This document shows positions 1 through 64,000 of a stretch of DNA of 64,000 bases, piece by piece. Both the position numbers and the translations under genes were made by a program. Numbering within the stretch: position 1 is the first letter of the stretch; every line of letters begins with the position of its first letter. The notes under the pieces were generated by a model. That model saw nothing but the letters and a program-made list of their open reading frames with translations. It ran no database searches and was not told where the DNA came from. Origin of the DNA: Ditylenchus dipsaci (lineage: Eukaryota; Nematoda; Chromadorea; Rhabditida; Anguinidae); NCBI GenBank assembly GCA_004194705.1, contig SADC01000364.1:1-64000 (forward strand). Reading direction: 5' to 3'.

Positions 1-1300
1 CCATAGTCTTTGGAATTGTGGCAGTAAGTTTTGATGACACACAAGCAAATAACCATACCTGCGTCTAACTCTCTGGCAGTGAAGAACAAACTTGAGGTAA
101 CACTAAATATACAGACTGTAGTACGGGTTTTTCAGAAATATGAAAAATGTATTTCTTGGAAATATCCAATCTTATTAGGCGCACCCTGTAAATATCTGTT
201 AGCATCACTTTCAATCCTTCTTTAAAATTATCACACCTCTTTTGCCTGAGAAATCAATTGAGGGCAGGAGGAACACACCAATTCTCAGCTAATGAACATG
301 CCTGCCCTTTTGGTTGGATTCGATTTTGGAAGGGGATTAAATGTGATAAATGACTTCTTCTGAGCTCTATTGCCTGGCTCTCCAGCTTTGTTTCTTTTTT
401 GCTGGACCAAAAGAAAGAAAATACAAAGAGCGTGTGCTCTTGTTTGGTTTCTGAAATTGGTATATAGGGATGCGGCTGAATTACTTTCCTTCTGCCAGAC
501 TTTTATTTGGTGCTTATGCAGCCCGTTTCACAACTATTTTTCAGAGGCTAAAAGTGCAAACTATCCCCTTTTTTTTCAATCAATAAAATTACCGGTCAAA
601 TACCGCATTTCATCTAATTGCGCCCCCTCCCTCTAATAACCCTCTTTCTCAACTTTGAGCTGTTGTATGTAGGAGCAGAAAACTGTTTTCTAACAGTTTT
701 TTTTAGCATTTTCTTTGTTCCCGTGAGCTCTATACTAATTCTACTTTTGGATTTTAAATTTCGCCTGAAATTTTCAAACATGACTCTATAAGCGCTAGGT
801 TGATCGAAAAATAAGCGCCCCGGACGGCAAAGATAAATACGGATGTGTTTGGGTTGGCTTCCGCAAAAAAATATGCCTTGGTCCCCTCTGCGGTTTTTTA
901 CACATTTTTACCGTATTCCTCTATTAGTTCCACACTCTCTATTAAACCCACACCCCCAACTTCGAGGACCTGTATCTCAGCCAGAGAAAAAATTTAACAA
1001 AGCTGTTTATTGCGTTTTCTTAACTCCACGAGCTCTACTGATTCCACTTTTCCAGATTTGGTTGAGCACACCAAAATCTCGAGATCTACTCCAAATTTTT
1101 CCGATTTTCGGACGATTGAAAAATAATCCCACATGTGAACTAATCAAGAGAATAGGATGCTTTATTCAGTTTTAGCTTTTTTGTATTCTTATCGCTTTTA
1201 GTTTCAGTATTGTGCTCACCGACAGTATCTGCGATTCCAGTTTCCAAAAAGATATCATTTAGGGCAGAATGTAGGATTAAGGCTCCACCTTCGCGAGAGT
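1..1300. other. No supported gene
   Basis: AT-rich with T runs. A possible plus-strand exon end (AACAAACTTGAG before GTAACA near 96) is too weak to call. Confidence 0.4.
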
Positions 1301-1308
1301 CGAAAAAA

Positions 1309-1573
1309 GTGCTTCGGCGCAGTGGATAGCGTTTGTGTTTTATGGCCCAAAATCGTGCGCAGGTTCGATCCCACGTTAGCACGTATTTATTTACTTGTTT
1401 AACCAAAATAGTGAATCCACTTCTTCGACGCCAGATTCGGAATCAGAGACCTAAATATACCCCTAGAGCTGGTCAAACAAGCCGAAATAAAATAGTTGCA
1501 TCACGTGGGATCGAACCTGCACACTATTTTGGGCTAAAAAACACAAACGACTTATCCACTGCGCCACCGAATC
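1309..1573. repeat. Two inverted tRNA-derived SINE-like units
   Basis: 1309-1382 (plus) has an A box GGCGCAGTGGATAGCG and a B box GGTTCGATCC. 1499-1573 (minus) has TGGCGCAGTGG and GGTTCGATCC. Their acceptor arms do not pair fully, so they look like tRNA-derived repeats, not functional tRNAs. Confidence 0.55.
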
Positions 1574-1820
1574 TATTTTTCTACTTCCGCGAAGGTAAGA
1601 GCCAATTAATAAATAAAAATATCAGCGAATTGTTTCTTGACTTGTTCCCTACTTTCCCCTTTTTGGGCAACTTTTTCAAAGATATTGCACTGAATGACAT
1701 CTTATTCGAAAGTAGAATTACTTTGCTACTTTGTAAATCCTAAAAGTTCGTTCCGTCTAAGTTCCGACATTTATTTCACATCGATTTTTGAAACTTTTGT
1801 CGGTTTTGTTTTTAACAATA

Positions 1821-2244
1821 TACCGTATTTCTTCTAATAAGTGCGCACCCACCCCCCCCCCCACTTTAAGCCTATATCTCAGCTCACAGAAAAATTTCTG
1901 CAAGTTGTTTAGTCAGGGGTGGGAATCGTACTTTTTAAAAGATTTGTACTTTTTTGGACCCCAAATCTTTTTTATTTTCAAAGTTTTAAATGGTTTTTTT
2001 TCGCTTGAAAATGGCAATATAATGCAACTTTTTGACGAAAAATGACCAAATTGTACTTTTTATGGTCAAGCGTACTTTTTCCAAAAATGTTCATTCCCAT
2101 CCCTGTGTTCAATGCATTTTCTTAACTCTCACGAGCTCTACCGATTCCAGTTTTTAGATTTTGGTTGAGCACCCGAAATTTTTCAGATTCTTAGTGGGTT
2201 TGAAAAAAAAGCGCGCCGGCGCGCTTATTAGAGCAAATACGGTA
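1821..2244. repeat. CCGTATTT-family MITE
   Basis: TACCGTATTTCTTCTAATAAG at the left and inverse AGCAAATACGGTA at the right; inner GTGCGCACC and GCGCGCCGGCGCGC. A pogo-like end (CAGTCGACTCTCCCAATAAC) abuts it at 2245. Confidence 0.7.
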
Positions 2245-3810
2245 CAGTCGACTCTCCCAATAACGAACCCCCTAAAAGTTCGTTCCCACCTTGGGTCCGA
2301 CACTTTTTTTAGCCTGATTTTTAAAGTTTTTCCTAGTTCTGTTTTGACAGTCTGGTCCCAAATATCGTAAGGATTCCGATTTTACCGATCGTTTTTCAGA
2401 AATCCAAAATTTTTTCCTCTAAAAAAGCAAAAACTCGATTTAAGGACAGGCTTTTTCAAAAATCCCTTGTGCCGTCGATAGTCGACGTTACCCTATTTTG
2501 TTGCTCAATAAATCCAATTTCGCCCAACTATAGTGCACAAAACGCATAAATAAAAAACTGCAATTTTCATTTGACTAAAGTGCTTTTTTCTGCTGCTATG
2601 ACAAATTTAATTGACTCCTTGGCGTCTTCTCCTAAATTGAACGTCCAATTTGCCGTCCGTTCAATTAATATGCTCTTCACAATGCCGCCAACAAAAAATA
2701 ACTTGCCCTCCTCTGGCCTGTCCTATATATGTATGTGTGAATGTGGGAGGCCAGGAAGCAAGCCAGCAAATTGCTGCTAGAAGTCCTGAGGTGCTAGCCG
2801 GCCACTGGCATGGCCACCACTGCTTATTCATGTATTATTTCAACCACCCTCTCTTTTTTTTTCTTTTTCTCTATAGATTTGTGGTGTGCGCACTCTGTCC
2901 CTACTTCGCCACATTTCTGTTTAATAAATAAAAATTGGGGGTAGGCAGAAATTAGTGAATCCATCTTGCTGAATTGGACTCATTTAGCTGATTCATGCAA
3001 AATTGCAAGAATGGGCTCTGGAATATTGAACAATAGTCAATTACGGATAGCTAAAAAAAGACTCAGGTTCGAATTCGCCCGGTTGCATGTCCACTTTTTT
3101 TTGGTTATGTTTGTGAGTCCAAGCAGTAAAGTTTGGTTTTGTTTTTATGGGTTTAGCTTGGATGCAAACAATTTTTTTGCACTTTTTGTTATCCCTTCAT
3201 ATACTATATTTTTAGGAAAGTGACACAAATACACTCAATCGGGTTGAGCCAACCCCCGCTATAGTGACACCCCAAAAAGTTCCTTCCCACCTAAGGTCCG
3301 ACACTTTTTTACCTCAATTTTTGAAATATTTTGCCGAATCTGATTCGTCAGTCTAATCACAAAAATCGTAGAGATTCTGAATTTACCGGTCTTTTCCATT
3401 AAATGAAAAAAGTTTTGCTGAAAAGATCGCGGGTGCTCGCTAAAGTGACACGCCTTTTTGAAATAGGGGTGTCACTTTAGCGAGTAAGCTACAGTCAAAC
3501 TTACAATTTTTTGTAACATTATGTTTTTGACCTACTTTTTGTCAATGATCACCAGGCAAGTTACTACTCAAATTGTAGCTCATTTCTCTAGGGCTAAAGA
3601 TGCCGAAAAATGCATACTTGCAAGATAAATTAAGCAATGCCCTTAATCAAAAATCCAGCGCCAGTATTGGATAAGCCAGTTTTACAAGGAAACGTTTGGG
3701 AGGGGGGGGGGGGTGTTATTCGCCTTACTTGGGTCAAAAATTCCTTTAAAGATTCTTTTTGCCTGGCTCAAGTGGTCAAAAGTTTTGACTAAAAACATAG
3801 TGGGATACTT
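2245..3810. other. Repeat fragments, no supported gene
   Basis: 2245-2500 looks like one end of a pogo-like element. 3240-3500 has GTGACACC / GGTGTCACTTTAGCGAG inverted units of another. Short frames at 2570-2930 are unsupported. Confidence 0.4.
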
Positions 3811-4088
3811 TGGGCGTAATCATTTTGCCAATGAGATCTTTTTGCCAATGGTGACTTTTTGCCAATGAGATCACGTCGCCAATGGTATGCTTTCGCTAAT
3901 AGCTTCTTTTTTAAGTATTGTTATTCTTTGTCAGGCAAATTACCGCTCATTCAGTAGTCAGTGAGATGAGCTACAGAATCAATACTTGAGAAAAGAAGCT
4001 ATTGGCGAAAGCATACCATTGGCGAACTGATCTCATTGGCGAAAAGTTACCATTGGCAAAAGTTTCATTGGCAAAACGATTACGCCCC
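3811..4088. repeat. Foldback MITE with TTTGCCAATGAGATC repeats
   Basis: GGGCGTAATCATTTTGCCAA on the left and its inverse near 4085; tandem TTGCCAATGAGATC units face each other across a 70-bp centre. Confidence 0.8.
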
Positions 4089-5090
4089 GCGTACTTTTAA
4101 CCCAAGCTTTTCTCTTGTTCCTCCAAGATAAAAAAAATGAGGCGCGAGTCTTTTCGGCAAAAATATTGCCATTTACAAAAGACGGTCGGCGAAATCGGAA
4201 TCGTTGCGATGTTTCCGGTTAGACTGACGAATCAGATGGGGCAAAAGTTTTCGATAATATAGGTAGAAAAATTGTCGAAGCCTAGGTAGGAACGAAATTT
4301 TTGCACCCACACTATATCGAGAGTAGACTGTATCTAGCATTCTGCGATTCTCAACAATTTCCCCACCCACAATCATCTTTTGCCCAAAATAACTCAAGCA
4401 AAAAAAAGTTGGCCAGAAAAAGTTGAGTTATTCCACTTGGTGGAGTCCTACTAGCCTGACCAAATATCTCTTTTGCCCTAGAACACACACACACTCATAA
4501 TTAAATCTGGTGGTGGCTGGAGACAAAAAGCATCTTCCTTCATGCCTCAACTAGCAGTAGTAGCAAATTGAGTTATTAGGTTGCTGATGTTACCGCTACC
4601 TTTGAACACCCTCACTTTCGATTCTTACTAAGAAACCGTATTTTCTCCACTAATTTTGGTCCCTAAAAGTGACAAATGTACCTAATTTAGAAGACATTCA
4701 AAAGTTTTAGAAAAGTGGCAAGCAAAAGAAAAAGAAGAAAGCCGGCCGCGCCAAAGCCGGTTTCAGCAAATGTTAGCTAATTTTGACTTTTTTTAAAAAA
4801 GCTCAAAATTCACTAAAAGAGCTTAAAAACTTTGGGGCTGTTACTCTTCATTTTTTAAGTCAAAATGTCAAAATTAAAGATACGTTAGATTCAGCATGAG
4901 TAGATCTTTCGATCTAGCCTATATATGACCGTTTCGGTAAATTTTCTGCCGGGAAATAACCCTCAGATAATTAGCTAAAAAATCTGACCACGGGCTGAAG
5001 ACTATCCACCCTAGAGATCATTTTAACTACACCGTTTTCGGGTTTCATAGTGTTTTTAATTGAAAGAACATGCTCACGGTGGTCTGGTGG
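4089..5090. other. No supported gene
   Basis: AT-rich, with no splice-compatible coding block seen. Confidence 0.4.
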
Positions 5091-5094
5091 TCCC

Positions 5095-5470
5095 TCGCCA
5101 ATTCAAATTTTTTCTAATCATTGGATTTCTGTACAAATTTTCAGCTTGGTTTCTAACAAAACAAGTCTAGAATTTAATTTTAGGTATGCTTTGTTAGAAA
5201 CCAAGTTTAAAATCCGTTCAGAAATTCAGTGCTTCGGAAAATAATTTGAATTTGCGCAGGACAACCGTTGTCGATGGCCCTTTACAAGGCCATGGCCACG
5301 CATTCTGAATTTTCCCCCGCCAATTCAAAATTTTTCGCGTAATCATTGAACTTTTCAGCTTGATTACTAATAAAACAAAACCAAAAATTATTTTAGGTAT
5401 AGTGTTGTGTTAGAAACCGAGTTAAAAATTTGTACACAAGTTCATTGATTACGCAATTTTTGAACTGGCG
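5095..5470. repeat. Two hairpins of the TTGTTAGAAACCAAG family
   Basis: AATTTTCAGCTTGGTTTCTA and its inverse at 5100-5245; a second copy at 5325-5465. Same hairpin as in 51074-54639 and 61075-61300. Confidence 0.75.
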
Positions 5471-5764
5471 GAGGACAACCGTTGTCGGAGACGGCAATGG
5501 CCCTTTAACGATGTTTTTCAAAAAATCTGAGGCCCTATATGATAATGGGGGGGGGGATTGCCTTGGTCCCCCTGTTGTTCCTCTATATATTTTTAATGTG
5601 TATTATGATATATACAAATATGATACATTCTCGCTTCAGAATATTACTACTACCATCTGTCTAAACCACCACAAGCCATATTTTGTGCCAGTCTTATAGC
5701 TCTATTTTACTTGTGCCACTGAATTTAAATTGAAGACTAGCTGAAGTCGCACACTTATTTCCAG

Positions 5765-6014
5765 CTACTACTATGATTGGTGCCCTGAGTAGTGAAAAAA
5801 AGCTGAGTTCAGAAAAGAGGCACAGTGTTAATCCCAAGGTAGGCATGGCCAGGTTTTGGAAATTATTTTTTCTTCGGGTTATCTCATTTATATTTTGTAG
5901 GTGAGCAGTGTCAGCGCAACCTGCGAGCCACACACAGCCCCTCCAGCCTCAGCCATAGCAGCATCTCCAAATGCAGCCAAAATGTCATTGGCTGGAAGGC
6001 TTAGCCATCATTAA
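5765..6014 (+). CDS. Two candidate exons, C-terminal end of an unknown protein
   Basis: Exon 5765-5838 lies between TTATTTCCAG and GTAGGC and reads MIGALSSEKKLSSEKRHSVN. Exon 5901-6014 follows TTTTGTAG in the same phase and is Ala/Ser/Pro-rich (ASAIAASPNAAKMSLAGRLS), ending HH and stop. The matching splice phases are the only support. They may belong to the same gene as the membrane-protein exons at 6277-6968 if the stop is an error, or to a gene ending here. Confidence 0.3.
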
Positions 6015-6240
6015 CACCTCCCAGACTAGATGTTGGCAAGAGACAAAATGTTTTTTCACCATTTGGCCAGGTAGACAGTTTTAGAATTTAAAAAAAAACT
6101 TTCTTGGATCCGCGCCGTGGACCTGAGTGCGGATACACTGACTTTATCACAAATTTTTTGGCATAAAAAGTGTTACGTCAAAAGTTGATTTTCTACCAGA
6201 AAAATATGTCAGACCTAGACGGGGTCAAACTTGAGCCAAA

Positions 6241-6968
6241 ATGTTTATCTTCAAATTAGAACCTAGATTATTACAGTTATTCCTATGCATAATCGGCACC
6301 CTACTAAGTATCAGTGTGTCCGTGTGGCTTGCCTTTTTCAGCACCGACCTGAGATGGCGCAGGGCTGTGTTCGCCACTGCAGCTGCTATATGTTCTGTTA
6401 TGTTCATGTTGCTGGCCTTCGCTACTTACAGGAGAAATTCCAGGTGGGTTGCCTTTGACTAATAGGTCACACAAAATAGCCTCCCATGTGCCGACGCCGA
6501 AAAAATCCTTGCTCCGCCCTGCTGTTTTTGTGTCCTTTCGGCCACATTTTGCCAACCTGTGTTGGCATGAACACTTATGCCATAGGCCATAGACATATGC
6601 CATAGCCACCTTCCAGTAAAACAAAAATTTTAGACACCTCCCCACACCTAGTCGAGCTCGGGCCAAGTATATTAAGGCACAGACGCTCAACAGCTGGAGG
6701 ATCAGCGCGCAGAAGCACCAAGACAGAGGAGGAGTGCATATTGCCACCGTCCAGGAATGGTGGCAGTCAAGACCACATAAACAGGCCCCCTATCATTATG
6801 CAACACACCACCACCTACTAAAGCCTTTCTGTCAGCCCCCACACAACCTAAGAGGGGAAGTTCGGCGTGAAAATAACAACATTCATTTTTTTAATAAAAA
6901 ACAATTCAATTTTGCTCTAAATAATTTTTTGCTATCAATTGAAAATTTGTGCCATTTATACCAATAAA
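6241..6968 (+). CDS. Putative two-helix membrane protein, last two exons
   Basis: Not recognised by family. Exon 6277-6443 (after TTACAG, donor GTGGGT) encodes two hydrophobic segments, FLCIIGTLLSISVSVWLAFF and AVFATAAAICSVMFMLLAFA, joined by a short basic loop (RWRR) and ending TYRRNS. Exon 6634-6968, after AAAATTTTAG, continues the same frame through a basic tail (SRARAKYIKAQTLNSW, HIATVQEWWQSRPHKQ). A second frame of this exon gives an alternative tail ending PPIIMQHTTTY and stop, so a 1-bp error could change the C-terminus. AATAAA occurs at 6893 and 6963. The first ATG of the frame is at 6241, but upstream exons are likely. Confidence 0.45.
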
Positions 6969-7187
6969 CTACTTATTTTGGTGTAAATCATGAAAATATG
7001 GAAGGCACTCATTAGGAATCAAAGATGGTTCGTGGCGCTCTTTGCTATTTTTTGGAACCATTTTTAGCATTAAAACTTTTGTTCCGAGACATCGTTGCAT
7101 ACAGAATTTACTCGGGAATCTGAATCACAAAGCAGTTTTTTTAAATCAGTCACTGAGATATGACTACAGTCGACGCTCTATATACCG

Positions 7188-8010
7188 TATTCTCTCTAAT
7201 AGAGCGGCACGTCCTAGAATAGTGGGCACATTTCTAAAATTTGGACGGCGTCCTGTCCCCGTCTTTTGAATTTTCCGCCGGCCGTCCCATTTTTTAAATT
7301 TTTCCGCCCGTCCTGCCGGCCGTTCGGAATCACGCCGCCGGCTAATTTGCAGCCGAGTAACATAAAATGTTTTGTTTGAATAATAAAACGGTAGCATACA
7401 ATAATGGGTGTTCACACTTCGTTATTATTAGATGTTTTTTCGTCATAACTCATAATTAACGAGCTTTCAATGAGGCTTCTAGAATGCTCAGCCTTCTACC
7501 CTAGCGTGCATTGTAAGAATGGAGAATAGTCCCTCACCTGCTCCAGATAAAGCGAGAATTATGAGTATGTCGGGCGCAAGTGTTTTAAGAAAACTCTCTT
7601 TAGTGCTTTTTTCGCCGTTATTAATTAATTTTTTTTCGTTGTATAAAACCAACAGAAGGGTCTAATAATTTCGCACTTATGTAGTAGAAGTTGCTGTTTG
7701 TCGCGATCTCCAGAAGTTATGACGTCGATATAATGCTTCTCCGTGCAGATTTTCAGTCATTGTTTTAAAAATTTGAAAATGTATTCAGGCAATGTTGCAT
7801 AAAATATGAGATACTTGCAGTAATAGATAAAAGTGCATAATTCCTGGCAGCAAAAAAGATTTTGTTGGCTTTTTTTTTGAGGATGGCTTGAATAATTTCG
7901 TCCTGCGCCGTCCCGTCTGGATCGCCCTCTGCCGGCCGTCCGACCGCCCACTTTTCAAGACGCCATCCACGACGGGACAGGGACGGGCTCAGCGTACGAG
8001 CGCCCACTAT
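7188..8010. repeat. Element with GC-rich GGACGGCGTCC-type inverted ends
   Basis: GC-rich ends (CGTCCTGTCCCCGTC, GCCGGCCGTCC) at 7235-7330 are inverted at 7895-7990, with TAGTGGGC tips at 7219 and 8006. No clean TSD. The interior 7340-7890 is AT-rich without a gene. Confidence 0.55.
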
Positions 8011-8176
8011 GCCCCTACGGGGGTTGTAAAATAGACTATTAGACAGGCACCCCCCTCCATAAGCAAAATACAGGTATTTTAGGACTATGGAAGGCGTTTT
8101 TATCGTGTCTTGTATTCTGCCTAACGTGTTCTAAATGCTGCATTCAGAGGATGACATGATTCCATGATGCAAGTAA

Positions 8177-9831
8177 GGGACACGGACAATTCGCCTCCAG
8201 GACAATTCGCCTCCAGGACAATTCGCCTTCGGGCCGATTCGCTCCCGGGACAATTCGCCTCCAGGACAATACGCCTCCAGGACAATTCGCCTCCGGACAA
8301 TTCGCTCCCGACAATTCGCCTCCTATTACATTTTTATCTCCTGTTTCAGTCTGTCCATTCACTCCATTGAACAATAAGCTTATCCTTAGTTTGTATTTTT
8401 TGCAGAAAGGGTAATATTGTAGTTGTTATGCATTATTTTTTATAACATTTTGTCAATTTATCACCTAATCGCCCTATATTTCCTCATGTTGTTGTCCACC
8501 TGGTTTTTTTAGGTGGTCCACTTGAATCATGGAGTCTCTAGCTAGTCAAAAAAATTCAGCCACTAAAACTACTCAAATTTCAGATATGTTCATTAAGACT
8601 GCTAGATACATAAAATATCTCATATTTAGTGTTTTTAGTCTATAAACTGCAAACTGACAAAGTGGACGCTCATATGAACCAAGTGGATATCCACGTGTGT
8701 GGTTGGTGTTGCATCTCTTTTAAATTGAATTTTACCACTATTCACCGAACCTGTATAAAATGGACAATTGCTCCCTGTTCATAAAGGAATTTTACCCTGC
8801 TCAGATAATAGAGACAACAATTATTTGACTTCAAAATTTATCAGTCTATAACAACTTTAAGCTGCCTTTCTTTTGATCCAAGTGGACGACCACATGGTTT
8901 AATTAGTGCATGGATTGTCCAGTAGAATTAAAGTTGGATCATAATTTTAAAAGTTCTTTTACAGACGAAAATATTACTATCCGGGTACCACTACACTACC
9001 TGAGTACAACAAAAATCAAGTGGTCGTCAATTTGGTGCAAATTTTTTTTACGTTTTCATATTCCAAACTTGTTTCTCTGGACCAATTTGGGCATGCAGAA
9101 TGGTTCGTTAATAGTAAAAGAAGGTTGTTATGGTATTTTAATTATTGGGAAATAGAATTTGCCAAAACTAGAAAATTACTTACGAAAGGCATTTCACTAC
9201 TATCAAACCCATCTTCAGCATTCCCTGAGTTAGTCCAGAAAATAGGTTTGGAACCCAAAAAAGTATAAACAAAAAGCTCCAAGTGGACGACCACTTGGTT
9301 TGTCGGTTCAGACTACAGAATTTTTCAAAATGTACGCAATTTTGAAAAAGTCTGGACCATTTTGTGTTGGACCAATTCGGTATGAATCAGTTTGGTGGGA
9401 TCGATTTGCTTAACGCCCGTAAATAAATATACACCTCGACGAGGGATACCTACCTCTAATTGTGGGGTCGGTTTCAGTGAACTCAAAATTTTGATATTAT
9501 CAAACCTGATTCACCACATGATTTTACATTTGATAGCATGGTTGGTTTTCGATCTATTTATTTTTTTCAAATTTTCAGGCCATACATACACCTGACCAGA
9601 AGGTACCTACCCGGGGTTTTGGGTTCGGATGGGTGAAATTGCGGTTTTGGTCCTATCAAACAGGATTTACACACACAATTTCACGTCGAAAATAAGGGTC
9701 TGAATGTGGTATAATGACTGTGACTTTTTCAAAGATTACTTCTATTACTTTTTTTGTACCGGAGGCGAATTGTCCCGGAGGCGAATTGTCCTGGAGGCGA
9801 ATTGTCCCGGGAGGCGAATTGTCGCGGACCC
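8177..9831. mobile_element. MULE-type non-autonomous element with ACAATTCGCCTCC repeats
   Basis: TSD TGCAAGTAA at 8168-8176 and 9832-9840. Tips GGGACACGGACAATTCGCC and the inverse of GGGTCCGCGACAATTCGCC; several tandem GACAATTCGCCTCCAG units at 8186-8325 and inverted at 9762-9823. The interior has AAGTGGACGACCAC-type repeats at 8690, 8880 and 9280 and no recognisable transposase. Confidence 0.88.
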
Positions 9832-9840
9832 TGCAAGTAA

Positions 9841-11506
9841 ACAAAGAAATAACAAAAAATCAACCTGACAGCTGCTCCAATGACCGTCTACTTGCCGTGA
9901 ATCGTTGACGCCAAGAGTTTATTGCCCACTCTTTCAAAGTTTTTTAGGAAATATGGCGGCAAAAATGCTCAGATTGATAATTAAAGACAATTAGATTCGC
10001 CGTTGAAAAAGCATAAACGGTGCTGACTGGTCATTTTAAAGAGAAAAATAATTTTATACTTATTTTACATCTTACATTACTTCACATCCTCATTTTATTA
10101 CCCTTTTATCTTTAAGTGGGGCAGGATATTCAACAAGTACCATAATTTCGATGCTAATAGTGATGCCTCAATTAATCATTGATCAATTGTCCGAATTAAT
10201 AACAAGTGAATGGCCGTATAAATCTATAAAATTTTGGCCAAAAAGCCGGTAGTTTTTTTTTTATCAAAGTACAGAAAAGCGACACGAACTGTCTTTTTAA
10301 ACGTCGAACACAACTATTTCTTGAATAGAATAGGCCAGTTCGGCACGCTTTTTTGAATGACTGCCATTGGATTGGATACAAATTGTGATTGTATACACTT
10401 TTTTCAAATTGTGCCTTTTGGTGCTCAGTCTGGGGCACACGTTGAGCCCGTCCTAACCCTTGCCTGAGCCTTAAGCCTAAGTTGAAAAAAAAGTTTAAAA
10501 AAACATGCAAAAAACGAAGTTTCAAAACGCGCGAATTCGAAAAAAGTGTATTTAATCACAAATTGCATCCAGCTGCGATTTTACCTTTTTAAATAACCGG
10601 TTGCCAGAAAACATGCCGCTAAAAATATTTTTCTTACTTTTTTGTAGTTAGAAGAAGATTTTTGAGCCGTCCTAACATATGCTAGCCTACCCTGCCCCTA
10701 AGCCTAAGCTAAAAGAACAGGCCGTACACCGGCAAATAGTGTAAATCGAGAATGGCCCTAACTTTGAAATTCTAGTCAAAAAAACGAGGGGGGGGGATTA
10801 TTGGAGCATATGAGGTAACAAAGTGCTGCTGATATGTCTAGGTCCTTTGAAAAGTTAGGGAGACCGGGCCACTACGAAGTCACCAAAAAACCGTGATGCG
10901 AGTACCAGGGTTTTAGCCTACTAGTGAGTTTCCGGTGTATCATAAATTCTTCGAGTATCCAACTTTATGGGGTGATTCCTTGCATATTATAACTATGGTG
11001 ATAAGTACTTTGAAAAGTTCTTCACGGCTTTTCAAAATCGGAAATTTGCCGCAAATGGTCGGAATTTTGCCGCAAATTTTTGTTTCGCCCTTTTCTGTTA
11101 CTTTTCTTAACTTTGATCAAAGCAATAACACTATGTGTTAGCTCTGTGATTCTAGTTCGTGACGTGGTGTCGTTGGTGCACCATACCTAAAATTACGAAA
11201 AGATAAATGAATCAAATGAAAAAGTAATTTGGTTCATATTTTGACATTTTTGTTCTACATTTGCAAAGACCTTTCACTCAACAATTTAGTTAAAAATCAG
11301 TCTTCCATTCCGTCTCAAAGAAATGGTGACTAGTCCTAACACCACAACATTTTTCGGTACACAACAGTAATAAAAGCATTGGAATTATTTTGCGAAGATG
11401 AAATATTGGCAAGTGATTCAATTATCCACCTGGCACTCCAAACGTTTGAAAAGACGTTGGGTGATGGCCATATGGCGGCCATTGACAAACTCTAGAAAAG
11501 ACCTAC
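9841..11506. other. Downstream of the last recognised kinesin exon, no supported gene
   Basis: Apart from the dispersed repeats at 10430-10740, I see nothing. No WD40-type exons are recognisable on the minus strand. Confidence 0.4.
10430..10740. repeat. Dispersed CCTAAGCC/GTCCTAACATATG repeat fragments
   Basis: GAGCCGTCCTAACATATGCT and CCCTAAGCCTAAGCT recur in either orientation at 14728-14830, 40065-40130, 59217-59330 and 62195-62245. No coding potential. Confidence 0.6.
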
Positions 11507-14500
11507 ATTTTCATCAGCTGCAAAGGTGGAGTCAATGTCCATAATGGACTTCTGGAGATTCATGATCTGATCCTGGACATATTTAGCTTCTCATTGATGC
11601 TTTGCTTCTGCTCTTTCAACACTGCTTTTTCATCGTTCGTGCTACAGTGTGGAATCCTACAACAATAATTTTCCAAAGCTTTGCTTAGAACTGAATTGTC
11701 TGAATTACCAATTTTAAGAGCTCTTCCTGTAGCAACTGTCTTTCTTTGACTTGTCGATCCATCTCTTCTTCCATTTTTGAGATAGTTTGGCGTTGGGTTA
11801 TGATCCAGTTCAGCTAAACAAATTTATATTTTTCGGTAATTGACTCCAAGACTTAAGGCACGTGCACAATGAGTGTGGGACTGAGTGTGAGATCTGGCGC
11901 GTTTTTAACGCGAGAAGAGCTGTACTTTTTTTCTTCACTGAAACTTTTTTTGCTGTTGGCACCATTTTGCAGCTAACAAGAGAGGCACCCTGACTGTGAC
12001 CTGGGGAACTTCGACAAGAGTTTTTTGCATATTCTTGTAGAGCGTGCCCAAGTTCCTAACAAATCTGGCTCCTCAGGTCTGAAAGCCCACAAAATGTGGT
12101 AGAAGGGTCACCCAAAGTTCTAAAAACACCTCGATACCCCTATCATGGCTTAGGCTTAGCTGTCTCTTGGGCCATGGTCATTCCTGAAAACTTTTATTGA
12201 GTTTCAGAGGTGGGAGCCAAATTCACATGGGATTTGGGCACGATCTACAAGAATACACGCATAGCAAAATTTATCTGAAAAACTCAGGTCACAGTCAGGG
12301 TCCCTCCCTTGTAAGATTCAGGGCTTCAAAATGAGCTATTGAAAGAGAAGTTCTGTAATTTTGTAGTTTGGTCGGATCCCTTGAAAAAGAGGAAATTAAG
12401 TGTGTGGCATTAAGGGGAGCCCTACGATGTGCTGAGTAGGATAGAATAAATTCGACCACTTTTTATTAGTAATTCACCGAACTGTGGCCTCCCGAAGTTC
12501 GGTACTCAGAAAACCATTACATTTCTTAAAACAATTCGTACTCGATGAAAATATAATGATTCATAGTCGTTAAACGCCATTCGACGCAAAATGAGTTGCT
12601 CTTTCTAACAAGCATTAACACGTTCCAGTATGTTAAACATTTTTTGTTTTTTCAAAAGAACAGCATTTTTCAAATACCAATTTTTCGAAAAAAAAACCGG
12701 CCTGAAAATCGGAAATCGGCCTGCACCTTCTAAATTTTAGTGCATCAGAAAGAAAATTTCATTTTGCATCTTTCTGAAAAAAAATTCTTAAAAAATTGGA
12801 GAGGCAAGACAAAAAAGACCCTTGAAGTTTAGGTACTTGTATAGTTTGTAACCCCTTCCCTTACTCAAGTAATTACTTTAAAAATCAACATATTTTATTC
12901 GCAAACACACAGCAACGTATAGCAACTAGTGCTGTAGATTTGCTCAACCCAATACCCCAATACAATATTTTGACCATTTTTGAACCCAATACCAATACCC
13001 AATATTTCAAACGGACCCACCCAATACCCAATACAATATTTTAGGCCATTTCAAAACCCAATCCCAATACCCAATATAATGACGGATCCTAAATATATTG
13101 GCCCAATACCCAATTATTTTCAAAAAGCGATGACTCTACAACATTTATTTACGGTTAACACAAACAGTAGTATCTAATAGACAAATTTTACAACGGAAGA
13201 TTTTGTTAAAAAAAATCAGGCGCTCTGCTGTTTCTGGATCCAAGCTTGATCTTCTATAATTGTAGACGTCCAAGCCACGGAGAAAAGCTGTTCACTGAGT
13301 TGACTTCTTGCTGGTGCAGATAGGGAACGGCGTGCCAGTTCTGCCAAAATCAGATAGACCTTGTCGGATTCCTAAAGGTGAAAAAAATCAATAGGAACAC
13401 TTCTGTCTTTGAACTGACCTTCCAAAAATTAAGAGGATCATTTCTGGGTCGATACATCTTTGCTTCTTGTATGCCATCATCTCAACCATTGCACTGCTAA
13501 CTTGCTCTTCCGTTTGTCCCTCATCGCTAAACATGTGGCTATGACGACCAAATAATGATTCGACCGCTTAGTAGGAGGAGAATGGAAGTCTGAAATGGGA
13601 GTCTAAAAGTCGCTTCCAGTCTAAGTCGATTCCATGGGCGGTTGGGCTAAAATATAGAATGGCCAAACTTCATTGAACATTAATACTAATCTGATGAAAT
13701 TCTCTGTTGGACCCGACCATATATCAGATGTGAAAGAGAGTGCTTTACAATCATGGAGGCGCAAAAGAATTTCTTTCTTAACAGCTGCGTAGACACGAGA
13801 CATAACCCATTCTGCGAAGTGCTGTCTGCCTTTGAGATTTTCCGGAAAGAGCACCTTGAAGGTTTCTTCCTCAATGAGGGCAAAAGACTGATTTGTACAA
13901 GCGATGAAATGCATAATTCTTCTGTCCAGCGATGATAGATCTCCTGAAATATACAGCTGTGCACGGAAAAAAATAGAAACACGAACTAAAAACGTACCTT
14001 TTCCACGAACCACAAATATCGCCAAAACTTTTGCATTGCCTTTTTGTTTGTTTCTTCAGATTTTTCGGCATCTTCTATCTTCTTCAAGTGAACTGGATGC
14101 TTGCAAGGTGCTTTTCAAGGTTTGAAGTCCCATAATTGCTCTGTTTGACCACTTGTTGGCATTCATTGCACCAAACATTGGTCTGCGACAGCTTTGTGAA
14201 TAGCGATTGATCGCCTTCTTCGCGTTGATCTCAATCTTCCAAAGTGAGCTCATTTTCAAAAAGAAAAAGCGCAGACCGATAGAGAGCGACAGAACCAAAC
14301 AAAAGCTGATTGAAATTGTGAGTGATAAGTATGTTCTGCTTCCTCTAATCGCGCAAGAACAAATATTATTCTAAAAAGTAAACTACAAATAGTCACAACT
14401 TTCTGTTGAAGACCAATACCAATACCCAATATTTTCACAAACCCAATCCCAATACCCAATATTTCAATAAGTTCACACCCAATATCCCAATACAATATTT

Positions 14501-17500
14501 TGACCTAAATCAGACCCAATACACCCAATACCCAATACCAATATATTGCGATGTCATCAGCACTAATAGCAACGGTATAGCAACACAATTTGAGACCACA
14601 AATGATACATAACTTCTAGCCTCAGAATTTATTTAGGCACTTACTTAAACACTTTACACCACTTTCAAGCAAAAAATTTTTGGTGTAAATATCAAAAAAA
14701 TCGGCTTGGTGCCCAACCTGATATAAGCTTAGGCAAGGGTAGGCAGCGTATGTTAGGACGAACTGAAACATGTTTTCTTTCTTCTTTGAGATTCTAAAAG
14801 CATGTTTGAGTCTTTCCTAACATACACGTATATGTTCGCGAATAAAATACGTTGATTTTAAAAAAATTTCTTAATTGAGGGGAGGGGGAGTGTACAAACT
14901 ATACAAGTACCGAAGTTTGCTAGTCGCGCAAACTTCTTTTCAGATTTTAAACGTAAATTTTTTACAAAACGAAAATTTCTCACACCGGATTCGTGATCAG
15001 CGTACCTGATTTGCTTCTGAAACTACTTTTGGAAGTGCACTTTGAACGTCATATTTCAAATTCCTCTCGAGACAATAAACGCATTTTTGATCAAGAGTAA
15101 TTCTCGGAATCATGTCTAAGGTATGTGTGTGTGCGCATCTCAACTCCAAGCCCCCAAGCCCTATGCGCCTTGAAGGGGCGCAGAGGGCTTGAGAGTTAGA
15201 GATGTGCGCACTCACTTACCTTAGACATGATTCCGAGAATTACTCTTGATCAAAAATGCATATAGAGTCTTTTTTGCCACGGCCCAGTTGAAAAACACGG
15301 TAAGACAGTTAAAATATGCCAATAATCGCTGCTAATACGTTTAACCATGAACGTGGCCCTTTTTATTCCATTCCGCTCCTATATAGCCTTATTCCCTAGA
15401 AAAATCTTTTGGCGCCAATTTAAAAAAGAACTAAAGACTAAAAAACTATGATATCCCCTCATGGGTCGAAAAAAAAAATTCTCGTAAAGTGCCTTCCCAC
15501 ATCTGAAAATATGTTTTTCGCTGTTTTCAAGCCTGAAAAATGCATTTGAGATTCTTAAACCCCAACTTTGAGCATACCCGGTAAAGTATAATCCGGCCGA
15601 TCCGATCCAGTGTCAGAATATCAGGTTTTCTTAGTAAAAAATATTTTTACGTCATGAATTAAAAAGAGTTAGTGATAACTAGTAAACTTCAAAGGAATTT
15701 CTCATCTTGCCTCCCCAACTTTTTTGGAATTTTTTTTGTCAAAAAGATGCAGCGATAAAATGCACCACGGTTGAATCCACTAAAACTTAGGAGGGTGCAA
15801 GCCGATTTCAGGTTTTATGTTTGTTTTTGCCAAAAATTGATGTTCGAAAAATGCTAATTTTTTGAAAAATACACTGTTTCGCCACAATTTTAACAGACTG
15901 GAACGTTTCTGTGCTTGTTAGAAATAGCAACTCATTTTGCGTCGAATAAGCGTTTCAAGGACTATGAATCACTCAATTTTCATTGAGTATGAATCGTTTT
16001 ACGAAATGTACCTGTTTTTCTGAGTACCGAATTTGGGAGGCCACAGCTCGGTGAATTATCAAGAAAAAGTGATCAAATTTAGTGTTATCGTACTCAGCAT
16101 ATCTCAGGCTTTCGTTTAAGCCGAAACACTCATTTTCCCGTTTTCTGAGGGATCGAGGTGGCCTTGATGAAACTACAAAATTACAGAACTTCTCTTTTTA
16201 CAAGCTATATGTGAAATAAAAATGTTAGCTAAAAATGCTTGGATCCGCACTCAGGACCACACTCAGGCCCTTGGTCCTAAGATAGAACCTAAGCGTTTTT
16301 ACTCCAACTTTTTTCATCAGATTCATCACTCATTATAAAGCCCTAAATCTTAGCTACAAAACGGTACCAACAGAAAAAAAGTTTCAGAGAAGAAAAAAAA
16401 GTGCAGCTCTTCCCGCGTTAAAAACACGCCAGATCTCACACTCAGTCCCACACTCATTGTGCACGTGCCTTTATGTTTTATGCATAGTATTCATTCTATT
16501 GGAAGAAGATTCTGTGCTGAAATCGCGGACTTGTCCACAAGACATTAGAAGTTTTGAAATCTATTAGGTTATTTGAAATGTTCGGAAAAGACCCGAATCA
16601 ACCACCGACTTCTGATGGGTTCCAAAATATTTGTACTTGTAAAAATTGCTATAAAGATCTGATTGTTTGAAATTTGTTTGTTCAAATTTCAATTGTGGAC
16701 CTATCAAAGAATCCTATTGTGAATTTTTAAGTTTAGGGTGTTTCAAGAAATTCGCCTGTTTGAAAACGACTACAACTTTTTCTATTGAGCGATTTTCGGA
16801 AATCTTTTTTCGCCATTTGGTTTTTCTCGCCGAAATATTTTTTGGTGTATAATGTCATAAACACGATTTTTGCTTGGTCATCCCTGTGGTTTGACCCTGG
16901 CCGTCCTGAGCCCATCTAAATATGAGGTCCCGGATCACAGGGGTTACGAACCAAGAATTGTGTTTTGACATTATTTACCAAAAATAATGTCCACGTGAAA
17001 AATAGATTAGCGAAAACAGAATTTCGGGATTTGATCGACGAAAAAAGTTATGGCCGATTGTAAACCGGCGCATTTCTTGAAACCCAATGTATAGATTTTC
17101 ATAACCTATCAGAAAGTCGGTGGTCAATCCGGTTTGTGTCGAACTTCTCCGATAATCTAACAGTTTTGAGTACAGAAAACCCCAAAGAGTATGAGTTTTC
17201 TAACCTTTTTTTAGACTTACGGAGCTCATACTCTTTGGAAAGCGGGGTGGGATGCACTTGGGGTGCTGACTTTAAGTCATTAACATCAAAATTATCGAAC
17301 AATAGCAATGATTATAAAATCGAGGACTTTAAACTTTGACATTGCATTGTGGAAGCCCTGTGAAAAGTATGGTGCCGTCCCGGATCACCGCAAGTTACCA
17401 AATTGTAAGAGCTGAATTGTCAATTTACTTAAGTGCACTCACCGTTTTTCCATGGTCGAAAACTGCTTTTTGGCAGCTACTGGAGAAGCAGTTACAAAAG

Positions 17501-17752
17501 TTTTGTTGAGGCTAGATAATCTAGGGTTTCTGACTGGAGTGAAGTTCAAATTTCTGCCATTTAACACCATAGTTGTGTTCATCGGGTGGGAAATAGTGGT
17601 GGTCTGGTTTAAGTTAACCCTTCTCGCACCACCTATTCCTTCAGTCTGTCTCTGTTTTTCGCGCAGTCTCTGGCACTCTTCGGTTTTGCGCTTGATTGCC
17701 TCAGCCTTTTGGGCCGCTGAGCTTTGAGTTGGCGGATCTGGTTCTCTGTTGT
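11507..17752 (-). CDS. KIF21: KIF21 second coiled-coil exons 17-19
   Basis: Exon 17752-17453 starts after ATTTTAG; it reads [10 protein letters not shown], then after a frameshift [18 protein letters not shown] and a Ser/Thr/Asn-rich tail, corresponding to the KIF21 KRKTEE motif. Exon 11813-11709 reads [20 protein letters not shown]. Exon 11641-11507 reads [15 protein letters not shown], then after one missing [20 protein letters not shown]. Between exons 17 and 18 lies a 4.6 kb TTA-flanked inverted-repeat element that begins 43 bp before the exon 18 boundary. No downstream exon or poly(A) site was recognised. Confidence 0.8.
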
Positions 17753-20700
17753 CTAAAATATTTTGGATGATTTTGAGCATTTTGATACGTCGACGATTCT
17801 TTATTTTTCGAATTCGCGTTTCTAAGCTGTTTGGAACACGTTTTTGAGATAATTCTGATGTGTACTGGTTAACCTGCGTCTAAATTTTTGCTGAAGCCTT
17901 AAAAATTTAAAAAAATATACATAATCACCAAAAACTCCGCTTTTCTTAAAATTGAAATTTCAAAAAAAGGTGCGAATTCAAAAAAATAGTGAAACCACAT
18001 TCTATTGTGAATATTGGGTGATTAACACTCCGCTTGTCGTGCGTGTCTTTGGGACCTCTGGTTCAAAAATTCACGCTGAACACGATGGTGTTTTCGGTTA
18101 AAATTTTTTCGACAAAAACGTCTAGCTAGAGCCTTCTAAAAATTTGATGTTTTTAAATTTTTGTGTTGGCACGAAAGTATAAAAAATCGTCATAGCTTTG
18201 TATATACGATATATTTTTAGAATCTGTAAAATACATCTTGTAGAGAAAATGGACAGCTATCGTTCGACTGCTAATCTGTTCAGATCTTATTTGAATTTAT
18301 AGAGGTTTGACAGATTCAGTAAACACAGAGCTTTGTGTGACTTATAAGTGACTTATCCTACAGAGGCCAAAACTTCTTGAAAAAATAACATTTTTCTAAT
18401 TTTTTTGCAAATTCGAAATTTTTATAACTTTTCTACAGAATAAAGTTCTGTGTTTACTGTATCTGTCTTATCTGAAGAATTAAAGCCATGTAAATATGAG
18501 ACCTTATCTAAGTATTACCTTGTGAACTTTGGATTCTTTTTGCATAAAACAAATAAGATCTGAACAGATTAGCAGTCGAACGATAGCTGTCCATTTTGTC
18601 TACAAGATGTATTTTACAGATTCTAAAAATATATCGTACTAGACGAACAGGCGCCATCTGGCGCCTAACACAAGTTTTTTTCGATCAAAAAACAACTACC
18701 CGGGTACCTCTATCTGGGTACTCTCTTATTTGGTACACTTCTCTGCGTGCCTCCACTTGGCACTTTATCTATGTACCGATACTTGGGTAACTTCATGCAG
18801 GTAGCACGACACGCCGTATTTTCTCTAATCAACGCCCCTCCTGATTCAAAATTGTGTTTTGGCATTGTGTTTGATATAAGTGGTTAAAAAGTGTGTCAAA
18901 AGCACGATAAAATTCTTACCACAGGTGATGATCGTGAAAGGTATAAAAAGGTATACCGTATATCTCTATTGAAGGTCTCGGTGGCTTTATTATTCAACCC
19001 TATAAAGGTCGAAAGAATTTGGGTCGATTTCGATATTTGTGTGTGCTCAACCAGAATCTAAAAAGTGGAATTAGATGAACTCGTGCTAACTAAGAAAACG
19101 CAAAAAACAGAATTGAAAAATCATTTTTCTGGGCCAAGATAGTAGTCCCTGAGGGGAGACTTTATTAGAGAGAGCGCCTTTGAAAGAGAATATAAAGTAG
19201 GTAAGTAAGTATTCATCGGTATGTTTATTTAAAACCCATGTGGAGGTATATACCCACACGTATGGGTATATATCTATACCCACGTTTATTTTATTAGGCC
19301 AATGTACGATAATAGAAAAAGATCAACTGAGTAACATCACCTGGGATCTGCCACTTGGGTAGCTCCACCAAGGCAGCTCTATCAGGGTTCTACCAACTGG
19401 TACCCTTGTATGGGTACTATTATCTGGGTCCCTATCTGTGTATTATTTAATGCTTACCTTCACCAAGGTACCACCACCTGGTTACCACCAACTGGACCAC
19501 AAACTGGGTACCACCATCATACTTGCGCGGACGCCGGCGCCCTACTGGGTGAAATTGGCAAACTTGGAGCACCGGCGGCGGAGGCGCTCATTTTTGAAAA
19601 CCTCCGACGGGGGCGGCGGCGCTTTTTATTTTTCGGAAACGCGCAAGTATGACCACCATCCGGGTACCACCATCCGGGTACCACCATCTGGGTACCACCA
19701 TCGAGGTACCACCACCTGGGTATCACTATCTGGGTGCCACCATCTGGGTATCACTATCTGGGTACCACCATCTGGGTATCACCATCTGGTACCAAACTGG
19801 GTATGACTATCTGGAAACCACTATCTGGGTACCACCATCTGGGTATCACTATCTGGGTAACCATCTGGGTACCACTTCTGGGTACCACCATCTGGGTATC
19901 ACTATCTGGGTACCACCAACTGAGTCACATCTGGGTACACCATCTGGGTACCACCATCTGGGTACCACCCATCTGGTATCCAATCTGGACCACCAACTGG
20001 GTACCACCAACTGAGTACCACCATGGGTACCACCATCTGGTACCCCAATCTGGGTACCACCATCTGGGTACCACACATCTGGGTACCACCATCTGGGTAT
20101 CAATATCTGGGTACACCACTGGGTACACCAACTTGAGTACCACATCTGGGTACCACCATCTGGGTACCACCATCTGGGTACCACCATCTGGGTATCACTA
20201 TCTGGGTACCACCAACTGAGTACCACCATCTGGGTACCACATCTGGGTACCACCATCTGGGTACCACCATCTGGGTACCACCATCTGGGTATCACTATCT
20301 GGGTACCACCAACTGAGTACCACCATCTGGGTATCACTATCTGGGTACCACATCTGGGTACCACCATCTGGGTACCACCATCTGGGTATCACTATCTGGG
20401 TACCACCAACTGAGTACCACCATCTGGGTATCACTATCTGGGTACCACCATCTGGGTACACCATCTGGGTACCACCATCTAGGTATCACATCTGGGTACC
20501 ACCATCTGGGTACCACCAACTGAGTACCCTCTGGGTACCACCATCTGGGTATCACTATCTGGGTACCACCAACTGAGTACCACCATCTGGTACCACCATC
20601 TGGGTACCACCTTGGGTACCACCATCTGGGTACCACCATCTGGGTATCACTATCTGGGTACCACCAACTGAGTAGCACATCTGGGTACATCTGGGTACCA

Positions 20701-23700
20701 CCATCTGGGTACCACCATCTGGGTACCACCATCTGGGTACACCATCTGGGTATCACTATCTGGGTACACCAACTGAGTACCACCATCTGGGTACCACCAT
20801 CTGGTACCACCATCTGGGTACCATCTGGGTCACCATCTGGGTTCATATCTGGGTACCACCAACTGAGTACCACCATCTGGGTATCACTATCTGGGTACCA
20901 CCTCTGGGTACCACCATCTGGGTACCACCATCTGGGTATCACTATCTGGGTACCACCAACTGAGTACCACCATCTGGTATCACTATCTGGGTACCACATC
21001 TGGGTACACCATCTGGGTACACTATCTGGTACCACCATCTGGGTACACCAACTGAGTACCACCATCTGGGTACCACCATCTGGGTATCACTATCTGGGTA
21101 CCACCAACTGAGTACCACCATCTGGGTACCACCATCTGGGTACCACCACTGAGTACCACCATCTGAGTACCACCATCTGGGTACCACCATCTGGGTACCA
21201 CCATCTGGGTATCACCATCTGGGTACCACCAACTGGGTACCACCACTGAGTACCACCATCTGGGTACCACCATCTGGGTACCACCATCTGGGTACACCAT
21301 CTGGGTACCACCATCTGGGTACCACCATCTGGGTATCACTATCTGGGTACACCAACTGAGTACCACCATCTGGGTATCACCATCTGGGTACCACATCTGG
21401 GTACCACCAACTGAGTACCACCCATCTGGGTACCACCATCTGGGTATCACTATCTGGGTACCAACCATCTGGGTATCACTATCTGGGTACACAACTGAGT
21501 ACCACCATCTGGGTACCACCATCTGGGTACCACCATCTGGTATCATATCTGGGTACCACCATCTGGGTACCACCATCTGGGTATCACCATCTGGGTACCA
21601 CCAACTGAGTACCACCATCTGGGTACACCATCTGGGTATCACCATCTGGGTATCACCAACTGGGTATGACTATCTGGAACCACTATCTGGGTGCCACCAT
21701 CTGGGTATCACTATCTGGGTACCACCATCTGGGTACACCATCTGGGTATCACCATCTGGGTACCACCAACTGGGTATGACTATCTGGAAACCACTATCTG
21801 GGTACCACCATCTGGGTATCACCATCTGGGTACCACCAACTGGGTATGACTATCTGGAAACCACTATCTGGGTACCACCATCTGGTATCACCATCTGGGT
21901 ACCACCAACTGAGTACCACCATCTGGGTACCACCATCTGGGTATCACCATCTGGGTACCACTACCTGGGTATCACAAACTGTTCCATAAAAATTTCTGAT
22001 ACTTTTTGGGTACTACCAGCTGAGCAAGGCTGCCTGGGTACCTTAACCTTGGTACCACACTCTCAGGTACTACTACCTGAGTACCACACTTTTTTGTGTG
22101 TCACACTTTTTCGTGCCTCACATCTTTTGTGTGTCAATTTTTTATGTGTGTCACACTTTTTTGTGTGTCACATTTTTTTTGGGTGTCACACTTTCGGAAA
22201 CTTTTAATTAGCGGGTACAAAAATTTGAATAGGTTACCGTATATTCTCGATTAGAAGGCCCCTTCTAATAGAAGGCCCCTCTAATAGAAGGCCCCCTTGA
22301 GGACCTATATATCAGCCTAGAAAAAGAAATTCGCAAATCTGTTTTTTGCGTTTTCTTAGTTAGCACGAGCTCACCTGATTCCACTTTTAAAATTTTAGTT
22401 GAGCACCCAAAAATCTCAAAATCGAAATATTTTTTTCCGACTTTTTAGGGTTGAAAAATAGAAGGCCCGGGCCTTCTAATAGAGAATATACGGTAACCAT
22501 AAAAAGTGTGACACACAAAAATGAGACACACAAAAAAATGTGACACACATAAAGTGTGACATACATAAAGTGTGACATACAAAAAACGTGACATACATAA
22601 AATTGATGACAGAGAATCCTATCAAAATACTATATGTAGATATACAAAGCTATGACGATTTTTTGTACTTTCGTGCCAAGACAAAAATTTAAAAACATCA
22701 AATTTTTAGAAGGCTCTAGCTAGACGTTTTTGTCGAAAAATTTTCCAACCGAAAACACCATCGTGCTCAGCGTGAATTTCTTAACCAGAGGTCCCAAAGA
22801 TCACGCACGACAAGCGGAGTGTTAATACTTGCAACTTTCTCCATTCCAGCCAATCGTTTGATGTTATCGCGTTCAGCCTCCCTCGCCTTCTTGTTTTCTT
22901 CTTTGAGTTTACGCATCAGCTCCACCTTAATTAGTTTGGTTGGGATTAGAGAGGTAGTGTATTTATGTATTTTTGGCGTCTATACGATTACAGCCGAATT
23001 CATGGTCACCATGGGGGGGGAGGCACAGTCTTATATTTGGCCGACGTTGTCGGCCAAACTAAAATGAAATTTTATTTCCCGTTTTTTTCTAGCCTGTCGA
23101 TCACCACTAGTGGGTCACTATTTCCAAGAGGCATGTGAGCCGACCTTGTTTCTCTTCATTTCCAGAATCTCGTTCTGGATTCTCTGCATGTCCTGCATCT
23201 GCCTGTTCTGCTGCATTTGCATCCTTAAAAATAATTATAATTAATACAGATAATTTTGCAAAGCACTACCGTTGGTGCTCCTTCTCGATACTCTTGTATT
23301 TCTTGAACTCCACTTCAGACTACCGATTTTCTTCTCATAGTCATCTTTGACCTGTTTAACTTTCTCTTCCGACTGCTTACCGCCCGCCTTGGAGGTTATG
23401 TCCGCTATTATTTTGTCCCTTTCAGCAGCTATGTTTGAGATCCTCTCTGTCAACTCAATCCTGTAAAAAATTTTATGATTACCGTATAACCTGTATTAAT
23501 CCCCGACTTCTATTAATCCCTATCCCTGGCTTTGAAGACCTATAGCTCAGCCCAGACTTAACCCACCCCCCCCCGCCCCCAAAAATCCCCGATGGGGGAT
23601 TAATAGAGGTTATACGATATTTATGTTCTGATTAAACGTTTGGCCGTTTTTTTCTAACCCCTCTCAGTGGGCCGCTATTTTACAAGGGAAGGACCCTGAC

Positions 23701-26700
23701 TGTGACCTGGGGAACTTCGACAAGAATCTTAAAATCTTAAAAATCTTTTTTTTCGCTTAAAAATGGCAATAGGCACTAGATAAAATGCACTTTTTCTTGA
23801 AAAATGGTCCGATTTCGATCGTTTTTATGGAATGTTTTGGGCCGTTACATTAGAGGGCGGTTTATTTAAAATTTACAGTAGATATTTTTTTAGCAACTGA
23901 CATTTTTCGTTCATAGTCCTGCTGCATCTGCTTAAGCCGGCGGTCTTTTTGCTGAATTTCTGCGACCAGCATTTCTTTAATGGAGATGTCTTCCTGTAGG
24001 GAGGCTAGGTCATTGCACAGTTGGTCTCTCTCTGCAAGAAATATTAATTAAATAATGCTTTTTTAAGAATGTTTTCAGGTCTCCACTTTACAGGTGGACT
24101 ATATCTCATTAGTCCAGTCAAAAACTTGTAAAGGTCCTCCTCAGGAGTATTTGAATGTAATCGATTTTGTGTGCTCATTGTGACTTCTTAGCACTAAGAA
24201 GGTCGATATTCCTCCTCCTCGTACAGTCACTCTCGATTTAACGAACCCCTGGGGACCGGCAAAATATTCGTTAAACCGAGAGTTTCGTTAAATCAAGAGT
24301 TAATTTTAGTCTTCTATTTGATCGCAAATGAGCGTTAAAAGTTCGTTAAATCAAGAGTTTCGTTAAATCGAGGTTCGTTAAATCGAGAGTTGACTGTATC
24401 TTCTTTCCAATGTAAAAGTGGCTGAAATGAGTCAAGACTAGAGATTGAATGGCGCTAGAGTGGTTGCCATAAAGTCGCTAAAGTCATTTGGGGTAATTTC
24501 GGATTTTATACGCAGCCGACTTCTTCAAGTCCATAGTTTAAATCCTAGCTCGATGATTACATTTTTCGCCAAGCCCATCCTTGGGACACAGCTTTCCCTG
24601 CGCTAATTGCAACTACCTACCCTTGCTGATGACGAGCTCAACTGCTTCATCCTCCTCATCTTCTTCCTCGTCTGCCGCATCCTCCATATCATCTTCTTCC
24701 AGTGCCTCTTCATATTCTTCTTCAATCAATATGTGGGTATTGCTGCCTTCTTCTCCATTTGCTGAAAAATTAACCATTAATGTGTAAATAAATTCCACAT
24801 CTGATCCTCCTACCCTGCATGGCCGCCAATTTCTTTTGCTGTCTGATCTCTCGTTTAGCTGCTTTGATAAGAGAGGTCGTGTTATTATTAGCAGCTGTGG
24901 TGCTGTTGATCATGCATGGTGAAGTGGCACACTGTTGCCTGACTCTGCTGCGTGACTTCTGTACGCTGGTTCTGCTTTCTCAACTCTTCGTTGGTCGACC
25001 TGGCCTCTATTAGCTGGACTCTGAATGGAAAAAAAATGGGACATTTATGCCTGGTTGATATTGAATTTTCAAATACCTGAGTCCTCCAATTCTTCAATGT
25101 ATCCTCTGATAGCTGATGTAATAGAAGATCCTTTTTCGGCGCCTTCTCCATTGCTGCTGGGATTATCTCCTCCTTCTTGTGCTGTTCCTAACTCACCCAG
25201 CTTGGCCATCTCCAGGTTTTGCTGCAGCTGAATGCTCCGCGTTCTCAAGATGTCTATTGTCTCATCCAAGGCTTTTATCCTGGTCCTCAGGCGGTTGTTT
25301 TCATGCTAAATACCTATTTTGATAAAACAGTTGATACAGTCGAACTCCGATGTAGCGATAGCCCCTCAAGTTCGTTTCTGCCTGGGGCCATATCCAAATT
25401 TTAAAGTCTTTTAGCGGTTGTCTATGACCCCTCCCTCACATAGCGTCGTTTATGGAATGTAAGGAAGGCAGATAGCAGAGAAATAAGAAACAGGTCTGGG
25501 GCGACCCAATAGCTCAAATGGTTAGAGCGCCGACTTGCAAGGAAGATATCGTGAGATCGCACTTTTTCCCAGGCCTGTACAAAAGCTGTACGCGGCCATT
25601 GGCGTACGCTTACTGGAACCGGCCAACGGACATGTTTGATGCTATGTGAGAATACATCGTACCGGACATCGGACCGTCCATCGGCTATCAGACCGGACAT
25701 TTTTGAACACTGTGTTTTTATTATGACCTGTGATTGTGGGTATTGCTTAAATTTTCAACTTTACATGGTTTTTATATTGTCTCTACGCGGTGTATAGGTT
25801 CCTAGGCATTTTTTGTACATAAATAAGTACATTGGATAAGTACAGTCAAAACTCCCATTAACATACACCCTTGGGACCGTACTAGCCGTATGTTAATGAG
25901 AGGTGTATGTTAATGGGAGAGTATGTTAATAAGGAAATCACTATGATCAGACCAAATAGATCTTAGCCAGCCGTATGTTAATGGGAGTACGTATGTTAAT
26001 GGGGGAGTATGTTAATGGGAGTTTTGACTGTACTTATTTAAGTAAATAAGTACATGTTTCTAGGCATTTTTAATGCGGCTTTTGCAGGCTTGGTTTCGTG
26101 TAACTTTCGTCCGTACAAAACGTACGAGTTCTCTGTTGTATGTATAATTCGTAAAGTGTAGGATCTTTCGCAAAGAATCTAACCATTTGATTATTCTTTC
26201 TTCGTTTAATAGCAAAGCAATGATCTAAATAACGGGCGGCGGTAATTCACCCGCGGTAAATTCACCCGCTGGTAAATTCACCCTCCGGTAAATTCACCCG
26301 CAAAAATTTTGAGGTTACAGGTTCGAATCTTGGTGGTAGCAGACATTATATTTTATTGAAGAACAGTCATAAGTCGACCAAGAAGCTTCAGGTTGGGTAG
26401 GAAAACCACCTGGTACTTCACATATATAAGTCTACCTCCAGAATCCAAAACTTTGGTTTTAGCTGAAAGTAATTAAAATCATTGTACTTATCCAGAATCG
26501 TGTCCTGAACACGGTTTCTAATGCTAAAACAGCGACTTGACTTGCCTGAAGCTCAGTTTTGGAGTAGTTTCATACGGTAAAATATCGATTACCGACGGTC
26601 AATGAATTTTTTGGAAAGTCGTTTCTGGAGCAGACTTTCCAGTTTCTGGAAAGTCAACTCTAATACCAAAATCTCATCCTGAATCCGAATCCGTTGAGAT

Positions 26701-29700
26701 CAGATCAAAATAATTTTTATGGGCTGATATATAGCTATTTTAAGTAGATAGAGCAGGAATTTGGCACCATTTACCTATTTTTAATGGATATCTCAGCCCA
26801 TATTTTGGTCTGATCTCAACGGATTCGGATTCAGGATGAGATTTTGGTATCAGGGTCGACTTTCCAGAAACTTTTGCCCTGAAAATTGACGATTTCGATC
26901 AATAATTTCAAAAAAAAAATTCATTGACCGTCGGTAATCGATAGCCGTCCGTTTCATACCCCGTAGGGCATCCACGGAGCACTGAGGTTGTTGTGTCTAG
27001 TTGTGTCTATGATAGTACAAAGACATGTGTTAGTGCCTAGGTAGTTATAGTAACCCAATGCTCAGGGGGTTTATGTATCTAGAGATACTTGGGATGAATC
27101 GATACTTCTGGTGAATGGATACCCAGGCAGATAATTTGAATGAAAAAATAACTGTTTTGATCCACTCCATCCATATTCAAGTACAAGGGGTAATCTGAAT
27201 GTCCAGCTGAGTCATTTTTCTATTATGTTTTTAAGTCAAAATATTTTACATGCAATAAGAATAATTTAAATAATCTAATGATGTTAGTAAAAACTATCAT
27301 CTGAGCGATTTTACCAAAACTCAAAAAATGCCCTACCAAACAATGACTATCAGTTCGCGACACTTTTCATTGGCGACAATCGGTTCGCGACAACCGATCC
27401 ACCCTCAATTGTCCAGATCTACTTTTAATGGTCCTGGTCTACTCTCAATAGTCTAGATCTATCCTCACTGGTCCATCTTCACTGGTCTTGATCTGTTTCC
27501 AGTGGTCCAGTGGCACCCTGAATGGTCCTGATCCAGCTTCCGTTGTCGTGATCCACCCTCCATAGAATCGACTCCATACTCGAAACTCGAAAATTTCGAA
27601 TAATACTCGAAATTACTCGATTTCGAGTACTCGACTCGACAACCCTAGTCATATTATCACTATCAAACTTTTTTCAGCATGCCCGAATTAGTCCATGGGT
27701 GAATTTACTGCGGGTGAATTTACATAGAGCCCTAAATAACAGTCATATGTTTGATGTAGGCCTTATTTATAATGTGATGACGGTGATATTATATGATGGG
27801 CTGTCCAAGCGAATATTGGATATTGAAAAAAGACCGCTTAAAACATTATTCATTATTTTGTGGATGATTATAAAGGTTGTAGAAAGGGAGACATGATCGT
27901 CCAGTACAGAGCAAAAGATTTAACTGTAAAAGGTTGAGAATGTTTGAAGGCTTTGGTATATTGCTTTCCCATCGATGAATGACTCATGACCCTATATATT
28001 ATTGAATTAATTGGATCGAATCCATTCAAATGGATCGATCCAATCGACTGGATTCAATCAATTGAATCAATTTGCCTATGGCAAATGACCCATTTCAATC
28101 GAAATCAATCAAAACGGGCAAAACTTTTTATTGTCCCAGATATACTTTTTTCTGTCCCAAATAATTTTTGGCGAGACAATGGGACAGAAAAAAAGTAGAT
28201 TCGGGGCAGAAAAAAGTATATTTGGGACAATAAAAACTATTGCCCAATCAAAACGGTCTGAGGATGATTGTAGGCTGGACAGTTGACCCTTGAGGATGAT
28301 GAAGGCCTGATTCCACGATGTATTCTATTGTACGATGTGTTCGATGTTGGATGAGAATGCCTAAAGATGATTTTAGATAGCTTTTTACAGGCATGAGAAT
28401 GGTGATTGAATATTGGTGATTGAAAAGAAACGGCTGAGGATGAATCAATCTTTAGTTAATATACCGAGGATGATACATAACTGAGTCATCGTCGTATTGT
28501 AGAGGCCCAATTAAAGTTGTTTTGCTATGGTTAAGAATGATTGGAGGTTAGAGCAAATAAATCCGTCCAATTGAACTGACTCGCAACAAATAACGTTGAT
28601 TCATATTTTGTGGGTTAATCATTTTTTCTGTGGCAAATTTACTTTTTTGTAGCAAAAATGTGTTTTTTTGTGGCAAATTTTTCTGTAGCTAATTTACTTT
28701 TTTTTGTGGCAAATTTACTTTTTTTTTGTGGCAAATTTACTTTTTTTGTAGCAAATTATTTTTTTCTGTAGCAAATTTACTCTTTTTTGTAGCAAATCCA
28801 ATTTTAGTCCGTAGCACAAATACTTGGGCTAGTGTGCTTATTTATTCATCCTAAATTCTCGAAACTTGTATTCTAAGTCTGTGAAAGACTTGGACTTGAT
28901 GAAAGACAGGGGGTTAACAGGGATTAATTTGACAGAGGACAGCTGGACTCTAGGTCTAATCTAGCACACACACCTGGCATACTCCCGGCTGCTTCATTAC
29001 TCAAACATCCTCTGATGGTTCAGTTATGAAATTCTTTAAATTCAAGCTTACCGGATTACCATCAATACAATGCATGATGGTAATTCTTGAACCTTAGCCA
29101 CATTTTGCTCCACTATTTTGAGAAGAGCAAGAGTTCAGTCCGTACGCTTTTGGATCTTAATGGGCTTTCTCTTGTGAAGAAAAGAGTGTTGGCCGAATAG
29201 CCGCGTACAAGTGGATTTTCTCTTAACTGCCTATGATCTTTTCAGGAATTTGCAATTTTCGGGTGCTGGACCAAAGCGAAATTATCGGTTCAGTTTTCTC
29301 GAAATAGATTTTCAGTCTGAAAAGACTAAAAACGGTATAAAACGGTTGCTTGGGATTGAGATGCGCACACCCACATACCTAGACACAAATCACTCGAAAG
29401 TGACTCTGGATGCATAAAAAATGTATGCATACCAGAGTTTATTTATGCGGTAGGCCCCAGTCAACAAAACTATGTTCAACATCTTCCTTTTCACACTAAA
29501 TTGGCCTTTTTTGGTCCTTTCCCACCCTAATATGGCCCTAAATCCCTTCAAAAATGGTCAAAATAGGTATATTTGGGTGGTCCAAAACTCAATTTTTATT
29601 GACTAGAACACAGAAATAATGCCTTTTTCGAGCTTCTGAGGCAATTTTAGGTCGATATAGGTGTTTGGAAACACTTTAAAAAAATTTCATAGGAGCTGGG

Positions 29701-32700
29701 CAAAATAGTCTCTAAATGCATTTTTGTTCAAGAGTCTTCTCGGAATTATGTCTAAGGTAAGTGAGTGCGCGCATCTCTAACTCTCAAGCCCCTGCGCCCC
29801 CTTCGGGGGCGCAGGGGGCTTGGGGCTTGGAGTTGAGATGCGCACACCCACATACCTTTAGACACAATCACTCGAAAGTGACTCTGGATGCATGAAAAAA
29901 CATGCATACAAAGTTTCTTTATGCGGTAGGCCCCAGTATTCAAACTATGTTCAAAATTCATCTTCTTGGTATATTCAAGGATAACACAAAATTACTGTAT
30001 TATACATGAAACAGTTTAGCATGTTGTTCTCTTAAGTATCTCTTAAATTACACATTTTGTGACATGAATTGGATTTATTCTCAGAGTCTTGAATTTTCGG
30101 GTTCTGGAAATGGATACCTGTTAGTGTGGTACCTGCCCGAGGTGAATAAGAAAGGGTAACAAGGTTTAGGTATACACAGGTGGTTTAGGTACCATCCATG
30201 TGGTGCGGATACTACCCAGATAGTTTGGTAGAAATCAAGTGACATACATGCTATTCAACAGTTTGGGTAGAATAAAGGTGGATAATACCCTGAACCGTTT
30301 TGCCTCGGTCGTTAATGAGAAAAATTCAAATTTTGTTGAAAAAGTTAAAATAATGACTTCCCTCAAGACAATGACATGAAATGAAAATAAAATGATAAAT
30401 ACTGTGGTGTATGGGTAAAGTTATGGGTATTATATTAATGACAAAATGTTGAGGCTTTAATCACAATGGTAGCAATATTTTATTTATTTTCGTGATATAT
30501 GTATACGTCACGTCAACTCATTTGACCGTAAAAGTTGAAGTGCACCCCCTCGAAGTGCACCCCCTTGAAGTGCACCCCCCCTTGGGAGGGGGGGGGGGTG
30601 CACTTCAGGGGGGGGGGATTGCACTTAGGGGGGGGGGGTGCACTTCAACTTTTACGGTCCAAATGAGTTGACGTGACGTATACATATATCACGAAAATAA
30701 ATAAAATATTTGCTACCATTGTGATTAAAGCCTCAACATTTTTGTCATTAATATAATACCCATAACTTTACCCATTACACCACAGTAAGACAAGGTACTA
30801 GTGTATTAAAAAAAGATATATATTTACTACCGTGTGTTCTCTATTAAACTCACAAAAACAATTATTTTTGGCTTTTGGCCATTCTGAATTGGGTCCTAAG
30901 CCATCTGGTTTTCGCCTACCCTGAAATTTTTACAAAATTGACCAAATTTAATTTTAAAAATTTTAATTGCTGATTTATGCCGAGAAACTACAGCGAAGAC
31001 AAAATAGTTACACGCTGTAACTATTTTTTTCAAATTATTACTTTCGTGGCGAGAAATAGTTACAAGAATAGTTACAAAGGTCAAAATAGTTACAGGCTGT
31101 AACTATTTTTCAAATGCAAAAATTTGTTTCTACTATTTCCCGCAAATAGTTACAAAAGCTCATCCCCGGTTTGGACATGTTGTGTCAATATGTCAACGAT
31201 TATTACAAAAATTTTCAAAGTTGTAAAATAAAAGTTTAACAAATTCAACAATTTAAACCAGAATTCAAATAATATATGAGATCACCCAGAAAATAAGTCC
31301 GATAGACGATATCCGGTGCGATGTCCGATCAGATTTCGGTCCGATGAGTTCTCACATAGCATCGGACGAAAATTCGATCAAACTTAACCGAAGTCCGGTC
31401 CAATAGCCGGTCCGATCCTATGTGAGAATCGGGTGATTGTATAATTCGATAAATCGCGATGATTCCGATTCTGCCGGTCGTTTCTGCAAATAACAAATAT
31501 CGGGAAAAACGGGCCTTATTGGTAAAACTGTGCCTATTTGTAGAAAAGACTCGCAAAATTAGAATCCTTGCGATTATTCTGTTTAGACTAATCAAATACG
31601 ACTAGCAACGACTTCGAAAATCATGGTAAAGAAATGACGGATCCTAAGCGGGAACGAACTCGAGGGAATTCAACCTTATTTTTGTAATTTTACCTGTAAA
31701 GATACATTCTCTAAGTATTGATCGTTGACAATTTCCTGGCCATCTTCTCCCGTCAACTTTTTGCCCTGTAAAATCCAGTGAACATAAAACGGTGCTTCAA
31801 CATAAGGTGTCTATTCCCACCTGTTTTATACTCATTCAACTCCGCTTCCAAAGCAGCAATTCTGCCCCGCAGTTCACTGGAAAATTTTATTTGTAAATTA
31901 GGCAGAGACCATAGCATTGTAAAAAGGTTGCCTAATCAGTTTGGAAGATTTGTCCTGGTTGGCTACCACCTTATTTTTAATGTTTTTTGCTCGGTTGGCA
32001 TAGTTGAGAGTGTTCAGAGTCTCCACAAAGTCTACGTCACTAGGACTGGCACAAGCGATCATCAAGGTTCGACTGAAGTAAAAGTACACAAATTTTAACC
32101 ATTGCTTTAAGGAATAAAAAACCTATTGCCGCCGAGGGAGTCTTGCAGCAATCTAGAATTATTAGATACAAATAATTAGCAAAGAAAAGACCAGAAATAC
32201 CTGGTGAGTTTGGAGTCCCTGTAAGGCACATGCATAACACGTCCAGAAGCTCCTCCAAAGCACTGATAACATTTCCAAGGGCTAACTGCAAGACATTTTT
32301 TTGGTTTTTTTAACTTTGAGCCATTTTGACGCTGGATGTGAGTAACAACAGTCGTCAAAACTAGGGTTGTCGGCGCCGGCCGATTTTCGGCTTTTCCGGC
32401 CGAAAACCGATATTTTTTTGGTTTTCGGCTTTCGGCTCGGCTCGGCGGCCGAAAATTTCGGTTTTCGGTTTTCGGATTTCGGCTCGGCTCGGCGGCCGAA
32501 AATTTCGGTTTTCGGCTTTCGGCTCGACTCGGCCGGTCGAAAATTTTAAAAAGAAAAAATAATTTTCTCTGTTTTCTCCCGTTTTTGCTTAGTTTTCCTT
32601 CGCTCATTCTTTAGCCTTGTATGTGTCAATTCTGTTCTAATTTTAATCCTTATTTTTAGCATGGCACAAGCATCGTGTGAAAGTCTTTCAAGAAAGTAGG

Positions 32701-35700
32701 GGAGAAGGCTGTCTGCGTCTGTGGAGAAGAACTGATGCTTAGCAAAGCGGGTCGACATCAACTTTGGCCGGACATCTGAATTCTGCAAGACACGAGGAAG
32801 CAATGGAGAAGCAAGGAGTGGGACCAGCGCCAAAGAAAGCCAGATCAATTCAATCGCCACTCTCTTCAGTCCGAACTTCTCCCAGCAACAAAGCAGCTGT
32901 TAACTAGCGACATGACCGACTTCATCGTGGATAGCAATCTGCCGTTCTCAATCGCTGAATCTCCTTTCCTCCGTCGTCTGATCAAGCACAACTATGGACA
33001 AGCAAAGGTAATTATTTTTGGGCTCTAATATGCTGTTGACTTGATTTAATTGAACTATTTTCAGCTCCCGTCGCGCCATGATGTCAGCTCAGAGGTACCG
33101 ATCAAAGCAGCCAAATGTGTGGAGGATCTGTGTTCCTTCGTCCGTGGCCAACAACTTTCTCTAACAATGGATGAATTCTCTCACAAGGAGCATTCACTAC
33201 TCTGGTCACTATTTCGGCTACATTTTTTCAATCATCGTTTAATCGTTTATTTCCGTTGCAGCATCACCGGGTCGTATCTGTCTGAAGCATTTGAGTTTCG
33301 TTCAAAAGTCTTGTCTGTCGAATCTTTTCTTGAGAACCATACTGGGGATAATATAGCGGAGAAGATCAACTCAATACTGGCCTCCCTCGAAGTGGACAAA
33401 AACAATGTGGTTGCTGCAACTCGGGACGGAGCACCGAATCTCGCCGGAGCAAAAGATGGTGGTTGTATCATGGTTGTATCGTGATGCGGCACAAGGTCAA
33501 TCTGCTCAAGTATGCCGAGAACTTTCCAGGATGCACTGTTGCGAAGCATATCAAGAGCATGTCGGAGAATGACTTTGATGAGATTGCTGATATTGTTAAA
33601 GTTCTTCAGCCGTTTAAGGACTGCACAAAAATGGTAGAAGTCGTTTCTTGTTTACTCTTGCATTTGCTATCATCTTAATACTTAGGCCTCGTATCAGAAT
33701 GCTCCGCTCTCTTGCTATCCGTTCTTTGTGAGAAAGCAGTCCGAACACCTGGAGACCTTTATGGTGAATTTGCGCTCAACATGAATATAAGCTTGGAAGC
33801 CAGAACGAGGGATCTGCTCAATCAGTCGGAGGTGGGCTATGCAGCTTTCTGGATCCACGTCTCTCCTATAAGTAAGTGATTAAAATGCTTTGATTATTTT
33901 ATTTGATTTATTCTATATTTGTAATTAATTTTTCTTCAGATTGTCCGTAATGGCTAAGCATAAGTGGGAGTACATTAGCAGGAAATCTTCGAGCCCTTGT
34001 CGAAAAGTGTGCCTCAGCCAGCTGCTACGAATCAACCAATACAATCGGCAAGTGGACTGTGGGGAAGGTGACAATGAGTTCGTACAACAAGTTTTGGAAG
34101 GCGAAGATGCAGTCATGGTTGGTTTAATATTTGTACTATATGATTTTTGTTTGTCTATTCATATTCTAATAAATTATAGGATGAACTAAATAGATATCTA
34201 GCGAGAAGAAACTAGCGTTGCCTCAGCCGGATCTCCAGGACACGAAGAGATGTTCAACTGGTGGGCGAAGAATAGGGTGCGCTTCCCGACTCTGGCAGTG
34301 CTGGCTCGCAAGTATCTGGCGATTTCTCTCTCAAGCGTGGCGTCTGAAAGGTGCTTCTCCAAGGCCAGTCTTCTATTTGCCAACGCTCTCAGGTCTCGTT
34401 TGGCAAAGCAAATGTCAGCTAACCTGCTCATTATCAAAGCTGATTTGGCGGATGCAATCTTAAGGAAGCAAGCGAAAGCAGCGAAGAGGAGCCGTTGGAA
34501 ATTACTAATCTTTTGTTGTATGGCAATGACTAAATGTTATATGTGTTTAAGTGTTGTTGTGCGTGTTGTATGTGGGTGTTTCAATAATTTTTGTTTGTTC
34601 GAAAGCAAAGTGTTGTGTGCGAGTGTTGTATGTGGGTGTTTTAATAAATTTTTGTTTGTCCAAAGAGTTTTATTTAAGCATTTTAGACTTTTACTATGCA
34701 TAGAAGAAAAATAAATTATTTTCACAATGCAAAGACGTTGAATACTAGTCATGGCCGAAAATTTCGGTTTTCGGCTTTCGGCTCGGCTCGGCCGGCCGAA
34801 AATTTCGGCCGGCCGACAACCCTAGTCAAAACATATAAATCTACTTCCGTATCTCAATAACTGGCTGCTATCAAACATTTTCTATATTTTCTAAACTACA
34901 TATAGCCTGTGATTCTAGTTTCTAATGAAGTATTAACTGGCTTGATGAGATCTATAAAAGTGTGATAACAACCGCAAAAAATAAAACATTGCCGCAAATT
35001 TTCTTTCCAGCATGATGCGTTGAATCGTAGGAACGGCGTGCCTATTTTAGTAATTTTTGCTGAAATGTTTACATTTTTTGGCATTTTCGCCGTTCGGCTC
35101 AATACGGAGCGACGACCTCAGAATCTTAAAGCCCTCTGTTTTAACCCTAATGACCTTGTCCGTAGTCATGTTTACCCCTAGGGGTCAACATTTTTCAAAG
35201 TGTCGCTTTTGCTGATGTTATGTGTTTGTCGTTATCAATAAAGAAAGTTCTGTAGGATTGACTAATTCAGATAAGTTTATTGGTTAGATTTTGCTAAAAA
35301 TCTTTAAGAGCAGTGATTTTTTAGTGCTGCAACAAATCGATTGGCAAAGCCGTGCTATTCGGTTGCCAGTGTTTTCTTTTGTACGTTTAATAAGGTTTGA
35401 CGATTTTTTTTCTGGTGACACTGTTATGGTGCTTCACAGAAAAAGTGGGCGCTAGTAGCGAATACCCCCCCCCCTCCCCAACAAATTTTTTTTCAAAATC
35501 AGGTTTTAATCACTTCTAAGTAATTCTTATGTGCTGAAAACGATAAAAAGGGTGTTTTCAGGCATTTTCTGACCTAAAGTTGATTTTTTGGAAAAAAATT
35601 TTTGACCAAAGTTCGACTTTTTGCCTTGGGGGACCAAGGTAACCACCTGAAAATGGGGCTAGGACACTTCGCTATGAGGACACTTCGCTATGGACAGTTC

Positions 35701-38700
35701 GCTATGTTTTTTAGAACTTTTTCGGTAAAATTTTACCGAAAAAGTTCTAAAAACATAGCGAACTGTCCATAGCGAAGTGTCCTCATAGCGAAGTTCGTTT
35801 TACCCTGAAAATGGTACCTAGAGTCCTAAAAGATGGGATTTGAACATAGTTTTGTTAGCTGGGCCTACCGCAAAAATAAACTATGGTATGCATGCTTTTC
35901 ATGCATCAACAGTCACTTTCGAGTGATTTGTGTCTAAGGTATGTGGGTGTGCGCATCTCAACCCAAGCAACCAAGCCCCTGCGCACCCTTCGGGGCATAC
36001 CAGAGTTTATTTATGTGGTAGGCCCCAGCTAACAAAACTATGTTCAAATCCCATCTTTTAGGACTCTAGGTACCATTTTCAGGTGGTTTACCTTGGTCCC
36101 CCAAGGCAAAAAGTCGAACTTGGTCAAAAAATTTCTTTCAAAAATCAAGTTTTTAGGTAGGGTTGCGCGCTTCGTTTATTTGCCTAAGCCGTTTACCGTT
36201 TAGGACCCGTTTATCATATCCGTTTATCGTTTACGTTTAATGAATCGCTACTAGGGTCAAAAAGTGTATCGAGTCGGTTGGCAGTCTAAAGGACCATGGT
36301 TTTTGCAGGCGGTAGAAATTAGAGATGCGGATTTGGGTTTATGCTATATGCGATGCGATATTTTTAGCCTCGCCTGAATGCGATAGCGATATTTGATATT
36401 TCTAAAAATCGAGGTGCGATATATCGCTGCGGTATGCGATATTTTTCTAAACGACTATGTCCATGAAAAACCGTCTTAATCGTGTTTTTTTCACAATTAA
36501 TGACCAGGACAATCAGTTTTGCGCTTTATAGAACATACATCATATTTCTACAACAATGAGCTAATATTTGAAATTCAAGGAAAAATATTTTAATTCCGGA
36601 AAATCAGAAAACTCTGGACTCATATTCGATCGTCTGTAGTCTTTATCGTCATGAGCAACCGAAAATAACTATTCACTTAATTGGGACCCGAAATCTTTTT
36701 TATTTAGGTTTTACGACAAAATATTTTTTTGGCTCAAATTGAAACACCCTCAAAATATGTAAATCCCACCTCAAATATAAAATCACCCCCTCAATTTAAA
36801 ATTTACCCTTTCAAATTTGAAATTTACCCTCAAATTTGAATTTTTAGTGAAATACTGCAGCAAATTTGTGGTAATCCGATTTTATAGTCAAAAGGACTTG
36901 GATCGCTCAGAATTCACCTGGAAGCGGCCAGAAGCCACTGAAAGTTGGTTTTTTGGGGTTTATTAAAGGGGCATGCCCACGCCAATAAGTTTCATTTCAA
37001 ATGTTTGAATTCCGGCACAGTTTTTCAGATGAAGAAAATAAATTTGAATTTGTTTCTCATTTTAAACGTTTTATCGTGTTTCTTAGTCGTCTCACAGTTT
37101 GCGATCTTTTTTCTGTAACACTTATCATCTTGTTCAGCAATACCCAATTTTAGGGACAAAACGAGTCTCGGTTTGTAATTTTTGGTTTCTCATCTTGAAA
37201 ATATTGAATTTTACATTTCTTGCACAGCTTTATCGAGTTCAATTGGTCAATAACTCGCTTCTTAGGTCAAGCAATTTTTCGTCTCAGTTATTCGTCCAAA
37301 TGCCATTCCGCGACACAATTGTAATTTTATAAGTCCGTTAAATTTTTCAACCAAACATAAACGGATCCCATTTGCCATAGGTGGAAGGTGTAAACGACAA
37401 AGCTCTACCGGACAAAGTTCTACCGCGACATATCCTACCGCCATTTCATTTGATCATTGTATATAGGTTGTGCCTGTGTACATTCATACCTACATAGTGA
37501 CCAGATAAAACAATTTCGGAAATTATTTTCTCGCTTGATAAATCATGTGTATGGTCTCCGAGAGGTACTTGGCAAATTACCTGCTTATATTAAGGTAAGC
37601 CACCTAGCGGGTACTCTACCCAAGCTTAATCGCACCCAAACTACTACAAATCTTTATCTCAGTCGCTAATCGTTCATGTTTCGCTATTCAAAGTGTCGTT
37701 TTTTGGATTTTTAGGCTTCTGCTTCTGACACTCATTTTACCATGTTAAAAGTTTAAAGTACCTCAGCCCTTTTTGATGATTGTCGGCTTTGAAAAACGGA
37801 ATACCGAACCGAAAACGCAACAAACTACTTTATAATGGAAAAGTGTAAGAAAAACAACATAGCCAAGTGTTTGAATTTTCCGAACCGCCCTAATAGAACC
37901 TCAACCCCCGAAGGATAACTTACTTGCACTTTTTGACTTTGTGAGTTTCTTGGCGAGAAAATTAGTTTTCATCGCTGACTCACGCAGCGCTATGAAACCC
38001 GCTCACATAACACTCACAAAACTCAAATCCGTGAAGAAATCACCTTGTAATTTTTAACTGAGCCAATGTGACTCCATCACCGATAAAACGCCTAGATAGT
38101 GACATATCTCAGAAAATGAGTTCCACAGAGACTACAAGCATATTTTATTTCCAACACACAATTGACAAACACCAGGAATAACAAACAAATAAGACTGCAA
38201 CTTGGATTCTCTTGGATTCTTAACGACGAGCAGCGCCCTTCAGCTCAACTGGAATGCTCAGGCCCTAAAAATACGGACGTGCTCATGTTCACTCACCCAG
38301 CTAAATGATTACGTAATGCTCGATCATTTCCTTAGTCCCTCGTCACGGCGAGTGACGGATGGGAGAGGGATCCAGATAAGACATCTCGTACTTATGCTGT
38401 TTGGGACCGACCGTCATTTTTTGTTTTTTCTTTCATTTTGAGACTAGAAATAATATAAATAATTTTTATTTACACTATTTAATATTCACACTGATACAAC
38501 GACATAATTTGCGACCAAGTGGAAAAAAATATCAGGACCATCAATTTTTCTTCGCCACACAAATCAGACAAATAACTTTGGAAAAGTGATCTAGCAGTTC
38601 CGAATTCTTTCTTGTGACGCCACTTGTTTTCTGCCAGAGAGATTCAATAGCCTGAGTGTGCGTGCCGCTCTCTGGATCCACAAAGTTGATTGAATGTTGA

Positions 38701-41700
38701 CCGTCAGATGTTGATAGCCTTCTGGAAGACGCTCGATCTCTGTTTTTTGTGAAATTTGTGCATAAAATCAAAAAAATGACGGTCGGTCCCAAACAGCATA
38801 AGTACGACATCTCGGGCATGTAGTTGTCGCGACGCTCACGTTCCTCTTCCTGCAGCTTAATGGAGATGCCACGAACTGGCCCTTCTTCGATACGCTTCAT
38901 CAAATGGGTGGTGAACCTGAATAAAGTGGATTGTGACTAGGAGCAGGATTTAGGAAGCACTATGAAGCAGAACAAAATTTCGGCACACGCTTTTACGAAT
39001 ATGGTAAGTGGTAGAAAAGCGAAATTGTCACAAACTTGAGACACAAATCAAGAAAACATACCAGCATTCGGTTTCTCATCTTTTGCTCGGGATCACTGCT
39101 ATTTCTGAAAGATTAAGGTCAAATATGTGTTAAAATAGCGGTGAATATACCCTACCTCACAAATTCGCTTGTTGGTGTGGAAATACGCTTCAACTTGGGA
39201 TAGTACTTCTCGATGATATTTCGCGAAGCCTTCTTGACTGTCTTGGTACGAACTCGGCCAACCATTTTTGTCTAGCGATTGAGATTTTGAATTTGCAGAT
39301 CAGCGAAATTAACCTGAAAACAATACAATCTACTCTTACCGCAGCATAAAGCCAAAACAGCATTGAACAAAGAACGTGCACAACGACCACATTTTATATG
39401 AAACAGGGTAAACAAGAAGGGCGATAAAAAGAAACATGTCGCACAGTTAGCGCTCAGCTACAAAATGGCACGAAGGAATAATTTTTGGAAATTTTTAAAA
39501 AGAGTTATGGCCATTTCGAGTGAGGATTGCTGAATTTACAGTCCACCATTGTGTGCAAGGCCTGAGACGACTAGAAGCATACCATAAAAAATTTTGAATG
39601 AGAACAAATTCAAATTTATTTTGTCTTCACTGAAAACTGGTGCCGGGAATTCAAACATTGAATTCAGACTTATTGGCGTGGGCATGCCCCTTTAAAGGGG
39701 GGTAACTTTTTGCAAAAATTCGATTGGGGGATAAGAATTACAGTCGATCGGCTTAATCGCTCAGAATTCCACCGTAAACCACCCAAAACCACCATGAACC
39801 GGAATTCTAAGCGATTAAGCCGATCGGACTGGAATTCTGATCCGCCATCTCGAATTTCGCAAAAGTTAACCCCCTTTAGTAAAGCCCGAAAAACCAACTT
39901 TCAGGGGATTCTGGCCGCTTCAGGGTGAAATTCTGAGCGATCCAAGTCTTTTGGTGTACCTACGACCGGATACACATTTTACCGGATACAACGACCGGAT
40001 ACGTGTCAAATTTTGCCTTGGTCCCCTGTCAATTTTTTTTTTATTTTTTTTCGATTTTTCAACCACTTAGGCTTCAGGCTTAGCCCTTAGGCTCGAGGTA
40101 GGCTAGCGCAGGTTAGGACGACTCAAACGTGTGGTTTAAACATACTTTTTTGAACTTTCATAGAAAAATGTATCGGTCGTTGTATCCGGTCATAATGTGT
40201 ATCCGGTCGTATGGGAGTCGTCTTTTTTGACTATAAAATTCGGATTCCCGCAAAATTTGCTGCAGTATTTCACTAAAAATTTCAAATTTGAGGGGTAATT
40301 TCAAATTTGAAAGGGTAATTTCAAATTTGAGGGGGGATTTACACATTTTGTGAAAAATTCAAATTTGAGGGTGTAAAAAATAAATTTGAGGGGGGGGGGC
40401 ATTTACATATTTTGAGGATGTTCTCACCTACAGCCTTTTTCAGTGCTCAGAAATCAATAAGCACTAAGATAAACTTGCTCTTTTTGACAAAATGACTATT
40501 TTGTACTTTTTTTGGCCAAATAACTTTGGGGAGCTTTTAGAAGTGGCGACTTTTTCAACTTTTAAGTGGTCTGAAACTTCTGTTTTCATTAACTTTTTGA
40601 GCTCTGTAAGAGTGCCTGTTAGATTTTAAAATCTCTAGCAGCACTTTCACAGAGCTTAAAAGGTTTTTAGTAAAACAGAAGTTTCAGAACACTTGAAGTT
40701 AGGGGAAGGGCGCTAATTAGAGAGGGGGATTAGAGAAAATACGGTATGAGGTTAACTCATCCATCGAGCACTCTGCGTGGGGTTATGAAACTCAAGCCCA
40801 AACGATGTGATGAACGACCTTGTTGTCGAGAGCAGACACTTCTCCTAAAACAAAAAAATGAAAGTACCAGTTCGTCTGATCAAAAATTGCTACATAAACA
40901 GCTTCATTGATTTCTTCTTTGCTTTCTCTTCTTCTCAGAATCTCAAAAGCGATATTTTTCAAATTTGCGATGCGATATACGATATTTCTAAAAATCAAAA
41001 TGCGATATTGTGCGATCGATATTTTTCGACCAAATTCGATGCGATATGCAATATATCGCAGGTGCGATATTCGATCGTCCGCATGTCTAGTAGAAATGTG
41101 CAAATTTGAATTGGCGGGGACACTCCTCTTTCGTCTATCAGTGTACTCTTTCGAGTCGTTTCGAATTACTCGAAGAAGAGTACAGCATTAGACGAAAGAG
41201 AAGTGTCCCCGCCAATTCAAATTTTGCACATGCCACTGCGCGGAAAAAACCATGGTTTAAGAAAATTACTTGACATTTTTTGAACTCAAGAAATTTTGAC
41301 CCTGAATGTTGAACCCGACTATGGACTGGGCAAATGATGCGATCATCAATTATGATGATGCGAGAAAAAAATACATTTTTCCAAGACGATTGCAAAAAAT
41401 TGTTTTTCAAAGAGCGCCATAAAAAAGTCATGGCTGCTTGAAAATTTAAGTTGAAATCGGTTAAATAACTTGGCCGACCCTTTATGTGACAGGTCTTTGA
41501 AAGTCTGCATTGCAACCGTTTCATTCCCTGTGGCGTTCGTACCTCACAATTTTTATTTCAGGCTTTTGAAAACAAGAACTCATCATCATGCATCATCTCT
41601 CGTACAGAATCATCAAGCAAGACAGCAGTAGTAGCAGCAGCAGCGACGAGGACGATACTTCGAGTGGCACTGGTTCCTTTCACACTGCTTCTGACGTTTC

Positions 41701-44700
41701 GATCCTATCGCAATCGAGAAATTCCTCAGCCAAGACAAAAGGAAGTTGAGAAAGCTGGCATCAGTCGTTCTTCTAGCAAAGCAATTTGGTATCTACCGTT
41801 TTGACTGGACTGCATGACGTGGTCGAGGCTGTGGGTTGGTCGTTTCTTGGTCGTTTATCGCTTTCAAATTTTCATCTATTATATCCTAGAAGACGAGATC
41901 AGTACGGCTGTGGAATCGAGCAGCGAGAATGAAGCCATGGCCAAGCTCAGCATCGAAGAGCGCGCAAGTTGACGCTAGAAGCAGAGAATCTCAAAGAGCC
42001 GCATCCTGAAGAGAACTCGTTTTGCACCCAGTGGTTTGGATACCTGGTTGAACAATTCCGAAAAGTTGCTGAGCAATGTGAAGCAAAAGACTATTGCCAC
42101 TTTCCAGCATTTGGGATGGACGGGTGTGAAGAATGTTGTCAGCTCAATGGGTATGCAAACACAATTTCTGTCTATTTCACAGTAACCATTGCAGTTTTAG
42201 GTGAGGGCATAGTGCATTGGGTGGACTCGACTTTGGACATCTTGCCGCCGGAAGAGATGGCTAAGCGAAACACGGTCAGCAGTGTCGTCTAGCCAAGGTG
42301 AATGGCCAATATCGTCAGAATCCTTTTGCCAACAAGAACAGTGACAAGGACAAATAAACTTTGGTCAGATCCCTTTGTATTATTCGATTTTTGCGTTGTG
42401 TTCTCGACTATAACTTCAAGTCAATAAATTTGTGCTGTCGTAAATTGAAGCGTTATGATTTGTTTTTCCAATAGAGTGTGTGTGACGATTGGTCCCTGGA
42501 GGGCTGTGTTCGGAGTGTGGAAATGTGCTAACGCACATTGAATGTCTAAATGCGCATTTGAATGTGTATGTCTAGTGTAGTTGGACACGACACTTCTTCG
42601 TCGCACCGTCGTAAGCGAATTCATCCACAAAAATTTGTCCCGACACTAATGTTCTATATTTTTGTCTTGAAAAGTTTTCTTGTCAATTCAAATATTTTTC
42701 GATGAAGCGAAGTCCAAGAGTGGAGATAGGAACAAACAATATATTGGTATTGGGGTATTGGGTCAAATAAAGGCGTTAATATTGGTATGGGATATGGTTG
42801 GGCAACCTTTTCTTGCCGTAAAAATACTTTTTTTTTGCCGCAGGAAATACTTTTTTTGCCGTTAATTTACTTTTTCTTTCCGCTAATTTACTATTTTTTT
42901 TACTTTTGCCGCAACTTTTTCCTTCATTTTTGCCGCAATTTACTTTTTTTTGCCGGCTTGTCCGCTTATTTTCGATGTTCTTGCACAGCCCCGGTGCAGC
43001 CTAGAACTTTATCCGAAAAAACTGTTTGCTACGCAAACAGGAGACTTTTTGAACCGTTCCTTACCAGAGCAATCCCTCCAAGCTACTCACATTTCTAAAG
43101 TAATTTTGATATAAAAACATTTCCATCAAGTTTTTTGTGCAGCTCTAAGTTTAGAATTTGCTACCGTCCTTTCAAACATCAATAAAATAAGTAAAGCGGC
43201 GCTAGTAGCGAATCCCTCCTCTAAATCTGACCTTTCAAAAATTGCTGTAACTACCCTTTGGAACAACAAAATTAGGCTTACGGAAGTTGTGACTAATAAA
43301 TGCGTGACGCTATTTTACGGGGGTCTGGGGAAATATATCTAGGTAGTCTTTACTTAAGTTTTAGAAGGAAAAATTTGGTTCAATTTAAGTTCAACTCAAT
43401 CGATGAAAAAACATAAAGTGTGCACCCAGAGGGATCCGAACTAAAGATTTTTAGATTAGTTTTGAGCTGAATTTTAAAGATTCCATGCGATACTATATAC
43501 GGACAGCAGATGTGCCCTCCTATTGAGTAAATATCCTCAAAGGTGCATTACTCTAAACAATTTTAAACACCTCTAACTAACTCAAGCTACTTTTAACAAA
43601 CGCCGAACCACTAAAACATTTAAAACAACATTAAAATAGCTCCAGACAGGGAACGACAAATCGTCCTAAATAGGACTATTTCGGGACTATTTTTAGTCCT
43701 AAAAAAGCCCCCGTTGGTGAGACAATAGTCCTACTTGGACAAAGTCCTATGCGGGACATAGTCCCATTTCGGGACTATTTTCCCGCCCAATTCAAACGAA
43801 CATTAATTATTTGCTGAAAAATAGACTTTTTTGGGCTTAAATATAATTTTTTTTGTTTTCTATGCGTTTCTGTCTTAACTAATGGTCCTGAATCAACATT
43901 TTTTCTTTTTTTCAAATGATAGATATCAATATACAGAATTTTTTTAAGACGCTTTTGCACTTTTTTATCACTGATTCATACCTATCTTTCCTTGTTTTTC
44001 GAGAAAGATATACATTTCTCTCTTTTAATTCAAACAATTTTATTTTCAAATGCAATTCATCAACAATTGAGTATCAGATCCTTCACCAGAATTTTTTAAC
44101 CAGATGTTTTGTAGAAAGAGTTCGAAGTTTTACCATCCGATGTCAAAACGAGTTTGCATATAACCAGGGTAGGCATATGTTTTGTTATCCGAACAACATG
44201 AGCTGATCACAGAATTCCCAGTAATTGTTTATTCGACTCTTGATTTCCATCATTTCCCTTAATGCAACTGAGAAAGCCACATTCTACGGCAGGATTCGTG
44301 GATGAATAGGAGCAATGAATGTGGTTTGCATCATTGGATGATGTCCAATGCCCGGCCCAGCTCGGGTCATTCTTATCTCCTCTAACAAGGACACTTATAA
44401 ATAAGAAAATTCAATTATAATTATTTACCGCAACAAAACGCTTTTATAGGCCCAGCCAACATCCTGTTCCAAACGAAAAGTCTGGGGAATCGTTACCGAA
44501 GTAGTAGTATCGTCCACTGGAGTGCCGAATTGTTGGCAAAAGAAGGCGGACACACACCACGACACCAAGGCGCTGCCCCATACCACTAATTAATAATTTT
44601 TTGTTAAAAGTTCATGGCGATTTTTAAATAGTTGTAATTAAAAAACTAAATAGTGGCTTTGATTAGTAAGAAATTCTTACTAAGAATAGTGTATATTTCC

Positions 44701-47700
44701 TTGCAGAGAAATACTTACCCTGTGTGTGTCATGTCCTAAATACGTGCGCCAGGGCCACTCCTGTTCCATATGCAAATAACCAGTTAAGCGTTGTTGCGCT
44801 TGATTACTTAATACATTCAATACGAAGCTTAAAAAGCTGCGTTCATTTATCACAGACGCAAGAAAAAAAGATATATTACGACAAAAAATTAGGAGATTCT
44901 TCTCTAAAGCGCCTGTAGAAACTCGCTGGCTGAGTAATTTGCTATGGTTCAAAGATTTTCTTCAAGATTCATCACTATCAGAGAAGCAGTTTTTGTTCAT
45001 ACTCCTGAATTCTTAGAACAATTAAGTGAACTAGCTTCGTCACTGAATGATTTCACTGCTTTTTCTGAAGTGATGGAGCTTTACGACAGAACCAATAAAG
45101 ACATTACAGGTGATGTGAAAAAAAAGCAAGGAAGGCATTAAAAAAAATTTTTAGGCTGACAAAAGTGTTACTATTAAATTTTAGTTGTTCCCAAAGCTTG
45201 CAAAATTTGCGCAAAAATTTAAAGAATACGCAAGACAAGGAGACGCAACTTTAACATGGGGCAATGGCGTTAGCTGCGCTTGAGGCGCTTGATCTAAAAA
45301 TTTCGAGTCTAGACCGAGATTTAATTTTGAGTGCAGCTTTTTTAGATCCTTTCATAAAGCCACAATTGGAAAAAGTAGCTGAGGAAGTTGGAATGTGGAA
45401 CAAAATTCAGGTTATTATTTATGGAAAAATCAATAAAATGTGAAAATATTAAGGCAAAAATAGCAGTTAGAAAATTTGCTTTGAAATATGAAAGATCTGA
45501 CATCAACACCATCAAATCTAGGACGTCAAAGCGATTTCAATACCGATGATGAATTGCATGACCCATTGAAGATGAATTTAAAAGCTTATTCGGCACTTTC
45601 CAAAATAAAACATAGAACCACTGGACTTTTGGAAAAACAATTATAATGTATGATTATAACAAGATTATCACAGCAAGAAAATATAAAATCATTTCAGACG
45701 TACCCAATCTTATCCAAAGTAGCCAGGGAAGTCTTTTGCATTCCTGCTTCGAGTGCTAGCAGTGAACGCTCATTTTCAACACTGGGGATGGTAGCGACTG
45801 ACTTACGAAACCGGTTATCTTTATGAAAAACTTCATCTATTAGTATGTTGCGTTCATTAGTGAAAAATGGATTCACAACATATGATTAAACAGAATACAA
45901 TTTTACGCAATGCGCTTGTAACAAGAAAATAAGAAAAATGGAATCTGGGTTTAGAACAGTCAAGTAATGAAAATAGAAAAAATCATTTTTGCATATTTCC
46001 ATACCACAGCGACTAGCATGAAACGACATGGGCAGAGCGATTGAAAACAGAGATTGACTGAAATTGAGTACTTGGCACAATTTTCAGCTTGCTCATGTTC
46101 AATTTTACTATAGTGCCTGAAAAAAATAATAATAAGGCAACAAATTTTCGGATATTTGCTGAAAAAAAAAATGAGAATAATTGTGGTCGAGATCAGTGAA
46201 AACATTACAAAAAATAATAATAATAATACTAAAATAAAAATAATGAGAATGATAAAATATTGACATCTAGCATTTGAAAAGGGAAAAAATGTGATTCAGG
46301 ACTTTTAGTTAAGACAGAAAGGGCATAGAAAACAAAAAAAAAGCATATTTGGGGCCGAAAAAAGTCTATTTTTCAGCAAACTAATTAATGTTCGTTTGAA
46401 TTGGGCGGGAAAAAAGTCCCAAAAATAGGACTATTGTCCCGTATAGGACTTTGTCCAAATAGGACTATTGTCCTAACACGGGACTTTTTCAGGACCAAAA
46501 ATAGTCCTGAAAAGTTCCCGCCAAATGCCTTTTTAGGACGATTTGTCGTTCCCTGGCTCCAGATACCCCAAACTGCCCCAACAACCTCAATCCAGCCTAA
46601 GTACTTGAAAATATTATAATATTTATAACATTTGAAGTATTTAACATATCATAAATGTTAAAAATAGCGGATTTAGGGTGCATGCACGGTTGCTGCTCAT
46701 TTGGGCACCTTCTTTGGGTAGACCTAATTCGGGCAAGTCTTATTTGAGCGCTAATTTCAAATATAGTTTATTTGAAATTAAAAGATGCGGGTTCTCAGAT
46801 ATTTTTCAAAAAATAGTTTTTAAAGGAGCATGTTCACGCAGTCAATTCAATTGTTGATATTTGAATTCCCGGGACAATCCTACAAGTGGAATTATGACAC
46901 GAAATGTTTTTTTTTCAAATAAATATTTTTTGCTTTTCAAGCAAATTCTTTTCTTTTGACGTGCTTTTTTATCCAAGTCAATTGTTTTTGATATAGAATG
47001 CATGTCTTTTCTAGTTTTATGTCTTTCTTACAGGTTACCCGGTTCAAAGATTCGCATGAAACGCACTTGCATTGCAATGATTAGCTAGTCTGCTGCGGAT
47101 TTTGCATTAGATAAAGTCTTTTCAAGCTAATTTGCCGTTCATTTCTTTTCTTTTGTTCCTCATTTTTGTAGGTTACGCTTACCGTTGGCATGAAAAGCAA
47201 CACTCACGCTGTTTTGCTTGCTCTGAAGGTTTGTCTTGTTAAGTATTCAGTGCTTTTATTCATCAATTGGTTTGAGCGTGCTGCGAATGACCTCTGCTCC
47301 ATCAGAAAAAAAATCTACGCGCTGGACTGCCTTGCTGGAATCTCTATGGCCGGTCTGTTGTCCGATGGAAGGATGCTCGCGTATGTTAGGATTCATTAAC
47401 TTTTTCTCTTTTATGTTCTCTCTAAATTTTACTGCGACCGCATACGGCCTGACAAAGTCATCAGGATGAATGTAGGTCGAATCCACGGATTAGCCATGTT
47501 TGTTGAAGATGCTATCTTTTTACTTTTCCATGTAAATTTCGGCTATAATTTTTATAATGGCTCAAATTGAATTGCAGGCGGTAAAACTGTGAATTTCAAC
47601 GGTAAATTAATTTTTTTCAACGGTATTTTCAAATTTGCCATAAAACAATGAAATTCAGCGGTAAATTTGTGAAATTCAGCGGTAAATTTATCGTAAAATC

Positions 47701-50700
47701 AACTTCACAGTCCGTTGTCTTATTTGTGTATCAAATATAAGGATTTCATCTGAAACAAAATTTATGCTTTGCGCCAACTATTTAACCTTGGGGTCATTTT
47801 CTATGAGGCAACGGACTGTGAAGTTGACTTTACGATAAATTTACCGCTGAATTTCACAAATTTACCGTTGAATTTCATTGTTTTATGGCAAATTTTGAAA
47901 ATACCGTTGAAAAAAATTAATTTACCGTTGAAATTCACAGTTTTACCGCTGCAATTCACTTACAGCCATTTATAATAAACGCTGAAAAAAAGCGTCAAAA
48001 ACATAGATAACAGGCAGAAAAGCGGCAAACCAAGTAAATTAGCGGCGAAGAAATTCAAAAAAATTGCGGCAGAAAAATGTAAATTTACGGCAAAAAAAGT
48101 AAATTTACGGCAAAAAAAAGTAAATTGGCGAAAAAAAAATTTTGCGCAGAAAAAAAGTCAATTAGCGACAATAAAAAGTATTTTTGCGGCAAGAAAAAGT
48201 AAATTTGCGGCAAAATGAAGGAAAAAGTTGCGGCAAAAAAGTATTTTTTACGGCAAAAAAAAAAGTAAATTGGCGGAACTTACATTTGCTGCAGAAAAAA
48301 GTAAAAATTAGCGGTAAGAAAAAGTAAGTTAGCGGTAAGAAAAAGTAAATTAGCGGCAAAAAAAAGTATTTTCTGCGGCAAAAAAAAAGTCTTTTTATGG
48401 CAAAAATAAGTATTTCTACGGCAAATTTTTTTTACGGCAGAAAAAAGTCTTTTTGCGGCAAAAAAAAGTAAACCTGCGGCAAAAAAAAGTATTTTTTACG
48501 CAAGAAAAAGGTTTGCCCATATTGGTTGGTGGTGCTTCGAAATATTGGTATTGGGTTTGACAAAGATATTGGATATTAAATAATGAAATTTTTCCAATGG
48601 AAATTTCAAATTTTCAGTCATATTTCCTCTTTTTTCTGGCCTAATGGATGACATTAAACAAATTTTATTTATTATTTTTTCATAGATTTACTTAAATTGT
48701 CTTATTTTAAAGAAAAAACTTATGGCCCATTCATAAACGTTGTCGTTGGGAAAAAATGTTTATAAAGGCAATTTTACGCCAACGACAACGAAATTTTTTA
48801 TTCCAAATCGGACAAATTTTGCATTTTCAGTCGAAATTTCGAGGAAAAACGTATGGAAAATGCAGTTAGTCCTCAAAATTTTGACTTGAAATGCGAAATT
48901 TGTTTGATTTGGACGACAAATTCTTGTTGTCATTGGCGTTGTCGTGAGATTTTATAAATAGGTCGTTGTCGTCGTTGTCAAGATGCTTTTATAAAAAAAT
49001 TCCAACGACAACGCAACGACAACGAAAAACGTTTATAAACGAGCCATTAACGAAAAGACTTTCCTATACAGTCGAGTCTTGATTTAACGTACCCCTCGAT
49101 ATAACGTACCCCTAGGGCCGGTCCCCAGGGGGTACGTTAATCGAGACTCGACTGTACCCAAAATTTTTTGGTGATATAAAAACTAATGTTAGAAGTTGTG
49201 ACTCAGAAGTGATTTTTTTTCTAATAAAAACCGAAATGGATAGATTTTTTGTTTCTTTAGGCCAAAAAACCAGTTGCAGTGTGTTACTAAATCGAGATCA
49301 GACTGAATTAGGATTTTTTTCAATGTTTTAGTGAACAAATAGACTTTTGAAAAATATTGGTATTGAGCAATATATTGGGGTCCACAACTTTGAAATATCG
49401 GTATTGATATGGGTCTAGAGAAGGCCAAAAATATTGGTATTGGGCAAATGGAAATGCCCATCTCTAAACAAGAGATGCACCTGGGTTTAAATGGTTCAGG
49501 CTGAAAAATTTAAAACTCCCACGTAATTTTTAAATTTAGAATTTTGTCCTATGTCCTAAATGCGGGGCCCGAACGCGTAGTAACCGTGGGTGCAACTAAT
49601 TATAAACAGAGTAGTTTACAACACCAAATTAAATAAAAAGCGTGAAACTGGATCAAATAATACCAAAATGACACATAAAAAATTTTGCGACGAAGAAGTG
49701 GCCGCGACGAAGAAACGTCCGATGAGAAGCGTCACGTACCGTAGTGTAGGGACGGTCCTCGGTATTAAATGCCTGGCTGACCAATCGGGCCAGGGGGTGA
49801 AGGTCGGAGAGGCCCAAACGGCCTGCTATCCTCAAGGGTATATCATGCTGATACATTTTTCTGATATTAGGGCGTAGGTAGAGGGCGATGATAAAGGCCT
49901 TAGGGGTGTTTTTGTAAGTGTAACGGTGAAGATAAGCCTAACCCACCAGTCCACAATTGATGCTGATTCCCTCCTTCTGTCTATCTCCAGTTGCCTCCAG
50001 TCCTCTTGAGTCTTTCTGAGCCAGCAAGATCAACAAAGTGGAAATTTGGCAGTCAGCACCTCCAGTTCTGTGGCTGGCGCAGCTTTCCATCCAGGCCATA
50101 TTTTCCTCTGTCGTCAGTCTGAAATTCCATTTAATTTTATAAATATTGTCAACGATCCTAATAATCTGCTTACATCAACAGCAACCATCCTCTGCTGCTT
50201 GATAAGTACGGAAAAATATAGCGTGTGACCTGGATGAGGATTGATTCATGGTGGTGGAAGCGGTGGTTCTGTTCATAGCCCCGTTTTTAAAAGCGCTACC
50301 AGCAAAGTCTTCGGCGGAATTAATGGGCATGCTAGCTACTCCCTTTAAGTAAATCTCTCCTTTAATGGGGTCTTCGCGAATGCCGATGTTGGCGTGCCGT
50401 TCTTCTGTCAGAAAGATCGATGATTTTTTCGTTATAGAGCTGAAAAACTTAGGTTAACGTTTTGTTTATGACTGCAAATCGAAACTATTAACCTCGATGA
50501 ACTGCACAAGAATTTCAAAGACTGGCTCGACCAGTCCCCTTTCCTTGGCTTCCAAATTTTTCTTTGCTCTATCCCAGAGAATATATGCCTGGCAGCTCGA
50601 GGATGATACCGATCTTGTTGTCGGTGAGAGAAGAGAGCTGGGTAGTGAAGATTCGAATGATGTGCCCATAGTGAATGTCTTTCCACTGCCTGTCTAAAAT

Positions 50701-53700
50701 TAATTAGTTATAGAATGGTTTAGATTTAGTAAGCCCTTCAAATTTAAAGGACCTGTCTATTCCCATTTATGCCATTTAGGGAGGAGGTACCAGGTGGTTC
50801 CCCCAACCACCCTGAGGCCTGAAAGTCTTATAAATGTAAAAGTCTTATAAAAGTCTTATGATTGACATTCAAAGAAAAAAAAAAGGTCTGCTGCCCGTAG
50901 GATTAGAATAAATTTGGAGGCGGAATTTACCGCAAGGAATTTACCACTGCCCCCATTAAGAGTAGTAATGGAGTAGTTAGGATGGTGAAGAACCATTAAG
51001 GGTCACATGTTTTGAAAGCTTAAAAATTATTAGCGGGCACAAAATTGTCGGCACAAAATTGACGGCACATAATTGTCATGTACCCCGCTGAACACGACGG
51101 TAAAAAAAATTGAAAAACAGCCAGTCTACGGTGGTCAGCTGCCTATCTGAAACCGTCAATGTCACAATTTTTGCCTATGCAACTTCAAATGGGTAGATCA
51201 TGTCAATTTCTCAAGTAAATCAATTTACTTCTGTACAAATTTTCAGCTTGTTTTCTAACAAAACAAGGCCTAGAATTCAATTTTAGGTATAGTTTGGTTA
51301 AGAAATCCAAGTTGAAAAAATCCGTATAGAAGTTCATTAATTCGGGAAATTTTTTGAATTAGCGGGAAATTTTTTTTTTGCCTATGCAACTTCAAAGGGG
51401 TAGATCATGTCAATTTCTTAAGTAAATCAATTCAATTCAATATGCAAAAAAAGCGCCAGATTAGAAGCTTTCTAATGACATATCGTGAGGTAATTTATGA
51501 CAATCCAATAAAAAATGTTTGGTTTTGAAGAAAAACCGTCGTCCTTTTTTCCAAAAACTTTGTTCATACAAAAATAAGCCAGAAAAATGTTGAAAATGCT
51601 GTTTTTAGTTGTTAGCAGACATTATTCGAAAGAGCAAGGGAAAACTGCACCAGAAAGTGCCTTGAAGTGAGCCAAAACATTGTTATTTTGGTGTGTTAAG
51701 CAAACGTTCAAAGCTGTATCTGAAAAGGACATTTCGACATAAAACCTGCTTTAGGCTAGAAAAACTGGAATTCTGACATCGAATTCGTGTTTTAGCATGG
51801 TCGATTTTTTCGAGCCCTCGCTCGATGGTTCGACTCGGCTCGAAATTTTTCGAGGGCTCGGCTCGAGGCTCGAAAAAAGTCGAGCTCCGAGCCGAAAGCT
51901 CCACTTTTTAGACTTTTTTACTCCACTTTTTTAGACGAGAAGTATCCACAGAAAATTAAAAAAACCAGTTTTATGAATATTTAGTGCGTAAAATTGAGCA
52001 TATTTTTGTCAATAGTATTTGAAAATGAAAAACTATTTTGGAATTTTCATTGAAACAGGAACGCCAAGCCCGATTGGGTCATTTGACGTGTTTTGACACT
52101 AGAGTGACGATTTGGCTTGTTTGCGATATATTTTTTGCGATATTTTTTGTTCACGATCAAATGCGATTATGCGATATATCCAAAATGATGATGCGATATA
52201 TCGCTGCGATATGCGATATTTTCCACAGAGGTGAGCAAAGCCTTAAAAAAATTCTGCGGCGGCCAAGCCGCCGCAGAATTACTATTTATTTGTGACTATC
52301 AAGCAGAACTAACTCCAATGAACAATTTTATTTAACATTATTTTTCACATTTCCACCTTGCATCATCATCATCCTCACATAACATCACCTAATACTTAAA
52401 ATTCATTCTTTCAGATTCTCGTTCAAAAAGAGCAACATCTCCGCATTCTGTTTCAGTTTCCACAGTAGGCTCATCTAGAAATAATGCCCTCAACACGCTT
52501 GCCGACAAACATCAAAAGAAAATTGCACAGAAGAGAAAAAAATCACAGACGCAGAACAGCACAGGACAATAGAAATAACAATGCGGGCGACACTAAGGCG
52601 AAGATTTCGCCAAAATTCGCTCAAAAAACAAAAAATTCGGCAAAAAATCGGGCGAAAATCTAAAATTTTCACAAAAATCGTGTCAAATTTTAGGCGAAAA
52701 ATGTCAAAATCGCTTGCGATATATCTCACCCGATGCGATGCGATATGCGATATTTTTCAAAATGGCCCGTGCGATATTTGCGATCGATTTATTTTTGGCT
52801 AAAATTTGGTGCGATCGATCGATATTTGCGATGCGATATATCGATCGTCGTCAGCTCTATTTGACACGCCGTGAAGCACTTGACCTTGGACAAGGCTTGT
52901 ACAATGTTTATGCGAGCCTTGCAATGTTGGAAAAAATTGAAAATTTTTTGTCCTTTCAACCTGGTAAAAAGACATCTCGCGTCGGGGACATCTCAGGTTG
53001 GACATCTTGCGTCGGTTTTTCAATTTTCATCTACATTTCGGCATTCTGTTTGTAACGTTTCGGAAGAAATCTTAAAACAAGGTTCCAACTTTTACATTTA
53101 ATGGAAGGGCTGAAGGGTATTTTATATTTCGAAAAGCTTTGATTTTTATGTAATTTTTTAGCCCAGATTTTATTTAAATTAGTTTAAAGGCATAACAATG
53201 GGCGAAAGAATGCAATCGATTGAGAAAAATCCGAAGGGTTGCTGTGCTTTCACTTTATCGGTTAACAAGTCAACAAGTTAAACACATAACAAGTCCTACA
53301 GTAACCCCTCACTACTTGTTGCTTTCTATCGGTAACGCGATAAAGTGTTATGGGCAGAGAAACCCTCATTTAAGCAACATTCATTTTGCATTGAGTTGCA
53401 AACAAAAAAACAGAAAGCAGTTAAAGGTGGTCCCGATAATGGAAAAAACCCAATGAATCAATCCAATTCCAAAATAGCTAATAAAACAATTATATTCAAA
53501 GTGGTATTTTTGAAAAAAAGTCAATTTGTAGCGTCACAAACAGAATGCCAAGATGTAGATGAATTAGGTGTAGATTAATTCATCGTCGCCCAAAAAAGTG
53601 GTGTCCCGCGCGTATTCAAACGTGAGAAATTTTCGTTGTTGGCGACGGGCTATGGTCCTTTTAAATGCTCTGAGAACCTGTGAACCTAGCGAAAACCTTA

Positions 53701-54915
53701 CAATAAACTGTCCACTAGCCTTGTAGAATCTAAGAAAAACAACATTTTCGGCACACTTCGACTTTCCTACTAATGTTCGTACAAAGCTTTGATGGTCGTA
53801 TTGAACCTTGTTACCGTATTTCTTCTAAAAAGGCGGCCGGCCGCCTTATTTTTTCAACCCCCAAAAATTTGAAAATTGTCAATCAAAAAAATGGCCTTAA
53901 CTCTGAAATTTTAGTCAAAAAATTAGGGGGCCGCCTTATTAGAGGAAATACGGTATTTTTTTGCGTTTCAAGGCTCGCTCAAGTTTTAGACATGACTCGA
54001 ACCTTGCATCTGACGTTGCCACGAACCATTTCAGAATCATTAGCTACTCACGAACTTTGTACATGCTATAAAAGTAACATTTCCATCCCCATTCGACCTT
54101 CCCACTAAGGTTTATTCAAGGTTCATTAATGTTTATACGAGGCTCAAACATTGTACGAACCTTCTGACCATGGATCCCAAGGTTCGCTCAAGCTCCAGAC
54201 CTGCCACGAACTTGGCTATAACCTAGCCAGAACCATATGAAAAATTTTCAGTGCTCGATTTCGAGCCCTCGGCGCTCGACAACCCTAGTCGATTTACTTA
54301 AAGGGGCATGGTCACCTGTATGGTCACCTGTTACAAATTTTTTCCCCGCTAATTCAAAAAAATTTCCCGAATTAATGAACTTCTATACGGATTTTTTTCA
54401 ACTTGGATTCTACAAAAAACTATACTAAAATTGAATTCTAGGCCTTGTTTTTTGTTAGAAACCAAGCTGAAAATCTGTACAGAAGTAAAATTGATTTACT
54501 TGAGAAATTGACATGATCTACCCATTTGAAGTTGCATAGGCAAAAATCGTGACATTGACGGTTCAGATAGGCAGCTGACCACCGTAGACTGGCTGTTTTT
54601 CAAAAAAAATTTTCACCATCATGTTCAGCGTGAAATTCTGCACATAATATACCTTTAAGACGCGCGGGTCTTCACCGTGTTACTTCCCCAATACTAATTT
54701 TTACTAATTTTTGAATTAAATTTTTAAACCTGTCCATAAGCGAGCACAGTAGCATTGTAGCCATCGAATGTGCCTTCCACAATTCCTTGACACACATTGC
54801 TCATAAAATAGGTGGGCTGAGTGGTTTTGGCTGGTCAAAAACGTAGTCGTAGGTAAAATGACCTGTCGTCACCAATAGTCACTTGTGGACACCTGGGATT
54901 ACTGAGGTGCAAACT
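11507..54915 (-). CDS. KIF21: KIF21-type kinesin-4 motor protein gene, 19 exons recognised, 3' part not found
   Basis: Plus-end-directed microtubule motor of the kinesin-4 family; KIF21 proteins regulate microtubule growth. Reading the minus strand, the exons give a kinesin motor domain (beta strands, P-loop [11 protein letters not shown], switch [12 protein letters not shown], switch [10 protein letters not shown], then [11 protein letters not shown]), a KIF21-type neck and coiled coil, an acidic Glu/Asp stretch and a second coiled coil, in the order of animal KIF21A/B. Exons (5' to 3'): 54915-54730, 50693-50493, 50440-50174, 50118-49947, 32285-32201, 32152-32123, 32072-~31934, 31876-31821, 31765-31694, 25305-25077, 25020-24814, 24761-24621, 24031-23902, 23460-23270, 23223-23145, 22925-22829, 17752-17453, 11813-11709, 11641-11507. 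Missing: the first residues of the motor, the short segment between exons 17 and 18, and everything after the second coiled coil, including the WD40 domain. Several exons carry 1-bp indels. The family call is from conserved motor and neck motifs. Confidence 0.9.
12927..14565 (-). mobile_element. hAT element with CCCAATACC subterminal repeats, internally deleted
   Basis: Ends TAGTGCTG ... CAGCACTA, TSD ATAGCAAC at 12919-12926 and 14566-14573. Both ends carry arrays of CCCAATACC-like units in direct orientation (12946-13110 and 14412-14545). At about 1.6 kb it is too short for a full transposase. It sits in the spacer of the larger inverted-repeat element 11856-16470. Confidence 0.88.
13270..14300 (-). 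pseudogene. Truncated hAT transposase
   Basis: The minus strand shows an N-terminal BED-like segment ([20 protein letters not shown] near 14270), a hAT core block at 13690-13930 ([48 protein letters not shown]) and a dimerisation-domain block near 13290-13390 ([20 protein letters not shown]). The central DDE region between the last two is missing, and the frame is broken in several places. Confidence 0.7.
15081..15260. repeat. 180-bp perfect hairpin MITE, TCTAAGGTATGTG family
   Basis: GCATTTTTGATCAAGAGTAA and CATGTCTAAGGTATGTG are mirrored across a GC-rich centre. Other copies: 29716-29905, partial at 29350-29450 and 35900-36020. Confidence 0.85.
16471..17452. other. Kinesin intron sequence
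   Basis: AT-rich; short inverted pieces near 17165-17245 (AAGAGTATGAG / CTCATACTCTT). The missing kinesin segment before exon 18 should lie between here and 11814, but was not found. Confidence 0.4.
18208..18637. repeat. Foldback inside the TTAA element
   Basis: ACGATATATTTTTAGAATCT and ATCGTTCGACTGCTAATCTG on the left; the inverse at 18551-18637. Confidence 0.8.
19410..22080 (+). repeat. Minisatellite, unit CTGGGTACCACCAT (14-15 bp)
   Basis: Well over 100 tandem units, mainly CTGGGTACCACCAT, CTGGGTATCACTAT and CTGAGTACCACCA. From about 20180 they form a higher-order pattern in which TATCACTAT, then ACCACCAACTGAG, then several ACCACCAT units recur. Many units lack one base (CTGGTACC, GGTACACC), as expected of homopolymer dropout. 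Minus-strand frames rich in WWYPDGGTQ are artefacts of the repeat. Degenerate units extend to 18700 and 19330. Confidence 0.97.
19520..19649. mobile_element. 130-bp GC-rich MITE with TA TSD inside the minisatellite
   Basis: TA followed by CTTGCGCG ... CGCGCAAG and TA, interrupting minisatellite units on both sides. The interior is GC-rich (GGCGGCGGAGGCGC), in contrast to its surroundings. Size and TA TSD fit a Tc1/mariner-type MITE. Confidence 0.75.
22090..22605. repeat. Inverted GTGTGTCACAC arrays flanking a CCGTATAT MITE
   Basis: Tandem TTTTGTGTGTCACAC units at 22090-22195 and the inverse at 22500-22605 flank the MITE 22235-22495. Confidence 0.7.
22235..22495. repeat. CCGTATAT-family MITE
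   Basis: TACCGTATATTCTCGATTAG left, inverse CTAATAGAGAATATACGGTA right, with GAAGGCCCC direct repeats inside the left end. Confidence 0.75.
22829..25305 (-). CDS. KIF21: KIF21 coiled-coil and acidic-region exons 10-16
   Basis: Seven closely spaced exons. 25305-25077 ([20 protein letters not shown] ... [10 protein letters not shown]) is an intact frame. 25020-24814 reads [16 protein letters not shown], then after a frameshift [17 protein letters not shown]. 24761-24621 is the Glu/Asp-rich linker ([20 protein letters not shown]). 24031-23902 reads [17 protein letters not shown]. 23460-23270 reads [17 protein letters not shown] ... [18 protein letters not shown], with one G missing near its end. 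23223-23145 is Gln/Met-rich ([20 protein letters not shown]). 22925-22829 reads [20 protein letters not shown]. Heptad-like spacing and the acidic linker match the KIF21 stalk. The last exon's donor GTATTA overlaps the TTAA target site of the element at 18022-22825. Confidence 0.88.
23480..23619. repeat. CCGTATAA-family MITE, 140 bp
   Basis: TACCGTATAACCTGTATTAA left, inverse TTAATAGAGGTTATACGATA right. Lies 20 bp upstream of the kinesin exon boundary at 23460. Confidence 0.7.
24222..24398. mobile_element. pogo-like MITE, TA TSD
   Basis: TA then CAGTCACTCTCGATTTAACG, inverse end GAGAGTTGACTG then TA. Lies in a kinesin intron. Confidence 0.8.
25500..25576 (+). repeat. tRNA-like SINE head
   Basis: TAGCTCAAATGGTTAGAGCG is a good A box; the B-box region (GTGAGATCGCAC) is degenerate and the arms do not close. 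Confidence 0.45.
25841..26032. mobile_element. pogo-like MITE, TA TSD
   Basis: TA then CAGTCAAAACTCCCATTAAC, inverse end GGGAGTTTTGACTG then TA; internal GTATGTTAATGGGAG repeats. Confidence 0.8.
26234..27731. mobile_element. MULE-type element with GGTAAATTCACCC repeats and a B-box-like motif
   Basis: TSD CTAAATAAC at 26225-26233 and 27732-27740. GGTAAATTCACCCG units lie at the left end and inverted at the right. 26311-26340 reads GAGGTTACAGGTTCGAATCT, like the 3' half of a tRNA. A foldback lies inside at 26576-26946. Confidence 0.85.
26576..26946. repeat. Foldback nested in the MULE-type element
   Basis: ATCGATTACCGACGGTCAAT and AAATCTCATCCTGAATCCGA on the left are mirrored on the right (GACCGTCGGTAATCGAT near 26940). 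Confidence 0.8.
28120..28235. repeat. Hairpin with TTGTCCCAGATATACTTTTT arms
   Basis: TTATTGTCCCAGATATACTT has an inverse at about 28230 (AAGTATATTTGGGACAATAA). Confidence 0.7.
28620..28800 (+). repeat. Tandem TTTTTTGTGGCAAATTTAC repeat
   Basis: About eight irregular units of 19-24 bp with T runs. Confidence 0.8.
29716..29905. repeat. Hairpin MITE, TCTAAGGTAAGTG family
   Basis: TGCGCCCCCTTCGGGGGCGC at its centre; arms match 15081-15260 on the left side, while the right arm carries ACTCGAAAGTGACTCTGGAT, as in the partial copies at 29380 and 35920. Confidence 0.8.
30401..30786. repeat. Near-perfect 386-bp palindrome with GAAGTGCACCCCC centre
   Basis: ACTGTGGTGT at 30401 mirrors ACACCACAGT at 30786. 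Arms of about 150 bp include TCACAATGGTAGCAATATTT and ACGTCACGTCAACTCATTTG. The loop holds tandem GAAGTGCACCCCC and its inverse with long G/C runs. Confidence 0.9.
30787..31693. other. Kinesin intron, repeats only
   Basis: ATAGTTACA units recur at 31005-31160 in both orientations, and GGTCCGATG-type pieces at 31300-31430. No gene seen. Confidence 0.4.
31694..32285 (-). CDS. KIF21: KIF21 motor C-terminus and neck exons 5-9
   Basis: Exon 32285-32201 reads [10 protein letters not shown] then [10 protein letters not shown], one G short. The 30-bp microexon 32152-32123 gives [10 protein letters not shown] and keeps frame. Exon 32072-~31934 reads [11 protein letters not shown], then [18 protein letters not shown] and VVANQDKSS; its donor is unclear because the sequence after KLI has no good GT. 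Exon 31876-31821 reads [19 protein letters not shown], and exon 31765-31694 reads [19 protein letters not shown]. The order matches the end of the KIF21 motor and the start of its neck coil. The upstream exon is 17.7 kb away; that intron holds the RPS17 nest, the PSMA1 fragment and three hAT-type elements. Confidence 0.9.
32362..34824 (+). mobile_element. hAT transposon, near-complete, with 8-bp TSD
   Basis: Terminal inverted repeats start TAGGGTTGTCGGC on both ends, followed by GC-rich CGGCCGAAAA subterminal repeats. The 8-bp TSD GTCAAAAC flanks it at 32354-32361 and 34825-34832, typical of hAT. It holds a spliced hAT transposase on the plus strand. It lies in the kinesin intron just upstream of exon 32285-32201. 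Confidence 0.92.
32740..34520 (+). CDS. hAT transposase with BED zinc finger
   Basis: DDE-type transposase that cuts and re-inserts hAT elements. An N-terminal BED finger is visible ([17 protein letters not shown]-x4-H). Next come [18 protein letters not shown] near 32920-33000, a domain around 33070-33480 with [10 protein letters not shown] and [15 protein letters not shown], and the C-terminal dimerisation domain at 34260-34450 ([26 protein letters not shown]). Short introns (for example 33007-33063, and ones near 33650, 33880 and 34120) and 1-bp frame errors split the reading frame. It may have been active recently, given its intact ends. Confidence 0.8.
34833..35646. other. Kinesin intron, no supported gene
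   Basis: AT-rich. 35560-35650 recurs inverted at 36040-36150. Confidence 0.4.
35657..35804. mobile_element. 148-bp hairpin MULE-type MITE
   Basis: TSD CTGAAAATGG at 35647-35656 and 35805-35814. It is almost wholly palindromic: CACTTCGCTATGAGGACACT and AGAACTTTTTCGGTAAAATT with inverse partners. Confidence 0.85.
35880..36030. repeat. Partial hairpin MITE, TCTAAGGTATGTG family
   Basis: Has GTGTCTAAGGTATGTGGGTG and GTAGGCCCCAG boundaries. The right arm is lost after TGCGCACCCTTCGGGGC. It is flanked by an inverted duplication of host-like sequence (GACCAAGGTAAACCACC at 35635-35850 versus 36040-36135). Confidence 0.6.
36292..36319. repeat. Left piece of a hairpin MITE split by the hAT insertion
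   Basis: CCATGGTTTTTGCAGGCGGT matches the tip of the intact copy at 59757-59946 and continues at 41098 after the hAT element and its TSD. Confidence 0.7.
38144..38149 (-). promoter_or_regulatory. RPS17 polyadenylation signal AATAAA
   Basis: AATAAA on the minus strand 71 bases beyond the RPS17 stop codon. With the UTR exon, it shows that a whole transcription unit lies inside the transposon nest. Confidence 0.6.
38220..39265 (-). pseudogene. RPS17: Ribosomal protein S17 (eS17) gene copy, split by a Merlin insertion
   Basis: eS17 is a small-subunit ribosomal protein of about 130 residues. Exon 39265-39156 begins ATG and reads [20 protein letters not shown]; after a missing base it gives [11 protein letters not shown]. 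Exon 39104-39062 gives IAVIPSKKMRNRM, one A short in its A-run. Exon 38916-38313 reads [35 protein letters not shown], is interrupted by 38387-38806, then continues [11 protein letters not shown], an in-frame TGA, and [10 protein letters not shown]. The last exon 38264-38220 gives [14 protein letters not shown] and stop. A non-coding 5' UTR exon (ending near 39340) and a poly(A) signal are present, so it is a genomic copy, not a retrocopy. It lies inside nested transposons (36969-39689 within 36320-41089). The insertion and in-frame stop argue for a dead copy; the single-base gaps may be assembly errors. Confidence 0.9.
38387..38806 (-). mobile_element. Merlin-type (IS1016/ISXO2-like) element inside an RPS17 exon
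   Basis: Matching ends CGTACTTATGCTGTTTGGG at 38387 and inverted at 38806, with about 36 bp of TIR. The TSD is 8 bp (ACATCTCG at 38381-38388 and 38807-38814) or 6 bp (ACATCT), depending on how the two ambiguous tip bases are assigned; 8-9 bp is normal for Merlin. The minus strand encodes [20 protein letters not shown], the H-T-Q-x-I-E-x-x-W signature near the C-terminus of the ISXO2-like DDE transposase. The rest of the transposase is absent. Removing the element and one TSD copy restores the exon reading MPEMSYLDP. Confidence 0.85.
39266..39395 (-). other. RPS17: RPS17 5' UTR exon, first intron and UTR part of exon 2
   Basis: A donor GTAAGAG at 39339 follows a short untranslated first exon. 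The acceptor TTTTCAG ends at 39314, leaving about 48 untranslated bases before the ATG at 39265. A tiny non-coding first exon is usual for ribosomal-protein genes. The transcription start cannot be fixed from sequence. Confidence 0.55.
41098..41258. repeat. Right piece of the split hairpin MITE
   Basis: Contains the hairpin arms (GAATTGGCGGGGACACTCC and its inverse at about 41205) and the closing tip AAAACCATGGTTT. It is the same family as 59757-59946. Confidence 0.8.
41588..42357 (+). CDS. Unrecognised small gene with a Ser/Asp-rich N-terminus
   Basis: I do not recognise the family. ATG at 41588 opens [12 protein letters not shown] followed by a Ser run and [17 protein letters not shown]. 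After a probable intron ending TATCCTAG near 41890, the frame reads [20 protein letters not shown], then in a shifted frame [55 protein letters not shown] donor GTATGC and acceptor TTTTAG near 42200 join this to [20 protein letters not shown]; the C-terminus is [18 protein letters not shown] and a stop at 42357. AATAAA occurs at 42353 and 42423. Steady amino-acid composition across the splice sites suggests a real gene nested in the kinesin intron on the opposite strand, with 1-bp frame errors. The Cys-x2-CC pattern could be metal-binding, which is only a guess. Confidence 0.5.
42820..42965 (+). repeat. TTTTTGCCGC-type tandem repeat, left arm
   Basis: Irregular units of about 20 bp, such as TTTTTGCCGTTAATTTAC; the inverted counterpart is at 48030-48515. 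Confidence 0.7.
43647..46555 (+). mobile_element. hAT element with CAGGGAACG ends, 8-bp TSD
   Basis: TIR CAGGGAACGACAAATCGTCC at 43647 and its reverse complement ending at 46555; TSD GCTCCAGA at 43639-43646 and 46556-46563. Subterminal repeats of GGACTATT/AATAGTCC lie at both ends. It contains a hAT transposase remnant and lies within the larger composite 42721-49466. Confidence 0.92.
44730..45890 (+). pseudogene. hAT transposase, frame-broken
   Basis: Blocks in order: CHVLNT with the hAT histidine-containing motif near 44725, [14 protein letters not shown] near 44920 (shifted frame), [20 protein letters not shown] at 45000, and the dimerisation domain at 45700-45800 ([37 protein letters not shown]). 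Stops and shifts occur between blocks; introns or assembly error may explain some. Confidence 0.75.
47172..47380 (+). pseudogene. PSMA1: Proteasome subunit alpha type-1 gene fragment, two spliced exons
   Basis: PSMA1 is a structural alpha-ring subunit of the 20S proteasome. Exon 47172-47228 (after TTTTTGTAG, donor GTTTGT) reads [17 protein letters not shown] 48-bp intron follows. Exon 47277-47380 reads [17 protein letters not shown], then [14 protein letters not shown], with donor GTATGT. This is the contiguous block after the family's EYA motif, with the K/R junction and the GISxAGLxxDxR segment conserved. No upstream start region and no downstream exons (DRPLP and beyond) were found. It is therefore an internal fragment of about 53 codons. 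It sits inside the putative 42721-49466 composite element, beside the hairpin at 47545-47985. Confidence 0.72.
47545..47985. repeat. Foldback repeat with ACGGTAAATT units
   Basis: Left arm 47545-47725 and right arm 47805-47985 are inverse copies (GAATTGCAG/GCGGTAAAAC ... CAACTTCACAGTCCGTTG around the loop). It lies 165 bp after the PSMA1 exon. Confidence 0.8.
48030..48515 (-). repeat. GCGGCAAAAAAAGTAAATT tandem repeat, right arm
   Basis: About 20-25 irregular units of 18-22 bp (GCGGCAAAAAAAGTA with variants), the inverse of 42820-42965. It gives long spurious frames on the minus strand. Confidence 0.8.
49067..49155. mobile_element. pogo-like MITE, 89 bp, TA TSD
   Basis: TA then CAGTCGAGTCTTGATTTAAC, inverse end CGAGACTCGACTG then TA. 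Confidence 0.78.
49475..49946. other. Kinesin intron, unassigned
   Basis: 49590-49880 is less AT-rich and holds overlapping frames of 67-95 codons on both strands. I recognise neither. Confidence 0.3.
49947..54915 (-). CDS. KIF21: KIF21 motor-domain exons 1-4 (P-loop to switch II)
   Basis: Exon 54915-54730 starts after ATTTCAG and reads CTSVIPG, then [32 protein letters not shown], but needs three 1-bp corrections (a C in GTCCACAA, a T in TCATTTTACC, an A in CCAAAACC). Exon 50693-50493 starts after ATTTTAG with the Walker [12 protein letters not shown] and ends [13 protein letters not shown]; it needs about three corrections. Exon 50440-50174 begins LYNEKIIDL and contains switch I ([11 protein letters not shown]). 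Exon 50118-49947 contains the switch II segment [16 protein letters not shown] and ends at NCGL, with two 1-bp insertions. Donors are GTTTAA, GTTAAT, GTAAGC and GTGGGT. A 3.6 kb MULE-type element fills the intron between the first two exons. Confidence 0.88.
52100..52859. mobile_element. Non-autonomous hAT element with GCGATATATCG repeats
   Basis: Tips TAGAGTGACGA and TCGTCAGCTCTA; TSD TTTGACAC at 52092-52099 and 52860-52867. Subterminal GCGATAT arrays match the family of 36320-41089. No transposase found. Confidence 0.85.
53812..53955. repeat. CCGTATTT-family MITE, 144 bp
   Basis: TACCGTATTTCTTCTAAAAA left, inverse TTATTAGAGGAAATACGGTA right; GGCGGCCGGCCGCC near the tip. Confidence 0.75.
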
Positions 54916-55415
54916 CTGAAATGCAGGATTAAAAAAGCCAGTTAAAACGGTCAAATTACCTAGATTGTTCAGCTTTTTCTCTGGATCCTTGTGGTCTGAT
55001 CCTAAAATTAATTTTTTCATAAATGAGTACCTAACAAGAATCCAATCATGGAACATTTTCGACTTTTTTTAATGAGTCTGCGATTAGATCCTACTCAGCT
55101 GCATTCTTTTTTTTGACTAAATGACTACTTCGAGTAGGAAGAGTGAATTCCGAATAGAAACAGAATCTGATGTATAAAATTTAGTTTCTTCGTGACTTGA
55201 GCTCTAAATTAAGGGTCAATGATTTAGGGTGTATATGGAGTTTTTATTTTTCCTATTTTTTTTTCGTGCATTTAAAGGTCTTTTTTAATTTACTCCGCCG
55301 GTGTAGAATAGACCACAGAGCCAAAGTTAATTTTTATGGTCAAACTTTTAAAAATTGGCAACATTTAATAGATATTTCATCAAGGGTCGAGACCATGGCT
55401 GCCATCTCAAAAAGG

Positions 55416-58097
55416 TAAAAGGACAACTGCCGACCATTCTAACTGCCGACCCCCAACTGCCGACCATCCCAACTGCCGACCCCCAACTGCCGACCATTCC
55501 AACTGCGACCCCCAACTGCCGACCAATTAATTTTTTTTGAAATCGCTGTCTTTCCATAATATTTTTTTGCCGATGTGTATAAATTTTTTTGGCCGATGTG
55601 TGTAAATTTTTTTGCCGATGTGTTTGTGTGCTCCTGTGCTTATGACGTATTTATTTCCAGATGGCAGCGATAGAGTTTACTTATAGCCAGCGCGTCGGCA
55701 GTAAAAAAATGGCAGTCACTGAATTCAGGGGAGATTCTAATAAGTGCTATACATGGTCGATTCTCACAACTAAAAGAAAGATCGATGGTGCTATAATCGT
55801 CCACTACATGTGCACCGAATGCAACGCTAAGCGAAAAGAAGTGGAAGGAACAGGATATAGCTCTGGATGAATACCATTGCCTACGATGAAAGCTGACGGT
55901 ATTGCTGGTGTATGGATTGAAATGGAGCCGAACCATCCTCATTTTTGTACGGAAAAAAAGCGCAGTGAGGTAAACCTTACAATTACTAGCACTTGTCTTT
56001 TTATGAAAATAATTAGGTGGATGGGCTTGAAGCACGCCGTAGCATGCAAGCGCAACTGGCCAGCGGCACTCAGGAAAACACTGCTTCGGCCATTGTCAGG
56101 ACCGAGAAAAAGATCTTAATGAAGTTTTGCCGGAAAGAGCGATGGTTTGTAAAGCTTTTTATGAGGCTTACGTGTGTGATTTCGATCAAATATTTTCAGA
56201 ATACCGACAGGAAGTACGACAGTATGGGATCGCAAACCGCACAGCCGTCTCCAAAGCATTCTCTCGTGCACGTCAGAAGCAATTCCCTTTTGTGCCTGAC
56301 TTCTCAGATGTACTTAATGACGACAACGCAATTCTCCGATGCACAGAGCGAGGCTCTCTCTTAGATCATACACGCTACGGTGAAAGATTGCTTCTCTTTG
56401 GTGGTTAGTGCTTTTGGACTTTGAAAGCTTTCAGGCAAAGATTTGGTTTCAGATGCTGAAATGCTCGTTTTCTCTTCGCCCCGACAGCTCTTCTATCTGC
56501 AAAAGTCGAAAGAAATTGTTGCTGACGGAAACTTTAAGTCAAACCAGAAGGAGACACTTGTCAAGTCTACAGAATTTTCGGGTTTGTGAAGAGAATACAT
56601 TCAGTTCCGCTGGTCACTGTGTTGCTAAAAAACAGAGACAAGAAGACATATAGGAAGATGTGGAGAAAAAAGTGAGGTTTTTTGATAGGTTTTTTGTTTT
56701 TTATTCGGTATTATTCAGTTGCTAGTGAGTTGGACCAGCAAGGTGGATCACTAAAATGGGAGTTTGCTCATTTTGATCACGAACCTGCTGTGTGGAAGGC
56801 ATTTAAGCGCCAGTTTCCTGATGTTGAGGCCAAGATGTGTAGCTTTCACGTCAAACAAGCTCTTAACAGAATGGTATCAAATAACACGTTGCAGGGTTTC
56901 TGTAATTTCTTGTTTTAGGTGCAAGACAAAGGGCTAGCTGCGCTGTACCGAGAACAAGAGGATGTGCGAAATGTAGTCAGAATGATAGGAGCTCTTCAAT
57001 TAGCGCCTCCTGAAGTCTGGCACTATTCGCTCAATCTTATCCGCTCTCATATCCAAGTCACTTTCGGACATCTGCATGACACGGCAAACAAGTTGGACCA
57101 GTTGGTCGATTACTACAGGTAATTCTTTCTTTTACGTGTCATACTCTCATGTTTAACTTCCATGTTTCCAGGGACACTTGGATATTGCTCGGACCTTTTC
57201 TCTCTCTGTTTGGAATGCAAGGTCAGAGGACAACAAACACGGCAGAGTCATACCATGGGAAGTTGCGACACCACTTCAGAACGAATTGCTTGCTTGGAGA
57301 GTGGATCGCTCGCTTCAAGGAGGTCAGTTTTTCGGATGTGTGGGGAGAAATTCCATGCACTGTTTAGTTGCATCATGCAGAGAAGAAAATGCGAGTGATG
57401 TCGCTCATGGACGCCAGCCTCTCGTCAGCAATCCCAAGACTCGGCTGCTCTTTTCGTCCAAGATTCTTGCAGCTCAACAAGCATTCGAGGTGGTTCCAAC
57501 AATCAAGTGGATGATGAGGATTTCGACGAAAAACTTGCTGCCTTCTTGCTGCAAATCGGTTTCCTGATGGGCTACACCAATGTGGACGCCGTGGCAGAAA
57601 GTGAAGCTGAAGAGGATGAGCATTGGTTGAACAAGAAATGGAAGAAGCGAACGCCGTACAGAACCTGGAGAATCCAGCGCACATTAACCTTATTGAAACC
57701 ATTGTTGATTTGAATATTGTTTGCTCCCCCTTTTTGTGTTACGAATGAATAAATAAACCTTCAAAGCCATTATAATAATTTTTGAATTATACGTAGAGGC
57801 TAAAATGCATAGAAATCTTTGAAATAGTACAAATGTCTTTTTTCTCTTCGAAGACTTTCACAGTTAGAGTACTTTTTCATATTTTCATAAGCCTTTCATC
57901 GATACTCTTTACTTGACTTTTTTCCATAAATTTTACAACTGGGATAAAATTAAAACATGGTCGGCAGTTGGGGTCGCAGTTGGGATGGTCGGCAGTTGGG
58001 GGTCGGCAGTTGGGATGGTCGGCAGTTGGGGGTCGGCAGTTGGGATGGTCGGCAGTTGGGGTCGGCAGTTAGAATGGTCGGCAGTTGACCCTCGTTC
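55416..58097 (+). mobile_element. MULE transposon with AACTGCCGACC subterminal repeats
   Basis: TSD CTCAAAAAGG at 55406-55415 and 58098-58107 (9-10 bp). The tips differ, but both lead into tandem CAACTGCCGACC repeats (55423-55525) and their inverse (57958-58090). A transposase gene lies between. Confidence 0.88.
55661..57713 (+). CDS. MULE transposase with FLYWCH-like zinc finger, spliced
   Basis: Mutator-like DDE transposase. The N-terminal segment 55661-55970 looks like a FLYWCH finger (YTWSILTTKRKID, YMCTECNAKRKE, then NHPHFCTEKK). A linker at 56030-56400 contains RSMQAQLASGTQENTASAI and VCKAFYEAYVCDF. The catalytic part has the IVADGNFKSNQK motif (about 56515) and FAHFDHEPAVWKAFKRQFPD, VEAKMCSFHVKQALNRM (56760-56880). 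The C-terminal part has TTNTAESYHGKLRHHF (57230-57290). Introns near 55970, 56650, 56890 and 57120 are supported by GTA..TTTTAG-like sites. Some 1-bp shifts are present. Confidence 0.78.
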
Positions 58098-58424
58098 CTC
58101 AAAAAGGATATTTGGGTAAAAAAAGACATTTTGACCATTTCTGAAAGGGCAAAGCTTTTTTCCGCAGCTAAAAGACTTGTTTTGCTCTTTCAGATGGTTT
58201 GACTCCAGTTAAAAATGGAGGCAGTCAGATGTCAACTTTTACTGGGCAGAGATTCTTGGTTGAGCTTGCCTTTTCATTGCTCTTTCTATAAAAACTCATC
58301 CATGACATTGGTGAGACTCGAATTGGCTAAATTGTCATTTTTTTCTTGTACGACACCAGGAAAAGGGACACTATTTTGAGCCCTCTCAAGAAAATTTTAA
58401 GGTACTAGCTCGGTTTACATCACC

Positions 58425-59520
58425 GCCCAAAATTTTTAAAAAGTAAATTAAAAACACGTCTTGAACTGCTTTTTTATGCTTAATACGAAACAAGAAAAAT
58501 TTCTAAAAAAGTTCTGAACAAAAAAAATTTAACTTTTTTTGAAAAAAATTTACACCAAGAGAGGTCGTTTTGGGCGGCGGTCAATTCGTCGACATTTTTC
58601 GGTTGAAACTGCGACTCGAACACCTTACCTCACACAACTCCCATTTAGTGACATTTATTTGCCGCCGCCGGCGGCGGTGGTGTTTTTTTGAAGGTGCCCA
58701 ACTATGTCCAGGTGGAGGTACCGAGGAAGTCGTACCCACTGCGGGTACCTAGGAGGTGGCAAACAGTTGAAAGTACCAAGGAGGAGTACTCAAGTGGTAG
58801 TACCTAGGTGAGAGTATCCAGGTGGAGGTAACCGGGAGGCGGTACTCTGAGGGTGTTACCCCGGCGGGGGTGCCAGGAGGTTTTATCTAGGTAAGTATAA
58901 AAGAGGTGTTAAGAGGTGGTAAACAGGGGGATGTACGAAAAGGGGACACTCAGGTGGTGGTGCATAGGCTGTATCCAGGTGAGGGTACTCAAGATGTGGT
59001 ACCCAGTTGAAGAGTACCCACGGGCGGCCTTAGCGCCTTTTCTAGTTACCAATGATAGGGTTTATATCAGGATTAGGGAAAAGCTATTTTTAAATCGAGT
59101 TTATATTTAATTACTCAATGACATGGTAAAACTAAGAGTGACGAAAATGTCGACGAATTGACCTAGAGCCGGTCGTTTAGGGTATTTTAGGGTCATTTTT
59201 TGTCATTGTTCACCATATTAGGCTTAGGGCGAGCGTAGGTCAGCGTATGTTAGGACGGACTCAAACATGTTTTCGTTAGTTTCTTTTAGCTAAGAAAACA
59301 TGTTTGAGCTCGTACTATTCTTGCCAAAGTCTAAGCCTGAATGTAATAAATAACCGAAAAGTGACCCTATAATACCCTAAAAAGACCATCTCTTGAAGTC
59401 AATGTTTTTTTAGAAAAGTTCAAATTTTTTGATCAGAACTGTTTAGAAATGTTCTTTGTATCGTATTAAGCAGAAAAAGCAGTTCAAGATGTGTTTTCAA
59501 TTCACTTTTCAAAAAATCGG
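58425..59520. repeat. Nested inverted-repeat elements enclosing a GGTACC minisatellite
   Basis: Outer arms 58440-58520 and 59440-59515 (CTTGAACTGCTTTTTTATGC and inverse). The inner element 58579-59163 has tips GGTCAATTCGTCGACATTTT. Its centre, 58695-59010, is a degenerate repeat of about 17 bp (AGGTGGAGGTACC). Confidence 0.75.
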
Positions 59521-59756
59521 GGATGGCGATGTAAACCGAACTAGTACCAATTTTAAACCTAGAAATTACGAACTGGTCAACAAATGCAAAAAAAAGACAT
59601 GCAGTTGGACGGAGTCGAACCAGAGACATCATAAACCGTAAAATTGCAAAAAATGATAAGCACTCTAATTAAAAAAACATACCTAACAGCCACTCGCACT
59701 GAATTATCAGAAAAAGCGACCACCATTTCGGCAGGTCTTCAAAATGATAATTTTTT

Positions 59757-59946
59757 AAAAACCATGGTTTTCGCGCGCAGTGGCATGTGCAAAATTTGAA
59801 TTGGCGGCGGACACTTCTCTTTCGTCTATCAGTGTACTCTTTCGAGTTGTTTCGAATGACTCGAAAGAGTACAGAATTAGACAAAAGAGAAGTGTCCCCC
59901 GCCAATTCAAATTTTGCACATGCCACTGCGCGCAAAAACCATGGTC
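59757..59946. repeat. Intact hairpin MITE with CCATGGTTTT tips
   Basis: Perfect-looking palindrome: CATGTGCAAAATTTGAATTG and TCTCTTTCGTCTATCAGTGT on the left have inverse copies on the right, around a TCGAGT-rich loop. It serves as the empty-site relative of the copy split at 36319/41098. Confidence 0.8.
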
Positions 59947-61066
59947 CTTTAAGGATAAATACAAAACACTAAAATTAGTCAAATTATCGAGCCAATAAAT
60001 CAAAACTTTTTTTGCACAAAAAGACACTAAAAGTGTGTGTATCCCTTCTTGACACCTTTATTTCCGCTGAAATGGGCAGTGAGTGAAATTTAAGGTGTGG
60101 TTGGAGACTAGAGAGACACGAAGGGTGCAAGTCAGGTTGGAGACAGGAGAGAACCCTGATGCATTGGTGCGTGGTTGACTGTTGGGTGGGTATGCAAAAG
60201 AGCAAGCAAAGAAAAAAAAGGATTCAACTCAAATTTCAAACATTTTTTTCTTCGCGCTGCTCTATATATTTTGGCTTCATTTAGCATTTTTGAACAATCT
60301 CTTCAAGACAAATTGTGTTTAAAATCGAGTTTATAATTTTTTCTAAAGGGGTATACCAGTGCGTTACACTACAATTAAGGCGGGCCAACAATTTATTTCT
60401 CCTATGACCGTTTTATATATGCGTTCTAACTGATCCGACAAAAGTTTTCTGTCTTCTTTTAAAAGTAGGATAAGGACATAAATCAAATTTGAGTTGAAAC
60501 ATGAGAAAACAGGCACGATTTCTGAAAATTGCTGGCCTCCGCCTTAATTTGCAATGTAACGCGCTGGTATGCCCCTTCAAGAAAATTCGGCTCATACTGA
60601 TTTTATTTGCGAAAAGGCTGAAATGTGCTACGAAAACGAGATTAATGATATGAAAAATTGAAAATTTGAATTAAAAATTGAATTAACAAACGTGCTCGGC
60701 ACGAAAAAATTATCTAAAGGGAGCGTCCTTATAGTCAGTGTTTCTGAATTAACACTCGCATAACTGTTTGTAACTTCAGTGCATATTTGTGCAGAATTGC
60801 ACGCTGAACAAGAGTGTTAGTAGGTTTTTTATTAACTGAGAAAAATACCGGCGAAAAGCTCCTGAAAAAAGTTCTTTTTCACAGGTGGTTTTTCTAAATT
60901 TAACACTTGTTGAAATTTTTGATCTAATGTTTGTTATATAAAACGCCTTAATTTTTTTTGATTTCCGTCATTGGGGAGGCAAAAGCATGGATTTGTCCCG
61001 CTGAAAAAATTCCTCCTAAAATGACTCATTTTCATCACTCACTCATCTTGAGTCATATTTTGCCCC
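59947..61066. other. Repeats, no supported gene
   Basis: Contains the MITE 60347-60579. ATTGCACGCTGAAC near 60800 resembles the tip region of the long-TIR elements at 18026 and 51086. Confidence 0.4.
60347..60579. repeat. MITE with AAGGGGTATACCAGTGCG tips
   Basis: Inverted ends of about 50 bp: GTATACCAGTGCGTTACACT at the left; GTAACGCGCTGGTATGCCCC at the right. Confidence 0.75.
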
Positions 61067-61074
61067 ATCGTTAA

Positions 61075-61300
61075 AGGGCATGCCCACGCTAATAAGCGGT
61101 GGGGCCCGGGAATTCCAATTCTTTTCCTAATCATTAAACTTCTTTATGGATTTTTCAACTAGGTTTCTAAAAAAACTATACCTAAAATAAATTCCAGGCT
61201 TTGTTTTGTTAGAGACCAAGCAGAAAAATCCGTACAGAAGTTCAATGATTAGGAAAAAACATTTAATTCCTGGGCACTACCTCTTAACGTGGGCATGCCC
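61075..61300. mobile_element. 226-bp MITE with GGGCATGCCCACG tips, 8-bp TSD
   Basis: TSD ATCGTTAA at 61067-61074 and 61301-61308. Tips match the RPS17-carrying element 36969-39689. The interior is the TTTCTAA/TTAGAAACC hairpin also present at 5100-5245, 5325-5465 and in the arms of 51074-54639. Confidence 0.82.
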
Positions 61301-61539
61301 ATCGTTAACTGTATTATGTCTGTATATATATGCAAAAAAGAGAAGCTCGGGGAAAAAATCCTGGACCCAATGTTATTCTCTAATTTCAAAATTTTCACTC
61401 CTTTTCACTTGTTCTTGGCTTTTAGTCTTTCAAATATTTGCTCCTGCTCTTGGCTCCGAGCGGCCAATCTCGGAGCCAAGAGCAGAGAATTGCTCAGATT
61501 GACAAAATTGGCTTAGCAATTATTATAGCTTATAATTTT

Positions 61540-62372
61540 GGCTCTAGGTAAATCGCCAACAGGTAAATTCGCCAACAATTTTTTAAGATTACAGGTTCGA
61601 ATCCCAGTGGTGGTAAACTTTATTTATTTTTCATTAGGTTTATTTAAAAGGGCAGGAGTTTCAAGTGGGTAGGAAAACCACCTGGCACCTTTTCCAAACA
61701 GGTATTCCCTTCTAAGTAGATAATCATCTCCCCAGCTGATCCAGTTCCAATGGTGTTAATCCATTTTACTAGTTAGGATCTACTTTGAATTATCTAAATC
61801 CAACTTTATATGTACCGATATACCCTCGGTGATCAAGGTTCGTCCTCAATGGTCTTAATCAACATCCAATGGTTTACATGTTGCTGTAATCGGACAAGGG
61901 GCTGGCCGCTTCGCGGCCAAGACCAGTACATGCACGAGGGTAAGATAATCAACATTGGATACGTGTATCACAATAAATAAACCTGGCGTGCGGTCAATTC
62001 ATCCACAGGTGAAAAAAGGAATATAATAGACTCTTCTCGTACAGAATTTTAGCAAACAAAGTTAAAAACCACCCTAGTAGCGAACATATCCAACCCCCCC
62101 CCCCCCTAAATTTTCCCTTCTAAAACTTAAGTAAAGAGTGCCCAAATACATGTCCCAGGCCCAGAAAAAGTGCGTAAGACATTTATGAGTCACAACTTCC
62201 ATACGCTGGCCTACCCTAAGCCTAAGGGCTAAGCCTAAACTTGTTGTTCCAAAGGGTAGTTACAGCGATTTTGGGAGGATCAGATTTTAGGGGGGGGGTG
62301 GTATCCTATACTAGCGCCTAAAAGTATAAAGACATGTTGGCGAATTTACTGTTGGCGAATTCACCATCGCCC
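61540..62372. mobile_element. MULE-type element with GGTAAATTCGCCAAC repeats and a B-box-like motif
   Basis: TSD TATAATTTT at 61531-61539 and 62373-62381. Tips GGCTCTAGGTAAATCGCCAA and the inverse of GGGCGATGGTGAATTCGCC. 61589-61616 repeats the TTACAGGTTCGAATCCCAGT motif seen in 26234-27731. Confidence 0.85.
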
Positions 62373-62381
62373 TATAATTTT

Positions 62382-63930
62382 TGCTCTTGACTCGTAAGGG
62401 ATTCAATATTTTTAAGAACATAATTGAATCGGAGCAGTCGAAGAAGGTCAAAAACGGATTATCATACTCAAATTCTGTTGTGTGGGTTATAAAAATAAGT
62501 GGCTTGAAAATCATTAATTGCTGAAAAAAACCTTGATGTGTAAACAAAAACTTGTGATTTCCGTTTTTTACTCTACTTTCTTTATTTGCTAAAGCACCTT
62601 TTTATTAATTTCCTCTTTTACGCGGTGCTCAAAACAGATAAATTTACCTGAACCGATAATTTTATCTGTCAGATAAAATTTTGTCTGACAGACGTAATTA
62701 TGCGACCGTCATCATGTGGGTTGCATAATCGAGATTTTATTAAAAACTCGAAATTAAAATTTTGATAGGTTCCATAATAAAAATTCGGACACCGATAATT
62801 CGAAATTCCAAATCCACCACAGGTTTTTTTTTCATTCCGCCAATGCTCCCCATATTGTTTGTTTCTTGGACGCAAAATTGTCTGCTTTTCCTAAATCTGC
62901 AATTTATTTTGTGCCACCTCGAATAAATTTTTGAGCCTTTTAAGCCTTTTATCCAAAGAATGTGTACTGAAATCTAAGCACTTTTTAATACTTCGAATGT
63001 TTTGGGCACTGTATAAATAAATATTTAGAAGACTATACACCATTAGAAAGCGCAACTCAAGCGCTTCTAACAAGCGCTCATTTTTGAAATTAAAAAAATG
63101 AATAGTGGTTTACGAGTAACTTTGATGAAACAGTCACTTTTGGCAGTGTTCAACTTCAGTGGGCTGTTTAGGGGCAAAAGACACATTAAAACAGCAAACA
63201 GTAATAAATCGTAGCTTTTAACTGTAGAATTTACTGTTAAACTATAGAATCACTGGGTTGGAAAGTAATATTCCGACGAAATATCTGTGCAAGTTGTATA
63301 CTAAAAGATAGCCAAGACTTCGGCGAGTCTTTTTTATCTTAACCTTGTTTGAATTTTTAAAAGAAATGTGTTGATTTGAAGACCAGTGAAATCGAGCCAG
63401 AAATATCCCATCTATGACCAGGCTGCCAGCATACTCATTCAGTCCTCTCAAAATGGTTGAAAACGCAGTCTTACCTGTGATATGATAGTGGTATCTGATG
63501 CGGTTTTTGCGCTCTATCACGTGGTATTTTTATTTTCGAAAATGTTCTGTGAAATTTTGAGAAAATTACGAAACCAAGCCATAACCACTGGAATTTTCGT
63601 TCAAAAGCCCCTGGTTTTTTGGTATGGTTTTGAGGTCAAATTGTTTTAGCTTGAATATTGTGATATTTGCTTGTTGTCTTGTGAGTCTTTGCACTACTTC
63701 TGTCGCATTTTTCACGCTGAGCATTTTGCTGTATTGCACTCTGAATTTTCTTCAGAAAGTCGGCCAGGAATATGCCAAATCAAGTATCCTTCAAATTCCG
63801 GTACCAGGAAAACAGCTGGTTTTACGTCTTCCACTGTAATTTCTGATCGACTTTCGCCGAATTGTGCTGATTTTTGGTAGAGCAGATCCTGGCAGAGGGA
63901 GTTAGGTCTAAGATTACCGCTAAATAAGAA
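62382..63930. other. No supported gene
   Basis: AT-rich. A small TTTTATCTGTCAGATAAAA hairpin at 62660-62690. Short hydrophobic frames near 63624-63880 are unsupported. Confidence 0.35.
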
Positions 63931-64000
63931 GGACGTAATCGTTTGCCAATCAAACTTTTGCCAATGAGATCACTTCGCCAAGGGTATGCTTTCGACAATA
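63931..64000 (+). repeat. Left end of another TTTGCCAATGAGATC MITE, cut by the window end
   Basis: GACGTAATCGTTTGCCAAT, CTTTTGCCAATGAGATCAC and GGGTATGCTTTCG match the left arm of 3811-4088. Confidence 0.75.

Follow-up and report, generated by a model that had tools for sequence, protein, structure and literature searches.

The window analyzed here is a 64,000 nt stretch of the Ditylenchus dipsaci genome (GCA_004194705.1, contig SADC01000364.1, positions 1 to 64,000), in which a ribosomal protein gene, RPS17, lies at the core of a nest of transposons (Table 1). The original prediction described five levels, and its nested layers were borne out, but the list was incomplete, as it lacked a sixth small element in the right arm of the long-inverted-repeat element. 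The outermost layer is an interrupted hairpin MITE as proposed: the flanks of the hAT-type element, when joined over a single GTAGAAAT, align along an intact relative at about 59759-59951 of the same window. The hAT-type element was likewise recovered with its perfect 8 bp duplication. Its left end is repetitive, with at least 41 matches from the 40 of 193 candidates that were scored, 37 of which start at query base 1, and no transposase was found inside the element. The inverted arms of the next layer were also found and have relatives at other loci; no clear target duplication was detected for this element. As predicted, the coding sequence of RPS17 carries an insertion, a 418 bp element flanked by 8 bp GACATCTC duplications (38380-38387 and 38806-38813). 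A motif scan placed the kinesin motifs SSSRSH near 50246 and DLAGSE near 50031, and a further kinesin motif near 32223-32232 on the other side of the nest, all on the minus strand; the nest thus sits in an intron between them, in agreement with the proposed same-strand location. An Rfam scan of the window gave no match at the gathering threshold.

Table 1. Features of the transposon nest and the RPS17 element (positions in the window).
Feature	Position	Strand	Basis
Outer hairpin MITE, left piece including first GTAGAAAT (36312-36319)	36286-36319		Alignment to intact relative
Outer hairpin MITE, right piece with 49 bp hairpin; second GTAGAAAT at 41090-41097	41090-41258
hAT-type element; 8 bp duplication GTAGAAAT; ends TAGAGATGCGGA / TAGACATGCGGA	36320-41089
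Long-inverted-repeat element, split by RPS17 element and small MITE	about 36743-40422		Inverted arms; relatives in L013, L021, L028, L017
Small MITE, 42 bp TIRs (93%), in right arm of long-inverted-repeat element	39961-40211
RPS17-carrying, putatively Kolobok-like (TTAA, AGGGG) non-autonomous TIR element	36967-39691		17 TIR-bearing copies; 806 TIR ends in genome
Left target duplication TTAA, RPS17 element	36963-36966	+
Right target duplication TTAA, RPS17 element	39692-39695	+
Left TIR, RPS17 element	36967-37094	+
Right TIR, RPS17 element	39563-39691	-
Segment common to sibling RPS27-carrying elements (about 85%), counted from TTAA	36963-37386
Segment whose long matches occur only on RPS17-element or remnant contigs (18 contigs)	37386-37679
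Putatively captured genomic segment: promoter, RPS17 gene, downstream flank	37679-39448	-	Limits of similarity to TIR-less L014
TATA-like box	39392-39398	-	Sequence
5′UTR exon part from UTR intron to ATG; UTR donor 39338-39339	39266-39313	-	Sequence
RPS17 coding exon 1	39156-39265	-
RPS17 coding exon 2	39062-39104	-
RPS17 coding exon 3, split by 418 bp element	38313-38916	-
418 bp element (putative Merlin) in coding exon 3	38388-38805		Separate copies elsewhere in genome
RPS17 coding exon 4 including stop	38220-38264	-
AATAAA poly(A) signal	38144-38149	-

The RPS17 unit contains all the parts read from it originally: four coding exons, a 5′UTR intron, a TATA-like box and AATAAA. The exon set is complete as claimed, but the gene itself is broken by the 418 bp element. 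While a native locus should hold an intact gene outside repeats, the window gene is broken and lies between TIRs. An intact RPS17 gene without TIRs, the second locus that had been proposed as a check, was found on contig C467 and is likely the native gene.

The RPS17 unit is indeed an element with TIRs, but its ends had to be redrawn. The TIRs, described as 70 bp long, align in the window over 132 bp with 85% identity, TTAA counted in, and are thus about 130 bp long. The imperfect 8 bp duplication gave way to TTAA, which stands directly outside 56 of the 59 TIR ends found by an approximate search of the window and 35 fetched loci, compared with a background of 2.1%. In L021, a repeat related to the host repeat runs uninterrupted across the insertion point, where it reads CTAA. 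When up to two mismatches were allowed, the TIR-end pattern matched 806 places in the genome (404 + 402), and the reversed control pattern matched none. One 3.5 kb copy of the TIR family lies on contig C569 (4545-8058) and contains RPS27 sequence at 5025-5144. The segment between the sibling-shared end and the gene-bearing part has four additional matches of 39-48 bases.

RPS17 being single-copy, with the inverted repeats absent or fortuitous, would have spoken against capture by a transposon; this is not what was observed. RPS17 matches were found at 21 places, and 17 copies including that of the window bear TIRs and form one clade (ultrafast bootstrap 100). When 31 flanks of the 17 copies were compared, no two copies shared an insertion site; the only three shared flank stretches (158-265 bp) run between different repeats. 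Thus, the searches for further copies and for differing flanks both came out as the original prediction anticipated, and one clade at different sites indicates one capture followed by many transpositions. The closest pairs, L009/L010 and L011/L023, are about 0.4% apart, which suggests recent transposon activity.

Ribosomal protein genes are a common source of processed pseudogenes, and the copies might have arisen by reverse transcription. However, all 17 TIR copies were scanned, and wherever an aligned copy extends across the introns it has retained them, at the same three coding positions and in the 5′UTR. Moreover, the unit includes promoter sequence and ends in TIRs with TTAA. Retroposition was rejected on the introns, as already argued in the original prediction, and on the TIRs, and we regard it as extremely unlikely. 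The assembly of 227 Mb exceeds the 160-170 Mb determined by flow cytometry (PMC6929663), and some haplotype duplication is therefore expected; the copies could be segmental or allelic assembly duplicates in which the TIRs are mere passengers. This is very unlikely, since similarity ends at the TIRs and the flanks differ among the 17 copies, even within the two closest pairs, which led us to discard segmental duplication. In addition, the control genes lie on one (RPS6), two (PCNA), three (RPL15, one a fragment) or five contigs (RPS26), compared with about 20 for RPS17. As the assembly is unpolished PacBio and may retain duplicated haplotypes, the exact RPS17 copy number and the frameshifts are uncertain.

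The TIR-less paralog L014 on contig C1267 is the sister of the TIR-bearing clade (support 95). It covers the segment in Table 1 from the promoter to a point past the poly(A) signal, and the similarity ends at the segment edges. TIRs are absent from the RPS17 loci L013, L014 and L028, in contrast to the 17 copies with TIRs; the cargo thus also exists at genomic loci without TIRs, as is required of Pack-TYPE elements or transduplication. Five of the 21 places have no listed TIR nearby (C467, C1267, C37, C1283 and C1271), and among them only C1271 has a degenerate TIR of its own; the fragmented C1283 (L017) was omitted from the alignment and tree. The source of the captured copy may have been a diverged RPS17 paralog lineage rather than the C467 gene directly, and C1267 and C37 would be TIR-less relatives of this donor lineage. 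Alternatively, these two could be old element copies that have lost their ends. Among the proteins of Ditylenchus destructor, at least four RPS17 entries were found.

The same TIR family also carries a second gene. A complete RPS27 gene is present in sibling elements such as L051, and of the 38 RPS27 places, 26 have a known family TIR no more than 3.5 kb away, with 100 of the 806 pattern places and 41 arm hits used as known TIRs. RPS19, initially a single-copy control, was dropped as such because it occurs at 36 places, and it was reused as the negative control for TIR proximity: none of the 36 is near a known family TIR, indicating that RPS19 was spread by something other than this family.

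The TIR-less intact gene, the single clade and the distinct sites agree with the originally proposed capture and transposition of the whole package. Very probably, a DNA transposon acquired a genomic RPS17 segment, after which the package transposed, and RPS27 was separately acquired by the same TIR family. In the scheme we propose, a non-autonomous, TTAA-targeting, Kolobok/T2-like transposon would have acquired one genomic RPS17 copy together with promoter, poly(A) signal and the full set of introns. Mobilized in trans by a transposase encoded elsewhere, presumably by cut-and-paste, it would have reached about 20 places through repeated transposition, and the copies may be transcribed. The window copy would have entered a long-inverted-repeat element already within the hAT element, itself within the MITE in the kinesin intron, and would later have been disrupted by another insertion. 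RPS27 would have been separately acquired and amplified by the same family.

The element ends, AGGGG...CCCCT, fit Kolobok/T2, for which terminal AGGRR is given as the T2-MITE motif in the available text of PMC6004289 and RR...YY ends in that of PMC9587614. The TTAA target is common to Kolobok and piggyBac. An autonomous Kolobok partner should encode a transposase of the DDE type that has THAP and H2CH motifs, and Pfam found no transposase among the 26 open frames of the sibling loci L042, L043, L048 and L051. The ends suggest that the carrier belongs to a Kolobok/T2-like superfamily. A piggyBac carrier, compatible with TTAA, is unlikely: the AG...CT ends are RR...YY, which the available text of PMC9587614 gives for Kolobok in contrast to piggyBac, and AGGGG matches the T2-MITE motif (PMC6004289, available text).

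Reading frame and splice sites are kept in three of the 17 TIR copies, and the window copy is not among them. In L012, the beginning of exon 4 has a different length, so this copy is not counted among the undamaged ones. One might suppose that the cargo is a domesticated dosage reserve, retained by the host since several copies make functional eS17. In favor of this, frame and splice dinucleotides are kept in three copies, and the 17 copies show 23 N and 19 S substitutions, an N share of 0.55 compared with 0.72 predicted from the non-coding substitution spectrum (nominal p 0.011); a stricter filter gave 22/17 (p 0.019). The group of L009, L010, L016 and L012, the last included despite its exon 4 difference, has 5 N and 8 S (p 0.015), and dropping three damaged copies, a choice made after the fact, gave p 0.0017. 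However, the comparison of the 17 copies comprises only 42 events, and the 13 more damaged copies lack a clear signal (21/13, p 0.11). Moreover, 14 of the 17 copies are broken, some perhaps through assembly errors, L009 and L010 have no AATAAA in the 150 bases past the last exon, and the same signal is expected if only source copies stayed intact. We therefore consider a dosage reserve quite improbable. Somewhat speculatively, and against rather long odds, ribosomal protein genes may be preferred cargo, and this TTAA family may have taken up RPS17 and RPS27 as entire functional units because, with a strong germline promoter and a ‘self’ transcript on board, the element stays transcribed, remains open to the transposase and escapes silencing by small RNAs. 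Such cargo would then serve as camouflage or launching pad, transmission selection would keep source copies coding, and RPS19 with its 36 places would be a parallel case on another carrier.

Most accounts of DNA transposons capturing genes concern fragment shuffling in plants or single genes in fungi. Here, complete ribosomal protein genes with promoter and introns are stable cargo in an animal genome, two of them in one family, so that parts of the basic cell machinery travel with transposons in D. dipsaci. Questions that can now be tested are whether transposons benefit from the promoters of housekeeping genes, in what way a genome tolerates surplus ribosomal protein genes by the dozen, and by what route entire genes are taken up. 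For annotation, many ‘ribosomal protein genes’ of this kind in D. dipsaci are to be read as transposon cargo. Word searches of the open-licence literature found no report of DNA transposons carrying ribosomal protein genes in nematodes.

Plant Pack-TYPE and Pack-MULE elements carry mostly gene fragments. Like the RPS17 element, they are non-autonomous TIR elements with host gene sequence (PMC8903248; PMC13317346, available text), whereas in the RPS17 and RPS27 elements the genes are complete, promoter and every intron included, and the host is an animal. Kolobok and T2-MITEs share with the RPS17 element TTAA, AGGRR, RR...YY and large non-autonomous families, and their listed host range takes in nematodes; in contrast, no gene-carrying Kolobok appears in the available text of PMC6004289 and PMC9587614. 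The RPS17 carrier is tentatively placed beside them by its ends and TTAA. Of the precedents found, the closest is the amplification of histone H3 by a hAT element in Pseudocercospora and relatives (‘transduplication’), where a housekeeping gene was likewise captured and amplified many-fold while the original survived (PMC6710886, available text). That case, as described there, concerns fungi, a hAT carrier and copies inactivated by RIP, whereas the present system combines an animal host, a TTAA element, whole genes with introns and promoter, and two genes in one TIR family.

RPS17 was found at 21 places (39 exon matches) in the genome searched, which comprises 226,978,389 bases in 1359 contigs, with the window as contig C363. 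The D. dipsaci draft was assembled from PacBio reads with CANU (227,234,012 bp, 1,394 scaffolds; PMC6929663). Because short-read polishing is not stated for this assembly and its size exceeds the measured 160-170 Mb (PMC6929663), it can be expected to contain small indels and to have some haplotypes duplicated. At least one TIR accompanies 17 RPS17 copies, namely that of the window and those at 16 further loci. The four places without a TIR are on C467 (L013), C1267 (L014), C37 (L028) and C1283 (L017), the last of which is fragmented, with its longest piece ~93% like the window copy, and was excluded from the alignment. At L013 the gene is intact and its splice sites are canonical; the nearest matches of this apparently native RPS17 protein are Ditylenchus destructor and a short unnamed entry, at 87% each. 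Additional remnants of the RPS17 element lie at L039, L040 and L041, and L053 and L015 on C299 look like two halves of one element.

A GTR+G tree was built from 20 sequences of the captured segment and rooted on L013; in it, L028 branched next, followed by L014 as sister to all the TIR copies (joined at 95). The 17 TIR copies form a single clade with an ultrafast bootstrap of 100 and short internal branches. The closest pairs, L009/L010 and L011/L023, diverge by ~0.4%, yet their flanks are unlike. The reading is a single capture followed by a burst, plus some recent movement, in agreement with the original prediction that a DNA transposon captured a genomic segment and then transposed; the intact second locus and the further copies of the unit for which it had called were both present.

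The nest was compared with 20 fetched RPS17 loci, and the unit is delimited by TTAA on both sides (see the table). The window TIR arms align over 132 bp with 85% identity. TTAA occurs at the limit of conserved sequence at 56 of 59 ends, against a background of 2.1%; the exceptions are in L025, in L041 and in L019, where it is a second, degenerate end. With up to 2 mismatches, the TIR end pattern matched 404 + 402 times in the whole genome, and the reversed pattern, used as a control, gave no match. At L021, a relative of the host repeat runs continuously across the insertion point, which reads CTAA where the window has TTAA, and the element is absent.

Features in the window and at other loci of the genome
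Feature	Location	Strand	Remarks
RPS17 unit	36963 to 39695		TTAA at each limit
Small MITE	39961-40211		42-bp TIRs (ACGACCGGATACAC...); beside RPS17 element in right arm of long-inverted-repeat element
Kinesin motifs	50.0-50.2 kb and 32.2 kb	-	on either side of the nest
Exon-like sequence of another gene	41580-42330	+	inside kinesin intron, opposite strand (by eye)
Open frame, remnant of another hAT element	34250-34714	+	hAT dimerisation domain, PF05699, E 2.7e-12
Degenerate TTAA-TIR end	61071-61097		same family as RPS17 element; no partner found within window
RPS27-type and RPS17-type elements	C1060:59818-60342		L022; back to back, apparently one TTAA in common
RPS27 in TTAA-TIR element	C391:74155-76063		L051:206-2114
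RPS19	C744:20729-21123		
RPS19	C1335:428225-428619		
RPS19	C31		three places

The five layers of the nest run, from outside to inside, through a hairpin MITE, a hAT element, a long-inverted-repeat element, the RPS17 element and a 418-bp element. This order is as originally proposed, except that the small MITE had been missed, and the kinesin motifs on either side fit the kinesin intron that had been named as its site. The MITE/hAT step is based on the 8-bp duplication and on a relative of the MITE that stands intact in the window, the RPS17-element step on TTAA and the continuous host-repeat relative, and the 418-bp step on a duplication and copies devoid of this element. The long-inverted-repeat step, a probable one, is read from the arms and relatives of that element.

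The copies share a gene whose 384-nt coding sequence is spread over four exons and which also has an intron in the 5′ UTR, AATAAA and a TATA-like box. At 444 nt, the second coding intron of L013 is longer than those of the TIR copies (~147), L014 (115) and L028 (105). L014 matches the element consensus at 267-1650 (82%), lacks TIRs and differs in sequence beyond those limits. Residue 16 is asparagine in the TIR copies, L014 and L028 and valine in L013, and asparagine occurs at this position in none of the 13 relatives fetched, which traces the RPS17 cargo to a diverged paralog lineage. D. destructor shows at least four RPS17 protein entries (P0002, P0005, P0030, P0035) that differ at their C-termini, so duplication of RPS17 may extend more widely within Ditylenchus.

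Frame and splice dinucleotides are kept in three TIR copies (L009, L010 and L016); AATAAA is absent within 150 bases of exon 4 in L009 and L010. L012 shows a length difference where exon 4 begins, and the window copy carries length changes and the 418-bp insertion. Exon length changes in L014 and L028 may reflect decay or assembly error. For the 17 copies the count came to 23 amino-acid-changing and 19 silent events, against 35.8 and 13.7 predicted from the non-coding spectrum (nominal p 0.011); a stricter filter gave 22 and 17 (p 0.019), and the 13 more damaged copies gave 21 and 13 (p 0.11). This suggests that source copies remained coding during part of their history and is no demonstration of host benefit.

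Sibling elements differ in cargo from the RPS17 element but have the same TIRs and, at one end, 433 bp in common with it (85%). An open frame in the sibling L043 matches Ribosomal_S27e (E 2.3e-9), and L051 holds a complete RPS27 of 84 codons in two exons with TATAAAA and AATAAAA, the one undamaged model of eight examined. Among the TIR ends listed (part of 806), at least 26 of the 38 RPS27 places in the genome have a TIR no more than 3.5 kb away, as do at least 16 of the 21 RPS17 places by the same test. The best RPS27 match, on C580, has no TIR nearby among the ends listed and may be the native gene. RPS6 was found on one contig, PCNA on two, RPL15 on three (one a fragment) and RPS26 on five, two of them with two places each. 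RPS19, chosen as a control, proved to be strongly multi-copy itself, with 63 exon matches spread over 36 places, frequently as pairs ~60 bases apart, and none of the 36 lies within 3.5 kb of an RPS17/RPS27-family TIR among those listed.

No transposase was found in the sibling elements searched. The element is most likely moved in trans by a transposase recognising its TIRs. Filler separates TIR and cargo (consensus ~150-266 and 1680-1940), which points to gap repair or template switching, and not clean insertion, as the probable route of entry for the gene. The ends (TTAA, AGGGG, RR...YY) fit Kolobok/T2 and not piggyBac by published criteria (PMC9587614, PMC6004289), a putative membership judged from the ends. 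Word searches of open-licence papers returned no report of ribosomal protein genes carried by DNA transposons in nematodes; the nearest precedent found is histone H3 carried by hAT in fungi (PMC6710886).
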